Origin: Actinomycetospora lutea
Lineage (GTDB): Bacteria > Actinomycetota > Actinomycetes > Mycobacteriales > Pseudonocardiaceae
Length of the DNA: 64,000 nucleotides
Direction: 5' to 3'
Assembly (NCBI RefSeq): GCF_028737205.1
Contig: NZ_JAQZAL010000013.1
Coordinates: 62,001-126,000 of the forward strand
In this document: one piece after another, positions 1 through 64,000 of the stretch
How the letters are laid out: every line of letters begins with the position of its first letter
Position numbering within the stretch: position 1 is the first letter of the stretch
Position numbers and translations under genes: made by a program
Notes under the pieces: model-generated
What the model was told of the DNA's origin: nothing
Database searches by the model: none
The model's input: the letters and a program-made list of their open reading frames with translations, nothing else

Positions 1-761
1 TCTCGGGCACGACGTACCAGAGCGGCCAGGTCCTCGGCTTCGCCCTCGGGGGACCGCTGGTGGCCCTGGTCGGCGTCCCGGTCGCGCTGCTCGGCGACGC
101 GCTGACGTTCGTGGTCTCGGCGGCCATCCTGCAGTTCGGGGTGAGCGAGCAGCGCGCCACCGGGGCCTCCGAGCGCGCCGCCGGCCTGCGCGACGGCGCC
201 CGGATCGTCGTGGGCGACCGGAAGCTGCGGGCGCTGGTGGCGCTCGCCTGCGTGTCGGCGTTCGTCGTGACGATCGAGGGGCTCGCGGCGCCGTACGCGG
301 CGGCGCTGGGCGGCGGCCCGGTCGCGGTGGGGCTGCTGCTCGCGGCGAACCCGCTCGGCGCGGCGCTGGGCATCGTGCTGCTCGCGCGCCTCGTGCCGCC
401 CGGGCGTCGCGACCGTCTGCTGGGCCCGCTCGCGGTCGCCTCGTGCGTGCCGCTGATCGCCTCGGCGCTGGACCCGCCGCTCGCGGGGGTCGTGGCCCTG
501 TGGGTGGTGTCGGGGCTGGCGTGCGCCTACCAGGTGCCGGCGAACGCGGCCTTCGTCGCGGCGGTCCCCGACGCCCACCGCGGGCAGGCCTTCGGGCTCG
601 CGGTGACCGCCCTGCGCGTCACCCAAGGCCTCGGCGTCCTGCTCGCCGGCGTGCTCGCCGAGGCGACGGGACCGGCGGTCGCGGTGGCCCTGGCCGGCGC
701 GCTGGGCGTGCTCGTCGCGCTCGGGTGCGCCAGGGCGTGGGCGCGTGCCCGGGCCGGGTGA
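1..761 (+). CDS. MFS transporter, C-terminal part (5' end outside window)
   Basis: The open frame runs in from the left edge (codons from position 3) and stops with TGA at 759-761, so about 253 residues of a longer protein are seen. It is strongly hydrophobic, with about seven to eight Ala/Gly/Leu/Val-rich membrane segments and a short Arg-rich tail. The alternating segments and the 'YQVPANAAFVAAVPDAHRGQAFG' type cytoplasmic loop, shown here only in part, are typical of EntS-like drug or siderophore exporters of the major facilitator superfamily. The substrate cannot be read from this fragment. A strong hairpin follows the stop at once. The convergent neighbour is the DSNWH repeat peptide gene. 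Confidence 0.75.
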   Translation, partial: SGTTYQSGQVLGFALGGPLVALVGVPVALLGDALTFVVSAAILQFGVSEQRATGASERAAGLRDGARIVVGDRKLRALVALACVSAFVVTIEGLAAPYAAALGGGPVAVGLLLAANPLGAALGIVLLARLVPPGRRDRLLGPLAVASCVPLIASALDPPLAGVVALWVVSGLACAYQVPANAAFVAAVPDAHRGQAFGLAVTALRVTQGLGVLLAGVLAEATGPAVAVALAGALGVLVALGCARAWARARAG

Positions 762-762
762 C

Positions 763-809
763 GCGAGGGACGCCCTCGCTGCGTCGGGCGCAGTGAGGGC
801 GTCCCTCGC
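763..809. terminator. 21-bp stem hairpin between convergent genes
   Basis: The arms 763-783 and 789-809 pair along 21 bases with one G-U pair (778/794) and enclose the loop TCGGG. It begins 2 bases after the transporter stop and lies about 60 bases past the stop of the opposite-strand peptide gene. It can therefore serve both strands. There is no U tract, as is common for actinobacterial terminators. The function is inferred from place and shape. Confidence 0.6.
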
Positions 810-867
810 TCCCACGGTGGGCCGGCGTCGCCCGAGGGGCGCGCGACGCGGGGCCTTGCCACGACTC

Positions 868-969
868 CTAGTGCCAGTTGGAGTCGGCGAAGTGCCAGTT
901 CGAGTCCCGGTGCCAGTTCGAGTCCGCGTAGTGCCAGTTGGAGTCGCGGTGCCAGTTCGAGTCGGCCAC
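868..969 (-). CDS. DSNWH tandem-repeat mini-protein (33 aa, unknown function)
   Basis: GTG at 967-969 follows AAAGGAA (975-981) with 5 bases between, a good ribosome binding site, and the frame stops with TAG at 868-870. The product is Met followed by five copies of Asp-Ser-Asn-Trp-His. The copies are preceded by A, R, YA, R and FA, so the real unit is a 13-residue double repeat ending in Tyr or Phe, present two and a half times. The protein ends exactly on the last His. It has no signal peptide, no Cys and no membrane helix. The gene diverges from the diguanylate cyclase gene and converges on an MFS transporter. I do not recognise the family. Repeated short cores could point to a multi-core peptide precursor, and the Trp-His pairs to metal or aromatic stacking; both are guesses. 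Confidence 0.7.
   Translation of the reverse strand: MADSNWHRDSNWHYADSNWHRDSNWHFADSNWH
871..966. repeat. 39-bp tandem repeat, 2.5 copies, coding
   Basis: Units at 871-909 and 910-948, with a half unit at 949-966, each hold the 12-mer GTGCCAGTT(C/G)GA twice. Differences between units fall mostly at third codon positions (TCC or TCG for Ser) and at the Tyr/Phe and linker codons. The length stays a multiple of three throughout. This suggests that the peptide, rather than the DNA, is kept. Confidence 0.85.
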
Positions 970-1163
970 GGGAGTTCCTTTCGTCGGGATCGCGGCGCCG
1001 GCCGGGACGGGTCGTCCCGCCGACACGGAAGTGGCCCAACGCACACGCTGAGTGGTGAACCCGAGTACGGCGTCGAGCGCCGTGCGCAGGTCGCGCAGCG
1101 TTGACGGAGAGCGACCGCACTGTCACATCCGGCCGCACTCCGCGTCACGTCCGCCCCTCGATG

Positions 1164-1190
1164 TTGGTCAAAGAAGCGGTGTGTGACCAG
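1164..1190. promoter_or_regulatory. Possible operator in the divergent spacer 970-1334
   Basis: TTGGTCA at 1164-1170 and TGACCAG at 1184-1190 form a near-perfect inverted repeat with 13 bases between. The 365-base spacer 970-1334 separates the DSNWH peptide gene (minus) from the diguanylate cyclase gene (plus) and holds no other convincing gene. The dyad is the only structured motif I could pick out. It could serve either gene. Its regulator is unknown. Confidence 0.25.
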
Positions 1191-1334
1191 ACGGCGACTG
1201 GGCGTCAACCATCGGAGTGATCTCTTCCCAATGGGTGACGCCTCCTGCCGAGATCCACAGGTCGTCGGTACCGTGTTCCGCACGCGGACACCACCGGTGG
1301 CGAGTGCCGCCGGACCGGGAGGAGGTCACTCATC

Positions 1335-2822
1335 GTGACGGCGCGTGAACCCTGGAGGGGTCCCATCGACCCCGGGTCCGCGCTCACTCCCGCGCCCGGA
1401 GCAGTCCCGCCCGATCGTTCGGTACGCGCAGTCACCGACGCCGACCTCCCGGCCGGTCCGGGCGGGTCGGTGCGTCCCTGGCGTCCCGCTCGTCGGCACC
1501 GTCACGGCGCCACCGGGTCGGGCACGGGGTCCGGCTCGTCCGCGACGCCCGATGTCGCGCAGACCACACCGGGACGTCGCCTCGACCCCCGGCGCTGGAG
1601 CCTGTGGCAGGCACCCCGCCGGGTCGTCGTCGCCGTGCTCGTCATCGACGTCCTGGCCGTCGCGCTCTCGGTGGCAGTCGCCGGGCTCGAGCCGATCGGC
1701 ACGGCCGACTGGCGCGCGCTGGCCCTGCTCGTCCTCGGGCTGGTCGTCCACGTCGAGACCGCCCGCGGCATCGAGCGGCGCCGCGAGATCGTCGCCGACG
1801 GGCAGCCCTACATCGAGCTCAAGTCGGTGTGGAGCTTCGCCGGCCTGCTGCTGCTCCCCCTCGGGCTCGCGCTCGCCCTGGTCGTCATCACGTTCGCGTA
1901 CTGGTGGCTCCGGGTCAGCCAACGCCCCGTCGTGCACCGGTGGACCTACTCGGCGGCGACCGTCCTCATCGCCTCGGTCGCCGCGTGGGGCGTGCTCGAG
2001 CTGATGCCCGGCGGCCTGCTGGCCAAGGTCGCGGGCCCGGTGGGGCTCGCCGTGCTCGTCGCCGCCGGTCTGACGCGCTGGGTCGTCAACCACGGCCTCG
2101 TCGTGTTCATGATCTGCCTCAACGCCCCCGGCACGCCGTGGTGGAAGCGGCTCGGGGCGCCCACCGACACGCTCATCGGTCTCGGCGCGCTCGCCCTCGG
2201 CGCCGCGCTGGCCGTCGTGGCGCTGACGACGCCGTGGCTGCTGCCGGTGCTGCTCATCCCGGTGATGGGCATGCACCGCGGCTTCCTCATCCAGCAGTTC
2301 GCCCGCGCCGCGCGCACCGACCCCAAGACCGGGCTCGCGAACGCGTCGGCGTGGCGCGACCAGGCCGACCGCGAGCTCGCCCGCCTGCGGCGCCGCGGCG
2401 GCGAGCTCGGCGTGATCATGGTCGACATCGACGCCTTCAAGGCGATCAACGACCGGTACGGGCACCTCGTCGGCGACGCCGTCCTGCGCGCGGTCGCCGA
2501 CACCCTGCGCACCGAGGTCCGTCCCTACGACGCCGTCGGGCGCTTCGGCGGCGAGGAGTTCGTCGTCCTCGTGGCCGAGGCCGGGCGCGAGCAGGTCGGC
2601 GCCACCGCCGAACGCCTGCGCCGGCGGATCAGCGAGTGCGAGGTCGCCGTCTCCCCCACGCTCGGCGGCGGCGTCGTGCGGGGCCTGACGGCCTCGATCG
2701 GCACGGCGTCGTACCCGGAGGCCTCGCACGACCTCGACGGCCTCATGGTCAGCGCCGACACCGCGCTCTACGCCGCCAAGCACGGGGGGCGCAACCGCGT
2801 GGAGTGCGCTCCCCCGCGCTAG
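1335..2822 (+). CDS. Membrane-bound diguanylate cyclase (GGDEF)
   Basis: GTG at 1335 follows GGGAGGAGG (about 1318-1326). The 495-residue protein has a Pro/Arg-rich N-terminus, then about six membrane segments between residues 95 and 310, then a GGDEF domain (about 325-495). The active-site motif is GGEEF (about 405-409), so it should be catalytic, making cyclic di-GMP from two GTP. An RxxD inhibitory site (RPYD, about 396-399) lies five residues before it, so product feedback is likely. No EAL domain is present. The membrane part resembles the MASE-like sensors of actinobacterial GGDEF proteins, but the signal is unknown. It diverges from the DSNWH peptide gene, and the next gene converges on it. 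Confidence 0.9.
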   Translation: MTAREPWRGPIDPGSALTPAPGAVPPDRSVRAVTDADLPAGPGGSVRPWRPARRHRHGATGSGTGSGSSATPDVAQTTPGRRLDPRRWSLWQAPRRVVVAVLVIDVLAVALSVAVAGLEPIGTADWRALALLVLGLVVHVETARGIERRREIVADGQPYIELKSVWSFAGLLLLPLGLALALVVITFAYWWLRVSQRPVVHRWTYSAATVLIASVAAWGVLELMPGGLLAKVAGPVGLAVLVAAGLTRWVVNHGLVVFMICLNAPGTPWWKRLGAPTDTLIGLGALALGAALAVVALTTPWLLPVLLIPVMGMHRGFLIQQFARAARTDPKTGLANASAWRDQADRELARLRRRGGELGVIMVDIDAFKAINDRYGHLVGDAVLRAVADTLRTEVRPYDAVGRFGGEEFVVLVAEAGREQVGATAERLRRRISECEVAVSPTLGGGVVRGLTASIGTASYPEASHDLDGLMVSADTALYAAKHGGRNRVECAPPR

Positions 2823-2832
2823 GTCCGGTGGC

Positions 2833-4041
2833 TCAGCGGAACGCGGCGATGCCCGTCAGCGCCTGCCCGATCGACAGGGCGTGCATCTCCTCGGTGCCCT
2901 CGTAGGTCAGCACGGTCTCGAGGTTGGTCATGTGCCGGAACACCGGGTACTCGAGCGTGATCCCGTTGCCGCCGAGCACCGTGCGCGCCGTGCGGGCGAC
3001 GTCGAGGGCGGCCCGGACGTTGGCCATCTTCCCGAAGCTGACCTGGGCCGGGTGCAGCTGCTCGGCATCCTTGAGCCGCCCGATCCGCGCGGCCGTCAGC
3101 CCGGCCTGGTTGACCGCGACGACCATGTCGGCGAGCTTGCGCTGGGTCAGCTGGAACCCGGCGATGGGCCGGCCGAACTGCTCGCGGTCGGTCGCGTACG
3201 CGAGCGCCGACTCGAAGCAGGCCCGGGCCGCGCCCACCGCGCCCCAGAGGATGCCGTAGCGCGCCTCGTTGAGGCACGACAGCGGCCCCTTGAGCCCGCT
3301 GACCTCGGGGAACACGGCGTCGGCGGGCAGCCGGACGCCCTCGAGGACGAGCTCGGCGGTCAGCGACGCGCGCAGCGAGAGCTTGTGCTTGACCTCATTG
3401 GCGGTGAACCCGGGGGTGTCGGTGGGCACCACGAAGCCCCTGATGCCACTGCTGCCCGCCGAGCCGGCGTCGGGGTCGGTCTGGGCCCACACGACGGCGA
3501 CGTCGGCGAGCGTCCCGTTGGTGATCCACATCTTGGAGCCGTCGAGCACCCAGTCGGCGTCCGGTCCGGAGCCGTCGCGGCGGGCGCGCGTGCGCATGGA
3601 GCCCGGGTCGGAGCCCGCGTCGGCCTCGGTGAGCCCGAAGCAGCCGAGCGCGTCGCCGGTGGCCATCGACGGCAGCCAGCGCTGCTTGTGCTCCTCGGAG
3701 CCCCAGCGGTGGATGGCGAACATCGCGAGCGAGCCCTGCACGCTGACGAAGGAGCGCAGACCCGAGTCGACGGCCTCGAGCTCGCGGCAGGCCAGCCCGT
3801 AGCTCGTGGCGTTGGTGCCCGCGCACCCGTAGCCCTCGAGGTGCATGCCGAGCAGCCCCAGCGAGCCCAGGCCCTTGGCGATGTCGCGGGGCAGGGTGTT
3901 CGACTCGTACCACTCCGCGATGCGCGGGGAGAGCTCCGCGGCGGCGTAGTCGCGCACCGCGTCGCGGATGTCGCGCTCCTCGGCACTCAGGTCGGCGTCG
4001 ACGGCGAGGAAGTCGCTGGGGGCGGGAGCTGCGGGCGCCAT
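2833..4041 (-). CDS. gcdH: Glutaryl-CoA dehydrogenase-like acyl-CoA dehydrogenase
   Basis: The 402-residue FAD flavoprotein has the full acyl-CoA dehydrogenase layout: helical N-terminal domain, a beta domain with 'GLTEADAGSDPGSM' and 'WITNG', and a C-terminal helical domain. The catalytic Glu sits in YEGT (about residue 381). 'GPLSCLNEARYGI', 'TDREQFGRP' and 'LGGNGI' match the glutaryl-CoA dehydrogenase branch, which oxidises and decarboxylates glutaryl-CoA to crotonyl-CoA in lysine and tryptophan breakdown. The branch is assigned by recalled similarity, so another acyl-CoA substrate is possible. ATG at 4041 lies just before the 5-base gap from the NUDIX stop upstream (TGA 4046-4048). A GTGAGGG run overlaps that stop, which suggests coupled translation. 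Confidence 0.88.
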   Translation of the reverse strand: MAPAAPAPSDFLAVDADLSAEERDIRDAVRDYAAAELSPRIAEWYESNTLPRDIAKGLGSLGLLGMHLEGYGCAGTNATSYGLACRELEAVDSGLRSFVSVQGSLAMFAIHRWGSEEHKQRWLPSMATGDALGCFGLTEADAGSDPGSMRTRARRDGSGPDADWVLDGSKMWITNGTLADVAVVWAQTDPDAGSAGSSGIRGFVVPTDTPGFTANEVKHKLSLRASLTAELVLEGVRLPADAVFPEVSGLKGPLSCLNEARYGILWGAVGAARACFESALAYATDREQFGRPIAGFQLTQRKLADMVVAVNQAGLTAARIGRLKDAEQLHPAQVSFGKMANVRAALDVARTARTVLGGNGITLEYPVFRHMTNLETVLTYEGTEEMHALSIGQALTGIAAFR

Positions 4042-4045
4042 GCCC

Positions 4046-4567
4046 TCACGGTAGGCGGTCGACGGCGTCCTCACCGGCCCAGAAGGCCGCGAATCCGGGG
4101 TGCAGTGGCAGGTCCGACACCTGGTCGGCCGGCGTCCAGCGCAGCTCGGTCGCCTCGCCGTCGGTCGGGGCGAGCGCCGGGGGGTCGCCGGTCTCGAGCC
4201 GGGCGTGGACGGTGACGTAGGACCAGCCGCCGTGGTCGTCGACGGTCTCGCCGGTGGTGCGCACCCGGGAGGCGTCGACGCCGGTCTCCTCGACCGCCTC
4301 GCGCAGGGCGGCGTCGTGCGCCGTCTCGCCGCTGTCGCGCGCACCGCCCGGGATGCCCCACGTGTCGCCGTGGTGGCTCCACCAGACGCGGTGCGCGAGC
4401 AGGACGCAGTCGCCGTGGCGCAGCAGCAGCCCGGCCGCGCCGTACCGGCCCCAGTGCCGGTGCCCGGCGTCGCAGACCACCCAGCCGTCGCCGTCACCCC
4501 GTCCACGGGTCGAGCTCCGCTCCCCGATCGGCGTGCTCCCCTCGATGTCTCCCCGCACACCGATCAC
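4046..4567 (-). CDS. NUDIX hydrolase
   Basis: The core holds a full Nudix box: a Gly, five residues, Glu, seven residues, then REAVEETGV. This metal-binding loop cleaves nucleoside diphosphates linked to another group. The N-terminal part contains 'WGRYGAAGLLLRHGDCVLLAHR' in part, giving the usual beta strands before the box. The substrate is unknown. The start is uncertain: I take GTG at 4567, which gives 173 residues, because upstream codons read as Arg-rich non-coding sequence. No clear ribosome binding site is visible, so a leaderless message is possible; GTG at 4558 is an alternative. It precedes the acyl-CoA dehydrogenase gene by 4 bases and diverges from the ligase gene at 4627. Confidence 0.8.
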   Translation of the reverse strand: MIGVRGDIEGSTPIGERSSTRGRGDGDGWVVCDAGHRHWGRYGAAGLLLRHGDCVLLAHRVWWSHHGDTWGIPGGARDSGETAHDAALREAVEETGVDASRVRTTGETVDDHGGWSYVTVHARLETGDPPALAPTDGEATELRWTPADQVSDLPLHPGFAAFWAGEDAVDRLP

Positions 4568-4626
4568 GCTAGGCCGTCGGGCGTGCGGGGGCAGGACGGG
4601 CGAGCGCCAGCGGGTAGACGGAGACC

Positions 4627-5724
4627 ATGACCGAGGTGCCCCCGTTCGGGGCCGAGGAAGAACTGCTGCTCGTCGACCCCGCGAGCGGCGCGCCCCGCGG
4701 GCGGGCCGGCACCGTGCGCGACGAGGCCGACGGCGACCTCGACGGCGAGATGCGCACCGAGCAGGTCGAGACGGCCACCGCGCCGCACCACAAGGCCGAC
4801 GACCTCGCCGACGACCTGCGCCGGCGCCGCCGCGAGGCCCGCGAGGCCGCCCGCGCGTCGGGGGTGGACGTCGTGGGGCTCGCGACCTCACCGGTCGCCC
4901 CGGACGTCGAGAGCGAGCCCGGCGCGGTCTCCGAGGGGCGCTACGGGCGGATCGCCGACCGCTTCGGGGCGATCGCGACCTCCCAGCTCACGAGCGGGCA
5001 GCACGTGCACGTCGAGGTGGCCTCGCCGGAGGAGGGCGTCGGCGTGCTCGACCGGGTGGGTCCCTGGCTGCCGGCGCTGCGGGCGCTCGCCGCGAACTCC
5101 CCGCACTGGCGGGGCCACGACACCGACTACGCGAGCTACCGGTCGGTGGTGTGGTCGCGCTGGCCGTCCGCGGGCCCGACGCGGGTGTTCGGGTCGCTGG
5201 CCGCGTACGACGAGGCCGTCGCGGCGATGCTCGCGACGGACACGGTGCTCGACGACGCGATGGTCTACTTCGACGCCCGCCTGTCCCGCGAGCTGGGCAC
5301 CGTGGAGATCCGGGTGACCGACGTGGCGCTCGAGGTCGACGACGCCGTGCTGGTGGCGGTGCTCGCCCGCGCGCTCGTGCTCACCGCGGCGCGCGAGCAC
5401 CGCGAGGGCGGCCCGCTGCCCGCCACGCCGGTCGAGGCGCTGCGGCTGGCGCACTGGCGGGCGTCGCGCCGGGGGCTCGGCGAGCACCTCGTCGACCCGC
5501 GCACCGGCCGCCCGGCGCCCGCCGCCGCGGTGCTCGAGGCGCTGCGCGAGCACGTCGCCGACGCGCTCACCGACGCCGGCGACCACGAGCGCGCGAGCGA
5601 CGGCCTCGCGCGCCTGCTCGCCGACGGCACGGGCGCGGCGCGCCAGCGCGCGGCCACGGGCCGGGCCGGCGGCGACCCCGCGGCCGCGGTCCACGACGCC
5701 GTGGCGCGCTTCCTGCCCGGGTAG
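4627..5724 (+). CDS. YbdK-type glutamate-cysteine ligase family enzyme
   Basis: This 365-residue protein belongs to the carboxylate-amine ligase family (GCS2/YbdK). It begins with FGAEEELLLVD, the usual Glu-rich metal and substrate site, and has 'TSGQHVHVEVA', 'ANSPHWRGHDTDYASYR' and 'GTVEIRVTDVA' in the expected order. Family members join glutamate to an amine using ATP; E. coli YbdK has weak gamma-glutamylcysteine synthetase activity. Actinomycetes make mycothiol rather than glutathione, so a plain GshA role is unlikely. ATG at 4627 follows GGAGA at 4620-4624, which is rather close. The stop TAG at 5722-5724 is 12 bases before a large palindrome that separates it from the convergent next gene. 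Confidence 0.82.
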   Translation: MTEVPPFGAEEELLLVDPASGAPRGRAGTVRDEADGDLDGEMRTEQVETATAPHHKADDLADDLRRRRREAREAARASGVDVVGLATSPVAPDVESEPGAVSEGRYGRIADRFGAIATSQLTSGQHVHVEVASPEEGVGVLDRVGPWLPALRALAANSPHWRGHDTDYASYRSVVWSRWPSAGPTRVFGSLAAYDEAVAAMLATDTVLDDAMVYFDARLSRELGTVEIRVTDVALEVDDAVLVAVLARALVLTAAREHREGGPLPATPVEALRLAHWRASRRGLGEHLVDPRTGRPAPAAAVLEALREHVADALTDAGDHERASDGLARLLADGTGAARQRAATGRAGGDPAAAVHDAVARFLPG

Positions 5725-5736
5725 GTCGTTCGGCGT

Positions 5737-5780
5737 ATGTGAGCGAAATTCCCGGCTATAGCCGGGAATTTCGCTCACAT
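5737..5780. repeat. Palindromic element, family A, copy 1
   Basis: This is a perfect 44-bp palindrome with arms 5737-5758 and 5759-5780, ends ATGTGAGCG and centre GGCTATAGCC. It lies between convergent genes, 12 bases past the YbdK stop, and its right arm contains the TGA stop (5775-5777) of the SDR gene on the minus strand. A left flank GTTCGGCGT is shared in similar form with copy 2. It probably folds in RNA as a two-way terminator. The shared ends and centre in several copies suggest a mobile or amplified element. Confidence 0.85.
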
Positions 5781-7238
5781 GGGGGGCGCGAGGGGGATGA
5801 CGGCGGCGCGGGCGGCGATACCGCGGGCCATGGCGCCGAAGACGGCGGGCGCGCCGGCGAGCAGCGCGCGACCCCAGACCAGGCCGGCGAGGCCCGTCGG
5901 GACGAAGCGCACGGCGAGGCGCAGGTGCGAGCCGTGGCCCGACACGTCGGGGTCGACGGCGAGCTCGAGGGTCAGCCGGCCGGGCGCGCGCATCTCCGAG
6001 CGGAACCGCAGGCGCACGCGCGGCTCGACGACCTCGACGCACCAGCCGTCGACCACGTCGCCCATGGCCAGCGCCCGGCGCGCGGGTCGTCCGCGGTACC
6101 CGCCGACGCCGCCCAGGAGCTGGTCGGTCCAGCCCCACACCGTCCACACGCCGAGTGGCACGAACCAGCCCGCCTCGCCGCCGATGCCGTCCACCACCGC
6201 CCACAGCTCCGTGACGTCGGCGGGCGAGGGCTCCGTGGTGCTCCAGCGGTACACCGTGCCCCCGGAGCCCGCGGGGTCGGTGGGTCCGGCGAGGGCGGGG
6301 TCGTCGTCCGGGGCCGGCGGCTCGTCACGCCGGCCGAGTGCCGCGCGCACCGCGGCGTCGTAGGTCGTGCGCCCGCCCGGCGGCGGCCCGATGACGGTGA
6401 GCACGTCCTCCTCGGCACAGACCAGGTCGTCGGCGAGGGACTCGATCAGCGGCGTCGCCAGCTGCCGCGACAGGGGCGTGAGGGCCTCGACGACCCGGCC
6501 GGCGAGCGCGGGCCCGCCCGGCGGAACGGGGACGGGGACCGGCACCACGACGCCCTGCGGCAGCCCCGCGAGGCGCAGGTAGCGGCGGATGAGCTCCAGG
6601 TAGCTCAGGACGTCCGGGCCACCCACGTCGAAGCGCCGGTTGACGTCGGCGGGCAGGTGGAGCGCGCCCACGAGGTAGTGCAGGACGTCCGCGATCGCGA
6701 TCGGCTGCGTGCGGTGGGCGAGCCACGGGACCGCGGGCAGCACGGGGACGCGCTCGGCGAGGTAGCGGATCATCTCGAAGCTCGCCGAGCCGGATCCGAC
6801 GACGATCGAGGCCTCGAGCGCGGCGGCGGGGACGTCCCCGGCGAGGAAGACGTCGGCGACCTCCGCGCGGGAGGACAGGTGCCGCGAGGGGTCCGGGGAT
6901 GCAGGCCGCAACCCGCCGAGGTAGACCAGGCGGCGCACCCCCGCGTCGGCGGCCGCCGTGCTGACCGTCCAGGCGGCGGCGCGGTCGCGCTCGGGGAAGT
7001 CGGGGCGCTCGAGGGCGTGGGCGAGGTGCACCACCGCGTCGGCGCCGGCGACGAGCGCGGCGACCGCCGCCGGGTCCGCCAGGTCGCCGTCGACGGCGTC
7101 GACCTGCTCGTCCCACCCGGTGGCCGCGAGCTTCGCGCGGTCGCGGACGAGCACGGCGACGTCGTGATCCTCCTCGAGCAGGCGCCGCACGAGGCGCACG
7201 CCGACGTACCCCGTCCCCCCGATCACCGCGCAGCGCAT
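5775..7238 (-). CDS. SDR-type NAD(P)-binding protein with C-terminal DUF2867
   Basis: The first 200 or so residues form an atypical short-chain dehydrogenase fold opening with AVIGGTGYVGVRLVRRLLE, the dinucleotide-binding loop, followed by HLAHA and 'VYLGGL' segments like those of NmrA/YbjT proteins. From about residue 320 the protein changes to a START-like DUF2867 domain ('GWFVPLGVWTVWGWTDQLLG' region and 'LRFRSEMRAPGRL'). This two-domain layout (487 residues) is common in actinobacteria, with no known substrate. ATG at 7238 is the natural start. The C-terminal Met and the stop codon lie inside the palindrome at 5737-5780, so insertion of that element may have reset the gene end. Confidence 0.85.
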   Translation of the reverse strand: MRCAVIGGTGYVGVRLVRRLLEEDHDVAVLVRDRAKLAATGWDEQVDAVDGDLADPAAVAALVAGADAVVHLAHALERPDFPERDRAAAWTVSTAAADAGVRRLVYLGGLRPASPDPSRHLSSRAEVADVFLAGDVPAAALEASIVVGSGSASFEMIRYLAERVPVLPAVPWLAHRTQPIAIADVLHYLVGALHLPADVNRRFDVGGPDVLSYLELIRRYLRLAGLPQGVVVPVPVPVPPGGPALAGRVVEALTPLSRQLATPLIESLADDLVCAEEDVLTVIGPPPGGRTTYDAAVRAALGRRDEPPAPDDDPALAGPTDPAGSGGTVYRWSTTEPSPADVTELWAVVDGIGGEAGWFVPLGVWTVWGWTDQLLGGVGGYRGRPARRALAMGDVVDGWCVEVVEPRVRLRFRSEMRAPGRLTLELAVDPDVSGHGSHLRLAVRFVPTGLAGLVWGRALLAGAPAVFGAMARGIAARAAVIPLAPPM

Positions 7239-7293
7239 GCCGCCATCCTGGAGCGCGCCCGATCACCCCGGCACCCCCGGGTGACCTCTCCGC

Positions 7294-7503
7294 CTAGCTG
7301 ACCGTGGGCTTGCCCGGGCGGTCGGCCGCACGCTGGTCGACGAACAGCCCGCCGCCGCGCCGGGTGACGAGCACCAGCTGCCAGATCGCGAAGGCGAGCA
7401 CGATGAGGCCGATCACCGTCTGGCCGAGGACCAGGGCGACGATCCCGCCGGTCATCGTCACCCAGATGACGATGTCGCGTGCTGCCCGTCGCGCTGTCTT
7501 CAC
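7294..7503 (-). CDS. Small two-helix membrane protein
   Basis: GTG at 7503 is preceded by GGGAGGG with suitable spacing. The 69-residue product has a basic start (KTARRAARD), two hydrophobic helices (about residues 10-28 and 30-47) and a charged tail of about 20 residues. No family is recognised. It lies 55 bases from the SDR-DUF2867 gene on the same strand, and may share its message. It diverges from the whiB gene across a 592-base spacer. Confidence 0.65.
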   Translation of the reverse strand: MKTARRAARDIVIWVTMTGGIVALVLGQTVIGLIVLAFAIWQLVLVTRRGGGLFVDQRAADRPGKPTVS

Positions 7504-7664
7504 CGGTCCGCCCTCCCGCAGAGGTCTCGGCCCGACCGTCGCCCGATCGGGGAAACCGACCGCTCCAGTGTCGCGCGCAGGGGACGGAATCGCAGCGCAT
7601 CGCTCCACAGGACATCGGTCCCCACCCGTTCGCGAGGATCTGTTGGCGGAACGTGAGCAGACAC

Positions 7665-7680
7665 TGTGACAAACGACACA
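7665..7680. promoter_or_regulatory. CRP-like site in the long spacer before whiB
   Basis: TGTGACAAACGACACA matches the TGTGA-N6-TCACA consensus at 9 of 10 conserved bases. An overlapping dyad, TGACAAACG at 7667-7675 and CGTTCGTCA at 7683-7691, has one mismatch. The spacer 7504-8095 (592 bases) holds no credible gene. A weak promoter-like pair, TTTGCC (7713) and TAGATC (7735), would leave a leader of about 350 bases before whiB. In mycobacteria whiB1 is controlled by the CRP-family protein Rv3676, which makes the site worth noting. It is not proof. Confidence 0.35.
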
Positions 7681-8095
7681 CACGTTCGTCAGGGTGGCGC
7701 GGATCAAATGCGTTTGCCCGACGCGCTGTACGGATAGATCATGGGGGCTCGCTGATACGCGGCACCGGCATGCCCGGAGGCCGTGTCCGTGACGACACGT
7801 CGCGGGCCGAGGGGAACCGTTCCGGTCGCCTCGACGTCATAGATGAGTACCCAGAGGCGCGAACGAGGTGCTCCGGACCCCGGGGCGCGGGCCCTCCCCG
7901 GGCCGCTCCGAGGACCGTACCCGCACGACCCCCGGATACGAACCGACGCCCGGCGCACGACCCGTGCCGCAGGGGCCGTCGCGAGATGCGCGCGTGCGCG
8001 TCCCGCGTCGGGCCCGGCGGCACCACGGCCGCCCTGCTCGCCCGAGCAGGCACGGCCGAGCTGACCCCGACGAGCGAGATTGGACGAGCACGACG

Positions 8096-8353
8096 ATGGA
8101 CTGGGAGCTCGCGGCCTGCCGCGACCACGACCCCGAACTGTTCTTTCCCCTGACCACCCACGGCCCGGGCTCCGCCCAGGTGGCCGAGGCCAAGGCCGTG
8201 TGCCACAGCTGTCCGCTCCAGCGGGGCTGCCTGCAGTGGGCCCTCGACACCGGCCAGGAGGCCGGCATCTGGGGCGGCACCAGCGAGGACGACCGGCGGG
8301 CCATGCGCCGCGCCGCGCGCGTCGGCTCCGTGGCGGGCCCGCACGCCGCCTGA
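8096..8353 (+). CDS. WhiB-family iron-sulfur regulator, WhiB1-like
   Basis: The 85-residue Wbl protein has the four cluster cysteines in order: one near residue 8 (AACRDHDPELFFP), then CHSCPLQRGC, the usual C-x2-C-x5-C. The GIWGG turn and a basic tail follow. The 4Fe-4S cluster typically senses NO or redox state, and the protein binds the primary sigma factor. The start MDWELAACRDHDPELFF and the length resemble mycobacterial WhiB1, which is essential and NO-responsive; the paralogue assignment is by recall. ATG at 8096 fits the family start, although the ribosome binding site is weak. A strong hairpin lies 18 bases after the stop. Confidence 0.9.
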   Translation: MDWELAACRDHDPELFFPLTTHGPGSAQVAEAKAVCHSCPLQRGCLQWALDTGQEAGIWGGTSEDDRRAMRRAARVGSVAGPHAA

Positions 8354-8371
8354 GACGGCCGCAGCGCACAC

Positions 8372-8411
8372 ACGAAGGGCCCGTCCCCCTCCCGGGGGGC
8401 GGGCCCTTCGT
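8372..8411. terminator. Bidirectional hairpin between whiB and the DUF2188 gene
   Basis: The arms 8373-8383 (CGAAGGGCCCG) and 8400-8410 (CGGGCCCTTCG) pair perfectly. After a bulged T the stem continues with five G-C pairs (85-89 with 95-99). It lies between convergent genes, 18 bases after the whiB stop and 22 before the DUF2188 gene stop. The CGAAGGGC arm recurs in the hairpins near 21740 and 53920. Confidence 0.75.
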
Positions 8412-8432
8412 CGTGACGGCGTGCGGGCGGAC

Positions 8433-9359
8433 TCAGCCCCGCCCGGTGACCTTCCGGGCCGCGAACTGCAGCACCTGGCCCCCGGTGGAGATCACGGCGC
8501 CCGCGAGGCTGAAGCCGGTCTTCACCGCGATCGAGGCGGCGTTGCCGACGATGCGCACCGGGTTGTAGGTCGGCGCGTTGTCGCGGACCTGGTCGGCGGC
8601 CTCGCGCACGGACCGGTCGACCTGCTGGGCGGCGGCCTCGCTCGCCCGGTTGACCCGCTGGGCCGCGGTGTCGCCCGCGCCCTCGAGCTCCGAGGCGACG
8701 CCGGCGGACACGGTGGCGGCGCGGTCGCCCGCCTCGGCGGCCGAGGCGCCCGCCTCGTCGGCGCGGGCCCTGGCCTCCGAGCCGGCGTGCTGGGCGACGC
8801 GGGTGGCGTCCTTGGCGACGCGCTCGCCGGCCCGCGAGGCGGTGGTGGCGACCTGCTCGCCGGAGACCTGCGCGACGGTGGCGGCGTCCTTGGCCGCCGC
8901 CGACGGCGACTTGTCGCCGGACGCGGCCTTCGACGCCTGGTCGGCGACTCCGCTCGCACCGGCCTCGGCCTGCGCGGCGGCCTTCTTCGCCGACTCCTGC
9001 ACCCGGTCGGCGTCCTTCTGCGCGGTGGCCTTGGCGTCGTCGCCGACCTTCTTCGCGCTGGTGGACGCCTTGTCCGACGCCGACTGCGCCTTCGCGCGGG
9101 CACCTTCGGCGTTCGCCTTCGCAGTGGCCTTGGCCGCCTCGGCGGGAGGGTTGTCCGTCCCGGCCTTCACCTCGCGGGTCTCGCGGACCTTCCCGTCGGT
9201 GCCGTGCACGACGACCTTGCCGCCACCGTCCTTGGTGACGATCTCGGTGGCGCGCTCGACGGCCTCGCCCTGCGTCGCCGCCTTGGCGCTGGCTCGCTGG
9301 GCACCCTTCTTCTGTACCTGCCAGCCGTCCTCGGTGGGAACGACGTACCGGTCGGCCAT
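8433..9359 (-). CDS. DUF2188 protein with long Ala-rich, LEA-like region
   Basis: ATG at 9359 follows CAGGAG with good spacing. Residues 1-70 form a DUF2188 domain (RYVVPTEDGWQVQKKGAQRA and 'GEAVERATEIVTKDGGGKVVVHG'). From there to about residue 265 the sequence is Ala/Lys/Glu/Asp-rich with repeated 'AKDAA', 'ASKAA' and 'ADQA' steps. This is expected to be helical or disordered, like LEA or apolipoprotein-type stress proteins. The last 45 residues are less charged (SIAVKTGFSLAGAVISTGG) and may contact a membrane. A role in desiccation or stress protection is an inference from composition. It lies 90 bases downstream of the CtpI-like gene and on the same strand. Confidence 0.75.
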   Translation of the reverse strand: MADRYVVPTEDGWQVQKKGAQRASAKAATQGEAVERATEIVTKDGGGKVVVHGTDGKVRETREVKAGTDNPPAEAAKATAKANAEGARAKAQSASDKASTSAKKVGDDAKATAQKDADRVQESAKKAAAQAEAGASGVADQASKAASGDKSPSAAAKDAATVAQVSGEQVATTASRAGERVAKDATRVAQHAGSEARARADEAGASAAEAGDRAATVSAGVASELEGAGDTAAQRVNRASEAAAQQVDRSVREAADQVRDNAPTYNPVRIVGNAASIAVKTGFSLAGAVISTGGQVLQFAARKVTGRG

Positions 9360-9449
9360 GACGGTCTCAACTCCTGTTCGACGGTGTCTTCGACGGATCT
9401 GATGCCCAGGCCACGACCTGCACAAACGCACCAGTAACCGACACCTCGA

Positions 9450-12400
9450 TCACCCGTTCAGCATATCCGCCGCACGGTGCTGCAGCTCGAGGTAGCGCTG
9501 GGTCGCCTGGTCGCGGACCTCGCCCAGACGCTCCATCCACCCCGCCTGGGGCGACCCCTCCGGCACCACCACAGGACCGTAGCGCCGCACGAGCTCCGGG
9601 CCCACGACCGAGGCGGCGGTGGCGACGCCCGCGGAGCTCGCCGCCTGCGCCCACGCCACCGGCCCGAGCGGCACGCAGCCGAAGAAGTGACTGACGCCGG
9701 GCGTCTGCACGACCGCGACCAGGGCGCCCGCCGAGACGACGCTGGCGCCGATCACCAGCGGGCTGCGGCCGCCGCCGGCGACGATGGTCTGGCCGAGCTG
9801 GGTGCCGACGAGCGCGGTCAGCGCCACCGTGCGCGCCCGGGCGGGGCTGCCGTACGGCGTGGCCCGGGCCTGCAGCCAGGCGAGGCTGGCGCCGCCCGCC
9901 GTGGCCATGGCGCGCAGGCCGATCTCGTGGTTGAGGGCCTCGCCCAGCGAGGCCTCGGGACCCTCGGCGAGCAGCTCGGCCGCCGACTCGGGCTGGGGTG
10001 CGCGCACGGCCAGCGCGAGCGAGGGCACGAGGTCGGTGAGCAGGTTGACCAGCAGCAGCTGGCGCGCGTTGAGCGGCGAGGTGCCGGTCGTCGTCGCGCC
10101 CAGCACCGTGAACGCGATCTCGCCGAGGTTGCCGCCGACGAGCACGCCGAGCGCCTCGCGCACCGACGCCCACATCGCCCGGCCCTCGACCAGCGCGGCG
10201 AGGATCGTCTCGAGGCGGTCGTCGGTGATGACGAGGTCGGCGGCGGCCCGGGCCGCGGGCGTGCCGCGGCGGCCGAGCGCGATGCCCACGTCGGCCAGGC
10301 GGATCGCCGGGGCGTCGTTGGCGCCGTCGCCGGTCATCGCGACCGTGCGGTCGAGGCGCTGGAAGGCCTGGACGATGCGGACCTTGTGCGACGGCGTGCC
10401 GCGCGCCACCACCCGGACCTTGGGCAGCAGCTCGTCGAGCGCGTCGTCGTCCAGCTCGTCGAGCTCGGTGCCGGTGACGACGACCCCGCCGTTGAGCACG
10501 TCGAGCTCCTCGGCGACCGCCTCCGCGGTGCTCGGGTGGTCGCCGGTGATCATGACGACCTGGACGCCCGCGTCGCGGAGGTCGCGCACCGTGGCCTGCG
10601 AGCCCGCGCGCACCGGGTCGGTGAACCCGACGAAGCCGGTGAACTCGAGGTCGGCGACGTCGTCGTCGTCGAGGACGTCGTTCTCGTCGCCACCGTCGGC
10701 CCCGTCGGCACCGCGCTGGGCCGCGCGGGCGGCGTGCTCCTCGGCGGTGAGGACCTTCTCCGCGACCGCGAGCACGCGCATGCCCTGACCGGCGAGCAGC
10801 TCGGTGTGCTCGACGAGGCCCTGGCGCGCCTGCTCGTCGAGCGGCGTGCCGGCCCAGCTCGTGGCGCGGGCGATGACCACCTCGGGCGCGCCCTTCACCG
10901 ACACCAGGCGGAACGGCCCGTCGCCCTCGCTCGCGTCCTCCGGCGTGTCGATCTCGCCCAGGGTGGCGTGGTAGCCGCGGGACGGGTCGAAGTCGAGCGA
11001 GGCGACCGGCCACCAGCCCGCACGCTTGTGGGCCGGGTCCACGTCGAACTGCTGGCCGCCGGAGACCACCGCGCGGTCGGTGAGGTGCGCGAGCCGCTCC
11101 CCCGGCGCCGGGCGCGGGGTGGCGCGCAGCGCGGTGGCCAGGACGCGGCGCTGGCGCTTGCGCAGCCGGTCGGTGGGCCGCAGCTTGATGCCGTCGGAGA
11201 TCGCCGAGAGCGCGAGGCGGCCCTCGGTGAGCGTGCCGGTCTTGTCGAAGCACAGGACGTCGGTGCGCCCGATCGCCTCGATGGTGCGCGGGTTGCGCAC
11301 CAGCGCGCCCTCCGCCGACAGCCGCCGCGCCGACGCCAGCTGGGCGGCGGACACGACGAACGGCAGGCCCTCGGGGACGCTGGCGACGGCCAGGCCGACC
11401 CCGGAGTGCAGGTTCTGCTGGAACGGCAGCCCGCGCAGCGCGCCGGCGGCCACCACCGCGGCCGCCGACCCGACCGCCAGCGGCGTGGTGATGCGGGTCA
11501 GCCCCGCCAGGCGCTCGTCGACGCCGGCGACCGGCGCGCTCGCCCTCGCCGCCGCGGTGGAGCGGCCGACCTCGGTGCTCGAGCCGGTGGCGACGACGAC
11601 GGCGCGCCCGCGGCCGGTGGCCACCGTGGCGCCCTCGTAGACCATCGAGCGGCGGTCGGCGACGGTCCGGGCGATCACCGGCGCGGGGGTCTTGAGCACG
11701 GGCAGCGACTCGCCGGTCAGCGACGACTCGTCCATCTCGAGGGCGTCGGACTCGATGACACGGCAGTCGGCGGGCACGACGTCGTCGGGGCCGAGCTCGA
11801 TGACGTCGCCGACGACGACCTCGTCGGCGGCGATCCCGCGGGCGTGACCGTCGCGCTGCACCCGGGTCCGGATCGACGAGCGCTCGAGCAGCCCGGCGAC
11901 GGCGCGGTCGGTGGCGACCTGCTGCACGCCGCCGATCAGCGCCGAGAACGCGGTGACGCCGACGACGATCGCGGCGTCGACGACCGCGCCGATGGCGGCC
12001 GAGAGCACCGCGCCACCGGCGAGCACCGGGGTGAGCGGGTTGTTGAGCTCGTCGAGGAACGCGCGCCCGAGCGTCGTGGAGGTCTCGGCCGCGGCCGGGT
12101 CGTCGCGGTGGCGCCGGTGGGCCTCGGCGCTGGTCAGGCCGCGCTCGGTGACGTCCAGGCGGGCGAGCACGGTGCTCGTGGGCATCACGTGCCACGGCGT
12201 GCGGCTCACGCCGGGCACGACGACACGGCGACCCAGCTCGGTCGCCGACCACGCACCGGCGCCCAGCGAGACGCCCGCGGCGCCGTTGACCGCGAGGCCC
12301 GCGAGCCCGGGCCCGCGCGGCGTCGTGCCCGCGGTGGCCATGACGGCGCCGAGCACGGTGCCGGCGCGGGCCAGGTTCACCGACCGGCGCGACACCCCGC

Positions 12401-14090
12401 GCGCGACCTTGACGCCCTCGATGAGCAGCGCGGCCGTGCCGAGGTCGTCGCCGACGAGGACGTGCGCGCCCCAGGGGACGACGCCGTCCGGGCGGGAGAC
12501 GCCGACGCCGAGGTCGGCGGCCGCGAGGGCGCGCCGGTCGCGGGACACGACGAGCACGCCGCAGCCCGCGGCCTGCAGGTCGCGCACCGACGAGCGCAGG
12601 GCCTCGCCACCGGGGATCGCGCGATCGCCGATGCCCCCTCCCTCGCCCCCGACGAGCAGGGTGACCCCGGCGCGGCGCGCGGCCGCGGCCAGGGCCTCGG
12701 CGGCCGAGGCGGGCTCGGGCAGCACGCCGACGACGGCGGCGAGCCGGTCGTCGCGGCGCAGGCCCAGCACGAGCGTGGCGCCGTCCTCGACCAGCGCCCC
12801 CGCGGCCTCGACGGCCGCCACGGTGTCGCCGTCCGGGACGTCGTCGAGCCCGGCGAGCAGCCAGTGACCGTCGTCCGCGACGAGGCGGTGCGGCGCGGTG
12901 GCCTCGTCCGGGTCGAACAGCTCGTGGACCCGCGGGACGAGCTCGTCGAGCGGGTCGGCGGTGCCGTCGGGACCCGGCAGCGCGACGAGGTCGCCGAGCA
13001 TGAGCACGCCGGTGGTCAGCGCCTCGGCGTCGAGCACGACGGTGTCGATGCGGTCCATGGCCCGCAGCGCGCTCGGCTCGACGACGACGGCGCCGCGCTT
13101 GGCGAGCACCCGCCCGAACGTCGTCGCGAAGCCCTCGCGCCCGAGCCGGCCGGCCTTCGGCAGCGTCGAGAGCGCGACGCCGGCGGCCTTGCGCACGTCG
13201 CCGGTGGCGGCCGCGGTGGCCGCGAACCCGCCGGCGGCCGCCATGCCCATCTGGTCGCCGTGGCGCTCGATCGGCCCGGACGGCAGCGGCACCGGGCGCT
13301 CGTCGAGCAGGTCGTCGTCGGCGGGCGCGGCGGCGTGGTCGGCGGTCTCGAGCAGGCGCGGCTCCGCGCCGGACCACGTGCCGGTGCGCGCCCGGGCCTC
13401 GGCGACCTGCAGGGCGCGGTAGGCGGCGTCGACGAGCAGGCCCGTGGTGCCCTGGCCGAGCGCCTGCGCGGCGGCGTTGGACAGCGCGAGCAGGACGCTG
13501 GCGCGGTCCTCGCCGAGCGCGCGCTCGACCGCCGCGCGCAGGCGGGGCTGGTGGTCGACGAAGGTGGCCGAGGACGCGAGCTCGGTGGGCAGCGGCGTGC
13601 GGCGCAGGACGCGGCCGATCGCGGCGACACCGAGCCCGGCGATGTCGGCGGCGAGCACGGTGAACGCCTGCTGCGCGGGACCGATCGACGCCGTGCCCGC
13701 GAGCGCGACGGCGTGGTCGCCCTCGCGCTCCTCGAGGATCTCGACCAGGTCGACGAGGTCGTCGACGACCGCGTCGTCGGGGAGCCCGGCGGGACCGTCA
13801 CCCTCGCTCAGCAGGCCCACGACCACCGCACCGAGCGTCGCGTTGACCGTGGCCCACTCGACCTGCGGGTGCGCGGCCAGGGCCTTCTCGACGGCGCGCG
13901 CCAGCTCGGTCCCGGACTCGCGGACGGCCGCCGGCACCCCGATCTGCACCCGCCCCGCCCCACGCCACACCCGGCGCCCGCGGTGCCGTGACGGATCGAC
14001 GCGGTCGAGCACGCCGCTCGCGATGCCGAGCGGATCCACCACGCGGGCGAGGAGGCCGCGGGACGGACGGGGTGCGGGGTGGGAAGCCAT
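9450..14090 (-). CDS. CtpI-like giant P-type cation ATPase
   Basis: This 1546-residue protein resembles mycobacterial CtpI. The C-terminal 900 residues form a complete P-type ATPase: SSLTGESLP (actuator, about 787-795), FDKTGTLTEG with the phosphorylated Asp (about 949), and MTGDGANDAPAI (about 1251), followed by several membrane helices. The N-terminal 600 residues contain a metal-binding-like fold ('VEWATVNATLGAVVVGLL') and what looks like a second, inactive ATPase half. There 'DTVVLDAEALTTG' replaces the DKTGT motif, and HAD-like 'GGEGGGIGDRAIPGGEALRSS' follows, shown only in part. The ion is unknown. ATG at 14090 follows weak purine-rich sequence; an upstream GTG-rich extension reads poorly. 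It sits alone between two hairpin-free gaps. Confidence 0.88.
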   Translation of the reverse strand: MASHPAPRPSRGLLARVVDPLGIASGVLDRVDPSRHRGRRVWRGAGRVQIGVPAAVRESGTELARAVEKALAAHPQVEWATVNATLGAVVVGLLSEGDGPAGLPDDAVVDDLVDLVEILEEREGDHAVALAGTASIGPAQQAFTVLAADIAGLGVAAIGRVLRRTPLPTELASSATFVDHQPRLRAAVERALGEDRASVLLALSNAAAQALGQGTTGLLVDAAYRALQVAEARARTGTWSGAEPRLLETADHAAAPADDDLLDERPVPLPSGPIERHGDQMGMAAAGGFAATAAATGDVRKAAGVALSTLPKAGRLGREGFATTFGRVLAKRGAVVVEPSALRAMDRIDTVVLDAEALTTGVLMLGDLVALPGPDGTADPLDELVPRVHELFDPDEATAPHRLVADDGHWLLAGLDDVPDGDTVAAVEAAGALVEDGATLVLGLRRDDRLAAVVGVLPEPASAAEALAAAARRAGVTLLVGGEGGGIGDRAIPGGEALRSSVRDLQAAGCGVLVVSRDRRALAAADLGVGVSRPDGVVPWGAHVLVGDDLGTAALLIEGVKVARGVSRRSVNLARAGTVLGAVMATAGTTPRGPGLAGLAVNGAAGVSLGAGAWSATELGRRVVVPGVSRTPWHVMPTSTVLARLDVTERGLTSAEAHRRHRDDPAAAETSTTLGRAFLDELNNPLTPVLAGGAVLSAAIGAVVDAAIVVGVTAFSALIGGVQQVATDRAVAGLLERSSIRTRVQRDGHARGIAADEVVVGDVIELGPDDVVPADCRVIESDALEMDESSLTGESLPVLKTPAPVIARTVADRRSMVYEGATVATGRGRAVVVATGSSTEVGRSTAAARASAPVAGVDERLAGLTRITTPLAVGSAAAVVAAGALRGLPFQQNLHSGVGLAVASVPEGLPFVVSAAQLASARRLSAEGALVRNPRTIEAIGRTDVLCFDKTGTLTEGRLALSAISDGIKLRPTDRLRKRQRRVLATALRATPRPAPGERLAHLTDRAVVSGGQQFDVDPAHKRAGWWPVASLDFDPSRGYHATLGEIDTPEDASEGDGPFRLVSVKGAPEVVIARATSWAGTPLDEQARQGLVEHTELLAGQGMRVLAVAEKVLTAEEHAARAAQRGADGADGGDENDVLDDDDVADLEFTGFVGFTDPVRAGSQATVRDLRDAGVQVVMITGDHPSTAEAVAEELDVLNGGVVVTGTELDELDDDALDELLPKVRVVARGTPSHKVRIVQAFQRLDRTVAMTGDGANDAPAIRLADVGIALGRRGTPAARAAADLVITDDRLETILAALVEGRAMWASVREALGVLVGGNLGEIAFTVLGATTTGTSPLNARQLLLVNLLTDLVPSLALAVRAPQPESAAELLAEGPEASLGEALNHEIGLRAMATAGGASLAWLQARATPYGSPARARTVALTALVGTQLGQTIVAGGGRSPLVIGASVVSAGALVAVVQTPGVSHFFGCVPLGPVAWAQAASSAGVATAASVVGPELVRRYGPVVVPEGSPQAGWMERLGEVRDQATQRYLELQHRAADMLNG

Positions 14091-14225
14091 GGGGGTGGCT
14101 GTGGTCCTCTCGTCGGCTCGGGCTGGGTGGACCGGGGGTACGCGACGACGTACCCGATCTCGGCTCGCCGGGTGCACACCCGCGGGTACGGACAGCGCAG
14201 TATCCGGTACCCGGCGTGCCACAGC

Positions 14226-15581
14226 TTACGGTCGGGCCACGCTCGAAGGTCGTAGCGAGCCCGTCCCGGACGTGGCCGTCGGGTGAACGTCGCGCCGATC
14301 GGGTGGCGTTCCGGAGCCCGCACCGGAGCCCGCACCGGAACCCGCACCGGAACCACCGCCGGACCCGGGCCCGCCGGGCCCCGCGGCCCGGGACGCCAGC
14401 GAGTGCAGCAGGCGCCCCGCCGGTCGCCAGGAGGCGACGGACAGGGCGGCGCGGCGCACGGCCGCGACGAGGCGGTTGCCGGGCAGGAAGAAGTGCCGCG
14501 AGCGCCGCGCCGCGCTGCCGGCGGCGAGCGCGGCGGGGCGGTGCGCCTCCTCCCAGCGCGCGAGCCCGGCCTCGACGTCGTGGGGGTGGGCGGCGAGGTG
14601 CGTGCCCAGCGTCTCGCCGCCGACGAGCGCGAGCGCCGAGCCCTGCCCGGAGTACAGCGTGGGGCACCATGCCGCGTCGCCCACGAGCACGACCCGGCCG
14701 CGGCGCCACGACCCGAGACGGATCTGCGCGACGGTGTCGACGTGCGTGGTGCCCGCCTCCTCGACGCCGTCGAGGATCTCGGGCATCAGCCCCGCGAAGT
14801 CGCCGTACACGCGCCGCAGGGCGCCCACCGGATCGGCGGCCGCCCGGCCCGCCGCGTCCCGCCAGTCGGCGCCCAGCAGGTCGGCCCGGAACGTGAAGAA
14901 CACGACCGGGGCGTGCTCCTCGACGGCCATGAGGTGCGCGGTGCGCCCGACCTCGGCGGGCACGACGTAGTCGCCCTCGCGCAGCCCGCCCGGCAGGCGC
15001 GGCAGGACCGCGGAGATCACGACGTGGTCGAACTCGTGACGGAACTCGGACTCGGGGCCGAACACCATGCCGCGCACCGCCGAGCGGACCCCGTCGGCGC
15101 CGACGACGAGGTCGAAGCGCTCGGGGGCGGGCCCGTCGGGTCCGTCGAGGACGACGTCCACGCCGTCGCGGCGCAGGTCGAGGCGGCGGGGCACGGTGGC
15201 GAAGCGCACCGCGACCTCCTCGGGGCGCGCGGCCCACAGCGCCGCCTCGAGGTCGCCGCGGACCAGGGCGAGCGCGTCCGGGTCCTCGGCGAGGGACGCC
15301 TCGACGCGCGAGACCGTGCGGCCGCGGCCGTCGACCCCGGTGATGATCCCGTCGGCGGGCAGCCGGGTGCGCAGCGCGTGCGAGACCCCGAGGCGGTCGG
15401 CGGCGGCGAGACCCTCCGGGGCCAGCCGGACGAAGTACCCGCCGGTGCGGCGGGCGCCGGCGCGCTCGCAGACGACCACCGACCAGCCGGCCCGGTGCAG
15501 CGAGGTGGCGGCGGCGAGGCCGGCGACGCCGGCGCCGACGACGAGCGCCCGCGGCTGTCCCTCACGCCCGGTGCGCTCCAC
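14226..15581 (-). CDS. FAD-dependent monooxygenase-like oxidoreductase
   Basis: The N-terminus holds the Rossmann FAD site ALVVGAGVAGLAAATSLHRA. 'LVVGADGVRSAVR' (the DG motif) and 'VVLVGDAAWCPT' (the GD motif, second FAD contact) follow in the order of class A flavin monooxygenases. The substrate is unknown. The last 40 residues are a Gly/Ser/Ala repeat (GGSGAGSGAGSG) and a Pro/Thr tail, encoded by a 12-bp tandem repeat. GTG at 15581 gives 451 residues with GGAG close upstream; an upstream extension is possible but reads as non-coding. The next gene downstream, the CtpI-like ATPase, starts 135 bases away. Confidence 0.82.
   Translation of the reverse strand: MERTGREGQPRALVVGAGVAGLAAATSLHRAGWSVVVCERAGARRTGGYFVRLAPEGLAAADRLGVSHALRTRLPADGIITGVDGRGRTVSRVEASLAEDPDALALVRGDLEAALWAARPEEVAVRFATVPRRLDLRRDGVDVVLDGPDGPAPERFDLVVGADGVRSAVRGMVFGPESEFRHEFDHVVISAVLPRLPGGLREGDYVVPAEVGRTAHLMAVEEHAPVVFFTFRADLLGADWRDAAGRAAADPVGALRRVYGDFAGLMPEILDGVEEAGTTHVDTVAQIRLGSWRRGRVVLVGDAAWCPTLYSGQGSALALVGGETLGTHLAAHPHDVEAGLARWEEAHRPAALAAGSAARRSRHFFLPGNRLVAAVRRAALSVASWRPAGRLLHSLASRAAGPGGPGSGGGSGAGSGAGSGAGSGTPPDRRDVHPTATSGTGSLRPSSVARP
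14311..14354. repeat. 12-bp tandem repeat coding for a Gly/Ser/Ala tail
   Basis: CCGGAGCCCGCA or CCGGAACCCGCA is repeated about 3.6 times. Read on the minus strand it gives the GAGS linker of the FAD monooxygenase C-terminus. Copy number is probably variable, and no function beyond a flexible tail is suggested. Confidence 0.7.
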
Positions 15582-15663
15582 GATCTCCAGCGTAAGCGCG
15601 GACCGGGGGTCCGGCCGCCGCACCGGGCGTGGGCTGGCCCTCAGTCGCACGCCGGCAGCACGC

Positions 15664-15695
15664 GGCCCCGCCACCTGCTGGGAGGTGGCGGGGCC
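15664..15695 (-). terminator. Perfect 12-bp hairpin after the Cys-rich gene
   Basis: The arms GGCCCCGCCACC (15664-15675) and GGTGGCGGGGCC (15684-15695) enclose an 8-base loop. It lies 26 bases past the stop of the 65-residue protein gene on the minus strand and before the monooxygenase start. It should end the MerR/mini-protein message. Confidence 0.7.
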
Positions 15696-15721
15696 GGTGG
15701 CGGTGGCGCGGGAGGCGCGGC

Positions 15722-15919
15722 TCAGGCGCGGGCCGGGTCGACCCGGCGGAAGTGCGCGCACTCGCACTGGGCGCAGTCGTCGCCGAGGTAGTAGTGCTCG
15801 TGCGATTCGCGCGGGTGCTTGCAGCTGCACAGGTCCACGAGCGGGACGCGGGCCAGCGAGGGCGGCATCGGCGCGCGGAGGAGGGGACGGTGGGACCGAC
15901 GGTGGTCGATGAGCTTCAT
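15722..15919 (-). CDS. Cys/His-rich small protein, probable zinc-binding
   Basis: The 65-residue basic protein carries CSCKHPRESHEHYYLG and then DCAQCECAHF, that is CxC, several His, and CxxCxC. This is a likely zinc knuckle or ribbon. ATG at 15919 overlaps the stop of the MerR gene as ATGA, which settles the start. No family name is recalled, although similar small CxC..CxxCxC proteins occur in actinobacteria. The tight coupling to a DNA-binding protein suggests a partner or target of that regulator. Confidence 0.72.
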   Translation of the reverse strand: MKLIDHRRSHRPLLRAPMPPSLARVPLVDLCSCKHPRESHEHYYLGDDCAQCECAHFRRVDPARA

Positions 15920-16392
15920 GTCGAAGGAGTCCGTTGAGGTGGAGGGGTCGGCAAGGGCGGTCGAAGAGCGGTCGTGGGCACTCCGGGCCCGCACGCACGG
16001 TGGGTGCGTGCGGACGGCACGGGTCGAACGGTCTGCTCTTCCCGGGCCGCGGCGAGCTCTCGCTGCACCCGTGACAGTTCGCGCCGGGTCCGCTCGAGCT
16101 CGTCGTGGGCCTGATCGCGCTGGCGCGTGATCAGGGCCACCTCGTCCTGCAGGGTCACGACCATCGCGGCCGCGGTGAGGGTGAGGCCCTCGTCGAAGAG
16201 CTCGCGGATCCGGGCGGCGAGGGCCAGCTGCCGGCGCGTCCAGCGCCGATGTCCGCCTGCGGAGCGCTCCGGGCGAACCATCCGACCCGCGTCGAGACTC
16301 CGGAGGAACGCCGGTCGAACCCCGAGGAACTCCGCCGCCCGACCGGTGGTCAGAGCGGGGGTCTCCTCGTCGTCGAGGCTCTCGGCGCCCAC
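15916..16392 (-). CDS. MerR-family DNA-binding regulator
   Basis: The N-terminal winged helix reads ALTTGRAAEFLGVRPAFLRS, then 'GHRRWTRRQLALAARIREL', typical of MerR/HspR-like proteins. A coiled coil with repeated Arg/Glu (about residues 85-125) follows, then a Pro-rich tail. No Cys lies in the effector region, so a metal signal is unlikely. I use GTG at 16392 (158 residues). The longer TTG start at 16482 is rejected because it falls inside a strong promoter spacer. Its stop overlaps the ATG of the Cys-rich protein. Confidence 0.78.
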   Translation of the reverse strand: MGAESLDDEETPALTTGRAAEFLGVRPAFLRSLDAGRMVRPERSAGGHRRWTRRQLALAARIRELFDEGLTLTAAAMVVTLQDEVALITRQRDQAHDELERTRRELSRVQRELAAAREEQTVRPVPSARTHRACGPGVPTTALRPPLPTPPPQRTPST

Positions 16393-16463
16393 GGCTTCCG
16401 TCGCGTCCTTGCGTTCGTGCTCTGCACAGTCCGACCCACCATGAGCAGGGCGGACGTCCCGAA

Positions 16464-16492
16464 GTTCTACTCGCGACTGCAATTTCTGTCAA
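16464..16492 (-). promoter_or_regulatory. Primary-sigma promoter for the MerR gene
   Basis: Read on the minus strand: TTGACA (16492-16487), a 17-base spacer, then TAGAAC (16469-16464). This is a near-consensus housekeeping promoter. Transcription would begin near 16457, about 65 bases before the GTG at 16392. The spacer 16393-16696 (304 bases) also serves the kinase gene on the other strand. I saw no clear operator there beyond a GTCGATCACC direct repeat near 16577 and 16590. Confidence 0.6.
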
Positions 16493-16696
16493 TGCTCCCG
16501 CAGGGCGTGCGACCGGGTTCACCGGAGCGTGGTGGGCCACCCGGGGATGAGCCCAGCGCGACCGGGTGGCGACGCCCGGTCGTCGATCACCGGTCGATCA
16601 CCCGAATTCAGGAATCCGGTATGTCGTTGTGCCCCGATCCGGGTATGAGAGGTGGAAGGATGGTGATCTGCGGAAGGCGGAGGGGGGATCGAGTCG

Positions 16697-18448
16697 ATGA
16701 CCGACGTCCGACCGCCCCTGCCCGCGTCCGATGCGCCCGGCCCGCTCCCCGACCGTCTCGGCGAGCGCTTCGAGCTCGGTGAGCTGATCGGCCGCGGCAC
16801 GTGCTCGGAGGTCTTCCGGGCCCACGACCTGCTGCTCGACCGCGAGGCCGCCGTCAAGATCTTCCCGGTGGCCGACGACCCGCGCATCCGGCGCGAGGTG
16901 CGGCTGATGGCGTCGATGGACCACCCGAGCCTCGTGCCGGTCTACGACGTCGGCCACGACGCGGGCCGCGCGTTCGTGGTGATGGCGCTGCTCGAGGGCG
17001 GCAGCCTTGCCGACCGGCTCGCCGACGGCCCCCTGGGGGTCGGCGAGACGCTCCTCGCGGTCGCCTCCGTCGCCGACGGCCTGAGCCACGTCCACCGCGG
17101 CGGGGTGCTGCACCGCGACGTCACCCCGCGCAACGTCCTGTTCGACGGCGACGGGCGCGCCCACCTGTCCGACTTCGGCGTCGCCTTCGTCGCCGACGCC
17201 CCGCGGATCACCGACACCGGCATCGTCGTCGGCTCCGCGCCCTACCTCGCGCCCGAGCAGGTGCGCGGCGAGACGGTCGGGGCGCCGGCCGACGTGTACG
17301 CGCTCGGGCTCGTGATGATCGAGGCGCTGACGGCCCGCCCGGCCTTCGGGGGCGCGCCGCTGGAGGCCGCCCGCGCCCGGCTCGAGCGCCGACCCGAGAT
17401 GCCGGCGGGCCTGGAGTTCGAGGTGGTCGCCCTCCTCGAGGCGATGACCGCCGACGACCCGGCGCACCGGCCCACCGCCGAGAACGTCTGCATCGGCCTG
17501 CGCCGGGCCGCTCTGGCCGCCGAGACGGCCACGCCGCCGTACGCGATGGCCCCGATCGTCGGCGCGGGGACCCCGGACGCGACCACCGCGAACCTGCGCC
17601 CCGTCGCCGCGACCGCCGGCGACGCCGCCCGCGCCCTCGACGCCGAGACGCCGCTCGACCTCACCGCGGTCCCGGAGCGGCGCCGTCGCCGCCGGCTGGC
17701 CGACGCCGGCGGCTTCATGGTCGCCGCGTCCGTCGCCGCCGCGGTGCTGCTCGCGGGCGGGGTCGTCGTGGCCTCGGCCTGGACGGTCGACCGCGTCAAC
17801 ACCGCGACGCCCCCGGCGGCCACCGTGCCGCCGCCGACCGCGGAGGTCGTCGCCGACCCCGGCGGCGGCTCCGTGGGCGGCGGCGGGCACTCGTCCTCCG
17901 GATCCTCGAGCTCCTCCGACGACGACGGCGACCGGACGCGCAGCTCCGACGACGCCCGGAGCGATCGGCAGGCGATGGCCGAGCGCGCGCCCAGCACGGC
18001 ACCGGTCACCGACGGCGGGTCCGCGTCGAGCGCCCCTCCCGAGCCGAGCAGCACCACGCCCCGGCCGACGTCGTCGACGACCTCCCCCACCGGGTCCTCG
18101 TCGTCCTCACCGACCCCGAGCTCGACCTCGACCTCGGCCTCCCGGCAGCCGCTCCTGCCCGGCGTGCCGTCGCTGCCGACCGTGCCGGTACCCGGCGGCA
18201 CCACGCGCACGACGCCCGGCGCCACCGAGTCCGAGCGCCCCACGACGTCGCCGGCCACCACCTCCGAGGCCACCTCCGAGGCCACCACCTCCGAGGCCAC
18301 CACCTCCGAGGCCGCGACCTCGGATGCGGCGACGTCCGAGGCCACGTCGTCCGCCGCCGGCGGCACGACGACCACCACCACGACCACCGCGCCGAGGAAG
18401 GTGCTCGGCCCGGCGGTCGAGGCGCTCGGCGGCGTGCTCGGGCGCTGA
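16697..18448 (+). CDS. Membrane Ser/Thr protein kinase (PknB-type fold)
   Basis: The kinase domain spans about residues 25-280. It has a Gly-rich loop GELIGRGTCSEVF, the ATP lysine in EAAVKIF, HRDVTPRN (about 141), SDFG and APEQVRG. The catalytic loop has Thr where HRDxKPxN kinases have Lys, so activity may be altered. One membrane helix (about 336-357) leads to an outer region of about 225 residues rich in Ser, Thr and Pro, with SEATTSEAT repeats. It has no PASTA domains, so it is not a PknB orthologue. ATG at 16697 follows GGAGGGGGG. A PemK-like gene and a PP2C phosphatase gene follow on the same strand. Confidence 0.9.
   Translation: MTDVRPPLPASDAPGPLPDRLGERFELGELIGRGTCSEVFRAHDLLLDREAAVKIFPVADDPRIRREVRLMASMDHPSLVPVYDVGHDAGRAFVVMALLEGGSLADRLADGPLGVGETLLAVASVADGLSHVHRGGVLHRDVTPRNVLFDGDGRAHLSDFGVAFVADAPRITDTGIVVGSAPYLAPEQVRGETVGAPADVYALGLVMIEALTARPAFGGAPLEAARARLERRPEMPAGLEFEVVALLEAMTADDPAHRPTAENVCIGLRRAALAAETATPPYAMAPIVGAGTPDATTANLRPVAATAGDAARALDAETPLDLTAVPERRRRRRLADAGGFMVAASVAAAVLLAGGVVVASAWTVDRVNTATPPAATVPPPTAEVVADPGGGSVGGGGHSSSGSSSSSDDDGDRTRSSDDARSDRQAMAERAPSTAPVTDGGSASSAPPEPSSTTPRPTSSTTSPTGSSSSSPTPSSTSTSASRQPLLPGVPSLPTVPVPGGTTRTTPGATESERPTTSPATTSEATSEATTSEATTSEAATSDAATSEATSSAAGGTTTTTTTTAPRKVLGPAVEALGGVLGR
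18254..18350. repeat. Short tandem repeats coding for a Ser/Glu/Ala/Thr tail
   Basis: Units of 12-15 bases built on ACCTCCGAGGCC recur about seven times and give the TSEAT repeats in the outer part of the kinase. It is a low-complexity stalk, perhaps a site of O-mannosylation, which is inferred from Thr content only. Confidence 0.7.
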
Positions 18449-18606
18449 GGCCCCACCGGCCCGCAGGGTCTCGAGGCGCTGCTCGTAGTCGGCGCGGTCC
18501 CCCGCGTCGCGGCAGGGCTGTCGGGCCGTCTCCTCGTCGCCGGGAGGACCCGGGCGCCGCAGACCCCGGCGGCCGCCGGCCGACGCGGCCCGGCAAGCTG
18601 TGCGCC

Positions 18607-19125
18607 GTGGCGGGATTCCGGGATGTCGTGGGGCGGGCACTGCAGGCCGGGCTGGACCTGCTGAACAAGCAGGTGGACGGCCGGCAGCGCCGTCCCGCGG
18701 GCGGGCGACCGTCCGCGCCGGACGGCGGGGTCCGCGCGGCGCCCTCCCGCGACCGGGCGCGCACCGTCTCCTACCAGCCCGACCTCGACGGCGCCGCCGA
18801 CCCGGGCGAGATCGTCTGGACCTGGGTGCCCTACGAGGAGGACGCCTCGCAGGGCAAGGACCGTCCGGTGCTGGTGGTGGCGCGCGCCGAGGACGGCGAC
18901 CTGCTCGGGCTCATGCTCTCCAGCCAGGAGCACCGGCGTGACGACGAGAACTGGCTGCCCGTCGGCTCGGGGCCGTGGGACCGCGAGGGCCGCGACTCGT
19001 TCGTCCGCCTCGACCGCGTGCTGGAGATCCCGGAGCACGGCATCCGGCGGGAGGGCGCGGTCATCCCGGCCGACCGGTTCGAGCGCGTGGCCGCGGAGCT
19101 GCGCAGCGGTTACGGCTGGAACTGA
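18607..19125 (+). CDS. PemK/MazF-family protein
   Basis: GTG at 18607 gives 172 residues. The first 55 are basic and variable. The rest fits the PemK/MazF barrel: GEIVWTWVPYEEDASQGKDR, PVLVVARAEDGDLLGLMLSS and a C-terminal 'IRREGAVIPADRFERVAAEL'. MazF-type proteins cut RNA, but this longer solitary type with no antitoxin gene beside it is widespread in actinobacteria and may not be a toxin. It lies 158 bases after the kinase gene. The true start within 18607-18780 is not certain. Confidence 0.72.
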   Translation: MAGFRDVVGRALQAGLDLLNKQVDGRQRRPAGGRPSAPDGGVRAAPSRDRARTVSYQPDLDGAADPGEIVWTWVPYEEDASQGKDRPVLVVARAEDGDLLGLMLSSQEHRRDDENWLPVGSGPWDREGRDSFVRLDRVLEIPEHGIRREGAVIPADRFERVAAELRSGYGWN

Positions 19126-19348
19126 CCGCCCCGCGCCCCTCCACCCGTTCGCAGGAACGGCTACCCTCCGATGCAGCGACCCGGCGCGGCCGGGCCGCCG
19201 GTGGAAGGGGGCGTCCGTGATCGGTTCGCCGTCCCGCTCGTCCGTCCGGCGACCGGGCCCCGTCGTCACTCACCCGCTGGGCGCAACGCCCGGCCCACCC
19301 CACCGCGTCGTCCCGGTGCACCGGGTCCCGAGGGTGTAGGGAGTGCCC

Positions 19349-20224
19349 GTGCCGATCGAGCCCGCGTCCGCATCACCCGCGTCGTCCCCGTCGTTCGCGG
19401 GTGCCGAGCACGCCGAGGAGGTCCTCGACGCGCCCGAGACGTCGCACGGGCCGGTCGTGCTGGGCGCGGGCGTCACCGACCGCGGGCACCGCCGCCGGCG
19501 CAACGAGGACTCCTTCGCGCTCACCCGCGCGACCACGCCCGAGGGCACGGCGACGGTCGTCGCGGTCGTCTGCGACGGGGTCGCCTCGGTCCCGGGCGGC
19601 GACACCGCCTCGCGCACCGCGTGCGACGTCGCCGTCGCGGCCGGGCACGAGGCGCTGACCGGGGGCCAGGACCTCGACGACGCCGCCGCCACCGCCGCCG
19701 AGGCGGCCCGCACGGCGGTCGCCGCGCTGGCGCCGGCCACGGGCCAGTCGCCGGCGTGCACCTACGTCGCCGCGGTGCTCGACGCGGGCCGCGCGGTCGT
19801 GAGCTGGGCGGGCGACAGCCGGGCGTACTGGCTGTGCCCGGGCGCGCCGGACGAGTCCGCCGTGCTCACCGAGGACGACTCGTGGGCCGCCGAGATGGTC
19901 GCGGCCGGCATCGTCGGTGCCGACGACGCGCTGTCCGACCCCCGCGCGCACGTGATCACGCGCTGGCTCGCCGCCGACGCCCCGGACGTCGTGGCGCGCC
20001 ACCGCACCTGGGAGCTCGACGAGCACGGCGTCCTGCTGCTGTGCAGCGACGGGGTGTGGAACCACCTGCCCGACCCCGCGGTGCTCGCCGCCCTGCTCGA
20101 CGGCATGCCGACCGACGCCGAGAGCGTGCACGCCGGGGTCTGCGCGCTGGTCGAGGCGGCCCTCGACGACGGCGGCCACGACAACGCCACCGCGGTGCTG
20201 CTCGCGCTCGCCCCCGCCGGCTAG
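19349..20224 (+). CDS. PP2C-family Ser/Thr phosphatase
   Basis: All metal-site motifs of the PPM family are present in order: GHRRRRNEDSF, VCDGVASVPGGDTAS, SWAGDSRAYW, LCSDGVWNHL and GGHDNATAVLL. It should remove phosphate from Ser/Thr with Mn or Mg. No membrane helix is seen, so it is probably cytoplasmic. I chose GTG at 19349 because AGGGAG ends 7 bases before it; GTG at 19343 would leave no spacing. It is the natural partner of the kinase encoded 0.9 kb upstream. Confidence 0.9.
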   Translation: MPIEPASASPASSPSFAGAEHAEEVLDAPETSHGPVVLGAGVTDRGHRRRRNEDSFALTRATTPEGTATVVAVVCDGVASVPGGDTASRTACDVAVAAGHEALTGGQDLDDAAATAAEAARTAVAALAPATGQSPACTYVAAVLDAGRAVVSWAGDSRAYWLCPGAPDESAVLTEDDSWAAEMVAAGIVGADDALSDPRAHVITRWLAADAPDVVARHRTWELDEHGVLLLCSDGVWNHLPDPAVLAALLDGMPTDAESVHAGVCALVEAALDDGGHDNATAVLLALAPAG

Positions 20225-20226
20225 CT

Positions 20227-20433
20227 CTACAGCGGGGTGCGCGCCGCCAGGTGGGCCGGGGTCATCGCCAGCGCGATCATCACGTCGCCCGCGTCGGCGT
20301 AGTCCCGGTCCGGGATCTGCTCGAGCTTGGTGCGGGTGCGGGCGTCGACGCCGTAGTCGTCGGCGACCGCGAGGATCTGCCACCGCCGCAGCGGGAAGCG
20401 CTCCTCGTCGAGGACCGCGCGGAAACCGGGCAC
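20227..20433 (-). CDS. DUF2795 small protein
   Basis: The 68-residue product (GFRAVLDEERFPLRRWQILA, then ADDYGVD and 'DYADAGDVMIAL') fits the DUF2795 fold, a small helical actinobacterial family of unknown role. The start is uncertain: GTG at 20433 has GGAGG only one base before it, and TTG at 20469 is the alternative. It ends 2 bases from the phosphatase stop on the other strand, and follows tsaD by about 60 bases on its own strand. Confidence 0.65.
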   Translation of the reverse strand: MPGFRAVLDEERFPLRRWQILAVADDYGVDARTRTKLEQIPDRDYADAGDVMIALAMTPAHLAARTPL

Positions 20434-20494
20434 GCCTCCACGGGTACCGGTGCACCGTGCGGGGGACAACGTGAGGGGTCCGACAACGTCGATC

Positions 20495-21550
20495 TCAGCC
20501 GACGGCTAACGCCCGTGTCCCGTGGAGCAGCGCGCCGGTGAGCCGCGCGCGCGGGTCGGCCGCGACGTCGAGCGGGTCGGGCTCGACGTCGGCGCGGACG
20601 AGCAGGTCACCGAGGGCGGCGATCATCGCGCCGTTGTCGGTGCACAGCCGGATCGGCGGGACGCGCAGGGTGATCCCGGCGGCCGCGCAGCGCTCCTCCA
20701 CCAGTCCGCGCACCCGCGAGTTGGCCGCGACCCCGCCCACCATGAGCAGGGTGTCGGCGCCCTGGTCGGCGCAGGCGGCGACGGCCTTGCGCGCCAGCGT
20801 GTCGGCGACCGCCTCCTGGAACGACGCCGCGATGTCGGGCACGGGCAGCGGGCCGTCCCGGCGCTCCACCCAGCGCGCGACCGCGGTCTTGAGCCCCGAG
20901 AACGAGAACGTCCACGGCGGGTCGGACGGCCCGGTCAGCGGGCGCGGGAACGCGATGGCGTGCGGGTCGCCCTCGCGCGCGGCGCGGTCGATCGCCGGGC
21001 CGCCCGGGTAGGGCAGGCCGATGAGCCGCGCGACCTTGTCGAACGCCTCGCCGGCGGCGTCGTCCACGGTGTCGCCGAGGTGCACGACCTCGTCGCGGGC
21101 CAGGTCGCCGACGCTGAGCAGCGAGGTGTGCCCGCCCGAGACGATGAGGGCGACGCAGCGCTCCGGCAGCGGGCCGTGGTCGAGGACGTCGACCGCGGCG
21201 TGCCCGGCGAGGTGGTGCACGGCGTAGAGCGGGACGCCCGCGGCCAGCGCGTACGCCTTGCCCGCGGCGAGCCCGACCTGCAGCGCCGGGCTCAGCCCGG
21301 GCCCGGCGGTGACGGCCACGGCGGTGACGTCGGCGAGGTCGACCTCCGCGCGCTGCAGGGCCGTGCGCACCATCGGCGCCATCGCCTCGAGGTGCGCCCG
21401 CGCCGCGACCTCGGGCACCACCCCGCCGAACCGTGCGTGCTCCTCCATGCTCGACGCCAGCGCGTCGCCGAGCAGGCGGCCCTCGGACACCAGACCGACG
21501 CCGGTCTCGTCGCAGGACGTCTCGATGCCGAGGACCAGGGGCGTGCTCAC
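20495..21550 (-). CDS. tsaD: tRNA N6-threonylcarbamoyladenosine transferase
   Basis: TsaD (351 residues) transfers threonylcarbamoyl to A37 of ANN-decoding tRNAs. Seen here: [10 protein letters not shown] at the start, HHLAGH as the iron-binding HxxxH-type site, VSGGHTSLL and [20 protein letters not shown], all in the right order. GTG at 21550 is the family start; an in-frame extension back to 21736 exists but does not look conserved. The usual actinobacterial partners tsaB, rimI and groS are not beside it here. Confidence 0.93.
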
Positions 21551-21763
21551 GGTGTCGATTGTCCTCGCCCACCCCGGGGCGGCCTTCCGGGACCCGGCGG
21601 GCGCCCGCGCGGCGGGCACCAGGAGCCGCCACCCCTCGCGAACGCGACGGGGGTCGAGGGGCACGGTGCGCAGGTCGCGGCGCGTGTCGATCATGCGCGA
21701 TGCGCCTCTCGCCGGCTGTTCGGTCGCCGGGGGCATCCGGCGAAGGGCGCCCCTCGCCCGTCC

Positions 21764-21792
21764 ATCCGAACGAAGGTGCCCTTCGCTCGGAT
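21764..21792 (-). terminator. Hairpin downstream of the epimerase-like gene
   Basis: The arms 21764-21776 and 21780-21792 pair with one mismatch around the loop TGC. A second pair, GCGAAGGGC (21740-21748) with GCCCTTCGC (21778-21786), can form an alternative larger hairpin. It starts 20 bases after the stop at 21812 on the minus strand. The rest of 21551-21811 shows no gene. Confidence 0.55.
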
Positions 21793-21811
21793 ACGCGCGC
21801 GCCGACGCCGC

Positions 21812-22762
21812 TCACGCCGGCACCAGGCGGCGGCGGGCGGGGTCGGCGCGGTACCAGGCGAGCGTCGCCGCGATCCCCTCGTCCCAGCCGGTGGCGCGCG
21901 TCGAGAACGTCGCACGGAAGGCGGAGTCGTCGACGAGGAAGGGCTGTTCGAACTGGTAGAGCAGCTCCGCGCCCTCCCGCGCGACCGGGGAGACGAGGCG
22001 CAGGCCCGCCACCATCGCCGGGGTGATCCGCCCGAGGCGCGGCGGGTGGCCGGCCGCCGCGAACACCCGCTCGACGAGCGCGCGCCCCGTGGTCGGCGGC
22101 GGCACCGGGGTGTGCCAGACGCGGCCCGTCGCGCTCGCCGGCGCGAGGGCGAGCTCGACGAGGGCGGCGCCGACGTCGGGGGTGTAGCCGGCGGTCACGG
22201 GCAGGTCGGGGTCGCCCGGCCACCGCGCGGTCCGGCCCTCGGCGGCGCTCGCGAAGATGCCCGCGCCGATCAGCGACTCGACGCCCGGCCCCCAGAGCTC
22301 CGGCGCCCGGCCGATCACCGTCTCGACGTCGCCGCGGGCGTGGGCGGCGAGGACCATCTCGGCGAGCCAGGCCCGCAGCACGCCCTTGCCGGAGACGGGC
22401 GCGACGGGCGTGTCCTCGCGCATCGGGGCGTCGACCAGCCCGTACATCCACGTGTCGTCGGCGAGGACGAGGCGGGCCCCGGCCGCGCCGGCCGCCTCGA
22501 GCAGCGCGCGCGTCGCTGCCGGGAACGCCGAGCGCCACATCGCGAACGGCGGGTTCACGCAGTGGTACACGACCGCGGCGTCGCGGCAGGCCGCGCGCAT
22601 CGCCGGCGGATCGGTGGCGTCGGCGGCGCTCGCCTCGGCGCCCGGGACCGGCGTGCCGGACCGGGTCACGGCCCGGACGGGCAGACCGCGGCGGACGAGC
22701 TCCGCGCACACGGCGCGCCCGATGCCGCCCGAGGCGCCGACGACGACGTGCGTGCTGGTCAT
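21812..22762 (-). CDS. NAD-dependent epimerase/reductase-like SDR
   Basis: The extended short-chain dehydrogenase (316 residues) begins THVVVGASGGIGRAVCAELV. It has 'VYHCVNPPF' where epimerases show a conserved strand, and an active-site-like region 'DDTWMYG'. The YxxxK pair is not clear, which is common in atypical members. The substrate is unknown. ATG at 22762 has AAGGAG upstream and overlaps the stop of the FAD monooxygenase gene as ATGA. The two genes therefore form an operon, probably under the TetR protein encoded at 23955. Confidence 0.8.
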   Translation of the reverse strand: MTSTHVVVGASGGIGRAVCAELVRRGLPVRAVTRSGTPVPGAEASAADATDPPAMRAACRDAAVVYHCVNPPFAMWRSAFPAATRALLEAAGAAGARLVLADDTWMYGLVDAPMREDTPVAPVSGKGVLRAWLAEMVLAAHARGDVETVIGRAPELWGPGVESLIGAGIFASAAEGRTARWPGDPDLPVTAGYTPDVGAALVELALAPASATGRVWHTPVPPPTTGRALVERVFAAAGHPPRLGRITPAMVAGLRLVSPVAREGAELLYQFEQPFLVDDSAFRATFSTRATGWDEGIAATLAWYRADPARRRLVPA

Positions 22763-23883
22763 GCCATCTCCTTCGTGGTCGCTGGTGTGCCGAGCAGGTG
22801 GTCGAGGGCCCGTGCGGACGCGGCGGCGGGCAGGGCCCCGACGACGGCGTTGCGCAGCGCGACGGCGAGCGGCGAGCGCCAGGCCGCGACGTCGCCCGCG
22901 GCGCGGGACCGGCGCGCGACGGCCTCGGCGACCGGGCGCCGCCGACGCTCGTAGGCCGCCAGCGACGCGGGGTCGGCGGTGGCCTCCTCGGCGAGGACGA
23001 CCGCGTCGAGGAAGGCCTGCGCGGCGCCCTGCCCGAGGTTCGGGGTCATCGCGTGGGCGGCGTCGCCGAGCAGGGCGACCCGGCCGTGGTGCCACGACGA
23101 CGGCGGGCGCAGGTCCTCGAGCCGGTGCACGAGGACGCGCCCGTCGACGGCGTCGAGCACCGCGGGGATCGGGTCGTGCCAGCCCGCCAGGCGCGCGCGC
23201 AGCCAGGGCAGCGGGTCGCCCGCGGACACGTCGGCGGTGGGGACCATGGCGTAGAGGTAGGTGCGGCCCCGCGGCAGCGGCGCGAGCCCGACGAGGTCGC
23301 CGCGTCCCCAGCTCTCGCCCCCGGCGTCGAGGCGGTGGCGGGCGACCAGGCGGAACGCGGTGTGCCCGGTGTCCCGCACCGTCGCCTCGGGCCAGTAGGC
23401 GCGCACGGTGCTGCGCACCCCGTCCGCGGCGACCACCAGCTCGGCCTCGTGCCGCCCGCCCGCCTCGTCGTGGACCACGGCGGGCGCCCCCGCACCCCCG
23501 GGATCGACCCGCCGGACTCCGAGGCCCTCCCGGAGGTCGGGGGCGGCCGCGCGGAGCAGGGCGTGGAGCTCGGGGCGCGGCAGCACGACGACGCCGTCAC
23601 CCTGGCGGCGGGCCAGGTCCGCGGCGTCGGTGCGCACGAGCCAGCGCCCCGACGACGTGCGGATGCCGCCGCCGATCTCGACGGTGCCCAGCTCGCGGGT
23701 CCGCGCCCCGAGCCCGAGGACGTCGAGCGCGCGCAGGGCGTTGGGCCACAGCGCGATGCCCGCGCCGGCCTCGGCGGCGTGCGCCCGCCGTTCGAGGACC
23801 GTCACGTCCCAGCCGCGCCGGCGCAGCGCGATCGCGCTCGCCAGACCACCCAGCCCCGCTCCTACCACGACGGCCCGCGCCAT
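22759..23883 (-). CDS. FAD-dependent monooxygenase (PHBH-type)
   Basis: The class A flavin monooxygenase (374 residues) starts AVVVGAGLGGLASAIALRRRG for FAD. It has 'VVAADGVRSTVR' (DG motif) and ALLGDAAHAMTPNLGQGA (GD motif), and no membrane part. Family members hydroxylate aromatic rings with NADPH and oxygen; the substrate here is unknown. ATG at 23883 has GAGGAG upstream. The promoter region carries two CTAC-N4-GTAG boxes shared with the divergent TetR gene. Confidence 0.85.
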   Translation of the reverse strand: MARAVVVGAGLGGLASAIALRRRGWDVTVLERRAHAAEAGAGIALWPNALRALDVLGLGARTRELGTVEIGGGIRTSSGRWLVRTDAADLARRQGDGVVVLPRPELHALLRAAAPDLREGLGVRRVDPGGAGAPAVVHDEAGGRHEAELVVAADGVRSTVRAYWPEATVRDTGHTAFRLVARHRLDAGGESWGRGDLVGLAPLPRGRTYLYAMVPTADVSAGDPLPWLRARLAGWHDPIPAVLDAVDGRVLVHRLEDLRPPSSWHHGRVALLGDAAHAMTPNLGQGAAQAFLDAVVLAEEATADPASLAAYERRRRPVAEAVARRSRAAGDVAAWRSPLAVALRNAVVGALPAAASARALDHLLGTPATTKEMA

Positions 23884-23897
23884 GACCCCACGCTCCT

Positions 23898-23932
23898 CTA
23901 CGTCTGTAGTAGTTTGTACTCTACGACTGTAG
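23898..23932. promoter_or_regulatory. Double TetR-type operator between divergent genes
   Basis: Two copies of CTAC-N4-GTAG lie at 23898-23909 (middle GTCT) and 23921-23932 (middle GACT), 23 bases from start to start. The 71-base spacer separates the monooxygenase gene from the tetR gene, and is AT-rich against its surroundings. Control of both genes by the TetR protein is the simplest reading. Confidence 0.6.
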
Positions 23933-23954
23933 AGCAACGAGGGGAAGGGCCGCC

Positions 23955-24515
23955 GTGGACCGTCGGGACGTCCTCGCCGACGCGGCGATCACCGTGCTGG
24001 CCCGGGCCGGGAGCCGGGGCCTGACCCACCGCGCGGTCGACGCCGCCGCCGGCCTCGCCGAGGGCACGAGCTCGTACTACTTCCGCACCCGCTCGGCGCT
24101 GCTGCAGGCCTGCGTGGAGCGGATGGCAGCCCGCACGCTCGAGGAGATGACCACGGGCACGCCCGCGGTCACGACCGTCGATCAGCTCGTCGGCGCCTGC
24201 GTCGCGACCGTCGGGCACTGGCTCGCGAAGGACCGGGAACGGCTGCTCGCGCGCTGGGAGCTCGCGCTGGAGTCGACCCGGCGCCCCGAGCTCGAGACCG
24301 CGCTGCGCGCCGCCGGGGCGACGATCCGCGAGCGCGTCGCCGACACCCTCGCCGCGCTGGGGATCGCCGAGCCACGGCGCCGCGCCGACGACCTCGTCGC
24401 CTGCCTCGACGGCCTCGCGTTCGATCAGCTCGCCGGGGCCGGGCGCCCGCCGCGCGACGATGCCGGCCTGCGGGCCTCGATCGGCGACGTCGTCCGGGGC
24501 TTCACCGCGTCCTGA
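23955..24515 (+). CDS. TetR-family regulator
   Basis: The 186-residue helix-turn-helix protein reads 'AAITVLARAGSRGLTHRAVDAAAGLAEGTSSYYF' in the DNA-binding part, shown in pieces only, followed by a helical ligand domain. GTG at 23955 follows AGGGGAAGGG. The ligand is probably related to the substrate of the divergent flavin monooxygenase. The 3' end overlaps the convergent membrane protein gene by 14 bases. Confidence 0.85.
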   Translation: MDRRDVLADAAITVLARAGSRGLTHRAVDAAAGLAEGTSSYYFRTRSALLQACVERMAARTLEEMTTGTPAVTTVDQLVGACVATVGHWLAKDRERLLARWELALESTRRPELETALRAAGATIRERVADTLAALGIAEPRRRADDLVACLDGLAFDQLAGAGRPPRDDAGLRASIGDVVRGFTAS

Positions 24516-24912
24516 CCCGCTCGCGGCCCAGGAGCACGAGCACCGCCACCGCCAGCACGATCTCCACCGCGAACGCGCCCTGCTGCAGGACGGCGTCGAT
24601 CAGCGGGAAGTGCGCCAGGTGGAACGTGTGGAACACGGCGTGCGGCACCGCGAACACCAGGAACGCCACGACCGCCGCGATGACCAGCCGGCGCTCGGGC
24701 CACCACGCCGCGAACACCAGGACGACGCCGAGCGCGAGGGTGCCCGCACCGTGGTCGCGCACGAGGTGCTCGTTGTAGGGCGGGAGCAGGGCGACCCAGG
24801 GCGTGCCGCCGTAGGGGAAGGCGTCGTAGAAGGCCTGCGGCAGGAGCAGCGCCCAGGAGCCGATGACGACCTGGAACGCCGCGAGGACCGCGAGGAGCGC
24901 GCGGGTGATCAC
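24502..24912 (-). CDS. Four-helix membrane protein of the ECF41 operon
   Basis: This 136-residue protein has four hydrophobic helices and conserved-looking His in 'AVPHAVFHTFHLAHF'. No family name is recalled; the shape fits DoxX/DUF4267-like small membrane proteins. GTG at 24912 overlaps the stop of the SDR gene as GTGA, so it is co-translated with it. It forms the end of a three-gene unit led by the ECF41 sigma factor. Confidence 0.72.
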   Translation of the reverse strand: MITRALLAVLAAFQVVIGSWALLLPQAFYDAFPYGGTPWVALLPPYNEHLVRDHGAGTLALGVVLVFAAWWPERRLVIAAVVAFLVFAVPHAVFHTFHLAHFPLIDAVLQQGAFAVEIVLAVAVLVLLGRERVRTR

Positions 24913-25637
24913 CGGGCCACCTCCGCGGCGAGGAACTCCTCGAAGGTGCCGACGCCGTCGGCGTGCGCGGGCGCGAGGTTCGCGCCCTCGCGGAACCCGC
25001 GCGCGACCGCGCCGGGCACGCGCAGCGGCACCACGGGGCGGCGGCGCCCGGTGGCGTGCGCCCACGTGCGCGCGAGGTCGGCCATCGTCCGGATCCGCGG
25101 TCCGCCGAGGTCGGGCACCCGGCCCTGCGGCGGGCCGACGGCGTGCGCGGCGAGGCGGGCGGCGACGTCGGCGACCGCGACCGGCTGGAACGACGCCCCG
25201 GCGAGCACGGGGAGGAACCCGGCGCGGGCGGTGGTGGCGAACAGCGCCGCGAGCAGGTCGTGGAACTGGGTGGCGCGCAGGATCGTCCAGGGCAGCCCCG
25301 AGTCCGCGACCGCCTGCTCGCTGCGCACCTTCTCGCGGTAGTAGCCCAGCGGGATGCGGTCCGCGCCGACGATCGAGATGTGCACGAGGTGCCCCACCCC
25401 GGCGCGCCGCGCGGCCGCGACGACGCGCCCGGTCGACGCGGCGTCCCGCCTCGGGCGGCCGGCCAGGTGCAGCACGGTCTCGATCCCGGCCATCGCGGCG
25501 TCGAGCCCCTCGCCGGTGTCGAGGTCGCCGACGGCGCGCCCGGGCCCGTCCCGGCGGCTCAGCACCCGCGGTTCCTCGAGCAGCGGCACGAGCGCGCGTC
25601 CCAGCGTCCCCGTCCCCCCGGTCACCAGCACGGTCAC
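24909..25637 (-). CDS. NAD(P)H-binding SDR, ECF41 partner gene
   Basis: The 242-residue atypical SDR starts TVLVTGGTGTLGRALVPLLE, and has 'HLAGRPRRD', 'HISIVGAD' and 'YYREKVRSEQAV', as in NmrA/YtfG-like quinone or epimerase-type proteins. Genes for oxidoreductases or epimerases of this kind stand next to ECF41 sigma genes and are their usual targets. GTG at 25637 has GGGAGG upstream. It begins 39 bases after the sigma gene and overlaps the membrane protein gene by 4 bases. Confidence 0.82.
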   Translation of the reverse strand: MTVLVTGGTGTLGRALVPLLEEPRVLSRRDGPGRAVGDLDTGEGLDAAMAGIETVLHLAGRPRRDAASTGRVVAAARRAGVGHLVHISIVGADRIPLGYYREKVRSEQAVADSGLPWTILRATQFHDLLAALFATTARAGFLPVLAGASFQPVAVADVAARLAAHAVGPPQGRVPDLGGPRIRTMADLARTWAHATGRRRPVVPLRVPGAVARGFREGANLAPAHADGVGTFEEFLAAEVAR

Positions 25638-25676
25638 GACGTCCTCCCGGTGTCTGGAGCGCCCCGGCGGCGCCCG

Positions 25677-26594
25677 TCAGGAGGGTCGACCGGACAGCCC
25701 CGCCGAACGTGACAGCTGCCCGGCGAGGAACGCCAGCTTCTCGGGGTTCCGGAGGATGCGGACGGTCTGCACGGCGCCGTCGCCCTCGATCGTCAGGACG
25801 CCCGCCAGCTCGCCGTCGACGAACGCGACGACGGCCGGCGCGCCGTTGATCTCGACCGCCGCGCCGGTCCCGCGCCATCGGCCGGGCCCGAGGATGCCGA
25901 CGAGGAACCGCGCCACCGCGTCGCGCCCGCGGACTGGCCGGCGCGCCGCGCTAACCTTGCCGCCGCCGTCGGACCACACCGTCACGTCCGCGGCCAGCAG
26001 GTCCTCGAGACCGGCGAGGTCGCCCTCGCGGGCCGCGGCGACGAACCGGGCGAGCAGGGGCCCGACGTCGGCGGGGGCGGTGGACACCGTGGACACCGTC
26101 GGGACGGCCGCGAGGTGCCGTCGCGCGCGGGTGTGCAGCTGGCGTGACCCGGCCTCGGTGACGTCGAGGACCGCGGCGACCTCGGCGTGGCTGTGCCCGA
26201 ACGCCTCGCGCAGCACGTAGACGGCACGCTCGGGCGGGGTGAGCCGCTCCAGCGTGGTGAGCAGGGCGAGCGACACCGACTCCCGCTCCTCGACCGTGGC
26301 CGCCGGGCCCGCGGCCGGGTCGGTGGTGAGGATCGGCTCGGGCAGCCACGGACCGACGTAGGTCTCGCGGCGGGCGCGGGCGGAGTCGAGGCGGTTGAGG
26401 CAGAGCCGGGTGACGACGGTGGTGAGCCAGGCCGCGGGGTTGTCGACCGTGTCGCCGTGCCCGGCCCAGCGCAGCCACGCGTCCTGGACGACGTCCTCGG
26501 CGTCGTGCGCGGAGCCGAGCATCCGGTAGGCGAGGCCGAACAGGCGGGGGCGCTGCTCGGTGAAGACCGCGGTGGCCTGGCTCACGGGCACCAT
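25677..26594 (-). CDS. ECF41-type sigma factor with SnoaL-like domain (SigJ-like)
   Basis: Sigma regions 2 and 4 (about residues 10-80 and 105-165) show 'YRMLGSAHDAEDVVQDAWLRW' in part and 'LTPPERAVYVLREAFGHSHAEVA' in part. A SnoaL/NTF2-like domain follows (about 180-290) with DGGGK and NPEKL, the two hallmark motifs of ECF41. In that group the fused domain replaces an anti-sigma factor. ATG at 26594 gives 305 residues. It diverges from the MerR gene and heads the SDR/membrane-protein unit. Confidence 0.9.
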   Translation of the reverse strand: MVPVSQATAVFTEQRPRLFGLAYRMLGSAHDAEDVVQDAWLRWAGHGDTVDNPAAWLTTVVTRLCLNRLDSARARRETYVGPWLPEPILTTDPAAGPAATVEERESVSLALLTTLERLTPPERAVYVLREAFGHSHAEVAAVLDVTEAGSRQLHTRARRHLAAVPTVSTVSTAPADVGPLLARFVAAAREGDLAGLEDLLAADVTVWSDGGGKVSAARRPVRGRDAVARFLVGILGPGRWRGTGAAVEINGAPAVVAFVDGELAGVLTIEGDGAVQTVRILRNPEKLAFLAGQLSRSAGLSGRPS

Positions 26595-26609
26595 CCTGCC
26601 CGGGCACGC

Positions 26610-26640
26610 TTGCCTTCGAGCGCGCTCGAAGTCCTACGGT
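26610..26640 (+). promoter_or_regulatory. MerR-type promoter with 19-base spacer and palindrome
   Basis: TTGCCT (26610-26615) and TACGGT (26635-26640) are separated by 19 bases, the long spacer of MerR-controlled promoters. The perfect palindrome CTTCGAGCGCGCTCGAAG (26614-26631) fills the spacer. Transcription 7 bases later would begin at the GTG at 26648, giving a leaderless message. Autoregulation by the MerR protein is expected. Confidence 0.75.
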
Positions 26641-26647
26641 CGCTGTC

Positions 26648-27106
26648 GTGAGCGTGACGACCGACCGGCTGCGGGGCCTCATCGAGACGACGGAGGGCGA
26701 GCTCCCCCCGCTCACCGTCGAGCTGGTCCGCGACCTCGAGATCCCCGACCACATGACGATCGCCGAGGTGGCCGAGCTGACCGGCCTGTCGGCCCACACG
26801 CTGCGCTACTACGAGCGCATCGGGCTCGTCGAGGTGCCGCGGGACGCCGCGGGACGCCGCCTCTACGACCGCGACGCCGTCGGGCGGGTCGTGTTCATCA
26901 CGCGGCTGCGCGACTCGGACATGCCGATCGCCGCCATCGCCCGCTACGTCGAGCTGGTCAAGCGTGGCCGGGACACCGAGCCCGAGCGCCTGGCGCTGCT
27001 CGAGGCCCATCGCGACGACATCCTCAACCGCCTGCACGACCTGCAGGCCGCGCTGGCCGTCGTCGACTACAAGATCACGACCTACGGCGGGGCCTGCGGC
27101 TCGTAG
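26648..27106 (+). CDS. MerR-family regulator
   Basis: The 152-residue protein has about 38 residues of N-terminal extension, then [20 protein letters not shown] and '[16 protein letters not shown]', a full MerR winged helix. A dimer helix ends in '[12 protein letters not shown]'. A single Cys near the end is not a metal site of known type. GTG at 26648 fits the leaderless promoter. The aldo-keto reductase gene follows after 25 bases with its own strong ribosome binding site, and is its likely target. Confidence 0.87.
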
Positions 27107-27131
27107 GCGCCCGCCGCCCCGGAGGAGAAAC

Positions 27132-28112
27132 ATGTCCGACCGCCGTCTCGGCCCGCTGTCCGTGCCCTCACCGGGCCTGGGCTGCATGGGCCTGAACTGG
27201 GCCTACGGGCCCGCCGACCGCGACGAGTCGATCGCGACCGTCCGGCGCGCCCTCGACCTCGGCGTCACGTTCCTCGACACCGCCGACGTGTACGCCGGCG
27301 GCGAGAACGAGCGCCTCGTCGGCGAGGCGATCGCCGGGCGCCGCGAGGAGGTCACGCTGGCGACCAAGTTCGGCATCCAGACCGACCCGACCACCGGCTA
27401 CCCCGACGGCCGGGTCGACGGGTCGCCGGCGTACGTCCGGCGCTCGATCGACGCGTCGCTGGCGCGTCTCGGCGTCGACCACGTCGACCTCTACTACCTG
27501 CACCGGCCCGACCCGGCGACGCCGATCGAGGAGACCGTCGGCGCGATGGCCGAGCTCGTGACCGCCGGCAAGGTGCGCCACCTCGGGCTGTCCGAGGCGT
27601 CGGCGGCGACCCTGCACCGGGCGGCGGCGGTGGCGCCGATCGCGGCGCTGCAGTCGGAGTGGTCGCTGTTCAGCCGCGACATCGAGGACTCGGTGGTGCC
27701 GGCCGCCCGCGAGCACGGCGTCGGGCTCGTCCCGTACAGCCCGCTCGGGCGCGGGATGCTCACCGACGCGTCGGTGCGCGACCTCGCGAGCGACGACTTC
27801 CGCCGCACCCTGCCCCGCTTCGCCGAGGGCGCCCTCGACGAGAACCTGGCGCTGGTGGAGCAGGTCCGGGAGGTCGCGAAGCGTCGGGGCGCGACGCCGG
27901 CGCAGGTGGCGCTGGCGTGGCTGCTGGCGCAGGGGGACGACGTCGTCCCGATCCCGGGCACCAAGCGCCGGACCTATCTCGAGGAGAACCTCGGCGCCCG
28001 CGACGTCGCGCTCGACGCCGACGACGTCGCCACCCTGTCCTCGCTGGTGCCGACCGGGAACCGCACCGGCGACATGAGCTGGGTCAACCGGGACACCGCG
28101 GCCCGCGCCTGA
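27132..28112 (+). CDS. Aldo-keto reductase
   Basis: The 326-residue TIM-barrel NADPH reductase has the catalytic tetrad in order: Asp-Tyr in [14 protein letters not shown], Lys in LATKFGIQ and His in [22 protein letters not shown] forms the cofactor 2'-phosphate site. It reduces aldehydes or ketones of unknown identity. ATG at 27132 follows GGAGGAG. It is co-transcribed with the MerR gene. The 270 bases after its stop hold only a doubtful 29-residue frame and a palindrome. Confidence 0.9.
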
Positions 28113-28261
28113 ATTCTCAAGAACTGTTCAAGCGTCGCCCGCGATGGCGGAAAGAATGATATCTCGCGGTGGCGCACCGAGAATGGTGGGCTGATCTCCG
28201 CCGCATCACGGCCCGGTCACGCTCCCCCGCTCCCCGACCGGGCCGGCGACGGAGGTGACCG

Positions 28262-28351
28262 ATGTCCGCTGCCGCTTCCGCCGCCCGCTGGGATGGGCCT
28301 ATGCCCCCTACTGAGCCGTTCAGCGTATGTGAGCGATATTCCGGGCTATAG
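28262..28351 (+). CDS. Doubtful 29-residue frame ending in a palindrome
   Basis: ATG at 28262 is preceded by GGAGGTGACCG, a good ribosome binding site. The frame runs 29 codons and ends at TAG inside the palindrome centre. The product (starting MSAAASAARWDGPMPPTEPF) has no known features. The spacer 28113-28382 is less GC-rich than its surroundings and otherwise holds the pair GCCCGGTC and GACCGGGC (near 28209 and 28237). It may be a real short gene or chance. Confidence 0.25.
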   Translation: MSAAASAARWDGPMPPTEPFSVCERYSGL

Positions 28352-28373
28352 CCCGGAATATCGCTCACATACG
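28324..28373. repeat. Palindromic element, family A, copy 2
   Basis: This is a perfect 50-bp palindrome (arms 28324-28348 and 28349-28373), the longest of the four copies, with ends CGTATGTGAGCG and centre GGGCTATAGCCC. It lies between the convergent aldo-keto reductase and cobN genes, 10 bases from the cobN stop. Against copy 1 the stem middle differs at several places, each matched in the other arm. Confidence 0.85.
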
Positions 28374-28382
28374 ACGTTCGGG

Positions 28383-31300
28383 CTAACCCTCCGCGTCGCC
28401 CTCGGCCTCGAGGAACGCCTCGCGGAGCTGCTCGACCATCGCCGGGTCCGGCGACGCCCACAGTCCGCGGTCGACGGCCTCGAGCAGGCGCTCCGCCATG
28501 CCGTGCAGGGCCCACGGGTTGGCCTCGCGCAGGAACGCGCGGTTCTCGGGGTCGAGCACGTAGTTCTCGGTCAGCGAGCCGTACATCCAGTCGCTGACCG
28601 TGCCCGCCGTCGCGTCCCAGCCGAACAGGTAGTCGACGGTCGCCGCCATCTCGAACGCGCCCTTGTAGCCGTGCCGGCGCATGGCGGCCATCCACCGCGG
28701 GTTGACGACGCGACTCCGGAACACGCGCGCCGTCTCCTCGATCAGCGAGCGCGTCTTCACGTTCTCCGGGCGCGTCGAGTCGCCGACGTAGGCCGCCGGC
28801 GCCGCCCCGGTCAGCGCCCGCACCGTCGCGATCATGCCGCCGTGGTACTGGTAGTAGTCGTCGGAGTCGGCGATGTCGTGCTCGCGGGTGTCGATGTTCT
28901 TGGCCGCCACCGCGATCCGCCGGTACGCCGCGCGCATCTCGTCGACCGCCGACTCGCCCTGGCGCCCGCGCCCGTACGCGTGCCCGCCCCACGTCGTGTA
29001 GATCTCGGCGAGGTCGGCGTCGCCGCGCCACTCGCGCGAGTCCATCGCCTGCAGCAGCCCCGCCCCGTACGCCCCGGGCGGCGAGCCGAAGATCCGGGTC
29101 GTGGCGGCCTGCCAGTCCGAGCCGGCCGCCCGGTCGGCGCGGGCGTGCGCGGCGACGAAGTTGTCCTCGTCGGCCTCGTCCTCGAGCCCGGCCACCAGCT
29201 GCACCGCGTCGTCCATCGTCGCCACGACGTGCGGGAACGCGTCGCGGAAGAACCCGGAGATGCGCAGCACGACGTCGACGCGCGGGCGCCCCAGCTCCGA
29301 CGACGGGACGACCTCGAGTCCCGTCACCCGCCGCGAGGCCTCGTCCCACACCGGCCGCACGCCCATCAGCGCGAGCGCCTCGGCGACGTCGTCGCCGCTC
29401 GTGCGCATCGCCGCCGTGCCCCAGAGCGAGAGCCCCACGCTGGTCGGCCACTCCCCCTCGTGGTCCGCGCGGTAGCGCTCGAGCAGCGAGTCGGCGAGCA
29501 TCTGCCCGGTCTCCCAGGCCAGCCGCGACGGCACCGCGCGCGGGTCGATCGAGTAGAAGTTCCGCCCGGTCGGCAGGACGTTGACCAGCCCGCGCAGCGG
29601 CGACCCGCTCGGCCCCGCCTCCACGTGCCCGCCGTCGAGGGCGTGCAGGACGCTGTCGATCTCACCGGTGGTCGCGTCGAGGCGCGGCACGACCTCGGTG
29701 GCGGCGAAGGTCAGGATGTCGGTGACGGTCGGGTCCGCGCGCCCCAGCACCTCGAGCGTCACCGGCGCGGGGACGTCGAGGGCCCAGTCCCGCTTCTCCA
29801 TGCCCAGCACGAGAGAGTGCGCGAGCTCCTCCACCCGGTCGACCTCGGCGCGCGGGGCCTCGTTCTCGACCAGCCCCAGCGCCTCGCGCAACCCCGGCAG
29901 CGACTGGGTGCCCGACCACAGCTGCCGCGCCCGCAGCACCGCGAGCACCATGTCCACGCGCTCCTGCCCGGACGGCGCCCGCCCGAGGACGTGCAGGCCG
30001 TCGCGGATCTGCGCGTCCTTGATCTCGCACAGCCAGCCGTCGAGGTGCATGACGAAGTCGTCGAAGCGCTCGTCGTCGGGCTGGTCGGAGACGCCGAGGT
30101 CGCTGTCGAGCTTCGCGGCCTGGATCAGCTGCCAGATCTGCCCGCGGATCGCGGTGATCTTGCCGGGGTCCATGGCCTGGATCGACGCGTACTCGTCGAG
30201 CAGCTGCTCGAGCCGCGCGAGGTCGCCGTACGACTCGGCGCGCGCCATCGGCGGGACGAGGTGGTCGACGAGCGTGGCGTGCGCGCGGCGCTTGGCCTGC
30301 GTGCCCTCGCCCGGGTCGTTGACGAGGAACGGGTAGACCAGCGGCAGGTCCCCGAGGATCGGGTCGGGCGCGCAGGAGGCGCTCGACGCGACCGTCTTGC
30401 CGGGCAGCCACTCGAGGTTGCCGTGCTTGCCGACGTGCACCAGCGCGTGCGCGCCGAACGTCGTCTGCAGCCACCGGTAGGCCGCCAGGTAGTGGTGCGA
30501 GGGCGGCAGGTCCGGGTCGTGGTAGATCGCGTTCGGGTTCTCGCCGAACCCGCGCGGTGGCTGCATCATCACGACGACGTTGTCGCGCTGCAGGGCCGCC
30601 ACGGTGATCGCGCGGTCGTTGCCAGAGGAGTCGTCAATGAACATCGCGCCGGGCGCGGCGCCCCAGTGCTCCTCGACGCCCTCGCGGAAGTCGTCGGGCA
30701 GGCTCGCGAACCAGCGCGTGTACTCCTCGACGGGCACGCGCGCCGGGTTCGCCGCGAGCTGCTCCTCGGTCAGCCAGTCCTGGTCGTAGCCGCCGGCGTC
30801 GATGAGGGCGCGGATGAGCAGGTCGCCGTCGCCCTCGGCGAGCCCCGGGACGTCGCCGATCCCGTAGCCCGCGTCCTTCATCGCGCCCAGGAGGCGCACG
30901 ACCGACGCCGGGGTGTCGAGACCGACGGCGTTGCCGATGCGGGCGTGCTTGGTCGGGTAGGCGGAGAGGACCAGCGCGATCCGCTTCTCGGCGTTCGGGA
31001 CGTGGCGCAGGCGGGCGTGGCTCACCGCGAGCCCCGCGACGCGCGCGGCCCGCTCGGGGTCGGCGACGTAGACCGGCAGCCCGTCGGCGTCGGTCTCCTT
31101 GAAGCTGAACGGCACGGTGATGATCCGGCCGTCGAACTCCGGGACGGCCACCTGGTTGGCGGCGTCCAGCGGGCTCACGCCGTCGTCGTCGGCGAGCCAC
31201 TCGTCGCGGCTGCGCGTCAGGCACAGGGCCTGCAGGATCGGGACGTCGAGCGCGGCGAGCGCGCCGGTGTCCCAGCTCTCGTCGTCGCCGCCCGCGCTGG

Positions 31301-32018
31301 CGGTCGCGGGCTTGGACCCGCCGGCGGCCAGCACGGTGGTGATCACGACGTCCGCCTGCTGCAGCACGGCGACCAGGTCGTCGTCCGGGCTGCGCAGCGA
31401 CGAGCAGAACACCGGCTCGGGCACGCCGCCGGCCTCGACCACGGCCCGGCACAGGGCGTCGACGAACGCGGTGTTCCCGGCCATGTGGTGCGCGCGGTAG
31501 TAGACGATCGCGACGCGGGGGCGGCTCTCGTGCGCGGCGGACGCGCCGTTCGCTGCGTCCCCGGCGGGGTCCCAGCCCTCGAGGCGCCCCCAGCTCGGCA
31601 TCTCGGCCGGCGGCTCGAACCCGTGGCCGGTGAGCAGGACGGTGTCGGAGAGGAAGTGGTGGAGCTGGGTGAGGTTCTGCGGCCCGCCCTGCGCGAGGTA
31701 GAGGTGCGCCTGGGTGGCGACACCGACCGGCACCGTCGACGACTCCATCAGCTGCGCGTCGGGGCTCTGCTCACCGCCGAGGACGACGACCGGGCGCGGC
31801 TGGGACGGCGCGAGCAGCGCGTCCAGCCCGGCCTCCCACGCCTGCCGGCCGCCGAGCAGGCGCACGACGACGAGGTCGACGCCGTCGAGCAGCGCGTCCA
31901 GCTCGTCGCCGACCGCCACCCGCGCGGGGTTGGCCCAGCGCCAGCCACCGCCCTCCTCGGGGCTGCCGGCGCGCGCCGAGCGCAGGTCGGTGTCCGAGGT
32001 CGAGAGCAGCAGGAGCAC
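28383..32018 (-). CDS. cobN: Cobaltochelatase subunit CobN
   Basis: CobN (1211 residues) is the large subunit of the ATP-dependent aerobic cobaltochelatase, which inserts cobalt into hydrogenobyrinic acid a,c-diamide with CobS and CobT. Clear family segments are 'VYYRAHHMAGNTAFVDAL' in part, 'LSAYPTKHARIGNAVGLD', HVGKHGNLEWLPGK (metal or porphyrin loop), and the late 'DSDDYYQYHGG' and 'MRRHGYKGAFEMA'. Length is normal. GTG at 32018 has GGAGG upstream. It diverges from cobG across 71 bases, as in mycobacteria. CobS/CobT genes are not in the window. Confidence 0.96.
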   Translation of the reverse strand: MLLLLSTSDTDLRSARAGSPEEGGGWRWANPARVAVGDELDALLDGVDLVVVRLLGGRQAWEAGLDALLAPSQPRPVVVLGGEQSPDAQLMESSTVPVGVATQAHLYLAQGGPQNLTQLHHFLSDTVLLTGHGFEPPAEMPSWGRLEGWDPAGDAANGASAAHESRPRVAIVYYRAHHMAGNTAFVDALCRAVVEAGGVPEPVFCSSLRSPDDDLVAVLQQADVVITTVLAAGGSKPATASAGGDDESWDTGALAALDVPILQALCLTRSRDEWLADDDGVSPLDAANQVAVPEFDGRIITVPFSFKETDADGLPVYVADPERAARVAGLAVSHARLRHVPNAEKRIALVLSAYPTKHARIGNAVGLDTPASVVRLLGAMKDAGYGIGDVPGLAEGDGDLLIRALIDAGGYDQDWLTEEQLAANPARVPVEEYTRWFASLPDDFREGVEEHWGAAPGAMFIDDSSGNDRAITVAALQRDNVVVMMQPPRGFGENPNAIYHDPDLPPSHHYLAAYRWLQTTFGAHALVHVGKHGNLEWLPGKTVASSASCAPDPILGDLPLVYPFLVNDPGEGTQAKRRAHATLVDHLVPPMARAESYGDLARLEQLLDEYASIQAMDPGKITAIRGQIWQLIQAAKLDSDLGVSDQPDDERFDDFVMHLDGWLCEIKDAQIRDGLHVLGRAPSGQERVDMVLAVLRARQLWSGTQSLPGLREALGLVENEAPRAEVDRVEELAHSLVLGMEKRDWALDVPAPVTLEVLGRADPTVTDILTFAATEVVPRLDATTGEIDSVLHALDGGHVEAGPSGSPLRGLVNVLPTGRNFYSIDPRAVPSRLAWETGQMLADSLLERYRADHEGEWPTSVGLSLWGTAAMRTSGDDVAEALALMGVRPVWDEASRRVTGLEVVPSSELGRPRVDVVLRISGFFRDAFPHVVATMDDAVQLVAGLEDEADEDNFVAAHARADRAAGSDWQAATTRIFGSPPGAYGAGLLQAMDSREWRGDADLAEIYTTWGGHAYGRGRQGESAVDEMRAAYRRIAVAAKNIDTREHDIADSDDYYQYHGGMIATVRALTGAAPAAYVGDSTRPENVKTRSLIEETARVFRSRVVNPRWMAAMRRHGYKGAFEMAATVDYLFGWDATAGTVSDWMYGSLTENYVLDPENRAFLREANPWALHGMAERLLEAVDRGLWASPDPAMVEQLREAFLEAEGDAEG

Positions 32019-32042
32019 CGCGCCTCCAGGCGTGAATGTCTG

Positions 32043-32060
32043 AACACCTAGATAGATGTT
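32043..32060. promoter_or_regulatory. AT-rich dyad between cobN and cobG
   Basis: AACACCTAGATAGATGTT is an imperfect palindrome (14 of 18 bases symmetric) in the 71-base gap between the divergent cobalamin genes. A TACTCT box at 32077 lies 7 bases before the cobG ATG, so cobG may be leaderless. The gap is too short for a cobalamin riboswitch. A repressor site for both arms is my inference. Confidence 0.4.
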
Positions 32061-32089
32061 GAGGGCTTAACACCCTTACTCTGTCACGG

Positions 32090-33214
32090 ATGTCCGCAGC
32101 CCGACGACGTGACGCCGCCTCGCCGGCCGCGGTCCGCGACCGTCCGGACGCGTGCCCCGGTGCCTGGCGGCGCCACGAGGCCGCCGACGGCGCGCTCGCA
32201 CGGTTCCGCCCGGTGGGCGGGGCGATCGCACCCGCGGAGCTGCGCCTGCTGGCCCGTGCCGCTGGCACGGCTGCCGGCACCGCTCCGCTGGAGGTGACCT
32301 CCCGGGGATCGTGGCAGGTACGGGGCCTGTCGGACCAGGGTGCCGACGATCTCGCCGCCGCGCTCTCCCGGGTCGGCGGCGCCGCTCCCCTGCTGGACGC
32401 CCGGGGCCGCGACGTCCCGTGCAGCGTCGTGGCGTCCCCGCGCTCGCCGGCCCTCGACGCGCCGGCCCGGACGGTCGCCGACGCCCTGCGCGGGCGCACC
32501 GACGTGCCCGGACGCCTGCTCGTCGCGCTCGACGACGGCTCCGGCGACGTGCTCGGGCTCGACGCCGACGTGACGGTCGTCCTCGGCGGGACCCTCCACC
32601 TCGCCGGTACCCCCACCGGGCTGACCGGGGAGCCCGCCGCCCTCGCCCTCGCCGCCGTCGAGGCCTTCCTCGCCGTGCGCGGTGACGCCTGGCGCGTGGC
32701 CGAGGTGGGCGCCGCCGCCGTCGCGGAGGCGGTTATTGGCTGGTATCGCTCGCCGAGCGAGCGATACCAGCCAGTAATCGCGGCCCCGGAGTGCGACGAG
32801 ACCCTCGAGGTCCTCCCGCGACTGGGCGAGGTCGACACGAGCACCGCCGCGGTGCTCGCCGAGCTCGGCGACGCCGGCGCGGTGCTGCGCGTGACGCCCT
32901 GGCGCACGGTGGTCCTGCGCGATGCGCCCGCCGACGCCCGCCGGCGCCTCGCGGGACTCGTCGAGACGGGGCCGTCGCCGTGGTCGACGCTCTCGGCCTG
33001 CGTCGGCGCGCCCCGCTGCGCGAAGTCGCACACCGACGTCCGCGGCGACCTCGCCCGCGCCGTCGCCGCAGGGCGCGCCGGGGGGTCGCTGCCCGCCCAC
33101 TGGGTCGGCTGCGCGCGGGCCTGCGGCACGCCGGCCGGCCCCGTGGCCGTGGTGGAGGGCACGCCCGGCGGCACCTATCGCACGATCGTCCGAGCAGGGA
33201 AGGTGTGCCCGTGA
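32090..33214 (+). CDS. cobG: Precorrin-3B synthase CobG
   Basis: CobG (374 residues) uses a 4Fe-4S cluster and oxygen to make precorrin-3B from precorrin-3A, so the pathway here is the aerobic one. The nitrite/sulfite reductase-like halves are visible, with 'LEVTSRGSWQVRGL' and cluster cysteines at about 304, 310, 341 and 345 (ACVGAPRC and GCARAC). Residues about 215-230 (VIGWYRSPSERYQPVI) are encoded by an inserted palindrome and use rare AT-rich codons. ATG at 32090 is the only sensible start. The stop overlaps cobH as GTGA. Confidence 0.92.
   Translation: MSAARRRDAASPAAVRDRPDACPGAWRRHEAADGALARFRPVGGAIAPAELRLLARAAGTAAGTAPLEVTSRGSWQVRGLSDQGADDLAAALSRVGGAAPLLDARGRDVPCSVVASPRSPALDAPARTVADALRGRTDVPGRLLVALDDGSGDVLGLDADVTVVLGGTLHLAGTPTGLTGEPAALALAAVEAFLAVRGDAWRVAEVGAAAVAEAVIGWYRSPSERYQPVIAAPECDETLEVLPRLGEVDTSTAAVLAELGDAGAVLRVTPWRTVVLRDAPADARRRLAGLVETGPSPWSTLSACVGAPRCAKSHTDVRGDLARAVAAGRAGGSLPAHWVGCARACGTPAGPVAVVEGTPGGTYRTIVRAGKVCP
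32733..32777. repeat. Palindrome inserted in frame in cobG
   Basis: The arms 32733-32753 and 32757-32777 pair along 21 bases with one G-T pair, around the loop CGA. The segment is AT-richer than its surroundings (codons GTT, ATT, TAT, GTA). It leaves the cobG frame open and adds about 16 residues between the two halves of the protein. It differs in sequence from the family A palindromes. Confidence 0.8.
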
Positions 33215-33918
33215 GCGCCGGTCCGACGGGAACGGGGACGAGATCGTCCGCCGTCCCCTCCTACATCGCCGACGGACCGGAGATCTACCGGCGGTCGTTC
33301 GCGATCATCCGCGCCGAGGCGGACCTCGCGCACCTGCCCGCCGACGCCCACGACGCCGTCATCCGCATGATCCACTCGTGCGGGATGGTCGACCTGGCCG
33401 CCGACACCGAGGTCTCCCCCGGCGCGATCGCCGCCGCGCACCGCGCCCTGCGCGCGGGCGCCCCCGTGCTCTGCGACGCGGAGATGGTGGCCAGCGGGAT
33501 CACCCGGCGCTTCCTGCCCGCGGGCAACGCGGTGCTGTGCACGCTGAACGACCCGCGTGTGCCCGACCTCGCCGCGGCGGCGGGCACCACCCGCAGCGCC
33601 GCCGCCCTGGACCTGTGGCGCGAACACCTCGACGGCGCCGTCGTGGCGATCGGCAACGCCCCGACCGCGCTGTTCCGGCTGCTCGAGATGATCGAGGACG
33701 GCGCGCCGCGGCCCGCGGTCGTGCTCGGGCTGCCCGTCGGGTTCGTCGGGGCGATGGAGTCGAAGGCGGCGCTGGTGGCCCACCCCGCCGGGCTGGAGCA
33801 CGTCGTGGTGCACGGCCGCCGCGGCGGCTCGGCGATGACGGTGGGTGCCGTGAACGCGCTGGCCCTCGGAGCGGGAGACGCAGCGCAGCGGAGCTCGACC
33901 CCCGGAGCCGGCGCGTGA
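33211..33918 (+). CDS. cobH: Precorrin-8X methylmutase CobH
   Basis: CobH (235 residues) moves a methyl group from C-11 to C-12 to give hydrogenobyrinic acid. YIADGPEIYRRSFAIIRAEA, 'MIHSCGMVDLA' with the active His, 'ASGITRRFLPAGN' and 'IGNAPTALF' are all family signatures. GTG at 33211 overlaps the cobG stop, and its own stop overlaps cobIJ, both as GTGA. The whole arm is thus translated as a chain. Confidence 0.95.
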   Translation: MSAGPTGTGTRSSAVPSYIADGPEIYRRSFAIIRAEADLAHLPADAHDAVIRMIHSCGMVDLAADTEVSPGAIAAAHRALRAGAPVLCDAEMVASGITRRFLPAGNAVLCTLNDPRVPDLAAAAGTTRSAAALDLWREHLDGAVVAIGNAPTALFRLLEMIEDGAPRPAVVLGLPVGFVGAMESKAALVAHPAGLEHVVVHGRRGGSAMTVGAVNALALGAGDAAQRSSTPGAGA

Positions 33919-35405
33919 CCGGCACCCTCTACGGCGTGGGCGTCGGCCCGGGCGACCCCTCGCTCATGACCGTGCGCGCGGTCGACCTCGTCCGCGGCGC
34001 CGACGTCGTCGCCTACCACTGCGCGCGGCACGGCCGCTCGAACGCGCGGGCGATCGTCGCGGCGTACCTCGGCGAGCAGGTCGAGGAGCAGCTCACCTAC
34101 CCGGTCACGACCGAGGAGACCGACGACTACCAGGGCCGGCTCGACGCCTTCTACGCCGAGGCCGCCGCCCGCCTGGCCGCGCACCTGGACGCCGGCCGCG
34201 ACGTCGTGGTGATCGCGGAGGGCGACCCGTTCTTCTACGGCTCCTACATGCACCTCCACAAGCGCCTCGCCGACCGCTACCCCACCGAGGTCGTGCCCGG
34301 GGTGACCTCGGTGGCCGCAGCGGCGGCCGCACTCGGTCGCCCGCTGGTGGAGCGCGACGAGGTGCTCACGGTGCTGCCCGGCACGCTGCCGCCCGACGAG
34401 CTCGCCGCCCGCCTCGCCGCGACCGACGCCGCCGCGGTGATGAAGCTCGGGCGCACGTTCACCGGCGTGCGCGCCGCCCTCGCGACGTCGGGCCGGCTCG
34501 ACGAGGCGCACTACGTGGAGCGCGCCTCGACCGCGGACCAGCGCACGGCCCCGCTCGCCGACGTCGACCCGGCCTCGGTGCCCTACTTCAGCGTCGGGCT
34601 GGTCCCGTCGCGGGTGCACGCACAGACCAAGCCGACCGCGCGGGCCGAGACCGCGGCGGCCATCGACGGGACCCGGCGCGGCGAGGTCGTCGTCGTCGGG
34701 CTCGGTCCCGGCGCCCGCGAGCGGCTGACCCCGGAGGCGGCCGCGGCCCTCGCCGCCGCGGAGGACGTCGTCGGCTACACGACCTACACCGCGCGGGTCC
34801 CCCCCAACCCCCGCCAGCGGGTGCACGGCTCGGACAACAAGGTCGAGTCCGAGCGCGCCGCCTTCGCCCTCGACCTCGCCCGCGGCGGACGGCGCGTGGC
34901 CGTGGTGTCGTCCGGCGACCCCGGGGTGTTCGCGATGGCGTCGGCGGTGGTCGAGGTCGCCGCCGCCGACTACCCCGACGTGCCCGTGCGCGTCGTGCCC
35001 GGCGTGTCGGCGGCCCAGGCCGTCGCCGCCCGCGTCGGCGCCCCGCTGGGCCACGACTACGCGATGATCTCGCTGTCCGACCGGCTCAAGCCGTGGGACG
35101 TCGTCGAGCGCCGGCTCGCCGCGGTGGCCGACGCCGACATGGCGATCGCGCTGTACAACCCGGCGTCGCGCTCGCGGACCTGGCAGGTCGAGGCCGCCCG
35201 CGATCTGCTGCTCAAGTACCGCGACCCGTCGACGCCGGTGGTGGTCGGCCGGGACGTCGACGGCCCCGAGGAGTCGGTGCGCGTGGTGCGGCTGGCCGAC
35301 CTGGTGCCCGCCGAGGTCGACATGCGGACCCTGCTCATCGTCGGGGCGTCGACGTCGCGCTGGCCCGCGCCGGGCACGGTCTACACGCCACGCCGCTACG
35401 GCTGA
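33915..35405 (+). CDS. cobIJ: Fused CobI-CobJ methyltransferases
   Basis: Two SAM-dependent corrin methylases are joined in 496 residues. The first (about 1-240) is CobI, precorrin-2 C20-methyltransferase: LYGVGVGPGDPSLMTVRA, 'EGDPFFYGSYM'. The second (about 250-490) is CobJ, precorrin-3B C17-methyltransferase: VVVVGLGPGARERLTPEA, 'SSGDPGVFAMA', 'ALYNPASRSR'. The same fusion is known in mycobacteria as CobI. It starts in a GTGA overlap with cobH and ends 10 bases into the small gene on the other strand. Confidence 0.95.
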   Translation: MTGTLYGVGVGPGDPSLMTVRAVDLVRGADVVAYHCARHGRSNARAIVAAYLGEQVEEQLTYPVTTEETDDYQGRLDAFYAEAAARLAAHLDAGRDVVVIAEGDPFFYGSYMHLHKRLADRYPTEVVPGVTSVAAAAAALGRPLVERDEVLTVLPGTLPPDELAARLAATDAAAVMKLGRTFTGVRAALATSGRLDEAHYVERASTADQRTAPLADVDPASVPYFSVGLVPSRVHAQTKPTARAETAAAIDGTRRGEVVVVGLGPGARERLTPEAAAALAAAEDVVGYTTYTARVPPNPRQRVHGSDNKVESERAAFALDLARGGRRVAVVSSGDPGVFAMASAVVEVAAADYPDVPVRVVPGVSAAQAVAARVGAPLGHDYAMISLSDRLKPWDVVERRLAAVADADMAIALYNPASRSRTWQVEAARDLLLKYRDPSTPVVVGRDVDGPEESVRVVRLADLVPAEVDMRTLLIVGASTSRWPAPGTVYTPRRYG

Positions 35406-35581
35406 TCGCCCTCGAGCGGGATCCAGTTCCAGTCCTGGTCGGGCCGGTCGCGGGCGACGAGGCGTCCGCAGGTCGGGCAGAACAGCTCGTCGGCGGCCAT
35501 GAACTCGTTGCCGCTGTCCCAGCTGGTCACCACCCAGGCGTGCTGGAGCCCGCCCAGGCACAGCCACCGATCGTCAGCCAT
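35396..35581 (-). CDS. Small conserved-looking CxxC protein
   Basis: The 61-residue product has 'WLCLGGLQHAWVVTSWD', then ELFCPTCGRLVARDR, so one CxxC with a further Cys upstream. This may be a half zinc ribbon. The 3' end overlaps cobIJ by 10 bases tail to tail. ATG at 35581 is chosen; GTG at 35587 is in frame. Neither has a ribosome binding site, but a perfect 14-bp palindrome GACACGATCGTGTC (35583-35596) covers the start. No family name is recalled. Confidence 0.55.
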   Translation of the reverse strand: MADDRWLCLGGLQHAWVVTSWDSGNEFMAADELFCPTCGRLVARDRPDQDWNWIPLEGDQP

Positions 35582-35594
35582 GGACACGATCGTG

Positions 35595-35885
35595 TCAGGC
35601 GACCTGGGTGAGGGTCGCGGATTCGGCGGGGCGCGTCTCCCAGACGTCGAACGGGAGGTCGGCGATGGAGGCGAACAGCTCGGCGGCGCCGGCCTGCAGG
35701 GCCTCGGGCGAGGCCCACACCGAGATGGCGACGATGCGGGAGCGGTCGGGCTCCTCGAACGCGCCGATCTCGTCGAGCCCGTCGATGCGCGCCGACGTCT
35801 CGCGGATGACCGACATCGCCTCCAGCATGTCGTCGCGGTACTCGGGCTTGGGGTAGTGGACGACCTGGAACAGGACGCGGGACAC
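35595..35885 (-). CDS. Antibiotic biosynthesis monooxygenase-like small protein
   Basis: The 96-residue protein looks like a dimeric alpha-beta barrel: 'VLFQVVHYPKPEYRDDMLEAM', then 'VAISVWASPEALQAGAAELFAS', as in ABM/YgiN quinol monooxygenases. Fold assignment is by pattern and the function is unknown. GTG at 35885 has GAGGAGG at good spacing. An in-frame ATG at 35978 that overlaps the VOC gene stop (ATGA) would add 31 residues and cannot be excluded. Confidence 0.6.
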   Translation of the reverse strand: MSRVLFQVVHYPKPEYRDDMLEAMSVIRETSARIDGLDEIGAFEEPDRSRIVAISVWASPEALQAGAAELFASIADLPFDVWETRPAESATLTQVA

Positions 35886-35974
35886 GGTTCCTCCTCGGGG
35901 TGAGCTGTGGACGAGCTGACGGGCGGTCTCGAGCGCCGCGCCCCAGAGCGCGACGAGGACGCGGCGCTCGGTGC

Positions 35975-36331
35975 TCATGCCCAGAGGCCGACGGGGTTGC
36001 CGTCGGGGTCGGCGACGACCGCGATGCGCCCGTAGCCCTCGGGCAGGTCCATCGGGGGCGCGAGGGTCTCGGCGCCCAGCTCGCCGGCCCGCGCGAGCTC
36101 CTCCTCGAGGTCGTCGACCCGCACGTAGATCTTCACGCCGGTGTCGCCGGGGGCCTGCGAGGGGCCGATGCCGCCACCGACGGCGTCCGGCCCGGCGCCG
36201 GTGTCGACCATCGCGTAGCCCTCCATGGAGGGGTCGGCGTGGGCGGTCCACCCGAACAGCGCGGTGTAGAAGTCGCGGATCTTCTCGGGGGCGGTGCTGG
36301 TGATCTCGAAGTAGGCGACGGGCCGGCCCAT
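35975..36331 (-). CDS. VOC-family (glyoxalase/bleomycin resistance-like) protein
   Basis: The 118-residue single VOC domain begins VAYFEITSTAPEKIRDFYTA and has 'LFGWTAHADP', 'VRVDDLEEELARAGELGAE' and 'IAVVADPDGNPVGLW'. Metal-dependent members are lyases or dioxygenases, and many small ones bind drugs; the ligand is unknown. ATG at 36331 has GAGGAG upstream and a good promoter further back. The ABM-like gene follows on the same message. Confidence 0.85.
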   Translation of the reverse strand: MGRPVAYFEITSTAPEKIRDFYTALFGWTAHADPSMEGYAMVDTGAGPDAVGGGIGPSQAPGDTGVKIYVRVDDLEEELARAGELGAETLAPPMDLPEGYGRIAVVADPDGNPVGLWA

Positions 36332-36361
36332 GGTGATCTCCTCGGTGGTGGTGTGCGGAAC

Positions 36362-36397
36362 GACGCTAACGTTAGTCATAGCTTTCGTTAGCGTCAA
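36362..36397. promoter_or_regulatory. Promoter and operator between the VOC and ECF transporter genes
   Basis: On the minus strand TTGACG (36397-36392), 17 bases, then TAACGT (36374-36369) form a good promoter for the VOC gene. GACGCTAACG (36362-36371) and CGTTAGCGTC (36386-36395) are a perfect 10-base inverted repeat covering both boxes, and CTAACGTTAG (36366-36375) is itself a palindrome. On the plus strand CATACT at 36416 would start a leaderless message at the GTG at 36428. A repressor is likely, and none is encoded beside it. Confidence 0.6.
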
Positions 36398-36427
36398 CCG
36401 ACAGATTGGGGCGGGCATACTCGACGC

Positions 36428-39211
36428 GTGCGGCGCTTCCGCCGGTCGCCTCCGCGCCGGCCCCTCGACGCGGTCGAGCTCGCCGAGGCGGCGGCCCTCG
36501 GGGACCTCGTCGCGGTGGTCTGCGTCCTGACCCGCCTGTTCCCCATCGGCCCGCTGGGCACGGTGATCGCCGCCTTCCCGGCGGCGGTGCTGTCCGCACG
36601 CCGGCCCGGGCGGGCCGGGCCGATCGGGGTGCTGGTCGCGGTGGTGGTCGCGTTCCTGACCGGCGGCGTGGGGCCCGCCGGGGCCGCGGCGACGGCCGCG
36701 TCGCTGGGCTGGCTGCTGGGGGTCGGGACGCGGCGAGGGTGGTCGACCGTGCGCACCGCGCTGACCGGGGTGCTCGTCCTCGCCCTGCCGACCTCGGCGG
36801 TCGGGATGCTCCTGCTGGCCCTGCTCGCCGACTACCGCGAGCTCGTCCTCGACCAGCTGCGCACCTCGTGGGGCGGGATCGCGCGCCTGCTGCGCGGCGT
36901 CGCTCCCGGCTTCGTCGCCGACGGCGACCGCGCGGTGCAGGCGATCACCGACTACTGGTGGGTGACCCTGCCCGCGCTGGCCGTGGTCAGCACGCTGCTC
37001 GGGGTGGCGATCGCGGCCCTCGTCCTGGCGCGCCCGCTGTGCGCGGTGCAGCGGCTGCTGCCCACCGACCTCGCCGGGCGCCTGCCGACCCGCCGGGGCA
37101 CCGACCCGGTCGCCCCGCTGCCGCTGCACCTGCGCGGCGTGGTGCTGCCGTCGGGCCCGTCGGTCGACCTCGACCTCGACGCCGGCACGTTCGCCGTGGT
37201 CACCGGGCCCAACGGGGCCGGCAAGTCGACGCTCGGGCGCGTGGTCGCCGGACGCCCGCCGACCGGCGGCACCGCCGAGCGGCCCGGGGACGCGGGGCTC
37301 GGCGTGGTCGGCGGGACGGGGATGGTGTTCCAGCGCCCCGACAGCCAGGTGCTCGGCGTGCGCGCCGCGGACGACCTGCGCTGGGGCCTCCCGCCCGGCG
37401 ATCCCGTGCCGGTCGACGAGCTGCTCGCGCGCGTCGGGCTCGAGGGCGCCGGGGACCGCGAGACGGCGACGCTCTCGGGCGGCGAGCTCCAGCGCCTCGC
37501 CGTCGCCGCGCTGCTCGCCCGGCGCCCGGCGGTCGTGGTCAGCGACGAGAGCACCGCGATGCTCGACCCGGACGGCCGCGCCGAGGTCACCGACCTGCTG
37601 CGCAGCCTCACGCGCACCGAGGGCGTCGCGGCCCTGCACATCACCCACCACGACCCCGGCTCGGCGGACGTCACCGTCGCGCTGCCCGGACCCGACCTGC
37701 CGCCCGCGTCCGCGCCGGGCTCGTGGGGCCCGCCCCGCCCGCCATCGGGGGGAGCGGTGCGCCTGCGCGGGGTCGACGTCGTCCACGACGCGGGCACGCC
37801 GTGGCGGCGCCCCGTGCTGCACGGCGTGGACCTGCGCATCCCCGCCGGGCGGACGGTGCTTGTCACCGGCCCGAACGGCGCCGGCAAGACGAGCCTCGCG
37901 TGGCTCCTGGCCGGGCTCGCCACCCCGGCGCGCGGCACCGTCACGCTCGACGGCGCGCCGCTGCGCAACGGGCGCGACGGGGCGCTGCTCGCGGTCCAGC
38001 ACGCCCGCCCGGCGCTGCTGCGCCCCACCGTCGGCGAGGAGGTCGAGGACGCCGCCGGCGTCGGCCCGCGCACCGCCGACACCACGCTCGCCGCGCTCGG
38101 GCTCGACCCGGCCGTCTACCGCGACCGCCCCGTCGACGAGCTCTCCGGCGGCGAGCAGCGCCGCGTCCTGCTCGCGGGGCTGCTCGGGGCCGGGCCGCGC
38201 GTGCTGGTGCTCGACGAGCCGCTCGCGGGCCTCGACGCCGACGCGGCGAGCGCGGTGCGCGAGGCCCTGCGCGCCGCCAGCGCGGCCGGCACCACGCTCG
38301 TGATCGTCACCCACGACACCGCGCCGGTGGCCGACCTCGCCGACGCCGTCCTGCGCGTCGAGGACGGGGTCGTGCACGGCCCGGCGTCGCTGGTGGGGAC
38401 CTCGCCGGTCGACCGCGCCGCACCCGAGCGCCGGGTCCGCGGCGCCCTCGGTGCGGTGCGCACGCTGCCCCGGCCGTCGCCGCTGCACCGGGCCTGGGCG
38501 GGCACGAAGATCGCGGCGCTGGTCGGGGTCGCCGGGGCGCTGTTCATCGATCCGACCTGGCCGACGCTGGGCGCCGCGACCGCGGTGCTGCTGGTCGGCG
38601 CGGTGGCGGCCCGCCTGCCCCGGGGCGCCGTCCCGCGCCCGCCGCGCTGGCTGCTGCTGTGGTTGCCAGCGATCGTGCTGTCGACGCTCGGCACGCGTCC
38701 GCCCCTGGTCGACGTGCTCGGCACCGAGCTCAGCATCGGCGGGCTCGAACGGGTCGTGCTGTTCCTCGCGACCACGCTGGTCTCGCTGCTCGGGGCGGCG
38801 CTGCTCGTGGCCACCACGCCGCTCGGCGCGTTCCCGCCGCTGCTCGAGCGCGTGGTCCGGGCCGGGCGGCGCCTGCGGATCCCGCTGCGGACGCCGGCGA
38901 CGGGGATCGCGCTGGGCCTGCGCCTCGTGCCGCTGCTGCTGGCCGAGGGGCGCACCGCCTGGCTGCTGCTGGGCCAGCGCCGCCCCGTGAGACGCGCGAC
39001 CGTCCCGGCCCGCGAGCAGCTCCGCCAGGGGGTGCGGACGGCGATGCTCGCCTGCGCGATGGCCGCCCGCCGGGCCGCGGAGACCGGCGAGGCGATCACG
39101 GCGCGCGGCGGGCTGGGCGCCATCGCCGGCCCCGACCAGCGTCCCGGGCGCCGCGACCTCGTGCTGCTGCTCGTCGTCGCCGCGATCCTCGCGGTCGGGC
39201 TGGCGTTCTAG
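36428..39211 (+). CDS. Single-chain ECF transporter (membrane part, two ATPases, T component)
   Basis: The 927-residue fusion has about six N-terminal membrane helices (25-230), like an S-component or DUF2232 region. Two CbiO/EcfA-type ATPases follow: the first has GPNGAGKST (about 260), VFQRPDSQVLG and LSGGELQRLA; the second has GPNGAGKTS (about 480), LSGGEQRRVL and VLVLDEPLAGLD. A CbiQ/EcfT-type membrane domain (about 690-927) ends the chain. Mycobacteria split similar parts over Rv2326c and Rv2325c. It lies between the two arms of the cobalamin locus, so cobalt or a corrin precursor is a fair guess. CbiM/CbiN are absent, and other vitamins remain possible. Confidence 0.85.
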   Translation: MRRFRRSPPRRPLDAVELAEAAALGDLVAVVCVLTRLFPIGPLGTVIAAFPAAVLSARRPGRAGPIGVLVAVVVAFLTGGVGPAGAAATAASLGWLLGVGTRRGWSTVRTALTGVLVLALPTSAVGMLLLALLADYRELVLDQLRTSWGGIARLLRGVAPGFVADGDRAVQAITDYWWVTLPALAVVSTLLGVAIAALVLARPLCAVQRLLPTDLAGRLPTRRGTDPVAPLPLHLRGVVLPSGPSVDLDLDAGTFAVVTGPNGAGKSTLGRVVAGRPPTGGTAERPGDAGLGVVGGTGMVFQRPDSQVLGVRAADDLRWGLPPGDPVPVDELLARVGLEGAGDRETATLSGGELQRLAVAALLARRPAVVVSDESTAMLDPDGRAEVTDLLRSLTRTEGVAALHITHHDPGSADVTVALPGPDLPPASAPGSWGPPRPPSGGAVRLRGVDVVHDAGTPWRRPVLHGVDLRIPAGRTVLVTGPNGAGKTSLAWLLAGLATPARGTVTLDGAPLRNGRDGALLAVQHARPALLRPTVGEEVEDAAGVGPRTADTTLAALGLDPAVYRDRPVDELSGGEQRRVLLAGLLGAGPRVLVLDEPLAGLDADAASAVREALRAASAAGTTLVIVTHDTAPVADLADAVLRVEDGVVHGPASLVGTSPVDRAAPERRVRGALGAVRTLPRPSPLHRAWAGTKIAALVGVAGALFIDPTWPTLGAATAVLLVGAVAARLPRGAVPRPPRWLLLWLPAIVLSTLGTRPPLVDVLGTELSIGGLERVVLFLATTLVSLLGAALLVATTPLGAFPPLLERVVRAGRRLRIPLRTPATGIALGLRLVPLLLAEGRTAWLLLGQRRPVRRATVPAREQLRQGVRTAMLACAMAARRAAETGEAITARGGLGAIAGPDQRPGRRDLVLLLVVAAILAVGLAF

Positions 39212-39924
39212 GGCGCCGTCCTCGAGAGCGCCGCCTCGACCGAGGTCACGACGTCCACACCGTCCGGGAGCGGCGGGCGGTCCACGAGCAGCACCGGCAG
39301 CGCCCGCTCGCGCGCCGCGACGAGCTTGGCCTCGGTGGGGCCGCCGGAGTCCTTGGCGACGACGACGGTGATGGCGTGGCGGTCGAGCAGGGCGCGCTCG
39401 TCGTCGAGGGCGAACGGGCCGCGGGCGAGGACCAGCTCGGCGCGCGCCGGCAGCACGCCGGGCGCCTCGATCGCGCGCACGAGGAACCAGGCGTTGACGT
39501 CGACGAACGCCTCGACACCCTGGCGGCCGGTGGCGAGGAGGACCCGCGCGCCCGCCGGGATCGCGCGCGCCGCCGACGCGAGCGAGGGCACCCGCGTCCA
39601 CCGTTCCCCCGGCCCGGCGGTCCAGCCCGGCCGGCGCAGCACGAGCAGCGGCGTCCCGGTGCGCGCCGCCGCGGCCGCCGCGTGCGCGGTCATCGTCGCC
39701 GCGAAGGGATGGGTCGCGTCGACGAGCACGTCGACGTCGCCGAGCGCCGCGGCGAGCCCGTCGACGCCGCCGAAGCCGCCGGTGCGCACCTCGCCGCCGG
39801 GCAGACGCGGGTGGCGCGTGCGCCCGGCGAGCGAGGTCGTGACCTCGTCGCCGCGCCCGGCGAGCCGCGTCGCGAGCTCGCGCGCCTCGGCCGTGCCGCC
39901 GAGCACGAGGACCCGGCGGCTCAC
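39208..39924 (-). CDS. cobK: Precorrin-6A reductase CobK
   Basis: CobK (238 residues) reduces precorrin-6A with NADPH. VLVLGGTAEARELATRLAG is the cofactor loop, and VDATHPFAATMT and 'TVVVAKDSGGPTEAKLVAA' are family marks. GTG at 39924 overlaps the cobM stop as GTGA. Its TAG shares the bases CTAG with the transporter stop on the other strand (39208-39211), so there is no room for a terminator between the convergent genes. Confidence 0.94.
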   Translation of the reverse strand: MSRRVLVLGGTAEARELATRLAGRGDEVTTSLAGRTRHPRLPGGEVRTGGFGGVDGLAAALGDVDVLVDATHPFAATMTAHAAAAAARTGTPLLVLRRPGWTAGPGERWTRVPSLASAARAIPAGARVLLATGRQGVEAFVDVNAWFLVRAIEAPGVLPARAELVLARGPFALDDERALLDRHAITVVVAKDSGGPTEAKLVAARERALPVLLVDRPPLPDGVDVVTSVEAALSRTAP

Positions 39925-40664
39925 GGCCGGGCGCGCGTCGCGGAGTAGAGGTGCGAGTCGCAGCCCTCGGCGACGCCGACCACGGGGCCGACGACGATCA
40001 CGGCGGTGCGCAGCACCCCGGCGGCCTCGACCCGTTCGGCGATGTCGGCGAGGGTCCCCCGCAGCACCACCTCGTCGTCGCGGGACGCCCGCGCCACGAC
40101 CGCGACCGGTTCGGACGCCGGGCGGTGCCTCCGGAGCGCCTCCACCACCGCGGCGCAGCGCTGCACGGCCAGGTGCAGCACCAGCGTCCCGCCCGCCGCC
40201 GCCCACACGTCGAGCGACTCCCCCGCCGGCATCGGCGTCGCGTTCGCCGCGTCGCGCGTGAGCACCACGGACTGCCCGACGCCGGGCACGGTCAGCTCGG
40301 TGCGCAGCGCCGCCGCGGCGGCCGCGAAGGCCGGGACGCCGGGCACGATCTCCCACGGCACGCCGGCGGCGTCGAGGCGGCGGGTCTGCTCGGCGACCGC
40401 GGAGAACACCGCCGGGTCGCCGGAGCACAGGCGGGCCACGTCGTGCCCGGCCTCGTGGGCGGCGACGAGCTCGGCGGTGATCTCGTCGAGGGTCATCCGC
40501 GCCGTGTCGACCTTGTGCGCGTGCGGCGGGCACTGCCCCAGCAGCTCCTCGGGTACGAGCGAGCCGGCGTAGAGGCAGACGGGGCTGGTGGCGAGCGCCC
40601 GCAGCCCCCGCACGGTGATGAGGTCGGGGGCGCCGGGGCCGGCACCGACGAAGCGGACGGTCAC
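39921..40664 (-). CDS. cobM: Precorrin-4 C11-methyltransferase CobM
   Basis: CobM (247 residues) adds a methyl at C-11 using SAM. VRFVGAGPGAPDLITVRGLR is the N-terminal loop; 'CLYAGSLVPEELL', 'RLCSGDPAVFSAVAEQ' and 'IVPGVPAFAAAAA' are typical of the family. GTG at 40664 directly follows the cobL TGA with no base between. It overlaps cobK by 4 bases. Confidence 0.95.
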   Translation of the reverse strand: MTVRFVGAGPGAPDLITVRGLRALATSPVCLYAGSLVPEELLGQCPPHAHKVDTARMTLDEITAELVAAHEAGHDVARLCSGDPAVFSAVAEQTRRLDAAGVPWEIVPGVPAFAAAAAALRTELTVPGVGQSVVLTRDAANATPMPAGESLDVWAAAGGTLVLHLAVQRCAAVVEALRRHRPASEPVAVVARASRDDEVVLRGTLADIAERVEAAGVLRTAVIVVGPVVGVAEGCDSHLYSATRARP

Positions 40665-41864
40665 TCAGGCGTCCTTCCGGTGGATCAGCTGGGTCACGCC
40701 GGCCAGCGCCCGCCAGCCGCCGAAGCGCCCGACCGGGGCGACGCGCTCGACGCCGATCCGGCGCAGCGCCCCGCCGTGCGCGCTCCGGAACGCGACGAGC
40801 GCCGCCTCGCCCTCGACGGTGACGGTGTTGACCACGAGGCGCCCGCCGGGGCGCAGCGCCGCCCACACGGCGTCCAGCATGCCGGGTGCCGAGGCACCGC
40901 CGCCCACGAACACGGCGTCGGGCGGGTCGAGCGTCGCGAGCGCCTCCGGGGCCCGCCCGACCACCACGCGCAGCCCGGGCACGCCCAGGGTCCCGGCGTT
41001 GGCGCTGATGCGCGCGGCCCGGTCCTCGCGGACCTCGACGCTGACCGCGCGGCACGCCGGGTGGTGGCGCATCCACTCGATGCCGACGCTGCCCGCCCCG
41101 CCCCCGACGTCCCAGAGCAGCGCGCCGGGCACCGGGCGCAGCGCGGCGACGGTCAGCGCGCGGACCTCGGCCTTCGTCAGCTGGCCGTCGTGGGCGTAGG
41201 CGTCGTCGGGCAGGCCGGGCGCGCGCCCGAGCAGCGCGTCCTGCGGAGCCGAGGGGCACGCGACGGCGACGACGGCGAGCGGGTCGCCGGCCGGGTGGGC
41301 CCAGGCGTCGGCGCGGCCGTCGACCCGGCTCTCCCCGGGAGCCCCGAGGGACGCCAGCACGGTCAGGGTCGCCGCGCCGTAGCCCCAGGCGGTGAGGGCG
41401 GCGGCGAGCGCGGCGGGCGCCTCGCCGTCGGGGACGAGCACGAGCAGGCGCCGGCGCGGAGCCAGGGCCGCGCGGACGGCGGCGAGCGGGCGCCCGACCG
41501 TCGAGAGCACCTCGACGTCCTGGGCGGCCCAGCCCAGGCGGGCGCAGGCGAGCGCGGCCGAGGACGGCGCCGGGATCACCGATGCGGTCGGGTCGTGCGC
41601 GAGGACCGACGATCCGATCCCGTAGAACGTCGGGTCGCCGCTGGCCAGGACGGCGAGCTCCCGGTCGGCGTGCTCGGCGAGCAGGCCGGGTAGCGCGGGC
41701 ACCAGCGGCGTGGGCCACGTGACCTGCTCGGCCGACAGCGCGGGCAGCAGCGCGAGCTGGCGGGGCGCGCCGAGCACGACGTCGGCCTTCTCGAGGGCCC
41801 GGCGGGCGGGCTCACCCAGCCCGGGCCAGCCCTCGGCACCGATGCCGACCACGGTCACGCTCAC
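40665..41864 (-). CDS. cobL: Precorrin-6Y C5,15-methyltransferase (decarboxylating) CobL
   Basis: CobL (399 residues) joins a CbiE-type methylase (about 1-200, VTVVGIGAEGWPGLGEPAR and 'VLASGDPTFYGIGS') with a CbiT-type methylase and decarboxylase (about 215-399, 'LLWDVGGGAGSVGIEWMR' and 'AVFVGGGASAPGML'). It methylates C-5 and C-15 and removes the acetate carboxyl. GTG at 41864 has GAGGTGG upstream. It heads the cobL-cobM-cobK unit. Confidence 0.95.
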   Translation of the reverse strand: MSVTVVGIGAEGWPGLGEPARRALEKADVVLGAPRQLALLPALSAEQVTWPTPLVPALPGLLAEHADRELAVLASGDPTFYGIGSSVLAHDPTASVIPAPSSAALACARLGWAAQDVEVLSTVGRPLAAVRAALAPRRRLLVLVPDGEAPAALAAALTAWGYGAATLTVLASLGAPGESRVDGRADAWAHPAGDPLAVVAVACPSAPQDALLGRAPGLPDDAYAHDGQLTKAEVRALTVAALRPVPGALLWDVGGGAGSVGIEWMRHHPACRAVSVEVREDRAARISANAGTLGVPGLRVVVGRAPEALATLDPPDAVFVGGGASAPGMLDAVWAALRPGGRLVVNTVTVEGEAALVAFRSAHGGALRRIGVERVAPVGRFGGWRALAGVTQLIHRKDA

Positions 41865-41910
41865 CGCGCCACCTCATCATGCGGGCCGCCGTGCGTCGCC
41901 GGGAGGAACG

Positions 41911-42726
41911 TCACCCGCCGGCGGCATAGCGCAGGCCGGTCACGGTCAGCACGGTGCGGTCGCGGTCCCCTCTGCCGGCGCTGCGCAGCACGGCGCGGCC
42001 GCTGCGCAGGCGCCGCCCGCCGTGCTCGACCTCGGTGGTGACGTGCACCGCGCGGCCGTCGGCGGGCACGGCGCGCAGGAACGTCGCCGTCGCCTCGTCC
42101 GGGGGCCCGCCGAGCACGTCGCCGAGCGCCGCGACGGGCAGCGACGCGAGGACGCCGCCCTGCACGACGCCCGCGTAGTTGACCGCGAGGGGGTCCGGCG
42201 GCGCGCCGTCGACGACGAGGTCGGCGGCGCGCCGGGGCGGTTCGGACCAGTCCGGCGCGGCTCCGGGCCGGGTCGCCGTGGCCACCTCGTCGGCCAGCAC
42301 GGCGTTGCGCCCGACCGCGCGCGCGACCGTCCGCCCGGCCTCGTCGGTGATCACCGCGGTGCTCAGGGCCGTGCTCCCGGGGCCGTCGGCCTTCTCGTCG
42401 AGGGTGCCGACGCCGTGCAGTCCGCCCGTCACGGCATGCCGTGGCAGGACGTGCACCGTCAGCCGCAGCGTCGTGATCCGCTCCCCCGCGGCCAGCGTGC
42501 CGGTGACCGCGAGCCCGGAGACGAAGTCGGCGAGCAGCCAGAGCGCCGCGTCGAGACCCCCGGCGTCGAGATCACCGACGTCGGGCGCGGGCACGGTGGC
42601 CACGGCGCGACCGGGCGTGATCGCCCGCAGGCGCGCGCCGACGACGGCGTGCACCGGGGCGAGCGCGAGGTCGTCGTCGACGCAGCGCTGCAGCTGCGCC
42701 AGCGGCGCCTCGAGGGCGGTGCTCAG
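41911..42726 (-). CDS. Double-hotdog thioesterase-like protein
   Basis: About 271 residues form two hotdog-like halves: 'VGARLRAITPGRAVATVPAP' then 'LTVHVLPRHAVTGGLHGVGT' in the first, and 'DPLAVNYAGVVQGGVLASLPVAALGDVLGG' (shown as a pattern) with 'VPADGRAVHVTTEVEHGGRR' in the second. PaaI-like thioesterases have this shape, but the substrate is unknown. There is no ATG or GTG before the conserved part. A CTG at 42726 overlaps the SDR stop as CTGA and is the most likely start, by re-initiation. A later GTG would remove the first helix. Confidence 0.68.
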   Translation of the reverse strand: MSTALEAPLAQLQRCVDDDLALAPVHAVVGARLRAITPGRAVATVPAPDVGDLDAGGLDAALWLLADFVSGLAVTGTLAAGERITTLRLTVHVLPRHAVTGGLHGVGTLDEKADGPGSTALSTAVITDEAGRTVARAVGRNAVLADEVATATRPGAAPDWSEPPRRAADLVVDGAPPDPLAVNYAGVVQGGVLASLPVAALGDVLGGPPDEATATFLRAVPADGRAVHVTTEVEHGGRRLRSGRAVLRSAGRGDRDRTVLTVTGLRYAAGG

Positions 42727-43631
42727 GACCGCGCGCCGGCGCGGATGCGCGGCGTCACCCCGGTGAGCTCGACCGCGAGGTCCCACAGCCCGGCCTGGGT
42801 CTCGCGGTCGTGCGAGGCGACCGTCGACCCGACCGGCACCGGCGGCCCGGAGATCTCCTGGAACCCGCTCGGGCCGACGAAGGTGCCGCCGGGCAGGTCG
42901 GGCATGGTCGCCGCGTAGAGCGTCGGCTGGGCGCCCATCGCCGGCCCCTGCGCGACGATCTTGTTGAACACGCCCATCACCGCGTCCTGCACCGACTCGG
43001 TGCGGCTCTGCAGGTTGGTGGCGCTGTAGCCGGGGTGCGCGGCCATCGAGCGCAGCGGCGAGCCGGCGGCGACGAACCGGTGCTCGAGCTCGTAGGCGAA
43101 CATGAGGTCGGCGAGCTTCGACTGCCCGTAGGCGAGCCAGCGCTGGTAGCGGCGGCGGCGCCAGTTGAGGTCGGAGAGGTCGATGCTGCCCAGGCGGTGG
43201 GCGACGCTCGACAGCGTCACCACGCGGTCGGTGAGGACGTCGAGCAGCAGGCCGGTGAGGGCGAAGTGGCCGAGGAAGTTCGTGCCGACCTGCATCTCGA
43301 AGCCGTCGGCGGTGCGCCGCTCCGGGACCGCCATCAGCCCGGCGTTGTTGATCAGCACGTCGACCGGGCCGTCGAGGTCGGCGACGAAGGCGCGCACCGA
43401 GGCGAGGTCGGCGAGGTCGAGGCGGCGGACGTCGGTGGTGCCGCGCGCACCCGCGCCGATCTCGGCGGCGGCCTGCGCGCCCTTCTCGGTGTCGCGCACG
43501 GCGAGCACGACGCGCGCGCCGGCCCGGACGAGGTCGCGGGAGGCCTCGAGGCCGATCCCGGAGTTGGCGCCGGTCACGACGAAGGTGCGGCCCGACTGGT
43601 CGCCGATGTCGGCGGGGGTCCACGCGGTCAT
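42723..43631 (-). CDS. Short-chain dehydrogenase, protochlorophyllide reductase-like subgroup
   Basis: The classical SDR (302 residues) has the cofactor loop VVTGANSGIGLEASRDLVRAG, LINNAGLMAVPE, catalytic Ser in TLSSVAHRLG and the YGQSKLADL Tyr-Lys pair. It resembles the retinol and protochlorophyllide reductase-like group that is common in actinobacteria. ATG at 43631 fits the family start. The thioesterase-like gene follows with a 4-base overlap, so the two may act on one acyl or ketone substrate. Confidence 0.87.
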   Translation of the reverse strand: MTAWTPADIGDQSGRTFVVTGANSGIGLEASRDLVRAGARVVLAVRDTEKGAQAAAEIGAGARGTTDVRRLDLADLASVRAFVADLDGPVDVLINNAGLMAVPERRTADGFEMQVGTNFLGHFALTGLLLDVLTDRVVTLSSVAHRLGSIDLSDLNWRRRRYQRWLAYGQSKLADLMFAYELEHRFVAAGSPLRSMAAHPGYSATNLQSRTESVQDAVMGVFNKIVAQGPAMGAQPTLYAATMPDLPGGTFVGPSGFQEISGPPVPVGSTVASHDRETQAGLWDLAVELTGVTPRIRAGARS

Positions 43632-43671
43632 GCCGGTCCAGTGCCCGGCGCCCTGCTGATCCAAACGGTGG

Positions 43672-44400
43672 TCACGGTCGCACGAGGATCTCGGCCAGCC
43701 GGCGGTAGACCTCGACGTTCACGCCCAGCCCGACGTGGCTGCCGCGGACCTCGATCCCCTCGGCGTCGTCGGGGCGGCACGAGGAGGGGCGCACGATGCC
43801 GTCCTGCGCGCTCCAGATCGCGACGACGGGCGGCGGCGCCGGGGCGACCAGGTCCGCGGAGAAGGCGCAGGGGCAGCGCACGGTCAGGCAGTGCGGCCGG
43901 TGCGGGCGGACGAGGTTCTGCGCGACCCGCGCCCCGCTGACCGCGGCGAGGGTCAGGACCGACGCGTCGAGCTGGGAGGCCAGCGGGCTGCCGAGGGTCA
44001 CGACCCGCCGGACCAGGTCGGGACGCCGGGCGGCGAGCGCGCGGGAGAACAGGCCGCCGCGGCTGTGCCCGATCAGGGTCACGGGCGCGCCGGCCCGGTC
44101 GGCGACCTCCTCGAGACGGCGCTCGAGGCGGCGCACGGCGGCCTCGGAGCAGTCGACGTTCCAGGCGATGCCCGACCGGTAGGAGCGGTGGCCGATGCGG
44201 CGCAGCCAGTCGTGCAGGACGGCCAGGGAGAGATCGCCGGCGAGGAACCCCGGCACGAGCAGGACGGGTGCGCCGGTGCCGTGGGGCACGTCCTCGCCGC
44301 GCCAGACGCCGGACAGGAGCAGGCGGGTCAGTTCGAGGTGCAGCCGGGCCTCGCCGAAGGGACGTCCCCACCAGCGCACGGGCGGCGGCAGCTCCCTCAC
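43672..44400 (-). CDS. Lipase-like alpha/beta hydrolase
   Basis: The 242-residue protein opens its fold with 'VLLVPGFLAGDLSLAVLHDWL', has the nucleophile elbow TLIGHSRGGLFSRALA and a late His in 'VRGSHVGLGVN'. No signal peptide is seen, so it is probably cytoplasmic. The substrate is probably a lipid or ester. GTG at 44400 lies 11 bases downstream of a palindrome, and no good ribosome binding site is visible. Confidence 0.8.
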   Translation of the reverse strand: MRELPPPVRWWGRPFGEARLHLELTRLLLSGVWRGEDVPHGTGAPVLLVPGFLAGDLSLAVLHDWLRRIGHRSYRSGIAWNVDCSEAAVRRLERRLEEVADRAGAPVTLIGHSRGGLFSRALAARRPDLVRRVVTLGSPLASQLDASVLTLAAVSGARVAQNLVRPHRPHCLTVRCPCAFSADLVAPAPPPVVAIWSAQDGIVRPSSCRPDDAEGIEVRGSHVGLGVNVEVYRRLAEILVRP

Positions 44401-44411
44401 GACCCGACCCT

Positions 44412-44455
44412 ATGTGAGCGGACTTCGGGGCTATAGCCCCGAAGTCCGCTCACAT
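44412..44455. repeat. Palindromic element, family A, copy 3
   Basis: This is a perfect 44-bp palindrome (arms 44412-44433 and 44434-44455), with ends ATGTGAGCG and centre GGGGCTATAGCCCC. Here the two flanking genes run the same way: the element lies 7 bases after the cupin stop and 11 before the hydrolase start, on the minus strand. It probably ends the cupin message. Confidence 0.85.
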
Positions 44456-44462
44456 GACCAGG

Positions 44463-44825
44463 TCAGCTGCGGGCGTAGGTCTCGGCGGTCTTGGTCTCGA
44501 ACTCGAGGCCGATGGCGGGCTCGTCACCGACCACCCAGGCGTCGTGGCCGGGCGTGAGCCGGTAGGTCTCGCCCCCCGTGATGTCCGCCTCGGTGCCGTC
44601 GTCGGCGACGATGTGCATCGTGCCCGACACCAGGTAGCCCAGGTGCGCCGCCTGGCAGCTCTCCCCGCCGACCACCGGACGGATGCACTCCGACCACCGC
44701 CATCCCGGCTGGAGGGTGAGGCGGGCGACGCTGGCGTCGCCCAGCTGCACGACCTCGAGGGTGGTCTTGTCGGGCGTCCGGGTCTCGTCGGGCGCGCCCA
44801 TGTTCCGGTGCTCGATGGCGGGCAT
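44463..44825 (-). CDS. Cupin-domain protein
   Basis: The 120-residue single cupin has 'LTLQPGWRWSECIRPVVGG', 'AAHLGYLVSGTMHIVADDG' and 'YRLTPGHDAWVVGDEP', a complete small barrel. The usual metal His residues are partly replaced, so a binding rather than catalytic role is possible. ATG at 44825 has GAGGAG upstream. The response regulator gene upstream ends 112 bases away. Confidence 0.8.
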   Translation of the reverse strand: MPAIEHRNMGAPDETRTPDKTTLEVVQLGDASVARLTLQPGWRWSECIRPVVGGESCQAAHLGYLVSGTMHIVADDGTEADITGGETYRLTPGHDAWVVGDEPAIGLEFETKTAETYARS

Positions 44826-44937
44826 CGCGATCTCCTCTGCGGGTCTCCTGTTCTCCGCGGCTGGTGACGCCACGGGTCGCCCAGTGTGGTCGCCCCTTGG
44901 TCCGACGGCGGCGAGCATCACTCGTTCGGCATAACCG

Positions 44938-45576
44938 TCAGCACGTGAGGTAACGGACGACGGCCAGGACGCGGCGGTGGTCGTCGTCGGTCACCGCCAG
45001 CCCGAGGGCGTCGTAGATCCCGGACGAGTGCGCCACCACGGCCTTCTCGCTGATGCCGAGCCGGCGGGCGATCCCGCTGTTGGTGCGGCCCTCGGCGATG
45101 AGGGCGAGGACCTGCCGCCGGCGGGGGCCCAGGTCGGCGATGACGTCGTCGCGGCGGGACATCATCGCCGCGGCGACCTCGGGGTCGAGCGCCGTGCCGC
45201 CCGCGGCGACGCGGCGGAGGTCGTCGCAGAACCCCGCGCCGTCGGCGATCCGGTACTTGAGCAGGTAGCCCACACCCGCCGCGGAGTCCCCGAGCAGCTC
45301 GCGCGCGTAGCGGCGCTGGACGTGCTGGGACAGGACGACGACCGCGGTGCCCGGCACCTCGGCGCGGACGCGCACCGCGGCGCGGAGCCCGTCGTCGGTG
45401 CCGGTCGGCGGCATCCGGATGTCGGTGACGAGCACGTCGGGCCGGCACTGCCGGGTGAGCGCGACGACCTCGTCGGCGTCCCCGGCGCTGCCCACCACCG
45501 CGATCCCGGACCGCTCCAGCACCAGGACGAGACCCTCGCGCAGCAGGGCCTCGTCCTCGCCGATCACGACCCGCAC
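44938..45576 (-). CDS. NarL/LuxR-type response regulator
   Basis: The receiver domain (about 1-120) begins VRVVIGEDEALLREGLVLVL and has the phospho-acceptor Asp in VLVTDIRMPP. A LuxR-type helix-turn-helix ends the protein (LGPRRRQVLALIAEGRTNSG, 'IARRLGISEKAVVAHSSGIYDALGL'). It has 212 residues. GTG at 45576 lies 13 bases inside the kinase gene, so the two are translated together. Likely targets are nearby membrane protein genes, an inference from position. Confidence 0.92.
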   Translation of the reverse strand: MRVVIGEDEALLREGLVLVLERSGIAVVGSAGDADEVVALTRQCRPDVLVTDIRMPPTGTDDGLRAAVRVRAEVPGTAVVVLSQHVQRRYARELLGDSAAGVGYLLKYRIADGAGFCDDLRRVAAGGTALDPEVAAAMMSRRDDVIADLGPRRRQVLALIAEGRTNSGIARRLGISEKAVVAHSSGIYDALGLAVTDDDHRRVLAVVRYLTC

Positions 45577-47318
45577 GGCACCTCCAGGACCAGCCGGGTC
45601 CCCCGCCCCTCGGCGCTGTCGAGCGCCACGGCCCCGCCCAGCGCCCCGGCCCGGTCGGCGACGCCGCGCAGGCCGGCGCCCCGGCCGGGCTCCGCGCCGC
45701 CGACCCCGTCGTCGGCGATCTCGACACGCAGCCGGTCGGCCACCCGGGCGACGTCCACGGCGACCTTCGTGGCCCCGGCGTGCTTGACCGCGTTGGTGAC
45801 CGCCTCGACGACCACGTGGTAGGCGGTGCTCTCGACCGCCGGCAGGAGGTCGTCGTCCGCGCCCGTCTCGGCCGTCAGCACGAGCGGCAGCGGGCTGCGC
45901 TCCGCGAGATCCTCGACCGCCGCGACCAGGCCCCGCTCGATCAGCAGCGCCGGTAGCACCCCCTGCACGAGGTCGCGCAGCTCGGTGACCGCGTCCTCGA
46001 TCCCCCGGCGCACGGCGGCCAGCGACCCCTCCTCGGCCACCGAGGCGTGCGACGCGGCGACGCCCAGCAGCACCAGCCGGCTCTGCAGGCGGTCGTGCAG
46101 GTCGCGGGCGAGCCGACGGCGTTCCCGGTCGCCGGAGGTGACGAGGCGGGCGCGCGAGGCCCGCAGGTCCTCCCGGCTGGCGAGCAGGTCGGCGGTCAGC
46201 CGCTCCCGGTCCGCGGCGAGCGCGACGATGCTGCCGGCCGCGCGCACCGGTTCGGGGTCGGGGTGCAGCGCGCGGTCGTGGATCACGACGGCCACCTCGC
46301 GCTCCCCCAGCACGACGGGGACGGCCACCCGGTCCCCGCCCGGCGGCGGGAGCGTCACCGGGGTGCCGGCCTCGTCGACCCACGACCCGCCAGGCCCCTC
46401 GGGGCGTTCCACCGGGAACGCGAGCCGCAGGGACTCGTCGCCGAGCGCGCGGGCCAGCGCGCCGCGCAGATCGCCCTCGCGCCCGGGACGGGCCAGCCAG
46501 GCGGCCAGCTCCTGGAGCTCCCCGGTGCGCGCGAACCCACCGCGGAGCATCGCCGCCGCGAAGGCCACCGGCACCCCGGCCTGCGCGAGCAGCTGCAGCA
46601 CGGGGGCGAGCAGGGGGTCGGCGCCGGCGTAGCGGGTGAGCGCGCTGAGCACCGAGATGCCCAGGACCGCCACCGCGCCGTAGGCGTACACCGGCAGCAG
46701 GGCCCGGCGGCGGTCGCGGTCGGCGACGACCAGGCGCCGCACCAGCACCGCGGCCACCACCGCGAGCAGGGCGGTGGCCGCCACGGTCTGGGCCAGCGTC
46801 GCCGCCGCCGCGAGGTCGGGCCGGTCGGCGACGACCAGCGGGTCGTAGGGCGGGGCCAGGCGCCGCCACGCGTAGCGCGCGGGCTGCGGCAGGACCGCGA
46901 CGAGGTAGCCGGCCGCCGCCAGCGCCCGCGGGCCCGGGGCGCCCAGGCGCCCGGACGGGAACGCGAGCAGCGCGTGCAGCACGATCGCGATCGGGATCCA
47001 GGCCGTGATCTGGCCGACGGCGATCAGCGCCGGGACGAGGGTGTTGACGAGGGCCGCCGCGAGCCACGCGAGCCCGCCGGCGACGAGGATCGCGCCGGTC
47101 CGGTTGCTCGGGCGCCGCGCCCACGCCACCGCCCCGACCCCCGCGTACACGACGCCGGTGAGCGGGAGCAGCACGAGGACGCCGTACGGACCCTCCGGGC
47201 TGCCGACGAGCAGCACCATCTCGATCGCCGCGCACAGCACCACCGCGCCGACGAGCGCGACCAGGGCCAGGCGCAGGGTGCGCGTCGCCGCGCTCGACCG
47301 TCGCCCCCCGAGGTCCAC
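45564..47318 (-). CDS. Membrane sensor histidine kinase (NarX/DesK type)
   Basis: The 584-residue protein has about seven membrane helices in the first 260 residues, a GAF-like link region, a HisKA_3 dimer helix with RRRLARDLHDRLQSRL (phospho-His) and an HATPase domain with 'EAVTNAVKHAG' and 'IADDGVGGAEPGRGAGLRGV'. It senses through the membrane part and has no large outer domain, as in bacitracin-type or DesK-like sensors. GTG at 47318. It is the cognate partner of the regulator that overlaps it. Confidence 0.9.
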   Translation of the reverse strand: MDLGGRRSSAATRTLRLALVALVGAVVLCAAIEMVLLVGSPEGPYGVLVLLPLTGVVYAGVGAVAWARRPSNRTGAILVAGGLAWLAAALVNTLVPALIAVGQITAWIPIAIVLHALLAFPSGRLGAPGPRALAAAGYLVAVLPQPARYAWRRLAPPYDPLVVADRPDLAAAATLAQTVAATALLAVVAAVLVRRLVVADRDRRRALLPVYAYGAVAVLGISVLSALTRYAGADPLLAPVLQLLAQAGVPVAFAAAMLRGGFARTGELQELAAWLARPGREGDLRGALARALGDESLRLAFPVERPEGPGGSWVDEAGTPVTLPPPGGDRVAVPVVLGEREVAVVIHDRALHPDPEPVRAAGSIVALAADRERLTADLLASREDLRASRARLVTSGDRERRRLARDLHDRLQSRLVLLGVAASHASVAEEGSLAAVRRGIEDAVTELRDLVQGVLPALLIERGLVAAVEDLAERSPLPLVLTAETGADDDLLPAVESTAYHVVVEAVTNAVKHAGATKVAVDVARVADRLRVEIADDGVGGAEPGRGAGLRGVADRAGALGGAVALDSAEGRGTRLVLEVPCGS

Positions 47319-47391
47319 GTGATCACGGTGGCACGCCGCCGGATGCGGGTCGAGACCGCGCCGGAGGCCGTGACCGGCGGCTCCGGCACGG

Positions 47392-48291
47392 TCACGGCAC
47401 GTCAGCGGTCTCCTCGAGACGTCGGTAGCCCAACCGGCCCCGGGTCACGGCGATCAGGACGAGCGCGACGACCCCGAAGCCGATCATGTACGGGAACGCG
47501 CTGGCCACGGCCTCGGGCGGGAAGATCGCGCCCAGGGTGCCGGTGAAGGTGTCGATCGAGGAGTGCACGAGGACCGCGAGCAGCACGCTCGCCCGGGTGT
47601 TGTTGAAGACCCAGGTGATGACGACGGTGAACGTGACCGCCGTGATCGTGAACAGCACGATGCCCGACAGCCCGCCGCCGCCGGAGGATGCCGCCCACGA
47701 CGGGACGAGGAACTCGGGCAGGTGCCACAGGGCCCACAGCACCCCGAGCAGCAGCGAGGCCCCGAGCGGACCGAGCGAGCGCTGCAGGTGCGGCAGGGCG
47801 AACCCGCGCCAGCCGATCTCCTCGAACAGCGGACCGCCCAGGACCGTCACCAGCACGAACGAGACGAGGTAGCTCAGCAGGTAGGAGGGACCACCGAGGG
47901 CGCCGGACGACGGCGCGGTGCCCGCGTAGACCATCGTGCCCAGCAGCATGATCACCGGGACGCCGACGAGCGCGACCAGGTACCAGACCGGCGGGACCCG
48001 CCACAGCACGAGGCGCGCGAGCAGGGCGCGGACCCCGCCGCGACCGCCGGTCACCGTCGCCATGACCAGCCCGGCCACGGTCGGGCCGGCGAGGATCGCC
48101 GCCGCGTTGAGGTAGCCGACCAGTCCGGGATCGATCCGCACCGGCAGCAGCCCGGCGCCGTCCTGCCCGAGCACCCACGGCGACCACACGATCCACGAGA
48201 ACGCGTAGGCCATGACGAAGAACGCCACGACCGGGTGCCGCGCCAGCAGGCCCGGCCTCGCGGACCCTCGCCGCGCCGATGACATGGTCAT
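47392..48291 (-). CDS. CPBP-family intramembrane protease-like protein
   Basis: The 299-residue protein has about eight membrane helices and the Abi/CPBP motifs: GPLFEEIGWRGFALP (EExxxR), 'WALWHLPEF' and 'NNTRASVLLAVLVHSSID' (the HxxxD-like site). These proteins cut or process membrane-bound peptides, often for bacteriocin immunity or CAAX-like processing. ATG at 48291 or 48285 are both possible. It lies 73 bases upstream of the kinase gene, and may belong to its unit. Confidence 0.87.
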   Translation of the reverse strand: MTMSSARRGSARPGLLARHPVVAFFVMAYAFSWIVWSPWVLGQDGAGLLPVRIDPGLVGYLNAAAILAGPTVAGLVMATVTGGRGGVRALLARLVLWRVPPVWYLVALVGVPVIMLLGTMVYAGTAPSSGALGGPSYLLSYLVSFVLVTVLGGPLFEEIGWRGFALPHLQRSLGPLGASLLLGVLWALWHLPEFLVPSWAASSGGGGLSGIVLFTITAVTFTVVITWVFNNTRASVLLAVLVHSSIDTFTGTLGAIFPPEAVASAFPYMIGFGVVALVLIAVTRGRLGYRRLEETADVP

Positions 48292-48354
48292 GGGGAGCAA
48301 CGTAGGAAGCCGAACGCGGGCCGAGAAGAGACCTGGGCCCATCACCCCAACGGC

Positions 48355-49470
48355 CTAGCCGGGTGCGGCCCGCGGATAGGTCAGGCGCCGCACGAGCAGC
48401 TCGAAGGGGCCGCGGTGCCCGCCGCGGGCGAGCAGGCCCGCGACGAGCACGCCGACGAGCCAGGTCGCGAGCCCCACCAGCGTCGCCGTGGTCAGGCTCG
48501 CCGTGGACCCCCGCCCGCCGGCGATCGTCGCGAACACGGCCACGAACACCACCGACTGCGACAGGTACAGCGTCATCGACCACGTCCCCGCCGCCGCGAC
48601 GAGGTCCCGCCCCGGCCAGGACACGCTGCCCAGCAGCCCCATGAGCCCGAGCAGGCCGAGCGCGCCCGCGTACCCGCCGGCGACGTGCGCGGCCGCGACC
48701 ACCGCGCCGACCGCGCCCGTCGGTGCCCACCACCCTGCCACGGCGAGCGCGAGCGGCAGCCCCAGCGCGACGCCGGCGAGCAGCCCGCCGACCGCCCACA
48801 GGGCGAGCCGGCGCCGGTGAGCGGCCGGGTCGTCGAGGGTCCCCGAGCGCCCGATCACGACGCCCACCAGCACCGCGGGCGCCGTGAGCAGCGCGGAGAA
48901 GATCGTGGTCGCGAGCCACTCCGTCGGGTGGGCGGCGAGGAACGCGCCGAGGGTCGGCGCCGCGATCGACGGCACCGTCGGGACCCCCTGCGGCCCGCTC
49001 GCGCCGGACGAGAGCAGCACCGCGAACGCGGCGATCGCGCCGGCGACCGCCAGCAGACCCCGTGACGAGGACGCCCCGACGGCGACCGCCGGCGCCATCA
49101 GCAGGATCACCAGCCCGTAGGCGCCGATGATGTCGCCGGGGAACAGCAGCAGGCCGTGCAGCGCCCCGATCCCGATCAGCACCAGCCCGCGCCGGCGCAC
49201 CACCGCCTCCGGCGCCCGTTCGGCCAGCCGCGCGACGCCGTAGCCGACCAGCGCGGCGAACAACGGGAAGACCCGCCCGTCGACGAGCACCATCTGCACC
49301 ACGGCGACGACGGCGTCGGCGCCGCTGAGCCCGGCGGGGTAGCCGCGGTAGCCGATGGGGCGGTCGACCAGGTAGAGGTGCGCGTTCGCCACCGCGATGA
49401 GGACGAGCAGGAGCCCGCGCGCGAGGTCCGGGGTGGTCTTCCGCGTGGCCAGCCCGGTCGGTCCGGTCAC
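48355..49470 (-). CDS. DUF418 membrane protein
   Basis: The 371-residue protein has about ten membrane helices, with 'LARGLLLVLIAVANAH', 'VFPLFAALVGYG' and a C-terminal 'TWSMTLYLSQS' and 'RGPFELLVRRLTY'. This is the DUF418 family (YeiB-like), related to acyltransferase-3 membrane proteins and of unknown role. GTG at 49470 has AGGAGG upstream. It diverges from the ArsR gene across 66 bases and precedes the CPBP gene. Confidence 0.87.
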   Translation of the reverse strand: MTGPTGLATRKTTPDLARGLLLVLIAVANAHLYLVDRPIGYRGYPAGLSGADAVVAVVQMVLVDGRVFPLFAALVGYGVARLAERAPEAVVRRRGLVLIGIGALHGLLLFPGDIIGAYGLVILLMAPAVAVGASSSRGLLAVAGAIAAFAVLLSSGASGPQGVPTVPSIAAPTLGAFLAAHPTEWLATTIFSALLTAPAVLVGVVIGRSGTLDDPAAHRRRLALWAVGGLLAGVALGLPLALAVAGWWAPTGAVGAVVAAAHVAGGYAGALGLLGLMGLLGSVSWPGRDLVAAAGTWSMTLYLSQSVVFVAVFATIAGGRGSTASLTTATLVGLATWLVGVLVAGLLARGGHRGPFELLVRRLTYPRAAPG

Positions 49471-49536
49471 CCGGGAACCTCCTGCCGTGATCCGTGCCGC
49501 CGACCGGCAGCGGCGTGAGGATGACACCATGGTTCG

Positions 49537-49935
49537 GTGCACCTCACCGAACCCCCGGACGGCACGTCGGAGGACGCCGCCCGTCTCGAGCAGCGCCACC
49601 GCGCGCTGAACGAGAACCACGGTGTGTGCGAGGCGATCGCCGCCCTGCCGAGCGGCGAGACCATGCACGCGTGGGTCACCCGCTTCGCGCTGCTCGCCGA
49701 CCCGACGCGCCTGACGCTGCTGCTCTGCATCCACGCCGCCGGCGAGATCTGCGTGTCCGACCTCGCCGTGGCCGCGGGGCTCAAGGACACCACGACCTCC
49801 CAGGCGCTGCGGCTGCTACGCGCCCAGGGGCTCGTCGCCACGCAGCGCGCCGGGAGGGTCGTGCGCTACCGCCTCGCCGACGAGACCGTGCACGCCCTGC
49901 TGCACGAGGTCGTCGAGCACCCCGTCAGGCTCTGA
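49537..49935 (+). CDS. ArsR/SmtB-family regulator
   Basis: The 132-residue winged-helix protein has FALLADPTRLTLLLCIHAAG, then EICVSDLAVAAGLKDTTTSQ and 'RAGRVVRYRLAD'. The metal helix site usually reads ELCVCDL; here one Cys is kept (ICVSDL), with more Cys at CIHAAG and in the N-terminal 'NHGVCEAI'. An altered thiol or metal site is thus possible. GTG at 49537 lacks a clear ribosome binding site and may be leaderless. The 3' end overlaps metX by 11 bases. Confidence 0.85.
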   Translation: MHLTEPPDGTSEDAARLEQRHRALNENHGVCEAIAALPSGETMHAWVTRFALLADPTRLTLLLCIHAAGEICVSDLAVAAGLKDTTTSQALRLLRAQGLVATQRAGRVVRYRLADETVHALLHEVVEHPVRL

Positions 49936-51067
49936 ACAGCTCCCCGAGGATCTCGGTGAGCCGGCGCGCCTCGATGAGGAACGCGTCGTGCCCGAACGGC
50001 GACTCGATGCGCCACACCTCGCCCGCGCCCGGGATCAGGGCGGCGAGCTCCTCCTGCTGGTGCAGCGGGTAGAGCCGGTCGGAGATCGACCCCGCGACGA
50101 CCGTCCGCGCCGTCACGCCCGCCAGCACCTCGGCCGATGACCCCCGCCCGCGGGCGACGTCGTGCCCGTTCATCGCGCGGGTGAGCTCGACGTAGCTGGC
50201 GGCGTCGAAGCGGTGCACGAGCTTCTCGGCGTGGTGGTCGAGGTAGCTCTCCATGGCGAAGCGTCCGCCGGCGTCCGGATCCTCGCCCGGCTGCGGGCGC
50301 CGCGCGAACCGCGTGTCGTACTCCTCGGCGGTCCGGTAGGTGTTGTGCGCGATCCGCCGCGCGACGCCCAGGCCGCGGTGCGGGCCCTCGCCGCGGGCGA
50401 GGTCGTGGTAGTCGCCGCCGTGCCAGCCGGCGTCCTCGACGATCGCGGCGATCTGCGGGGACGCCCAGGCGATCTGGTCCGCCGACGCCGCCGCCGGCGA
50501 GCACAGCAGCAGCAGCCGCTCCACCCGCGACGGGTACATCACGGCCCACTCGAGCGCCCGCATGCCGCCCATCGAGCCGCCGAGCACCGCGGCCCAGCGG
50601 TCGATGCCCAGCGCGTCGGCGACCTTCTCCTCGACGACGACCTGGTCGCGCACGGTCGTCCGCGGGAACCGCGACCCCCACGGCCGCCCGTCCGGCGCGG
50701 GCGTCGACGGGCCGGTCGTGCCCTGGCAGCCGCCGAGGACGTTCGGCGCGACGACGAACCAGCGGTCGGTGTCGACGGCCCGGCCCGGCCCGATGAGGCC
50801 GGACCACCAGCCCGGCGTCGGGTGCCCGAGCCCCGCCTCCCCCGTGACGTGGCTGTCGCCGGTGAGCGCGTGCAGCACCAGCACGGCGTTCGACCCGTCG
50901 AACCGGCCCCACGTCTCGTACGCGACGCGCACGTCGGGGATCGTCTCGCCGCTCTCGAGGGTGACGGCGCCGACGTCGAGGAAGAGCCGGTCACCGACCG
51001 GGTCCCCCTCCCGCCACGCACCGGTGGCGGGAGGGAGGACCGGGACCGTCTGCACTGTGTCCGTCAC
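49925..51067 (-). CDS. metX: Homoserine O-acetyltransferase
   Basis: MetX (380 residues) acylates homoserine with acetyl-CoA for methionine synthesis. The fold is alpha/beta hydrolase: VLVLHALTGDSHV, nucleophile Ser in VLGGSMGGMRALEWA (about 164), Asp in SISDRLYPL and His in SPFGHDAFL. 'TTGPSTPAPDGRPWG' is also typical. The acyl donor (acetyl or succinyl) is by family habit in actinobacteria. GTG at 51067 follows metY by 13 bases. Confidence 0.95.
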   Translation of the reverse strand: MTDTVQTVPVLPPATGAWREGDPVGDRLFLDVGAVTLESGETIPDVRVAYETWGRFDGSNAVLVLHALTGDSHVTGEAGLGHPTPGWWSGLIGPGRAVDTDRWFVVAPNVLGGCQGTTGPSTPAPDGRPWGSRFPRTTVRDQVVVEEKVADALGIDRWAAVLGGSMGGMRALEWAVMYPSRVERLLLLCSPAAASADQIAWASPQIAAIVEDAGWHGGDYHDLARGEGPHRGLGVARRIAHNTYRTAEEYDTRFARRPQPGEDPDAGGRFAMESYLDHHAEKLVHRFDAASYVELTRAMNGHDVARGRGSSAEVLAGVTARTVVAGSISDRLYPLHQQEELAALIPGAGEVWRIESPFGHDAFLIEARRLTEILGELFRA

Positions 51068-51080
51068 GCCGCCAGATCTC

Positions 51081-52388
51081 TCACTGGGCCGACTTCGCCG
51101 CGGTGAAGCCCGCCTCGAGGTCGGCCTTGAGGTCCTCGATGTTCTCGATGCCGACGGCGAGGCGCACGAGGCCCGGGGTCACGCCCGCGGACTCCTGCTC
51201 GTTCTCGGAGAGCTGGCTGTGGGTCGTCGACGCCGGGTGGGCGATGAGGCTGCGGACGTCGCCGATGTTCACCAGCTGCGAGTGCAGGGTGGTGCCGTCC
51301 ACGAACGCGCGCCCGGCCTCGACGCCGCCGCGCAGGTCGAACGAGACGATCGCCCCGACGCCCTTGGGCAGGTACTTCTTCGCCGCCTCGTACCAGGGGC
51401 TGGACGGCAGGCCGGCGTAGTACACCTTCTCGACCTCGTCGCGCGCCTCGAGCCACTCGGCCAGGGCCTGCGCGTTCTGCACGTGGCGCTCGAGGCGCAG
51501 CGACAGCGTCTCGACGCCCTGGATGATCAGGAAGGCGTTGAACGGGCTGATCGCCGCGCCGGTGTCGCGCAGCAGCTGGACGCGCAGCTTCGCGGCGTAG
51601 GCGCCCGGGCCGAGGGCCTCCCAGTACTTCAGCCCGTTGTAGCTCGGGTCGGGCTCGGTGAAGCCGGGGAAGCGGTCGCCGTGCGCGCCGAAGTCGAAGG
51701 TGCCGCCGTCGACGACGACGCCCGCGATCGTGGTGCCGTGCCCGCCGAGGTACTTGGTCGCCGAGTGGATGACGATGTCGGCGCCGTGCTCGATCGGGCG
51801 CAGCAGGAACGGCGTCGGCACGGTGTTGTCGACGACCAGCGGCACGCCGATCTCGTGCGCCACCCCGGCCACGCCCGCGACGTCGAGGACGTTCGAGCCC
51901 GGGTTCGCGATCGTCTCGGCGAAGAACAGCTTGGTGTTCGGCCGCACCGCGTTGCGCCACTGCTCGAGGTCGTCCTGGTCCTCGACGAACGAGACCTCGA
52001 CGCCCAGCTTGGGCAGCGTGTAGTGGAACAGGTTGTACGTGCCGCCGTAGAGGCTCGGGCTGGACACGAAGTGGTCCCCGGACTGCGCGATGTTGAGGAT
52101 CGCGGCCGTGGTGGCGGCGCTGCCCGACGCGAACGCGAGGGCGGCCACCCCGCCCTCGAGCGCGGCGACGCGCTGCTCGAGCACGTCCTGCGTCGGGTTC
52201 ATGATCCGCGTGTAGATGTTGCCCGGCTCGGCGAGGCTGAACAGGTCGGCGCCGTGCTGGGTGTCGCGGAAGACGTACGACGTCGTCTGGTAGATCGGCG
52301 TGGCCCGGGCGCCCGTGGCGGTGTCCGGGGCCGCGCCGGCGTGGACCTGCTGGGTCTCGAACGACCAGCCGGTGCTCGCGTCGGTCAT
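51081..52388 (-). CDS. metY: O-acetylhomoserine sulfhydrylase
   Basis: MetY (435 residues) is a PLP enzyme that makes homocysteine from O-acetylhomoserine and sulfide. 'YTRIMNPTQDVLEQRVAALEGG' is typical of the family, and the PLP lysine is in HSATKYLGGHGT (about 211). 'FAETIANPGSNVLDVAGVA' and the C-terminal 'GVTPGLVRLAVGIENIED' match the MetY branch rather than MetB. ATG at 52386-52388 follows GGAGAG. With metX it gives direct sulfhydrylation. Confidence 0.95.
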   Translation of the reverse strand: MTDASTGWSFETQQVHAGAAPDTATGARATPIYQTTSYVFRDTQHGADLFSLAEPGNIYTRIMNPTQDVLEQRVAALEGGVAALAFASGSAATTAAILNIAQSGDHFVSSPSLYGGTYNLFHYTLPKLGVEVSFVEDQDDLEQWRNAVRPNTKLFFAETIANPGSNVLDVAGVAGVAHEIGVPLVVDNTVPTPFLLRPIEHGADIVIHSATKYLGGHGTTIAGVVVDGGTFDFGAHGDRFPGFTEPDPSYNGLKYWEALGPGAYAAKLRVQLLRDTGAAISPFNAFLIIQGVETLSLRLERHVQNAQALAEWLEARDEVEKVYYAGLPSSPWYEAAKKYLPKGVGAIVSFDLRGGVEAGRAFVDGTTLHSQLVNIGDVRSLIAHPASTTHSQLSENEQESAGVTPGLVRLAVGIENIEDLKADLEAGFTAAKSAQ

Positions 52389-52643
52389 GAGGTGCTCTCC
52401 ATCGTCGGTGACTCGGGGATGTCGGATCGTGCTCGCCGTCCGGTGGGGTGCTGCCCCTCAGCGACACCACTCGTCGAACGCGTCGACACGACGACTCGGC
52501 CAGAACCCTTCGAGATCAGCCCGCACCACGGCGATGATCCTCCCGCCTGCCCGGCACGGGGCACAACACGACCCCCTCGGGGGTCGCCTCGGTCACGTCC
52601 CCGCGCGTGGCGCCGCCGTCCCGTTGCTGGCAGCCTGCCAACG
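52389..52643. other. Divergent spacer of metY and the P450 gene
   Basis: No gene was seen in these 255 bases. A perfect hairpin CGACCCCCTCGGGGGTCG lies at 52569-52586. The palindrome TGGCAGCCTGCCA (52628-52640) sits just before the P450 GTG, within the longer GTTG...CAAC, and could be an operator. I looked for a SAM riboswitch or a Cys leader peptide before metY and did not find the usual landmarks. Confidence 0.4.
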
Positions 52644-53918
52644 GTGACGGCCTCCTCGGTGGACCTCGGGAACCGCGAGTTCTGGGCGGCCCCCTGGGCG
52701 CAGCGCTACGAGGCGTTCGCGGCCCTGCGCGCCGGCGAGGGACTGCCGCTGTTCGCCGAGCCGGAGTTCCCCGGCTTCCCGCCGGGGCCGGGGTTCCGCG
52801 CGGTGACCCGGCACGCCGACGTCGAGCACGTGAGCCGCCACCCCGACCTGTTCTGCTCGGGGCGGGGCGCGGTGTCGATCCTCGACCTGCCGCCCGAGGC
52901 CGGCGAGTTCTTCGGCTCGCTGATCAGCATGGACGCGCCGCGGCACACGAAGATCCGGCGCATCGCCGCGCAGGCGTTCACGCCCCGGCGGACCGAGGCG
53001 CTGCTGGACGACGTGACGCGTGTGGCGCGGTCGGTGATCGCGTCGGCGCGCGCGAAGGCCCTGGCGGGCGACGGCTCGTTCGACCTCGTCGGCGACGTCT
53101 CCGCCCCGATGCCGTTGTTGATCATCTGCGAGATGATGGGCATCCCCGAGTCCCGCCGCGACGAGGTCTTCGCGCACTCCAACGTCATCCTCGCCGGCGA
53201 CGATCCCGAGTACGTGACCTCGGACAACCCGCTCGGTGACTACCTCGCCGCCGGCGCCGGGCTGTCGGCGCTGATGACGGAGCTGGCGGCTCGCCGGGAG
53301 GCCCGGCCCACGGACGACGTGACGTCGGCACTCGTGCACGGGACCGTCGACGGCGAGCGACTGACGCACCAGGAGATCGCGTCGTTCTTCATCCTGCTCT
53401 GCGTCGCGGGCAACGAGACCACGCGCAACGCGATCACCCACGGCGTCTGGGGCATGCACCGCGACCCCGCGCAGTGGGAGCTGTGGTCGGGCGACGTCGA
53501 GGGCGTCACCCCGACCGCCGTGGACGAGGTCGTGCGCTGGGCCTCGCCGATCAACTGGATGCGGCGCACGGTGGTCTCGGACACGACCGTCGGCGACGTG
53601 CCGGTGTCCGCGGGCGACAAGCTGCTGCTGGTCTACGGCGCGTCGAACCGAGACTCCTCCGTGTTCGCGGACCCGGAGGCCCTCGACCTGCGCCGCTCCC
53701 CCAACCCGCACCAGGGCTTCGGCGCGCACGGCCCGCACTTCTGCCTGGGCGCGCACCTCGCCCGCCGCGAGATCGCGGTGATGTTCCGCGAGCTCTTCGC
53801 CGGCATGCGCGACCTGCGCGTCGTCGGCGAGCCCGACCGCCTGCGCAGCATCTTCGTCAACGGCATCAAGCACCTGCCGGTCGCACTGGCGGGGACGGAC
53901 GCGGCGCGGGGCGCTTGA
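52644..53918 (+). CDS. Cytochrome P450
   Basis: The 424-residue soluble P450 has the I-helix oxygen site VAGNETTRNAITHG, a K-helix Glu-Arg region around 'TAVDEVVRWASP', and the heme-binding loop FGAHGPHFCLGAHLARRE with ligand Cys at about 367. 'PRHTKIRRIAAQAFTPR' is like CYP125/CYP142 sterol or fatty acid hydroxylases; that subfamily is a guess. No redox partner gene lies beside it. GTG at 52644 follows a palindrome and has no strong ribosome binding site. Confidence 0.9.
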   Translation: MTASSVDLGNREFWAAPWAQRYEAFAALRAGEGLPLFAEPEFPGFPPGPGFRAVTRHADVEHVSRHPDLFCSGRGAVSILDLPPEAGEFFGSLISMDAPRHTKIRRIAAQAFTPRRTEALLDDVTRVARSVIASARAKALAGDGSFDLVGDVSAPMPLLIICEMMGIPESRRDEVFAHSNVILAGDDPEYVTSDNPLGDYLAAGAGLSALMTELAARREARPTDDVTSALVHGTVDGERLTHQEIASFFILLCVAGNETTRNAITHGVWGMHRDPAQWELWSGDVEGVTPTAVDEVVRWASPINWMRRTVVSDTTVGDVPVSAGDKLLLVYGASNRDSSVFADPEALDLRRSPNPHQGFGAHGPHFCLGAHLARREIAVMFRELFAGMRDLRVVGEPDRLRSIFVNGIKHLPVALAGTDAARGA

Positions 53919-53919
53919 G

Positions 53920-53933
53920 CGAAGGGCCCTTCG
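53920..53933 (+). terminator. 14-bp palindrome after the P450 gene
   Basis: CGAAGGGCCCTTCG begins one base after the TGA of the P450 gene. It has the same CGAAGGGC arm as the hairpins near 8373 and 21740. The rest of 53919-54170 holds no recognisable gene. Confidence 0.5.
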
Positions 53934-54170
53934 GTCGGAACGGGGTGATGGGGGGCCCGGCCGTGCGAGCGATGCGGCATCGCTGGCGTCTGACGCCAGG
54001 ATCGCCACATGCTCGCCGCAGCGACACGCCGACGACGGCGAGATCCGGGTTCGTGGAGCGTTCGTTCCGCTGACCGGAGCGTCCGCTCCACAACGGTGGA
54101 TCTCCGAGGACGCGGCATGGGTGCGTCGCCCGTGAGCGCTGTTCCGGTGACGGTCGCCCGCGATCTTGCG

Positions 54171-54887
54171 TCAGCCGTTCCGCGACTCGGACGTGCGCGC
54201 GCGACGGAGGACCCGGTACCGCAGGGCGAAGGCCCCGAGGGTCGAGAGGATCAGCACGCCGACGACGGCGGGCGTGCCCATCCCGCCGGGCATGTTGTCG
54301 AACGCCATGGCCTGGACGTCGCTCGTGGTCGTCACCGGCGAGCCCGTGTCCGCGCCGGCGAGCGTCCGCAGCGGGCTCCCCGGCGGCGCGAGGAGCAGGG
54401 CCGGGTTCGGCGTGCCGAAGCTCAGGAACGGCACCGTGGCGGCGAGCCCGCCGGGCGCCGCTGCCGGTGCGACGAGTGCGGCGGGCGGAACGACGGCGAC
54501 CGGGGCCCGGGCAGCCGCCACGGGGGCTGCCGCTCTCGGCCCCGCGACCGGCTGCGAAGTTGCGGATGTCGACGGGCTCGCGGCGGTCGTGGAGGTCGTC
54601 GGCGTGCTCGACGGTGTCGGGGCGGGATCGACCGATGCGGGGGGTACGTCGCTCGCAGGCTCTCGCGCTCCGGCCGCGACCTCGCACACCCCGGTCAGAA
54701 GATCGCGGATCACCCCGGCGACGACTGTTCGCGGCTCACGAGTGACCGGATCGATGCACTGACCGTCGAGAAGGTCGTCGACGCCAATTGGCTCCGCCGA
54801 CGCCACCCCCGTACCGAGGGTCACGGCACCGGCGACGAGAGCACCGACGATCACGCTGGGGAGCAGGCGACCTCGACGAACGATCAT
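54171..54887 (-). CDS. Secreted, membrane-anchored Pro/Ala/Thr-rich protein
   Basis: The 238-residue protein has a basic start and signal peptide ('RRGRLLPSVIVGALVAGAV', cleavage near ASAEP). A short domain with two Cys (DGQCIDPVTREP and 'LLTGVCEV') may form a disulfide. A Pro/Thr/Ala-rich stretch and a C-terminal helix (TPAVVGVLILSTLGAFALRY) followed by basic residues then follow. It looks like a wall- or membrane-tethered stalk without an LPxTG sorting signal. ATG at 54887 has AAGGGG upstream. Function unknown. Confidence 0.75.
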   Translation of the reverse strand: MIVRRGRLLPSVIVGALVAGAVTLGTGVASAEPIGVDDLLDGQCIDPVTREPRTVVAGVIRDLLTGVCEVAAGAREPASDVPPASVDPAPTPSSTPTTSTTAASPSTSATSQPVAGPRAAAPVAAARAPVAVVPPAALVAPAAAPGGLAATVPFLSFGTPNPALLLAPPGSPLRTLAGADTGSPVTTTSDVQAMAFDNMPGGMGTPAVVGVLILSTLGAFALRYRVLRRARTSESRNG

Positions 54888-55149
54888 GCACGGACCCCTT
54901 CGGCCGGATGGTGGACCACCAGGCGCACCCCGGATGGTCTGCGCGCTCATCGGCAATCGGTCAGTGTCGTTACTCGCCAGTTGGCTCACCTGAGGAAATG
55001 ACTCCCTCCAGTGCAACGTCAGCGGATCAGATGGCCGTGACAGTTGGTCCGCTCGCGAGGTTTCACCAGCACCAAGAGGTTGGGCCCCACGCGCCGACCC
55101 TCGGGCCCGACCGGGTGTCCGCGGTCTGCTCCACGCTCGCCGCCGGTTG

Positions 55150-55164
55150 CAGTGCGTGACACTG
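55150..55164. promoter_or_regulatory. Inverted repeat just before the tetR start
   Basis: CAGTGCGTGACACTG (5-base arms, 5-base centre) ends 5 bases before the ATG at 55170. It could be an operator for the TetR protein itself. The 282-base spacer 54888-55169 also holds the promoter of the secreted protein gene on the other strand. I see no gene in it. Confidence 0.35.
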
Positions 55165-55169
55165 ATCGC

Positions 55170-55763
55170 ATGACCGGCGAGTCGTTGCGTCTGGAGTTCC
55201 GACGCCAGGTGCGCGAGCGCGTGCTCACGACCGCCCACGAACACACCGTCGAGCGCGGCTGGGAGCGGGTGCGGGTCGGCGAGGTGGCCGTCGACTCCGG
55301 GGTCTCGCGCCCGACCCTCTACCGCGAGTTCGGCAACAAGGACGGCCTCGGCGAGGCCCTCATGACGCGCGAGGCCGAGCGGTTCTTCACGGCGATCGGC
55401 GCCGCGCTCGCCGAGCACGAGGACATCGGCGACGCCGTGGCGGCCGCGACGCGCCTGACCCTCGAGGAGGCCGCCGACAACCCCCTGCTCCTCGCGGTGC
55501 TCACGGGGAGCCGGTCGGGCGACGCCGGGCTGCTGCCGTTCCTCACCTCGCGCTCGGAGTCGATCCGGGAGTCGGCCCGCTCGCTGCTCGCCACGTGGAT
55601 GGTGCAGCGGCGCCCCGACCTCCTGCCGACCCTGGTCGAGGAGACCGTCGACGCCGTGGTCCGCCTGGTCATCTCCCACGTCGTCGCCCCCTCCCTCGAC
55701 CCCGTCGACGTCGGCCAGCGCGTCTCCCACCTCGTCACGGCACTACTCCGAACGCCAAACTGA
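55170..55763 (+). CDS. TetR-family regulator, likely of alkB
   Basis: The 197-residue protein has the helix-turn-helix 'RVRVGEVAVDSGVSRPTLYREFGNKDGL' (part shown) after 'TAHEHTVERGWE', followed by a helical ligand domain. TetR genes (alkU and others) commonly accompany alkB in actinobacteria. ATG at 55170 is chosen because a long in-frame upstream extension lacks coding character. It ends 80 bases before alkB, on the same strand, and an AT-rich inverted repeat GAGACA...TGTTTC (55762-55785) lies in the gap. Confidence 0.85.
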   Translation: MTGESLRLEFRRQVRERVLTTAHEHTVERGWERVRVGEVAVDSGVSRPTLYREFGNKDGLGEALMTREAERFFTAIGAALAEHEDIGDAVAAATRLTLEEAADNPLLLAVLTGSRSGDAGLLPFLTSRSESIRESARSLLATWMVQRRPDLLPTLVEETVDAVVRLVISHVVAPSLDPVDVGQRVSHLVTALLRTPN

Positions 55764-55842
55764 GACAAAAATAGGGTCTTGTTTCTGAACGGGCCACACT
55801 CCACACTCGGTCGCGAGCCGTCGCGTCGAGGGAGACAGGCCC

Positions 55843-57021
55843 ATGAGCACGACCGAAATCACCAGCGAAGAGCACGCCGAGGGTGCATCGCAGCGCCCGT
55901 GGCGTGACCGCAAGCGCTACCTCTGGCCCCTGGCCACCGTGATGCCCGCGATGCCGTTCCTGGGCGCCGGGCTCGTGTCCGCCACGGGGTGGGCCGGCTG
56001 GTGGTGGGTCGGCCCGATGATCCTGTTCATCGTGCTCCCGGCCCTGGACCTGGTCTTCGGGGCCACCGACGACAACCCTCCGGAGTCCGAGCGCGAGCGC
56101 CTCGAGGCCGACCGCTACTACCGCTGGGTCACCTACCTGTTCCTGCCGATCCAGTACGCGAGCCTCGTGTTCTGCTGCTGGGTCTGGGCCACGTGGGACC
56201 TCGCCTGGCACGCCGACCTCGGCCTCGCCCTGACGATGGGCGTCGTCTCCGGCGTCGCCATCAACACCGCCCACGAGCTGGGCCACAAGCGCGAGGACGT
56301 CGAGCGCTGGCTCTCGAAGATCGCGCTCGCCAGCTCCGCGTACGGGCACTTCTACGTCGAGCACAACCGCGGCCACCACGTCCGCGTCGCCACCCCGGAG
56401 GACCCGGCGAGCTCACGGCTCGGCGAGGGCTTCTGGGCGTTCCTGCCGCGCACGGTGTGGGGCAGCCTGCGCTCGTCGTGGCACCTGGAGAACAAGCGCC
56501 GCTCGAAGGGCCGTCACACCCCGCTCGACCACGAGATCCTCGTGGCCTGGGCGATGACGGTCGCGCTGTTCGTGGCGCTGGTCGCCGCGTTCGGCTGGGT
56601 CGTCCTGCCGTGGCTCGTGCTGCAGGCGGTCGTCGGGTTCTCGCTGCTCGAGGTCGTCAACTACCTGGAGCACTACGGTCTGAAGCGGGCGAAGCGCGAC
56701 GACGGGCGCTACGAGCGCACCGACCCGCGGCACAGCTGGAACGCCGACCACACCGTGTCGAACCTGCTGCTCTACCAGCTGCAGCGCCACAGCGATCACC
56801 ACGCGAACCCGCTGCGCCGCTACCAGACGCTGCGGCACTTCGAGGAGTCGCCGCAGCTGCCCAGCGGCTACGGCTCGATGATCGTCGTCGCGCTCTTCCC
56901 GCCGATCTGGCGCGCGATGATGGACCGCAAGGTGCTCGCCCACTACGACGGCGACGTCACGCTGGCGAACATCCATCCGCGCAAGCGTGAGCGCTACCTC
57001 TCCCGCTACGCCCGGACATAG
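55843..57021 (+). CDS. alkB: Alkane 1-monooxygenase
   Basis: AlkB (392 residues) is the membrane di-iron enzyme that hydroxylates medium-chain alkanes at the end carbon. All His motifs are present: NTAHELGHK, EHNRGHHVR, NYLEHYGL (signature) and LQRHSDHHA. About six membrane helices are seen. There is no fused rubredoxin domain and no rubredoxin or reductase gene follows. ATG at 55843 has GGGAGA upstream. It is probably controlled by the TetR protein just upstream. Confidence 0.95.
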   Translation: MSTTEITSEEHAEGASQRPWRDRKRYLWPLATVMPAMPFLGAGLVSATGWAGWWWVGPMILFIVLPALDLVFGATDDNPPESERERLEADRYYRWVTYLFLPIQYASLVFCCWVWATWDLAWHADLGLALTMGVVSGVAINTAHELGHKREDVERWLSKIALASSAYGHFYVEHNRGHHVRVATPEDPASSRLGEGFWAFLPRTVWGSLRSSWHLENKRRSKGRHTPLDHEILVAWAMTVALFVALVAAFGWVVLPWLVLQAVVGFSLLEVVNYLEHYGLKRAKRDDGRYERTDPRHSWNADHTVSNLLLYQLQRHSDHHANPLRRYQTLRHFEESPQLPSGYGSMIVVALFPPIWRAMMDRKVLAHYDGDVTLANIHPRKRERYLSRYART

Positions 57022-57038
57022 AACCGACGAGGCGGGCG

Positions 57039-58271
57039 TTGACCTCCGGAGTGAGCGCACCCGCCGACGCCCTCGACCCCGTCCGCCGCGGCCGGCTGTT
57101 CGCCGCGGTGGCCGGGGTCGTCGTGCTCTTCCTGGCCGCCTCGAGCGTGCCGTCCCCGCTCTACGTCGTCTACCAGGCGCAGTGGGGCTTCTCGGCCGCG
57201 ACGCTGACGGTGGTCTTCGCGGTCTACGTGCTGTTCCTGCTGGCCTCGTTGCTGGTGGTCGGCGGGCTGTCCGACCACGTCGGACGCCGTCCCGTGCTCG
57301 CCGTCGCGCTGGTGGTGCAGACGGCGGCAGTGGTCCTGTTCCTCGTCGCGACGAGCGTGACGATGCTGCTCGTGGCCCGGGCGGTGCAGGGCGCGGCGAC
57401 CGGCGCGGCGATCACCGCGATGGCCGCGACCCTGGTCGACCTGCACCCGCGCCGGGCGGGCCTCGCGAACGCCGCGACGCCGCTGATCGGCCTCGCGCTC
57501 GGCGCGCTGGGCTGCGGGCTGCTCGTGGAGTACGCGCCGGCCCCGACGCGCCTGGTGTGGATCGTGCTGCTCGCCGGGTTCGCCGTCGTCGCCGTGGTGC
57601 TCGCCGTCCTGCCCGAGACCGCGGCGCGACGGTCGGGCGCCCTCGCCTCGCTGCGCCCGCGCGTGCGCATCCCCGCCGGCCTGCGGACCGACGTCCTCGC
57701 CATCACCCCCGTCCTCGCGGCGAGCTGGGCGCTGGGCGGGCTCTACCTCTCGCTGGGCCCGTCGGTGGCCGCAGAGCTCCTGGGGCTGCGCAGCCACGTC
57801 GTCGGTGGCGTCGTCGTCACCCTGCTCTGCGGGGTGGGCGCCGCGACCGCGGTGGTCGCGTTCCGCCGCACCCCCGAGTCGCTGCTCGCGCCGGCGGGCG
57901 GGCTGCTCGCCGCGGGCACGCTGATCACGCTCAGCGGCCTGGTGCTCGGCTCGCCCCTCACGAGCGTGGTGGGCACGGTCGTCGCCGGGCTCGGGTTCGG
58001 GTCGGCGTCGCTCGCCTGCTTCGGCACGCTCGCCCGCATCGCGGCACCCGAGAACCGCGGCGAGCTGATGGCCGTCGCCTACACGATCGCCTACACCGCG
58101 TTCAGCGTGCCCGCGGTGATCGCGGGGATGGCGACGGTCCGGGTCGGCCTGCGGCCGGTCGCCGAGGCCTACGGGCTGGTCGTCGTCGCCCTGGGTGTGA
58201 TCGCGGTCGTGACGCGGGCACTCGTCCTGCGCGCCCGTCGCCACGCGGCGCCGGAGTGCGTCGAGGCCTGA
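57039..58271 (+). CDS. MFS exporter
   Basis: The 410-residue transporter has about twelve membrane helices and the loop 2-3 motif GGLSDHVGRRPVL, typical of drug-type MFS exporters. 'SVPSPLYVVYQAQWGFS' near the N-terminus is like a common actinobacterial subgroup. TTG at 57039 has GAGGCGGG upstream; GTG at 57051 is an alternative. It follows alkB by 17 bases, so the two may share a message. A role in exporting the siderophore made 2 kb downstream is possible but unproven. Confidence 0.85.
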   Translation: MTSGVSAPADALDPVRRGRLFAAVAGVVVLFLAASSVPSPLYVVYQAQWGFSAATLTVVFAVYVLFLLASLLVVGGLSDHVGRRPVLAVALVVQTAAVVLFLVATSVTMLLVARAVQGAATGAAITAMAATLVDLHPRRAGLANAATPLIGLALGALGCGLLVEYAPAPTRLVWIVLLAGFAVVAVVLAVLPETAARRSGALASLRPRVRIPAGLRTDVLAITPVLAASWALGGLYLSLGPSVAAELLGLRSHVVGGVVVTLLCGVGAATAVVAFRRTPESLLAPAGGLLAAGTLITLSGLVLGSPLTSVVGTVVAGLGFGSASLACFGTLARIAAPENRGELMAVAYTIAYTAFSVPAVIAGMATVRVGLRPVAEAYGLVVVALGVIAVVTRALVLRARRHAAPECVEA

Positions 58272-58340
58272 GCCGGTGTGGAACGGGCGCCCACCGAGCA
58301 CCCTCCCCCCGCGCACGACACCCGTCGAGAGGACCACGCC

Positions 58341-58769
58341 ATGCCGAAGCCCCCGCTGCCCGACGAGGTCCAGCAGCTGCTGGCCCGCCCCAACCCCAGC
58401 GTCATCACGTCGGTCCGCGGCGACGGCCAGCCCGTTTCGGTCGCCACCTGGTACCTCTGGGACGACGGCCGGGTGCTGGTGAACATGGACGCCCAGCGCA
58501 AGCGCGTCGAGTACCTGCGCAACGACCCGCGGGCCTCGATCACCATCCTCGCCGAGGACGACTGGTACACCCACGTCAGCATCCAGGGCCGCGTGGTCGA
58601 GTGGGCCGACGACACCGACCTCGCGATCATCGACCGCGCCGCGAAGCACTACACCGGCGAGCCCTACCCCATCCGTGACCGCGCACGCGTCGCGGCGTGG
58701 ATCGAGGTGGACCGCTGGCACGGATGGGGCCAGGTCAAGGCCTCGGACGTCCCCGACAACGCGGGCTGA
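58341..58769 (+). CDS. PPOX-fold, probably F420- or FMN-dependent protein
   Basis: The 142-residue split barrel has 'VITSVRGDGQPVSVATWYLWDDGRVLV', then 'RKRVEYLRNDPRASITIL' and 'VSIQGRVVEW', as in pyridoxamine oxidase-like proteins. The actinobacterial group with this layout often uses F420. The substrate is unknown. ATG at 58341 follows GAGAGGA. It lies between the MFS gene and the siderophore operon. Confidence 0.82.
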   Translation: MPKPPLPDEVQQLLARPNPSVITSVRGDGQPVSVATWYLWDDGRVLVNMDAQRKRVEYLRNDPRASITILAEDDWYTHVSIQGRVVEWADDTDLAIIDRAAKHYTGEPYPIRDRARVAAWIEVDRWHGWGQVKASDVPDNAG

Positions 58770-58814
58770 CCACCGCCCCTCCCGATCACCCGATCGGCAC
58801 GCCCCTCCGCGTGG

Positions 58815-58826
58815 TTAGGGTTGCCT
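58815..58826. promoter_or_regulatory. Weak IdeR-like half-site before the siderophore operon
   Basis: TTAGGGTTGCCT matches the left half of the IdeR/DmdR iron box (TTAGGTTAGSCT) at 10 of 12 bases; the right half is not kept. It lies 67 bases before the operon GTG. Iron control is expected for such genes, but this site is weak evidence. Confidence 0.3.
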
Positions 58827-58892
58827 GGGTCGGGGCGGGACCGCCGCACGAGGTCCCCACCCCGGCCCAGCCGCGTCGCGACGGAGGTGTGA

Positions 58893-59918
58893 GTGACCCT
58901 CGCCCGTGGGCCCCGTCCGGGCCCCGCCGGTGACTTCTCGGATGACCGGGCCGGGCTCGCCGTCCACGACTCGGTGCTCGGCGCCGTCGGGACGACGCCC
59001 CTGGTGCAGCTCGGCCGGCTGTTCCCCCAGCCCGGGGTGGAGGTGCTCGCCAAGCTCGAGCTGATGAACCCGGGCGGCAGCATGAAGGACCGCTCGGCGC
59101 GCTACATCGTGGGCAGCGGGCTCGCGGACGGGTCGATCCCGCCGGGCAGCCGCCTGGTCGAGTCGAGCTCCGGCAACTTCGGGGTCGCCGTCGCGATGGT
59201 CGCCCGGCTGCACGGGCTGGCGTTCACGTGCGTCGTCGACCCGCACGCGAGCCCCGCCAACGTGGCGATCATGCGAGGGCTCGGCGCCGACGTGGAGACC
59301 GTCGACGAGCCCGACGAGGCGGGCGGCTACCTGCACACCCGGCTCGCGCGGGTGCACGAGATCCTCGCGACGACGCCCGACACCGTGTGGATCAACCAGT
59401 ACGCCAACGACCGCAACTGGCTGGCGCACTACCACGGCACGGGCGCCGAGATCGCCGACGCGGTGGTCCTCCCGCCGACGCACCTCGTCGGCGCGGTGTC
59501 GACCACCGGCAGCCTGCTGGGCTGCGCGCGCCGGCTGCGGGAGGTGTGCGACCCGCTCGAGGTCGTCGCCGCCGACGCCGTCGGCTCGGTGATCTTCGGG
59601 GGCCCCGGCGGGCGGCGCGAGCTGCCCGGTCTCGGGTCGAGCCGGGTCCCCGAGCTGCACTCCCCCGCCGAGATCGACCGCGTCGAGTCCGTCGACGACG
59701 CCACCGCCGCCGAGGCGTGCCGCGAGCTGCTGGCCAGCGAGGCGATCTTCGCGGGCGGCTCGACGGGCGCCGTCGTCACCGCCGTGCGCCGGGTCGTGCG
59801 CGACGTGACCCCGCCGGCGCGGATCGTCGCGATCTTCCCCGACCGCGGGGACCGCTACCTCGACCGCGTGTGGGACGACGCGTGGCTCGACCGGGCACGG
59901 GCTCGGCGCGTCCGGTGA
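58893..59918 (+). CDS. SbnA-like PLP enzyme (diaminopropionate precursor synthase)
   Basis: The 341-residue cysteine synthase-type PLP protein has the lysine in GGSMKDRSARY (about 64), VESSSGNFGVAVA and 'GAVSTTGSLLGCARRLRE'. It resembles SbnA, which joins O-phosphoserine and glutamate to form N-(1-amino-1-carboxyl-2-ethyl)-glutamate, the precursor of 2,3-diaminopropionate in staphyloferrin B. The SbnA function rests on similarity and on the two siderophore synthetase genes that follow. No SbnB gene is seen. GTG at 58893 has GGAGGTG upstream; its stop overlaps the next gene as GTGA. Confidence 0.85.
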   Translation: MTLARGPRPGPAGDFSDDRAGLAVHDSVLGAVGTTPLVQLGRLFPQPGVEVLAKLELMNPGGSMKDRSARYIVGSGLADGSIPPGSRLVESSSGNFGVAVAMVARLHGLAFTCVVDPHASPANVAIMRGLGADVETVDEPDEAGGYLHTRLARVHEILATTPDTVWINQYANDRNWLAHYHGTGAEIADAVVLPPTHLVGAVSTTGSLLGCARRLREVCDPLEVVAADAVGSVIFGGPGGRRELPGLGSSRVPELHSPAEIDRVESVDDATAAEACRELLASEAIFAGGSTGAVVTAVRRVVRDVTPPARIVAIFPDRGDRYLDRVWDDAWLDRARARRVR

Positions 59919-61504
59919 CCGACGCCCGCACGCTCGTCCTGCGCGACCTGCTCGACGCCGCGGTCGCCGAGGACGTCGCCGGCCTGGCGTCGGCCTCGCT
60001 CGGCCCCGGGCCCGAGGGGCGCCCCGGCACGTGGGTGCGGCACCGGCTCGCCGACGGCGGCTGCATCGCGTGGTGCGCGCGCCCGGGCGGGGTCGTGCAG
60101 CGCACGCGCTACGCCGACGGGCCGGTGCTCGTGGGGCCGGTGTCGGTCGGGACGGCGCTGCGCGAGGTCACCGACCCCGCCGAGGTGGTGGCGCTGCTCG
60201 CCCCGGGCGCGCCGCACCTCGACGCCGTGGCCCGGGACCTCACGACCGCCGTCGAGCACACGGTCCTCGACCCCGGAGCCTCCGGCGAGGAGCGCGCCGC
60301 CGCCCGCGGGCGCCCGTTCCACCCCACCGCGCGGGCCGTCGGCGGCTGGACGCGGGCTGACCTCGACCGATGGGGCCCGGGGTGCCGGGTCCCGCTGGAC
60401 TGGGTGGCGGTGCGGTCGGACCACCTGCGGCACGGTCGTTCCGCTCTCGGTGTCGGTGAGGCCCCGGAGGCCCCGCAGGCCCCGGAAGGCTACGAGGCGC
60501 TGCCCGTGCACCCGTTCGACCGCGAGCACGTGCTGCCCGCGGCGTTCGCCCGCGAGCTCGCCGAGGGAGTCGTCGTCCCGCTGGCGCGCGGGGTCGGCGC
60601 GGGGGTCGCGACCGCGTCGCTGCGCACCCTCGACCTCGGCGACGGGCGGCACCTCAAGCTGCCGCTGGGGGTGACGACGCTCGGGTCGGCGCGGCTGCTC
60701 GGGGCGCGCTCGCTGGACCACGGGCAGCGCGGCGAGCAGGTCCTGCGGCGCGTGCTCGCCGCCGACCCCGACCTGGCCGCGCGCGTCGCCGTCGCCGACG
60801 AGACGTCGTGGTCGGGGTTCGCGGCGCCCGACGGCGGCGACGAGTTCCACGACCGTCCCGGGCACCTCGCCGCCGCCCTGCGCCGGCTGCCCCCGCCCGC
60901 CGGGACGCGCCGGGTGCCGCTGGGCGCCCTGGCGTGGGGCGGCGCGTCGGCGGAGCTGTTCGGGTCCGTCGTCGAGGCCGTCGTCGGGGCCGGGATCGGG
61001 TTCCTGCGCCACGGAGTCCTGCCCGAGATGCACGGGCAGAACGTGCTGCTGGACCTGTCCGGCGAGCGGGTCGCGCGGGTCGTGCTGCGCGACCACGACG
61101 CCGTGCGCGTGCACCCGCGCTGGCTCTCGGTGCCCGACCCCGCGTACCGGCTCTCGCCCGGCGGCACGCAGTCGTTGCGGCTCGACACCCCCGGCGCGCT
61201 GATCGGGTTCTTCGCGACGCTGGCGCTCGAGGTGGGGCTCGGCGGGGTGGTCGACGCGCAGGTCCGGGCGACGGGACGCCCCGAGGCGCACTGGTGGGCG
61301 GGGATCCGCCGGGCGGTGGAGGACGCGGTCGACGCCACGCGCACGCCGGTCGTGCGCAGCACACTGCAGGCCGTGCTGCTCGACGCCGAGACCTGGCCCT
61401 ACCGCTCCGTGCTGCGCCCGCTGCTCGAGCGCGGGCCGTCGCGGGGCACGAGCATGCCCGCAGGGGTCGTGCGCGTGCCGAACCCGTTGCGGGCGGTGCG
61501 ATGA
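59915..61504 (+). CDS. IucA/IucC-family siderophore synthetase, first copy
   Basis: This NRPS-independent siderophore synthetase (529 residues) would join a carboxylate to an amine with ATP. 'ATASLRTLDLGDGRHLKLPLG', PEMHGQNVLLDL and 'VLRDHDAVRVHPRW' match the ATP and metal sites. The usual His-Pro-x-x-Lys region reads RPFHPTARAVGGW and HPWQW reads HPFDR, so it is divergent from the second copy. The substrate is unknown. GTG at 59915 and the stop at 61504 overlap its neighbours by 4 bases each. Confidence 0.87.
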   Translation: MTDARTLVLRDLLDAAVAEDVAGLASASLGPGPEGRPGTWVRHRLADGGCIAWCARPGGVVQRTRYADGPVLVGPVSVGTALREVTDPAEVVALLAPGAPHLDAVARDLTTAVEHTVLDPGASGEERAAARGRPFHPTARAVGGWTRADLDRWGPGCRVPLDWVAVRSDHLRHGRSALGVGEAPEAPQAPEGYEALPVHPFDREHVLPAAFARELAEGVVVPLARGVGAGVATASLRTLDLGDGRHLKLPLGVTTLGSARLLGARSLDHGQRGEQVLRRVLAADPDLAARVAVADETSWSGFAAPDGGDEFHDRPGHLAAALRRLPPPAGTRRVPLGALAWGGASAELFGSVVEAVVGAGIGFLRHGVLPEMHGQNVLLDLSGERVARVVLRDHDAVRVHPRWLSVPDPAYRLSPGGTQSLRLDTPGALIGFFATLALEVGLGGVVDAQVRATGRPEAHWWAGIRRAVEDAVDATRTPVVRSTLQAVLLDAETWPYRSVLRPLLERGPSRGTSMPAGVVRVPNPLRAVR

Positions 61505-63108
61505 GCGACGTCGTCGCGGCGCTGAGGGCGGCCGGGCCGGTCCGCGAGCGCGTCCTGACCCAGCTCGTCGAGTCACTGGTGCTCGAGGACGCGGTGGAGG
61601 TCGACGGCGACGGCGGGCCCGGCACGCGCGCGGGCCCGTTCGCGCTGACGTTCGTCCGCACCCCGTCGTTCGGGCGGGTGCGGCTGACGTCCCCGGTGAC
61701 GCGGTCGGGGGCGCCGGTGACGCCCGGGGAGTTCCTCGCCGAGGCGCCGGTGCGCGCCGATCCGGCGTGCCGGGCGCGGCTGGGCCGGGAGCTCGCGGCG
61801 ACGGTGCTCGGGGACGCGCTGGCTCAGCACGGACGTCCGGCGGGTCCGCTCGACCCGGACGCCGGGCACGACGTGCTCGAGGCGCTGACCGCCGACGGGC
61901 ACCGCTACCACCCGGCGTACAAGTCGCGGATCGGGTTCGGGGTCGGCGACCTGCTCGCCTACAGCCCGGAGTTCGCGCCGACCGTGCACCCGGTGCTGCT
62001 CGACGCCGACCCGGCGCTGGTGTGGGTCGTCGGGTCGGCGGGGCTCGACCCGGCGTCGGTGTGGAGCGCGCCGGCGGGGCGCGTCGGCGTCCCCGTGCAC
62101 CCGTGGCAGTGGGACCACCACGTGGCGGTCACGCACGCGGACGCGCTGGCGTCCGGGGCGCTGCGGGTGGCGGGCTCCGGCGCCGCGTACCGGCCCCAGG
62201 CGTCGATCCGGACGCTCGCGCGCGTCGACGTCCCGGCGGCGCCGTCGGTGAAGCTGCCGCTGGCGATCACGAACACGTCGACGTCGCGGGGGCTCGCGCC
62301 GCACACCGTGCGCAACGCCGCCCCGATCTCCGACTGGCTGGCCGGGCTCGTGGCCTCCGACCCCGTCCTCGCGGAGAAGGCGCGCGTGATCGTCCTGCGC
62401 GAGCTCCTCGGCGTCAGCGTCGAACCGGGGCTCGGCGCGATCTGGCGGGAGAGCCTGCACCCGCACCTGCACCCGGCCGAGCGGGCGGTGCCGTTCCCGG
62501 GGCTGACCTCGCGCTCCACCGACGGCGTGCCCCTGGTCGACCCGTGGATCCGGACGCAGGGGGCGCGGGCGTGGACGGAGCGGCTGGTCACCGCCGCCGT
62601 GCTGCCGCTGGTGCACCTGCTCGTCGTGCACGGCGTGGCGCTCGAGGCCCACGCGCAGAACATGCTGCTCGTGCACTCCGGCGGACTGCCGACGCGCGTG
62701 GCGCTCAAGGACTTCCACGACGGGGTGCGCTTCTCCCGGGACCTGCTCGCCGCGCCGGGGCCGGCGCTCGAGGCCCCGCCGGCCGACCACCCGAACGCGA
62801 ACTCGTTCCTGGAGACCTCCGACCCGGCGCAGGTGACGGGGTTCCTGCTCGACTGCCTGTGCTTCGTGAACCTCGCCGAGATCGCGTACCTGCTGGCCGG
62901 CGAGTACGGGTTCGCCGAGGAGGAGTTCTGGGCGGTCGCGGCGCGGGCGGTCCGGGGCCACGCCGCCCGGCACCCGGGGTTCGCGGCGCGGCTGGCGGTG
63001 TTCGACGTCTTCGCGCCGACGGTCGCGATCGAGAAGCTCACGACCCGCCGCCTCTGGCCCGACACCGAGCTCCGCGAGCACGCCCTCTCGAACCCCCTCG
63101 CCATGTGA
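61501..63108 (+). CDS. IucA/IucC-family siderophore synthetase, second copy
   Basis: The 535-residue synthetase keeps all family motifs: YHPAYKSRIGFG, HPWQWDHH, VKLPLAITNTSTSRGLAP, EAHAQNMLLVH and ALKDFHDGV, followed by the ferric-reductase-like tail. Together with the first copy and the SbnA-like enzyme it should assemble a carboxylate siderophore from units such as citrate or a keto acid and diaminopropionate; this is inferred. ATG at 61501 overlaps the previous stop (ATGA). Its TGA is part of the palindrome ATGTGA at 63103. Confidence 0.92.
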   Translation: MSDVVAALRAAGPVRERVLTQLVESLVLEDAVEVDGDGGPGTRAGPFALTFVRTPSFGRVRLTSPVTRSGAPVTPGEFLAEAPVRADPACRARLGRELAATVLGDALAQHGRPAGPLDPDAGHDVLEALTADGHRYHPAYKSRIGFGVGDLLAYSPEFAPTVHPVLLDADPALVWVVGSAGLDPASVWSAPAGRVGVPVHPWQWDHHVAVTHADALASGALRVAGSGAAYRPQASIRTLARVDVPAAPSVKLPLAITNTSTSRGLAPHTVRNAAPISDWLAGLVASDPVLAEKARVIVLRELLGVSVEPGLGAIWRESLHPHLHPAERAVPFPGLTSRSTDGVPLVDPWIRTQGARAWTERLVTAAVLPLVHLLVVHGVALEAHAQNMLLVHSGGLPTRVALKDFHDGVRFSRDLLAAPGPALEAPPADHPNANSFLETSDPAQVTGFLLDCLCFVNLAEIAYLLAGEYGFAEEEFWAVAARAVRGHAARHPGFAARLAVFDVFAPTVAIEKLTTRRLWPDTELREHALSNPLAM

Positions 63109-63146
63109 GCGAAGTTCGGGGCTATAACCCCGAAGTTCACTCACGT
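63103..63146. repeat. Palindromic element, family A, copy 4 (decayed)
   Basis: The arms 63103-63124 and 63125-63146 match at 18 of 22 places; one of the four mismatches can pair as G-T. It keeps the end ATGTGAGCG, and the centre is GGCTATAACC. It supplies the TGA of the siderophore synthetase gene and lies between convergent genes, 8 bases before the oxidase stop. The decay is mostly in the right arm. Confidence 0.8.
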
Positions 63147-63153
63147 ACGACGG

Positions 63154-64000
63154 TCAGCCGAGGAGCCCTACCGTCCGGAACATGCCGGCCGGGTCGTACT
63201 GCTCGCGCACGCCGGCCAGGAAGGCCGCCGTCGCGTCGTCCCAGAGCGCGCCGAGGCGTCCACCGGCGGCCGGGCCCTGGAAGTTCGGCAGGCCGCCGGT
63301 CGCCCACGGACGCACCGCGTCGACCGCACCGCGCGCCGCCGCCGGGGCGATCGCCGCGACCGGCGGGACCATCGGCGCCAGGGCGTAGAGGTTGAACGCC
63401 GCGTCCCGGCCGGCCACGGCGTCGTGCCCGCGTCCGGGACGGCGCGCGATCGCCCCGCCCAGATGGCGGAGCTCCGCCATGACCAGCGAAGTGTCGACGC
63501 CCGGCCCGGCGACGGCGAGCAGCGCGTCGACGGCCTCGGCCGGCAGGGCGCCCAGCGTCGCCGAGTCGTCCCAGATCGGCATCGGGTCGGTCGGGTCGGC
63601 GTGCACCGCGTCGATCGCCGCGAACGGCATCTCGTCGACCATGTCGGCGATCGGCGTGGCCACCGCCCGCATCGGGGCGAGCAGCGCGGCCCCCTCCGCG
63701 GCGGTGCCCAGGAAGGTGAAGCGCAGGTGCGTCACGAACGCGCCCTGCAACGGCGGCGGCAGCGAGGGGTCCGGCGGCAGGCGCAGCAGGGCGACCGAGC
63801 TCGTCGCGTCGTCGGGCAGGGTGGCCACCCACTCCCGCCAGGCGTGCAGCAGCTGTGGCGACGCCTCGCCCGGGAAGAAGATCCCGCCGCCGTAGAGCCG
63901 GGCCACGGGGTGCAGGGCGATCTCCATCTCGGTGACCACGCCGAACCCGGTCTTGCCGCCGCGCAGGGCGTCGAACAGGTCGGGCTCGTGGGTGGCGTCG
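63154..64000 (-). CDS. FAD-linked oxidase, C-terminal part (5' end outside window)
   Basis: About 282 residues are seen, entering from the right edge. The opening 'DLFDALRGGKTGFGVVTEMEI' matches the end of the FAD_binding_4 domain, as in 6-hydroxynicotine oxidase and berberine-bridge enzymes. The C-terminal BBE segment 'PNFQGPAAGGRLGALWDDAT' and 'VREQYDPAGMFR' closes the protein. Such enzymes oxidise alcohols, sugars or amines with a covalent or tightly bound FAD. The stop (63154-63156) lies next to the palindrome. It is convergent with the siderophore operon. Confidence 0.87.
   Translation of the reverse strand, partial: DATHEPDLFDALRGGKTGFGVVTEMEIALHPVARLYGGGIFFPGEASPQLLHAWREWVATLPDDATSSVALLRLPPDPSLPPPLQGAFVTHLRFTFLGTAAEGAALLAPMRAVATPIADMVDEMPFAAIDAVHADPTDPMPIWDDSATLGALPAEAVDALLAVAGPGVDTSLVMAELRHLGGAIARRPGRGHDAVAGRDAAFNLYALAPMVPPVAAIAPAAARGAVDAVRPWATGGLPNFQGPAAGGRLGALWDDATAAFLAGVREQYDPAGMFRTVGLLG

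Follow-up and report, generated by a model that had tools for sequence, protein, structure and literature searches.

Short tryptophan-containing peptides encoded as fused repeats or seven-codon minigene arrays divergently from membrane diguanylate cyclases in Actinomycetes

The window, i.e. the 64,000-nt stretch of Actinomycetospora lutea DNA analyzed here, encodes a small open reading frame (ORF) with five DSNWH units. In sequence comparisons, this ORF belongs to a family of peptide genes that is tied to one group of membrane diguanylate cyclases, located on the opposite strand, with cyclase paralogues having peptide types of their own. There is strong evidence that peptide and cyclase form a dedicated functional pair. 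On balance, the best explanation is that the ORF encodes a precursor of several fused units, from which a short Trp-containing peptide would arise to act as the cognate ligand of the divergently encoded cyclase; export, processing and binding of the peptide are the proposed steps of this mechanism.

The original prediction had described a 33-residue ORF of five DSNWH repeats with a GTG start, an AAAGGAA ribosome binding site at five-base spacing and a stop after the last repeat. All of these elements were confirmed, and the strand is now fixed as minus (GTG at 969-967, TAG at 870-868; product V/M-ADSNWHRDSNWHYADSNWHRDSNWHFADSNWH, 33 residues). The predicted 13-residue double unit, present in 2.5 copies with Tyr and Phe alternating at the joint, was likewise recovered as a 39-bp repeat with a TRF score of 157, which none of the other rows among the 26 listed for the window reaches. 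The frame stays open upstream of the GTG (mechanical ORF 868..1044), and a MADSNWH start with a ribosome binding site was also found by the scan in the relatives L021, L023, L071 and L072. The ORF stands alone between a convergent MFS transporter gene and a divergent membrane GGDEF gene (Table 1). The region of the hairpin on the convergent side folds with a z-score of -4.95 (755-867), and the hairpin is perhaps a shared terminator of the small ORF and the MFS gene, without a T run; scans for promoter and terminator consensus sequences gave no matches, the hairpin included. The intergenic block between the divergent genes reads approximately WLTPSRRLVT in an unused frame and is possibly a promoter or operator region.

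Table 1 Features at the peptide locus, in coordinates of the window
Feature	Position	Strand	Basis or remark
MFS transporter gene, 3' part (begins before the window)	3..761	+	Pfam MFS_1
Hairpin, 15-bp plus 5-bp	763..809		Between the convergent small ORF and MFS gene
Small ORF, fused peptide array	868..969	-	33 codons, five DSNWH units
Ribosome binding site AAAGGAA	975..981	-	Five bases to GTG; from sequence
Intergenic DNA block	1183..1211		Recurs across Actinomycetospora species, by eye in translated flanks
Membrane diguanylate cyclase gene, divergent partner of the small ORF	1335..2822	+	Pfam GGDEF 3.4e-41
Membrane domain, predicted ECF S-component-like fold	1593..2342	+	Structure model, replicate on homologue
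GGDEF catalytic domain with GGEEF and RxxD	2313..2798	+	Sequence, Pfam

Homologues of the ORF were found throughout the genus. A profile search (E 0.1) matched 17 of the 18 Actinomycetospora genomes, the single exception being an assembly that is 59% complete (G010), and a single-sequence search (E 1) matched 14 of the 18. Wherever the flanks were read, the reading frame is intact although unit numbers differ, with five in the window's species and four to eight in others. Given the matches across the genus and the intact frame, the ORF is not a chance occurrence. One of the four units in G004 has lost its Trp. Divergent species of the genus encode MRISSDSNWTRDSNWS..., MRPDSHWNRDSHWN... and MRHDDSNWV...RDAHWRDAHWR. 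The remark in the original prediction that differences between copies are mostly silent was borne out by a pN/pS of 0.088 over the first five units (six species, 15 non-independent pairs). Several draft assemblies break within the repeat (G015 contigs C24/C14, G014 C219/C468, G011 C45); because contigs end inside it, drafts may understate the unit number and readily lose the gene.

The family reaches far past the DSNWH motif. Profile matches in g45, another genus of the same taxonomic family, are RGSEWHRGSEWHVTGSEWHRGSEWH in L037 and a similar ORF in L067, both divergent from a GGDEF homologue. As the GGDEF gene was the only gene common to all 17 loci compared, homologues of the cyclase were collected instead of homologues of the peptide. 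The membrane domain of the cyclase was matched in 373 of 390 genomes of the family (E 1e-6) and in 84 of 394 genomes drawn from the class (1e-10). Among 296 genomes drawn from the phylum (E 1e-15), a draw that may hold few relevant families, it was matched only in the window's genome. A mobile element was rejected: plasmids, searched with the membrane domain of L116, and phages, searched with that of the window, gave no match.

A set of 105 cyclase loci, comprising best matches plus paralogues and hence not a random sample, was scanned for small ORFs in the kilobase upstream of the cyclase. Each ORF had to carry a ribosome binding site and an ATG or GTG start. It was further required either to contain, within at most 110 codons, two Trp residues preceded by an identical dipeptide, or to span 6 to 12 codons with Trp within the last four. 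Such an ORF was found divergent from the cyclase in 89 of the 105 loci, compared with 2 of 105 on the other strand; after dinucleotide shuffling of these regions (20 runs), 5.5 loci qualified on average and at most 8 of 105. At least one of the 89 is a false positive (L133), and additional false matches lie beside a convincing one in L117 and L127 (tandem rows) and in L102 and L206 (tiny rows). Two loci missed by the strict rule, L103 and L106, have a single GRPTEW or GRPHEW unit on a looser look, which gave no convincing peptide in L104, L105, L201, L203 and five loci of genus g14. At 20 more distant cyclase loci, the rule selected an ORF on the divergent strand in 8 and on the other strand in none; the peptides include MLRGVTWI, MSSGIQWV and MRGWKWS (two copies), and some of the 8 are single and perhaps due to chance.

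The fused types include STDWTF x6, RPTDW x3, GRPADW x3, GNEW x4-7, SNNW x4 and PTDWT x5-8, and further unit types are SNWS, SHWN, SNWV, TDWT, NDWR, NNWT and NSWD. Trp is kept in nearly all units, and a following His is confined to the SNWH and SEWH part of the family. The original prediction had offered a Trp-His-rich metal or nucleic-acid binder as one option; as His is not kept in the family, this option was rejected. Searches of the Pfam and NCBIfam libraries with four of the peptides returned nothing relevant; a resemblance of one divergent member to ArgJ (E 0.05-0.09) was weak and taken as chance. No description of the peptide family was found in the open-licence literature, where six exact peptide strings gave no paper.

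Most of the cyclases retain their catalytic motif: the GG[DE]EF active site is present in 98 of 105, including the window's. The remaining seven (L078, L085, L089, L093, L094, L102 and L206) have GGDEL or GGEEL and, judged by this motif, may have lost activity and act only as receptors. A long-branch clade of cyclases from genus g14 (L090, L091, L097, L098 and L099) has neither the peptide nor the MFS gene in the flank in any of its five loci, as if the two had gone together.

Instead of a fused repeat, several genera and families have tandem arrays of minigenes, in which each unit forms a complete gene of some seven codons preceded by a ribosome binding site of its own. Sequences found in tandem are MRDNTWT, MRDTTWS, MRDNNWN and MRGNSWD; apart from MRDNNWN, these are also the commonest minigenes. 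Examples are six MRDNNWT in L094, eight MRDNTWT in L119 and eight MRDNNWN in L122. Arrays contain 1 to 11 copies in the kilobase scanned, the maximum being the MRDTTWS/R array of L126. Trimmed to the inner start, 114 of the 134 minigenes have exactly seven codons. The C-terminal residue is more commonly Thr, Ser or Asp, and Asn occurs only in a few such as MRDNNWN. Forms intermediate between fused repeat and minigenes exist (MRENTWRENTWK, MMRDTNWVLRDTNWSW), so the gene in the window is most readily understood as such an array whose members have been joined in a single frame. The multi-core architecture suggested by the original prediction is supported, as relatives of the partner gene carry the same type of unit as separate genes of about seven codons; of that prediction, selection on the peptide and the multi-core layout stand, and the metal or nucleic-acid binder does not.

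Conservation of the unit was assessed in an alignment on the start codon of 102 distinct units (of 109) from 26 loci. Information amounts to 1.51 bits per base within the 24-nt ORF, falling to 0.63 over the ribosome-site stretch and to 0.18-0.19 in flanking DNA; the selection pattern partly fixes Met, Arg, Trp and the stop, and leaves flanks and silent sites free. Silent sites vary freely (Arg is encoded 55 times by CGC and 45 times by CGT, Ser by both AGC and TCC). In these sequences, the unit thus behaves as a peptide-coding frame under selection.

The pairing of peptide and cyclase was examined genome-wide. A pattern of an MRDxxWx minigene with a ribosome binding site gave 84 rows at 80 sites in 18 of 21 whole genomes, and the reversed pattern gave 0. 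By coordinates, 77 of the 80 sites are located at a cyclase. The three others are G543 C4:932330, which heads an HTH gene and was judged to be a chance match, a site on G533 C91, and a site at a contig edge (G598 C29) whose peptide is identical to the array on C16 of that genome. G491, G615 and G572 gave no match because their peptides do not fit the pattern. Similarly, the pattern M.RGVTW. was found in 7 of 39 genomes, at 7 sites that all adjoin the cyclase and are on the strand opposite to it; in the remaining 32 genomes, the peptide is of another type or missing.

Genomes with more than one cyclase are informative on specificity. In f22 genomes, a second cyclase bears a different array, MRGNSWD or MRANSWD. 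The pattern MR[G/A]NSWD gave 17 rows in 6 of 18 genomes, every row at the second cyclase, and the same six genomes have MRDxxW arrays at the first; it missed G491 and G408, in both of which a looser scan gives MRANSWD. In G075, three cyclase paralogues are accompanied by GRPNDW, GNEWT and GRPNEW peptides. On a tree of the 105 membrane domains, peptide type, labelled by an automatic rule that is wrong for L123, requires 17 changes versus 63 with shuffled labels. Kinship inflates this clustering; the within-genome paralogue pairs are independent of it.

The third gene that usually accompanies the pair encodes the MFS transporter, which is complete in L020:9553-10761. A homologue of the window's MFS protein is present in the fetched flank of 64 of the 105 loci, namely in 63 of 87 loci with a peptide versus 1 of 18 lacking one (Fisher p 1.2e-7, with L133 and L141 counted among the latter and no correction for relatedness or for differing flank lengths). 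The one MFS locus classed as lacking a peptide is L106, which has the single-unit peptide on a looser look. Neighbouring genes were compared in 24 loci, most of them of 20 kb. The recurrent neighbours are the GGDEF gene (22 loci) and the MFS transporter (18 loci), the latter in the gene order of the window in 16 of its 18 loci and in a different order in L188 and L191. The next commonest clusters are found in 7 of the 24 loci, all from genus g89, and clusters shared between genera occur in at most 4 of 24; five of these were named by Pfam and are of ordinary kinds, namely acyl-CoA dehydrogenase, cation ATPase, SPW-repeat protein, M28 peptidase and short-chain dehydrogenase. The question of which genes travel with the ORF thus points to the two flanking genes, to which the original prediction had left it unlinked; its observation that no maturase is in view extends to the 24 loci, among whose named neighbours no typical maturase recurs between genera. 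Against NCBIfam, the MFS protein best matches transport families and weakly resembles EntS and a 'ryptide export' model; none of these matches reaches the cut-off.

Further genes were noted near some of the arrays. A BldD-like regulator (L174:1561-2073) and a 744-residue GAF-GGDEF-EAL protein (L174:2273-4507) are encoded within the same 20 kb as a minigene array, and clusters of both genes are present in 7 of 7 g89 loci, with products named in L174 only. BldD is the c-di-GMP effector of actinomycete development. The g89 array region may belong to a wider c-di-GMP island; these neighbours fit a c-di-GMP role of the cassette, for which the synteny of one genus is weak evidence. A BldD-box-like motif with at most one mismatch to TNACNCWGNGTNA, which we take to be the consensus, was found in 21 of 89 intergenic regions (e.g. 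L024, L027, L084 and L113) versus 2.9 in shuffled sequences; controls with permuted consensus reach 11, and related loci inflate the 21. The motif is given no weight in the present reading. Also in the g89 loci, a ThiF-nitroreductase gene is located about 2.8 kb from the array (L174:4526-6667), and among the 24 loci its cluster is restricted to the 7 from g89. An M28-type peptidase gene (L179:13267-14403) recurs near arrays in three f22 loci from the genera g116 and g72 (L179, L180 and L193) and is possibly a processing enzyme, or else ordinary synteny.

The membrane domain of the cyclase has a predicted fold that resembles ligand-binding components of ECF transporters. In both models, one of the window's protein and one of a homologue, ECF transporter components occupy the first 14 VIA rows. 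Receptors with an S-component fold include 5TMR histidine kinases and GGDEF proteins, GGDEF being listed among the outputs (PMC11109136). The window's cyclase may resemble those covered in the consulted part of that source through its predicted membrane fold, N-terminal to a signaling output, and differs in having no Pfam match in the membrane part; that part of the source names no peptide ligand for such receptors (PMC11109136).

Taken at its word, the proposed mechanism would proceed as follows. The fused repeat or minigene array would give rise to a short Trp-containing peptide, which would be exported, probably via the MFS protein, and would bind the neighbouring cyclase from outside as its private ligand. 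High copy number together with extreme gene shortness would increase the dose of the peptide. Export and binding from outside are proposed on the basis of the linkage to the MFS gene and the ligand-binding-like predicted fold.

The peptide might instead stay in the cell as a small regulator, activating or inhibiting the cyclase by binding to it, or to its membrane domain from the cytoplasmic side, with the fused repeats providing multivalency and the MFS transporter serving another function. A signal sequence is not evident by eye, fused forms such as DSNWH x5-8 could act uncut, and the linkage to the cyclase is tighter than that to the MFS gene, which is missing from the flank in both SEWH loci and in 22 other peptide loci. 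This reading is nevertheless rather unlikely, as the MFS gene is almost missing where the peptide is missing (1/18) and the models of the membrane domain resemble ligand-binding ECF components.

A less probable reading is that the ORF encodes the precursor of a ribosomally synthesized and post-translationally modified peptide (RiPP) with a maturase encoded elsewhere, whose product would be regulated by the cyclase and exported by the MFS protein. The weak EntS and 'ryptide export' similarities and the ThiF-nitroreductase gene of the g89 loci would fit, and length and layout recall two known systems, each described here from part of its source. The microcin C precursor MRTGNAN has seven codons and a strong Shine-Dalgarno sequence, and one ribosome translates it repeatedly; for seven codons, the fitted number of rounds in vitro is 71, and it is lower for longer ORFs (PMC6495379). 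By analogy, reiterative translation may explain the common length of seven. Similar to the MccA/MccC arrangement in the consulted part of PMC6495379, minigenes have seven codons, mostly start with Met-Arg, follow a strong Shine-Dalgarno sequence and have a pump gene nearby; the window's own fused form does not share the seven-residue precursor. In contrast to microcin C as described there, a ThiF gene of the MccB type recurs only near g89 arrays and was named in one g89 locus, the C-terminal Asn is not kept, and the family has up to 11 copies, fused forms and a diguanylate cyclase as its usual partner. Biarylitide precursors have five codons and a dedicated P450 (PMC13417212). They share with the minigenes, as far as the consulted part of that source goes, a bacterial minimal gene of few codons that is overlooked by automatic annotation; they differ in that minigenes mostly have a single aromatic residue and no P450 is among the recurrent neighbours named by Pfam. 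Against a RiPP, no typical maturase recurs between genera among the named neighbours of the 24 loci, the ThiF cluster is limited to 7 g89 loci that also share a wider gene order, most types have one aromatic residue per unit, and pairing specific to the cyclase paralogue is unexpected for a product gene.

It is very unlikely that the arrays act as RNA or DNA, i.e. as regulatory RNA, operator repeats or ribosome traps, with the peptide being incidental. Tandem direct repeats are compatible with such a role, and very short ORFs can tie up ribosomes. However, conservation ends at the start and stop codons, as seen in the drop in information towards the flanks, part of which stems from the selection pattern; fused forms hold the frame over up to 8 units, and Ser is kept via the unlike codons TCN and AGY. 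Six array loci and the window's ORF were without Rfam matches; the only two rows in the window are mir-610 at 5732-5785, far from the ORF and under the gathering score. A leader peptide of a Trp or His attenuator, as the Trp-His pairs of the window's version might suggest, can be dismissed because no gene follows on the same strand in the loci inspected (the gene that comes next is convergent in both SEWH loci and in the window, where a strong hairpin separates the two) and because His is not kept across the family.

The preferred reading, a peptide ligand of the cyclase, invites comparison with Gram-positive peptide pheromone cassettes such as Agr, ComX and Phr. As in these cassettes, the genes for peptide, candidate membrane receptor and transporter adjoin one another and paralogous pairs are apparently private; the peptide gene is linked, paralogue by paralogue, to a specific candidate for a membrane receptor, a role that we infer for the cyclase. 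Unlike in them, the candidate is a diguanylate cyclase, a leader or signal sequence is not evident, and the gene can be as short as seven codons, in tandem arrays. Seven-codon genes evade annotation, and a conserved peptide family of several actinobacterial families has therefore apparently gone unnoticed.

In these bacteria, c-di-GMP controls development through BldD. Tentatively, several families of Actinomycetes may run multiple private peptide channels per cell, each consisting of an array or fused repeat, an MFS exporter and a cyclase receptor with an S-component fold, by which density or kinship would be written into c-di-GMP. If so, the peptide genes would rank with the smallest known to encode a signal, and their products would, to our knowledge, be the first peptide pheromones of ribosomal origin that a diguanylate cyclase reads. 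Paralogue pairs within a genome (MRDNTWT or MRDTTWS versus MRGNSWD) are suited to tests of specificity. If peptide and cyclase are ligand and receptor, the pairing would tell what many orphan membrane diguanylate cyclases of actinomycetes sense.
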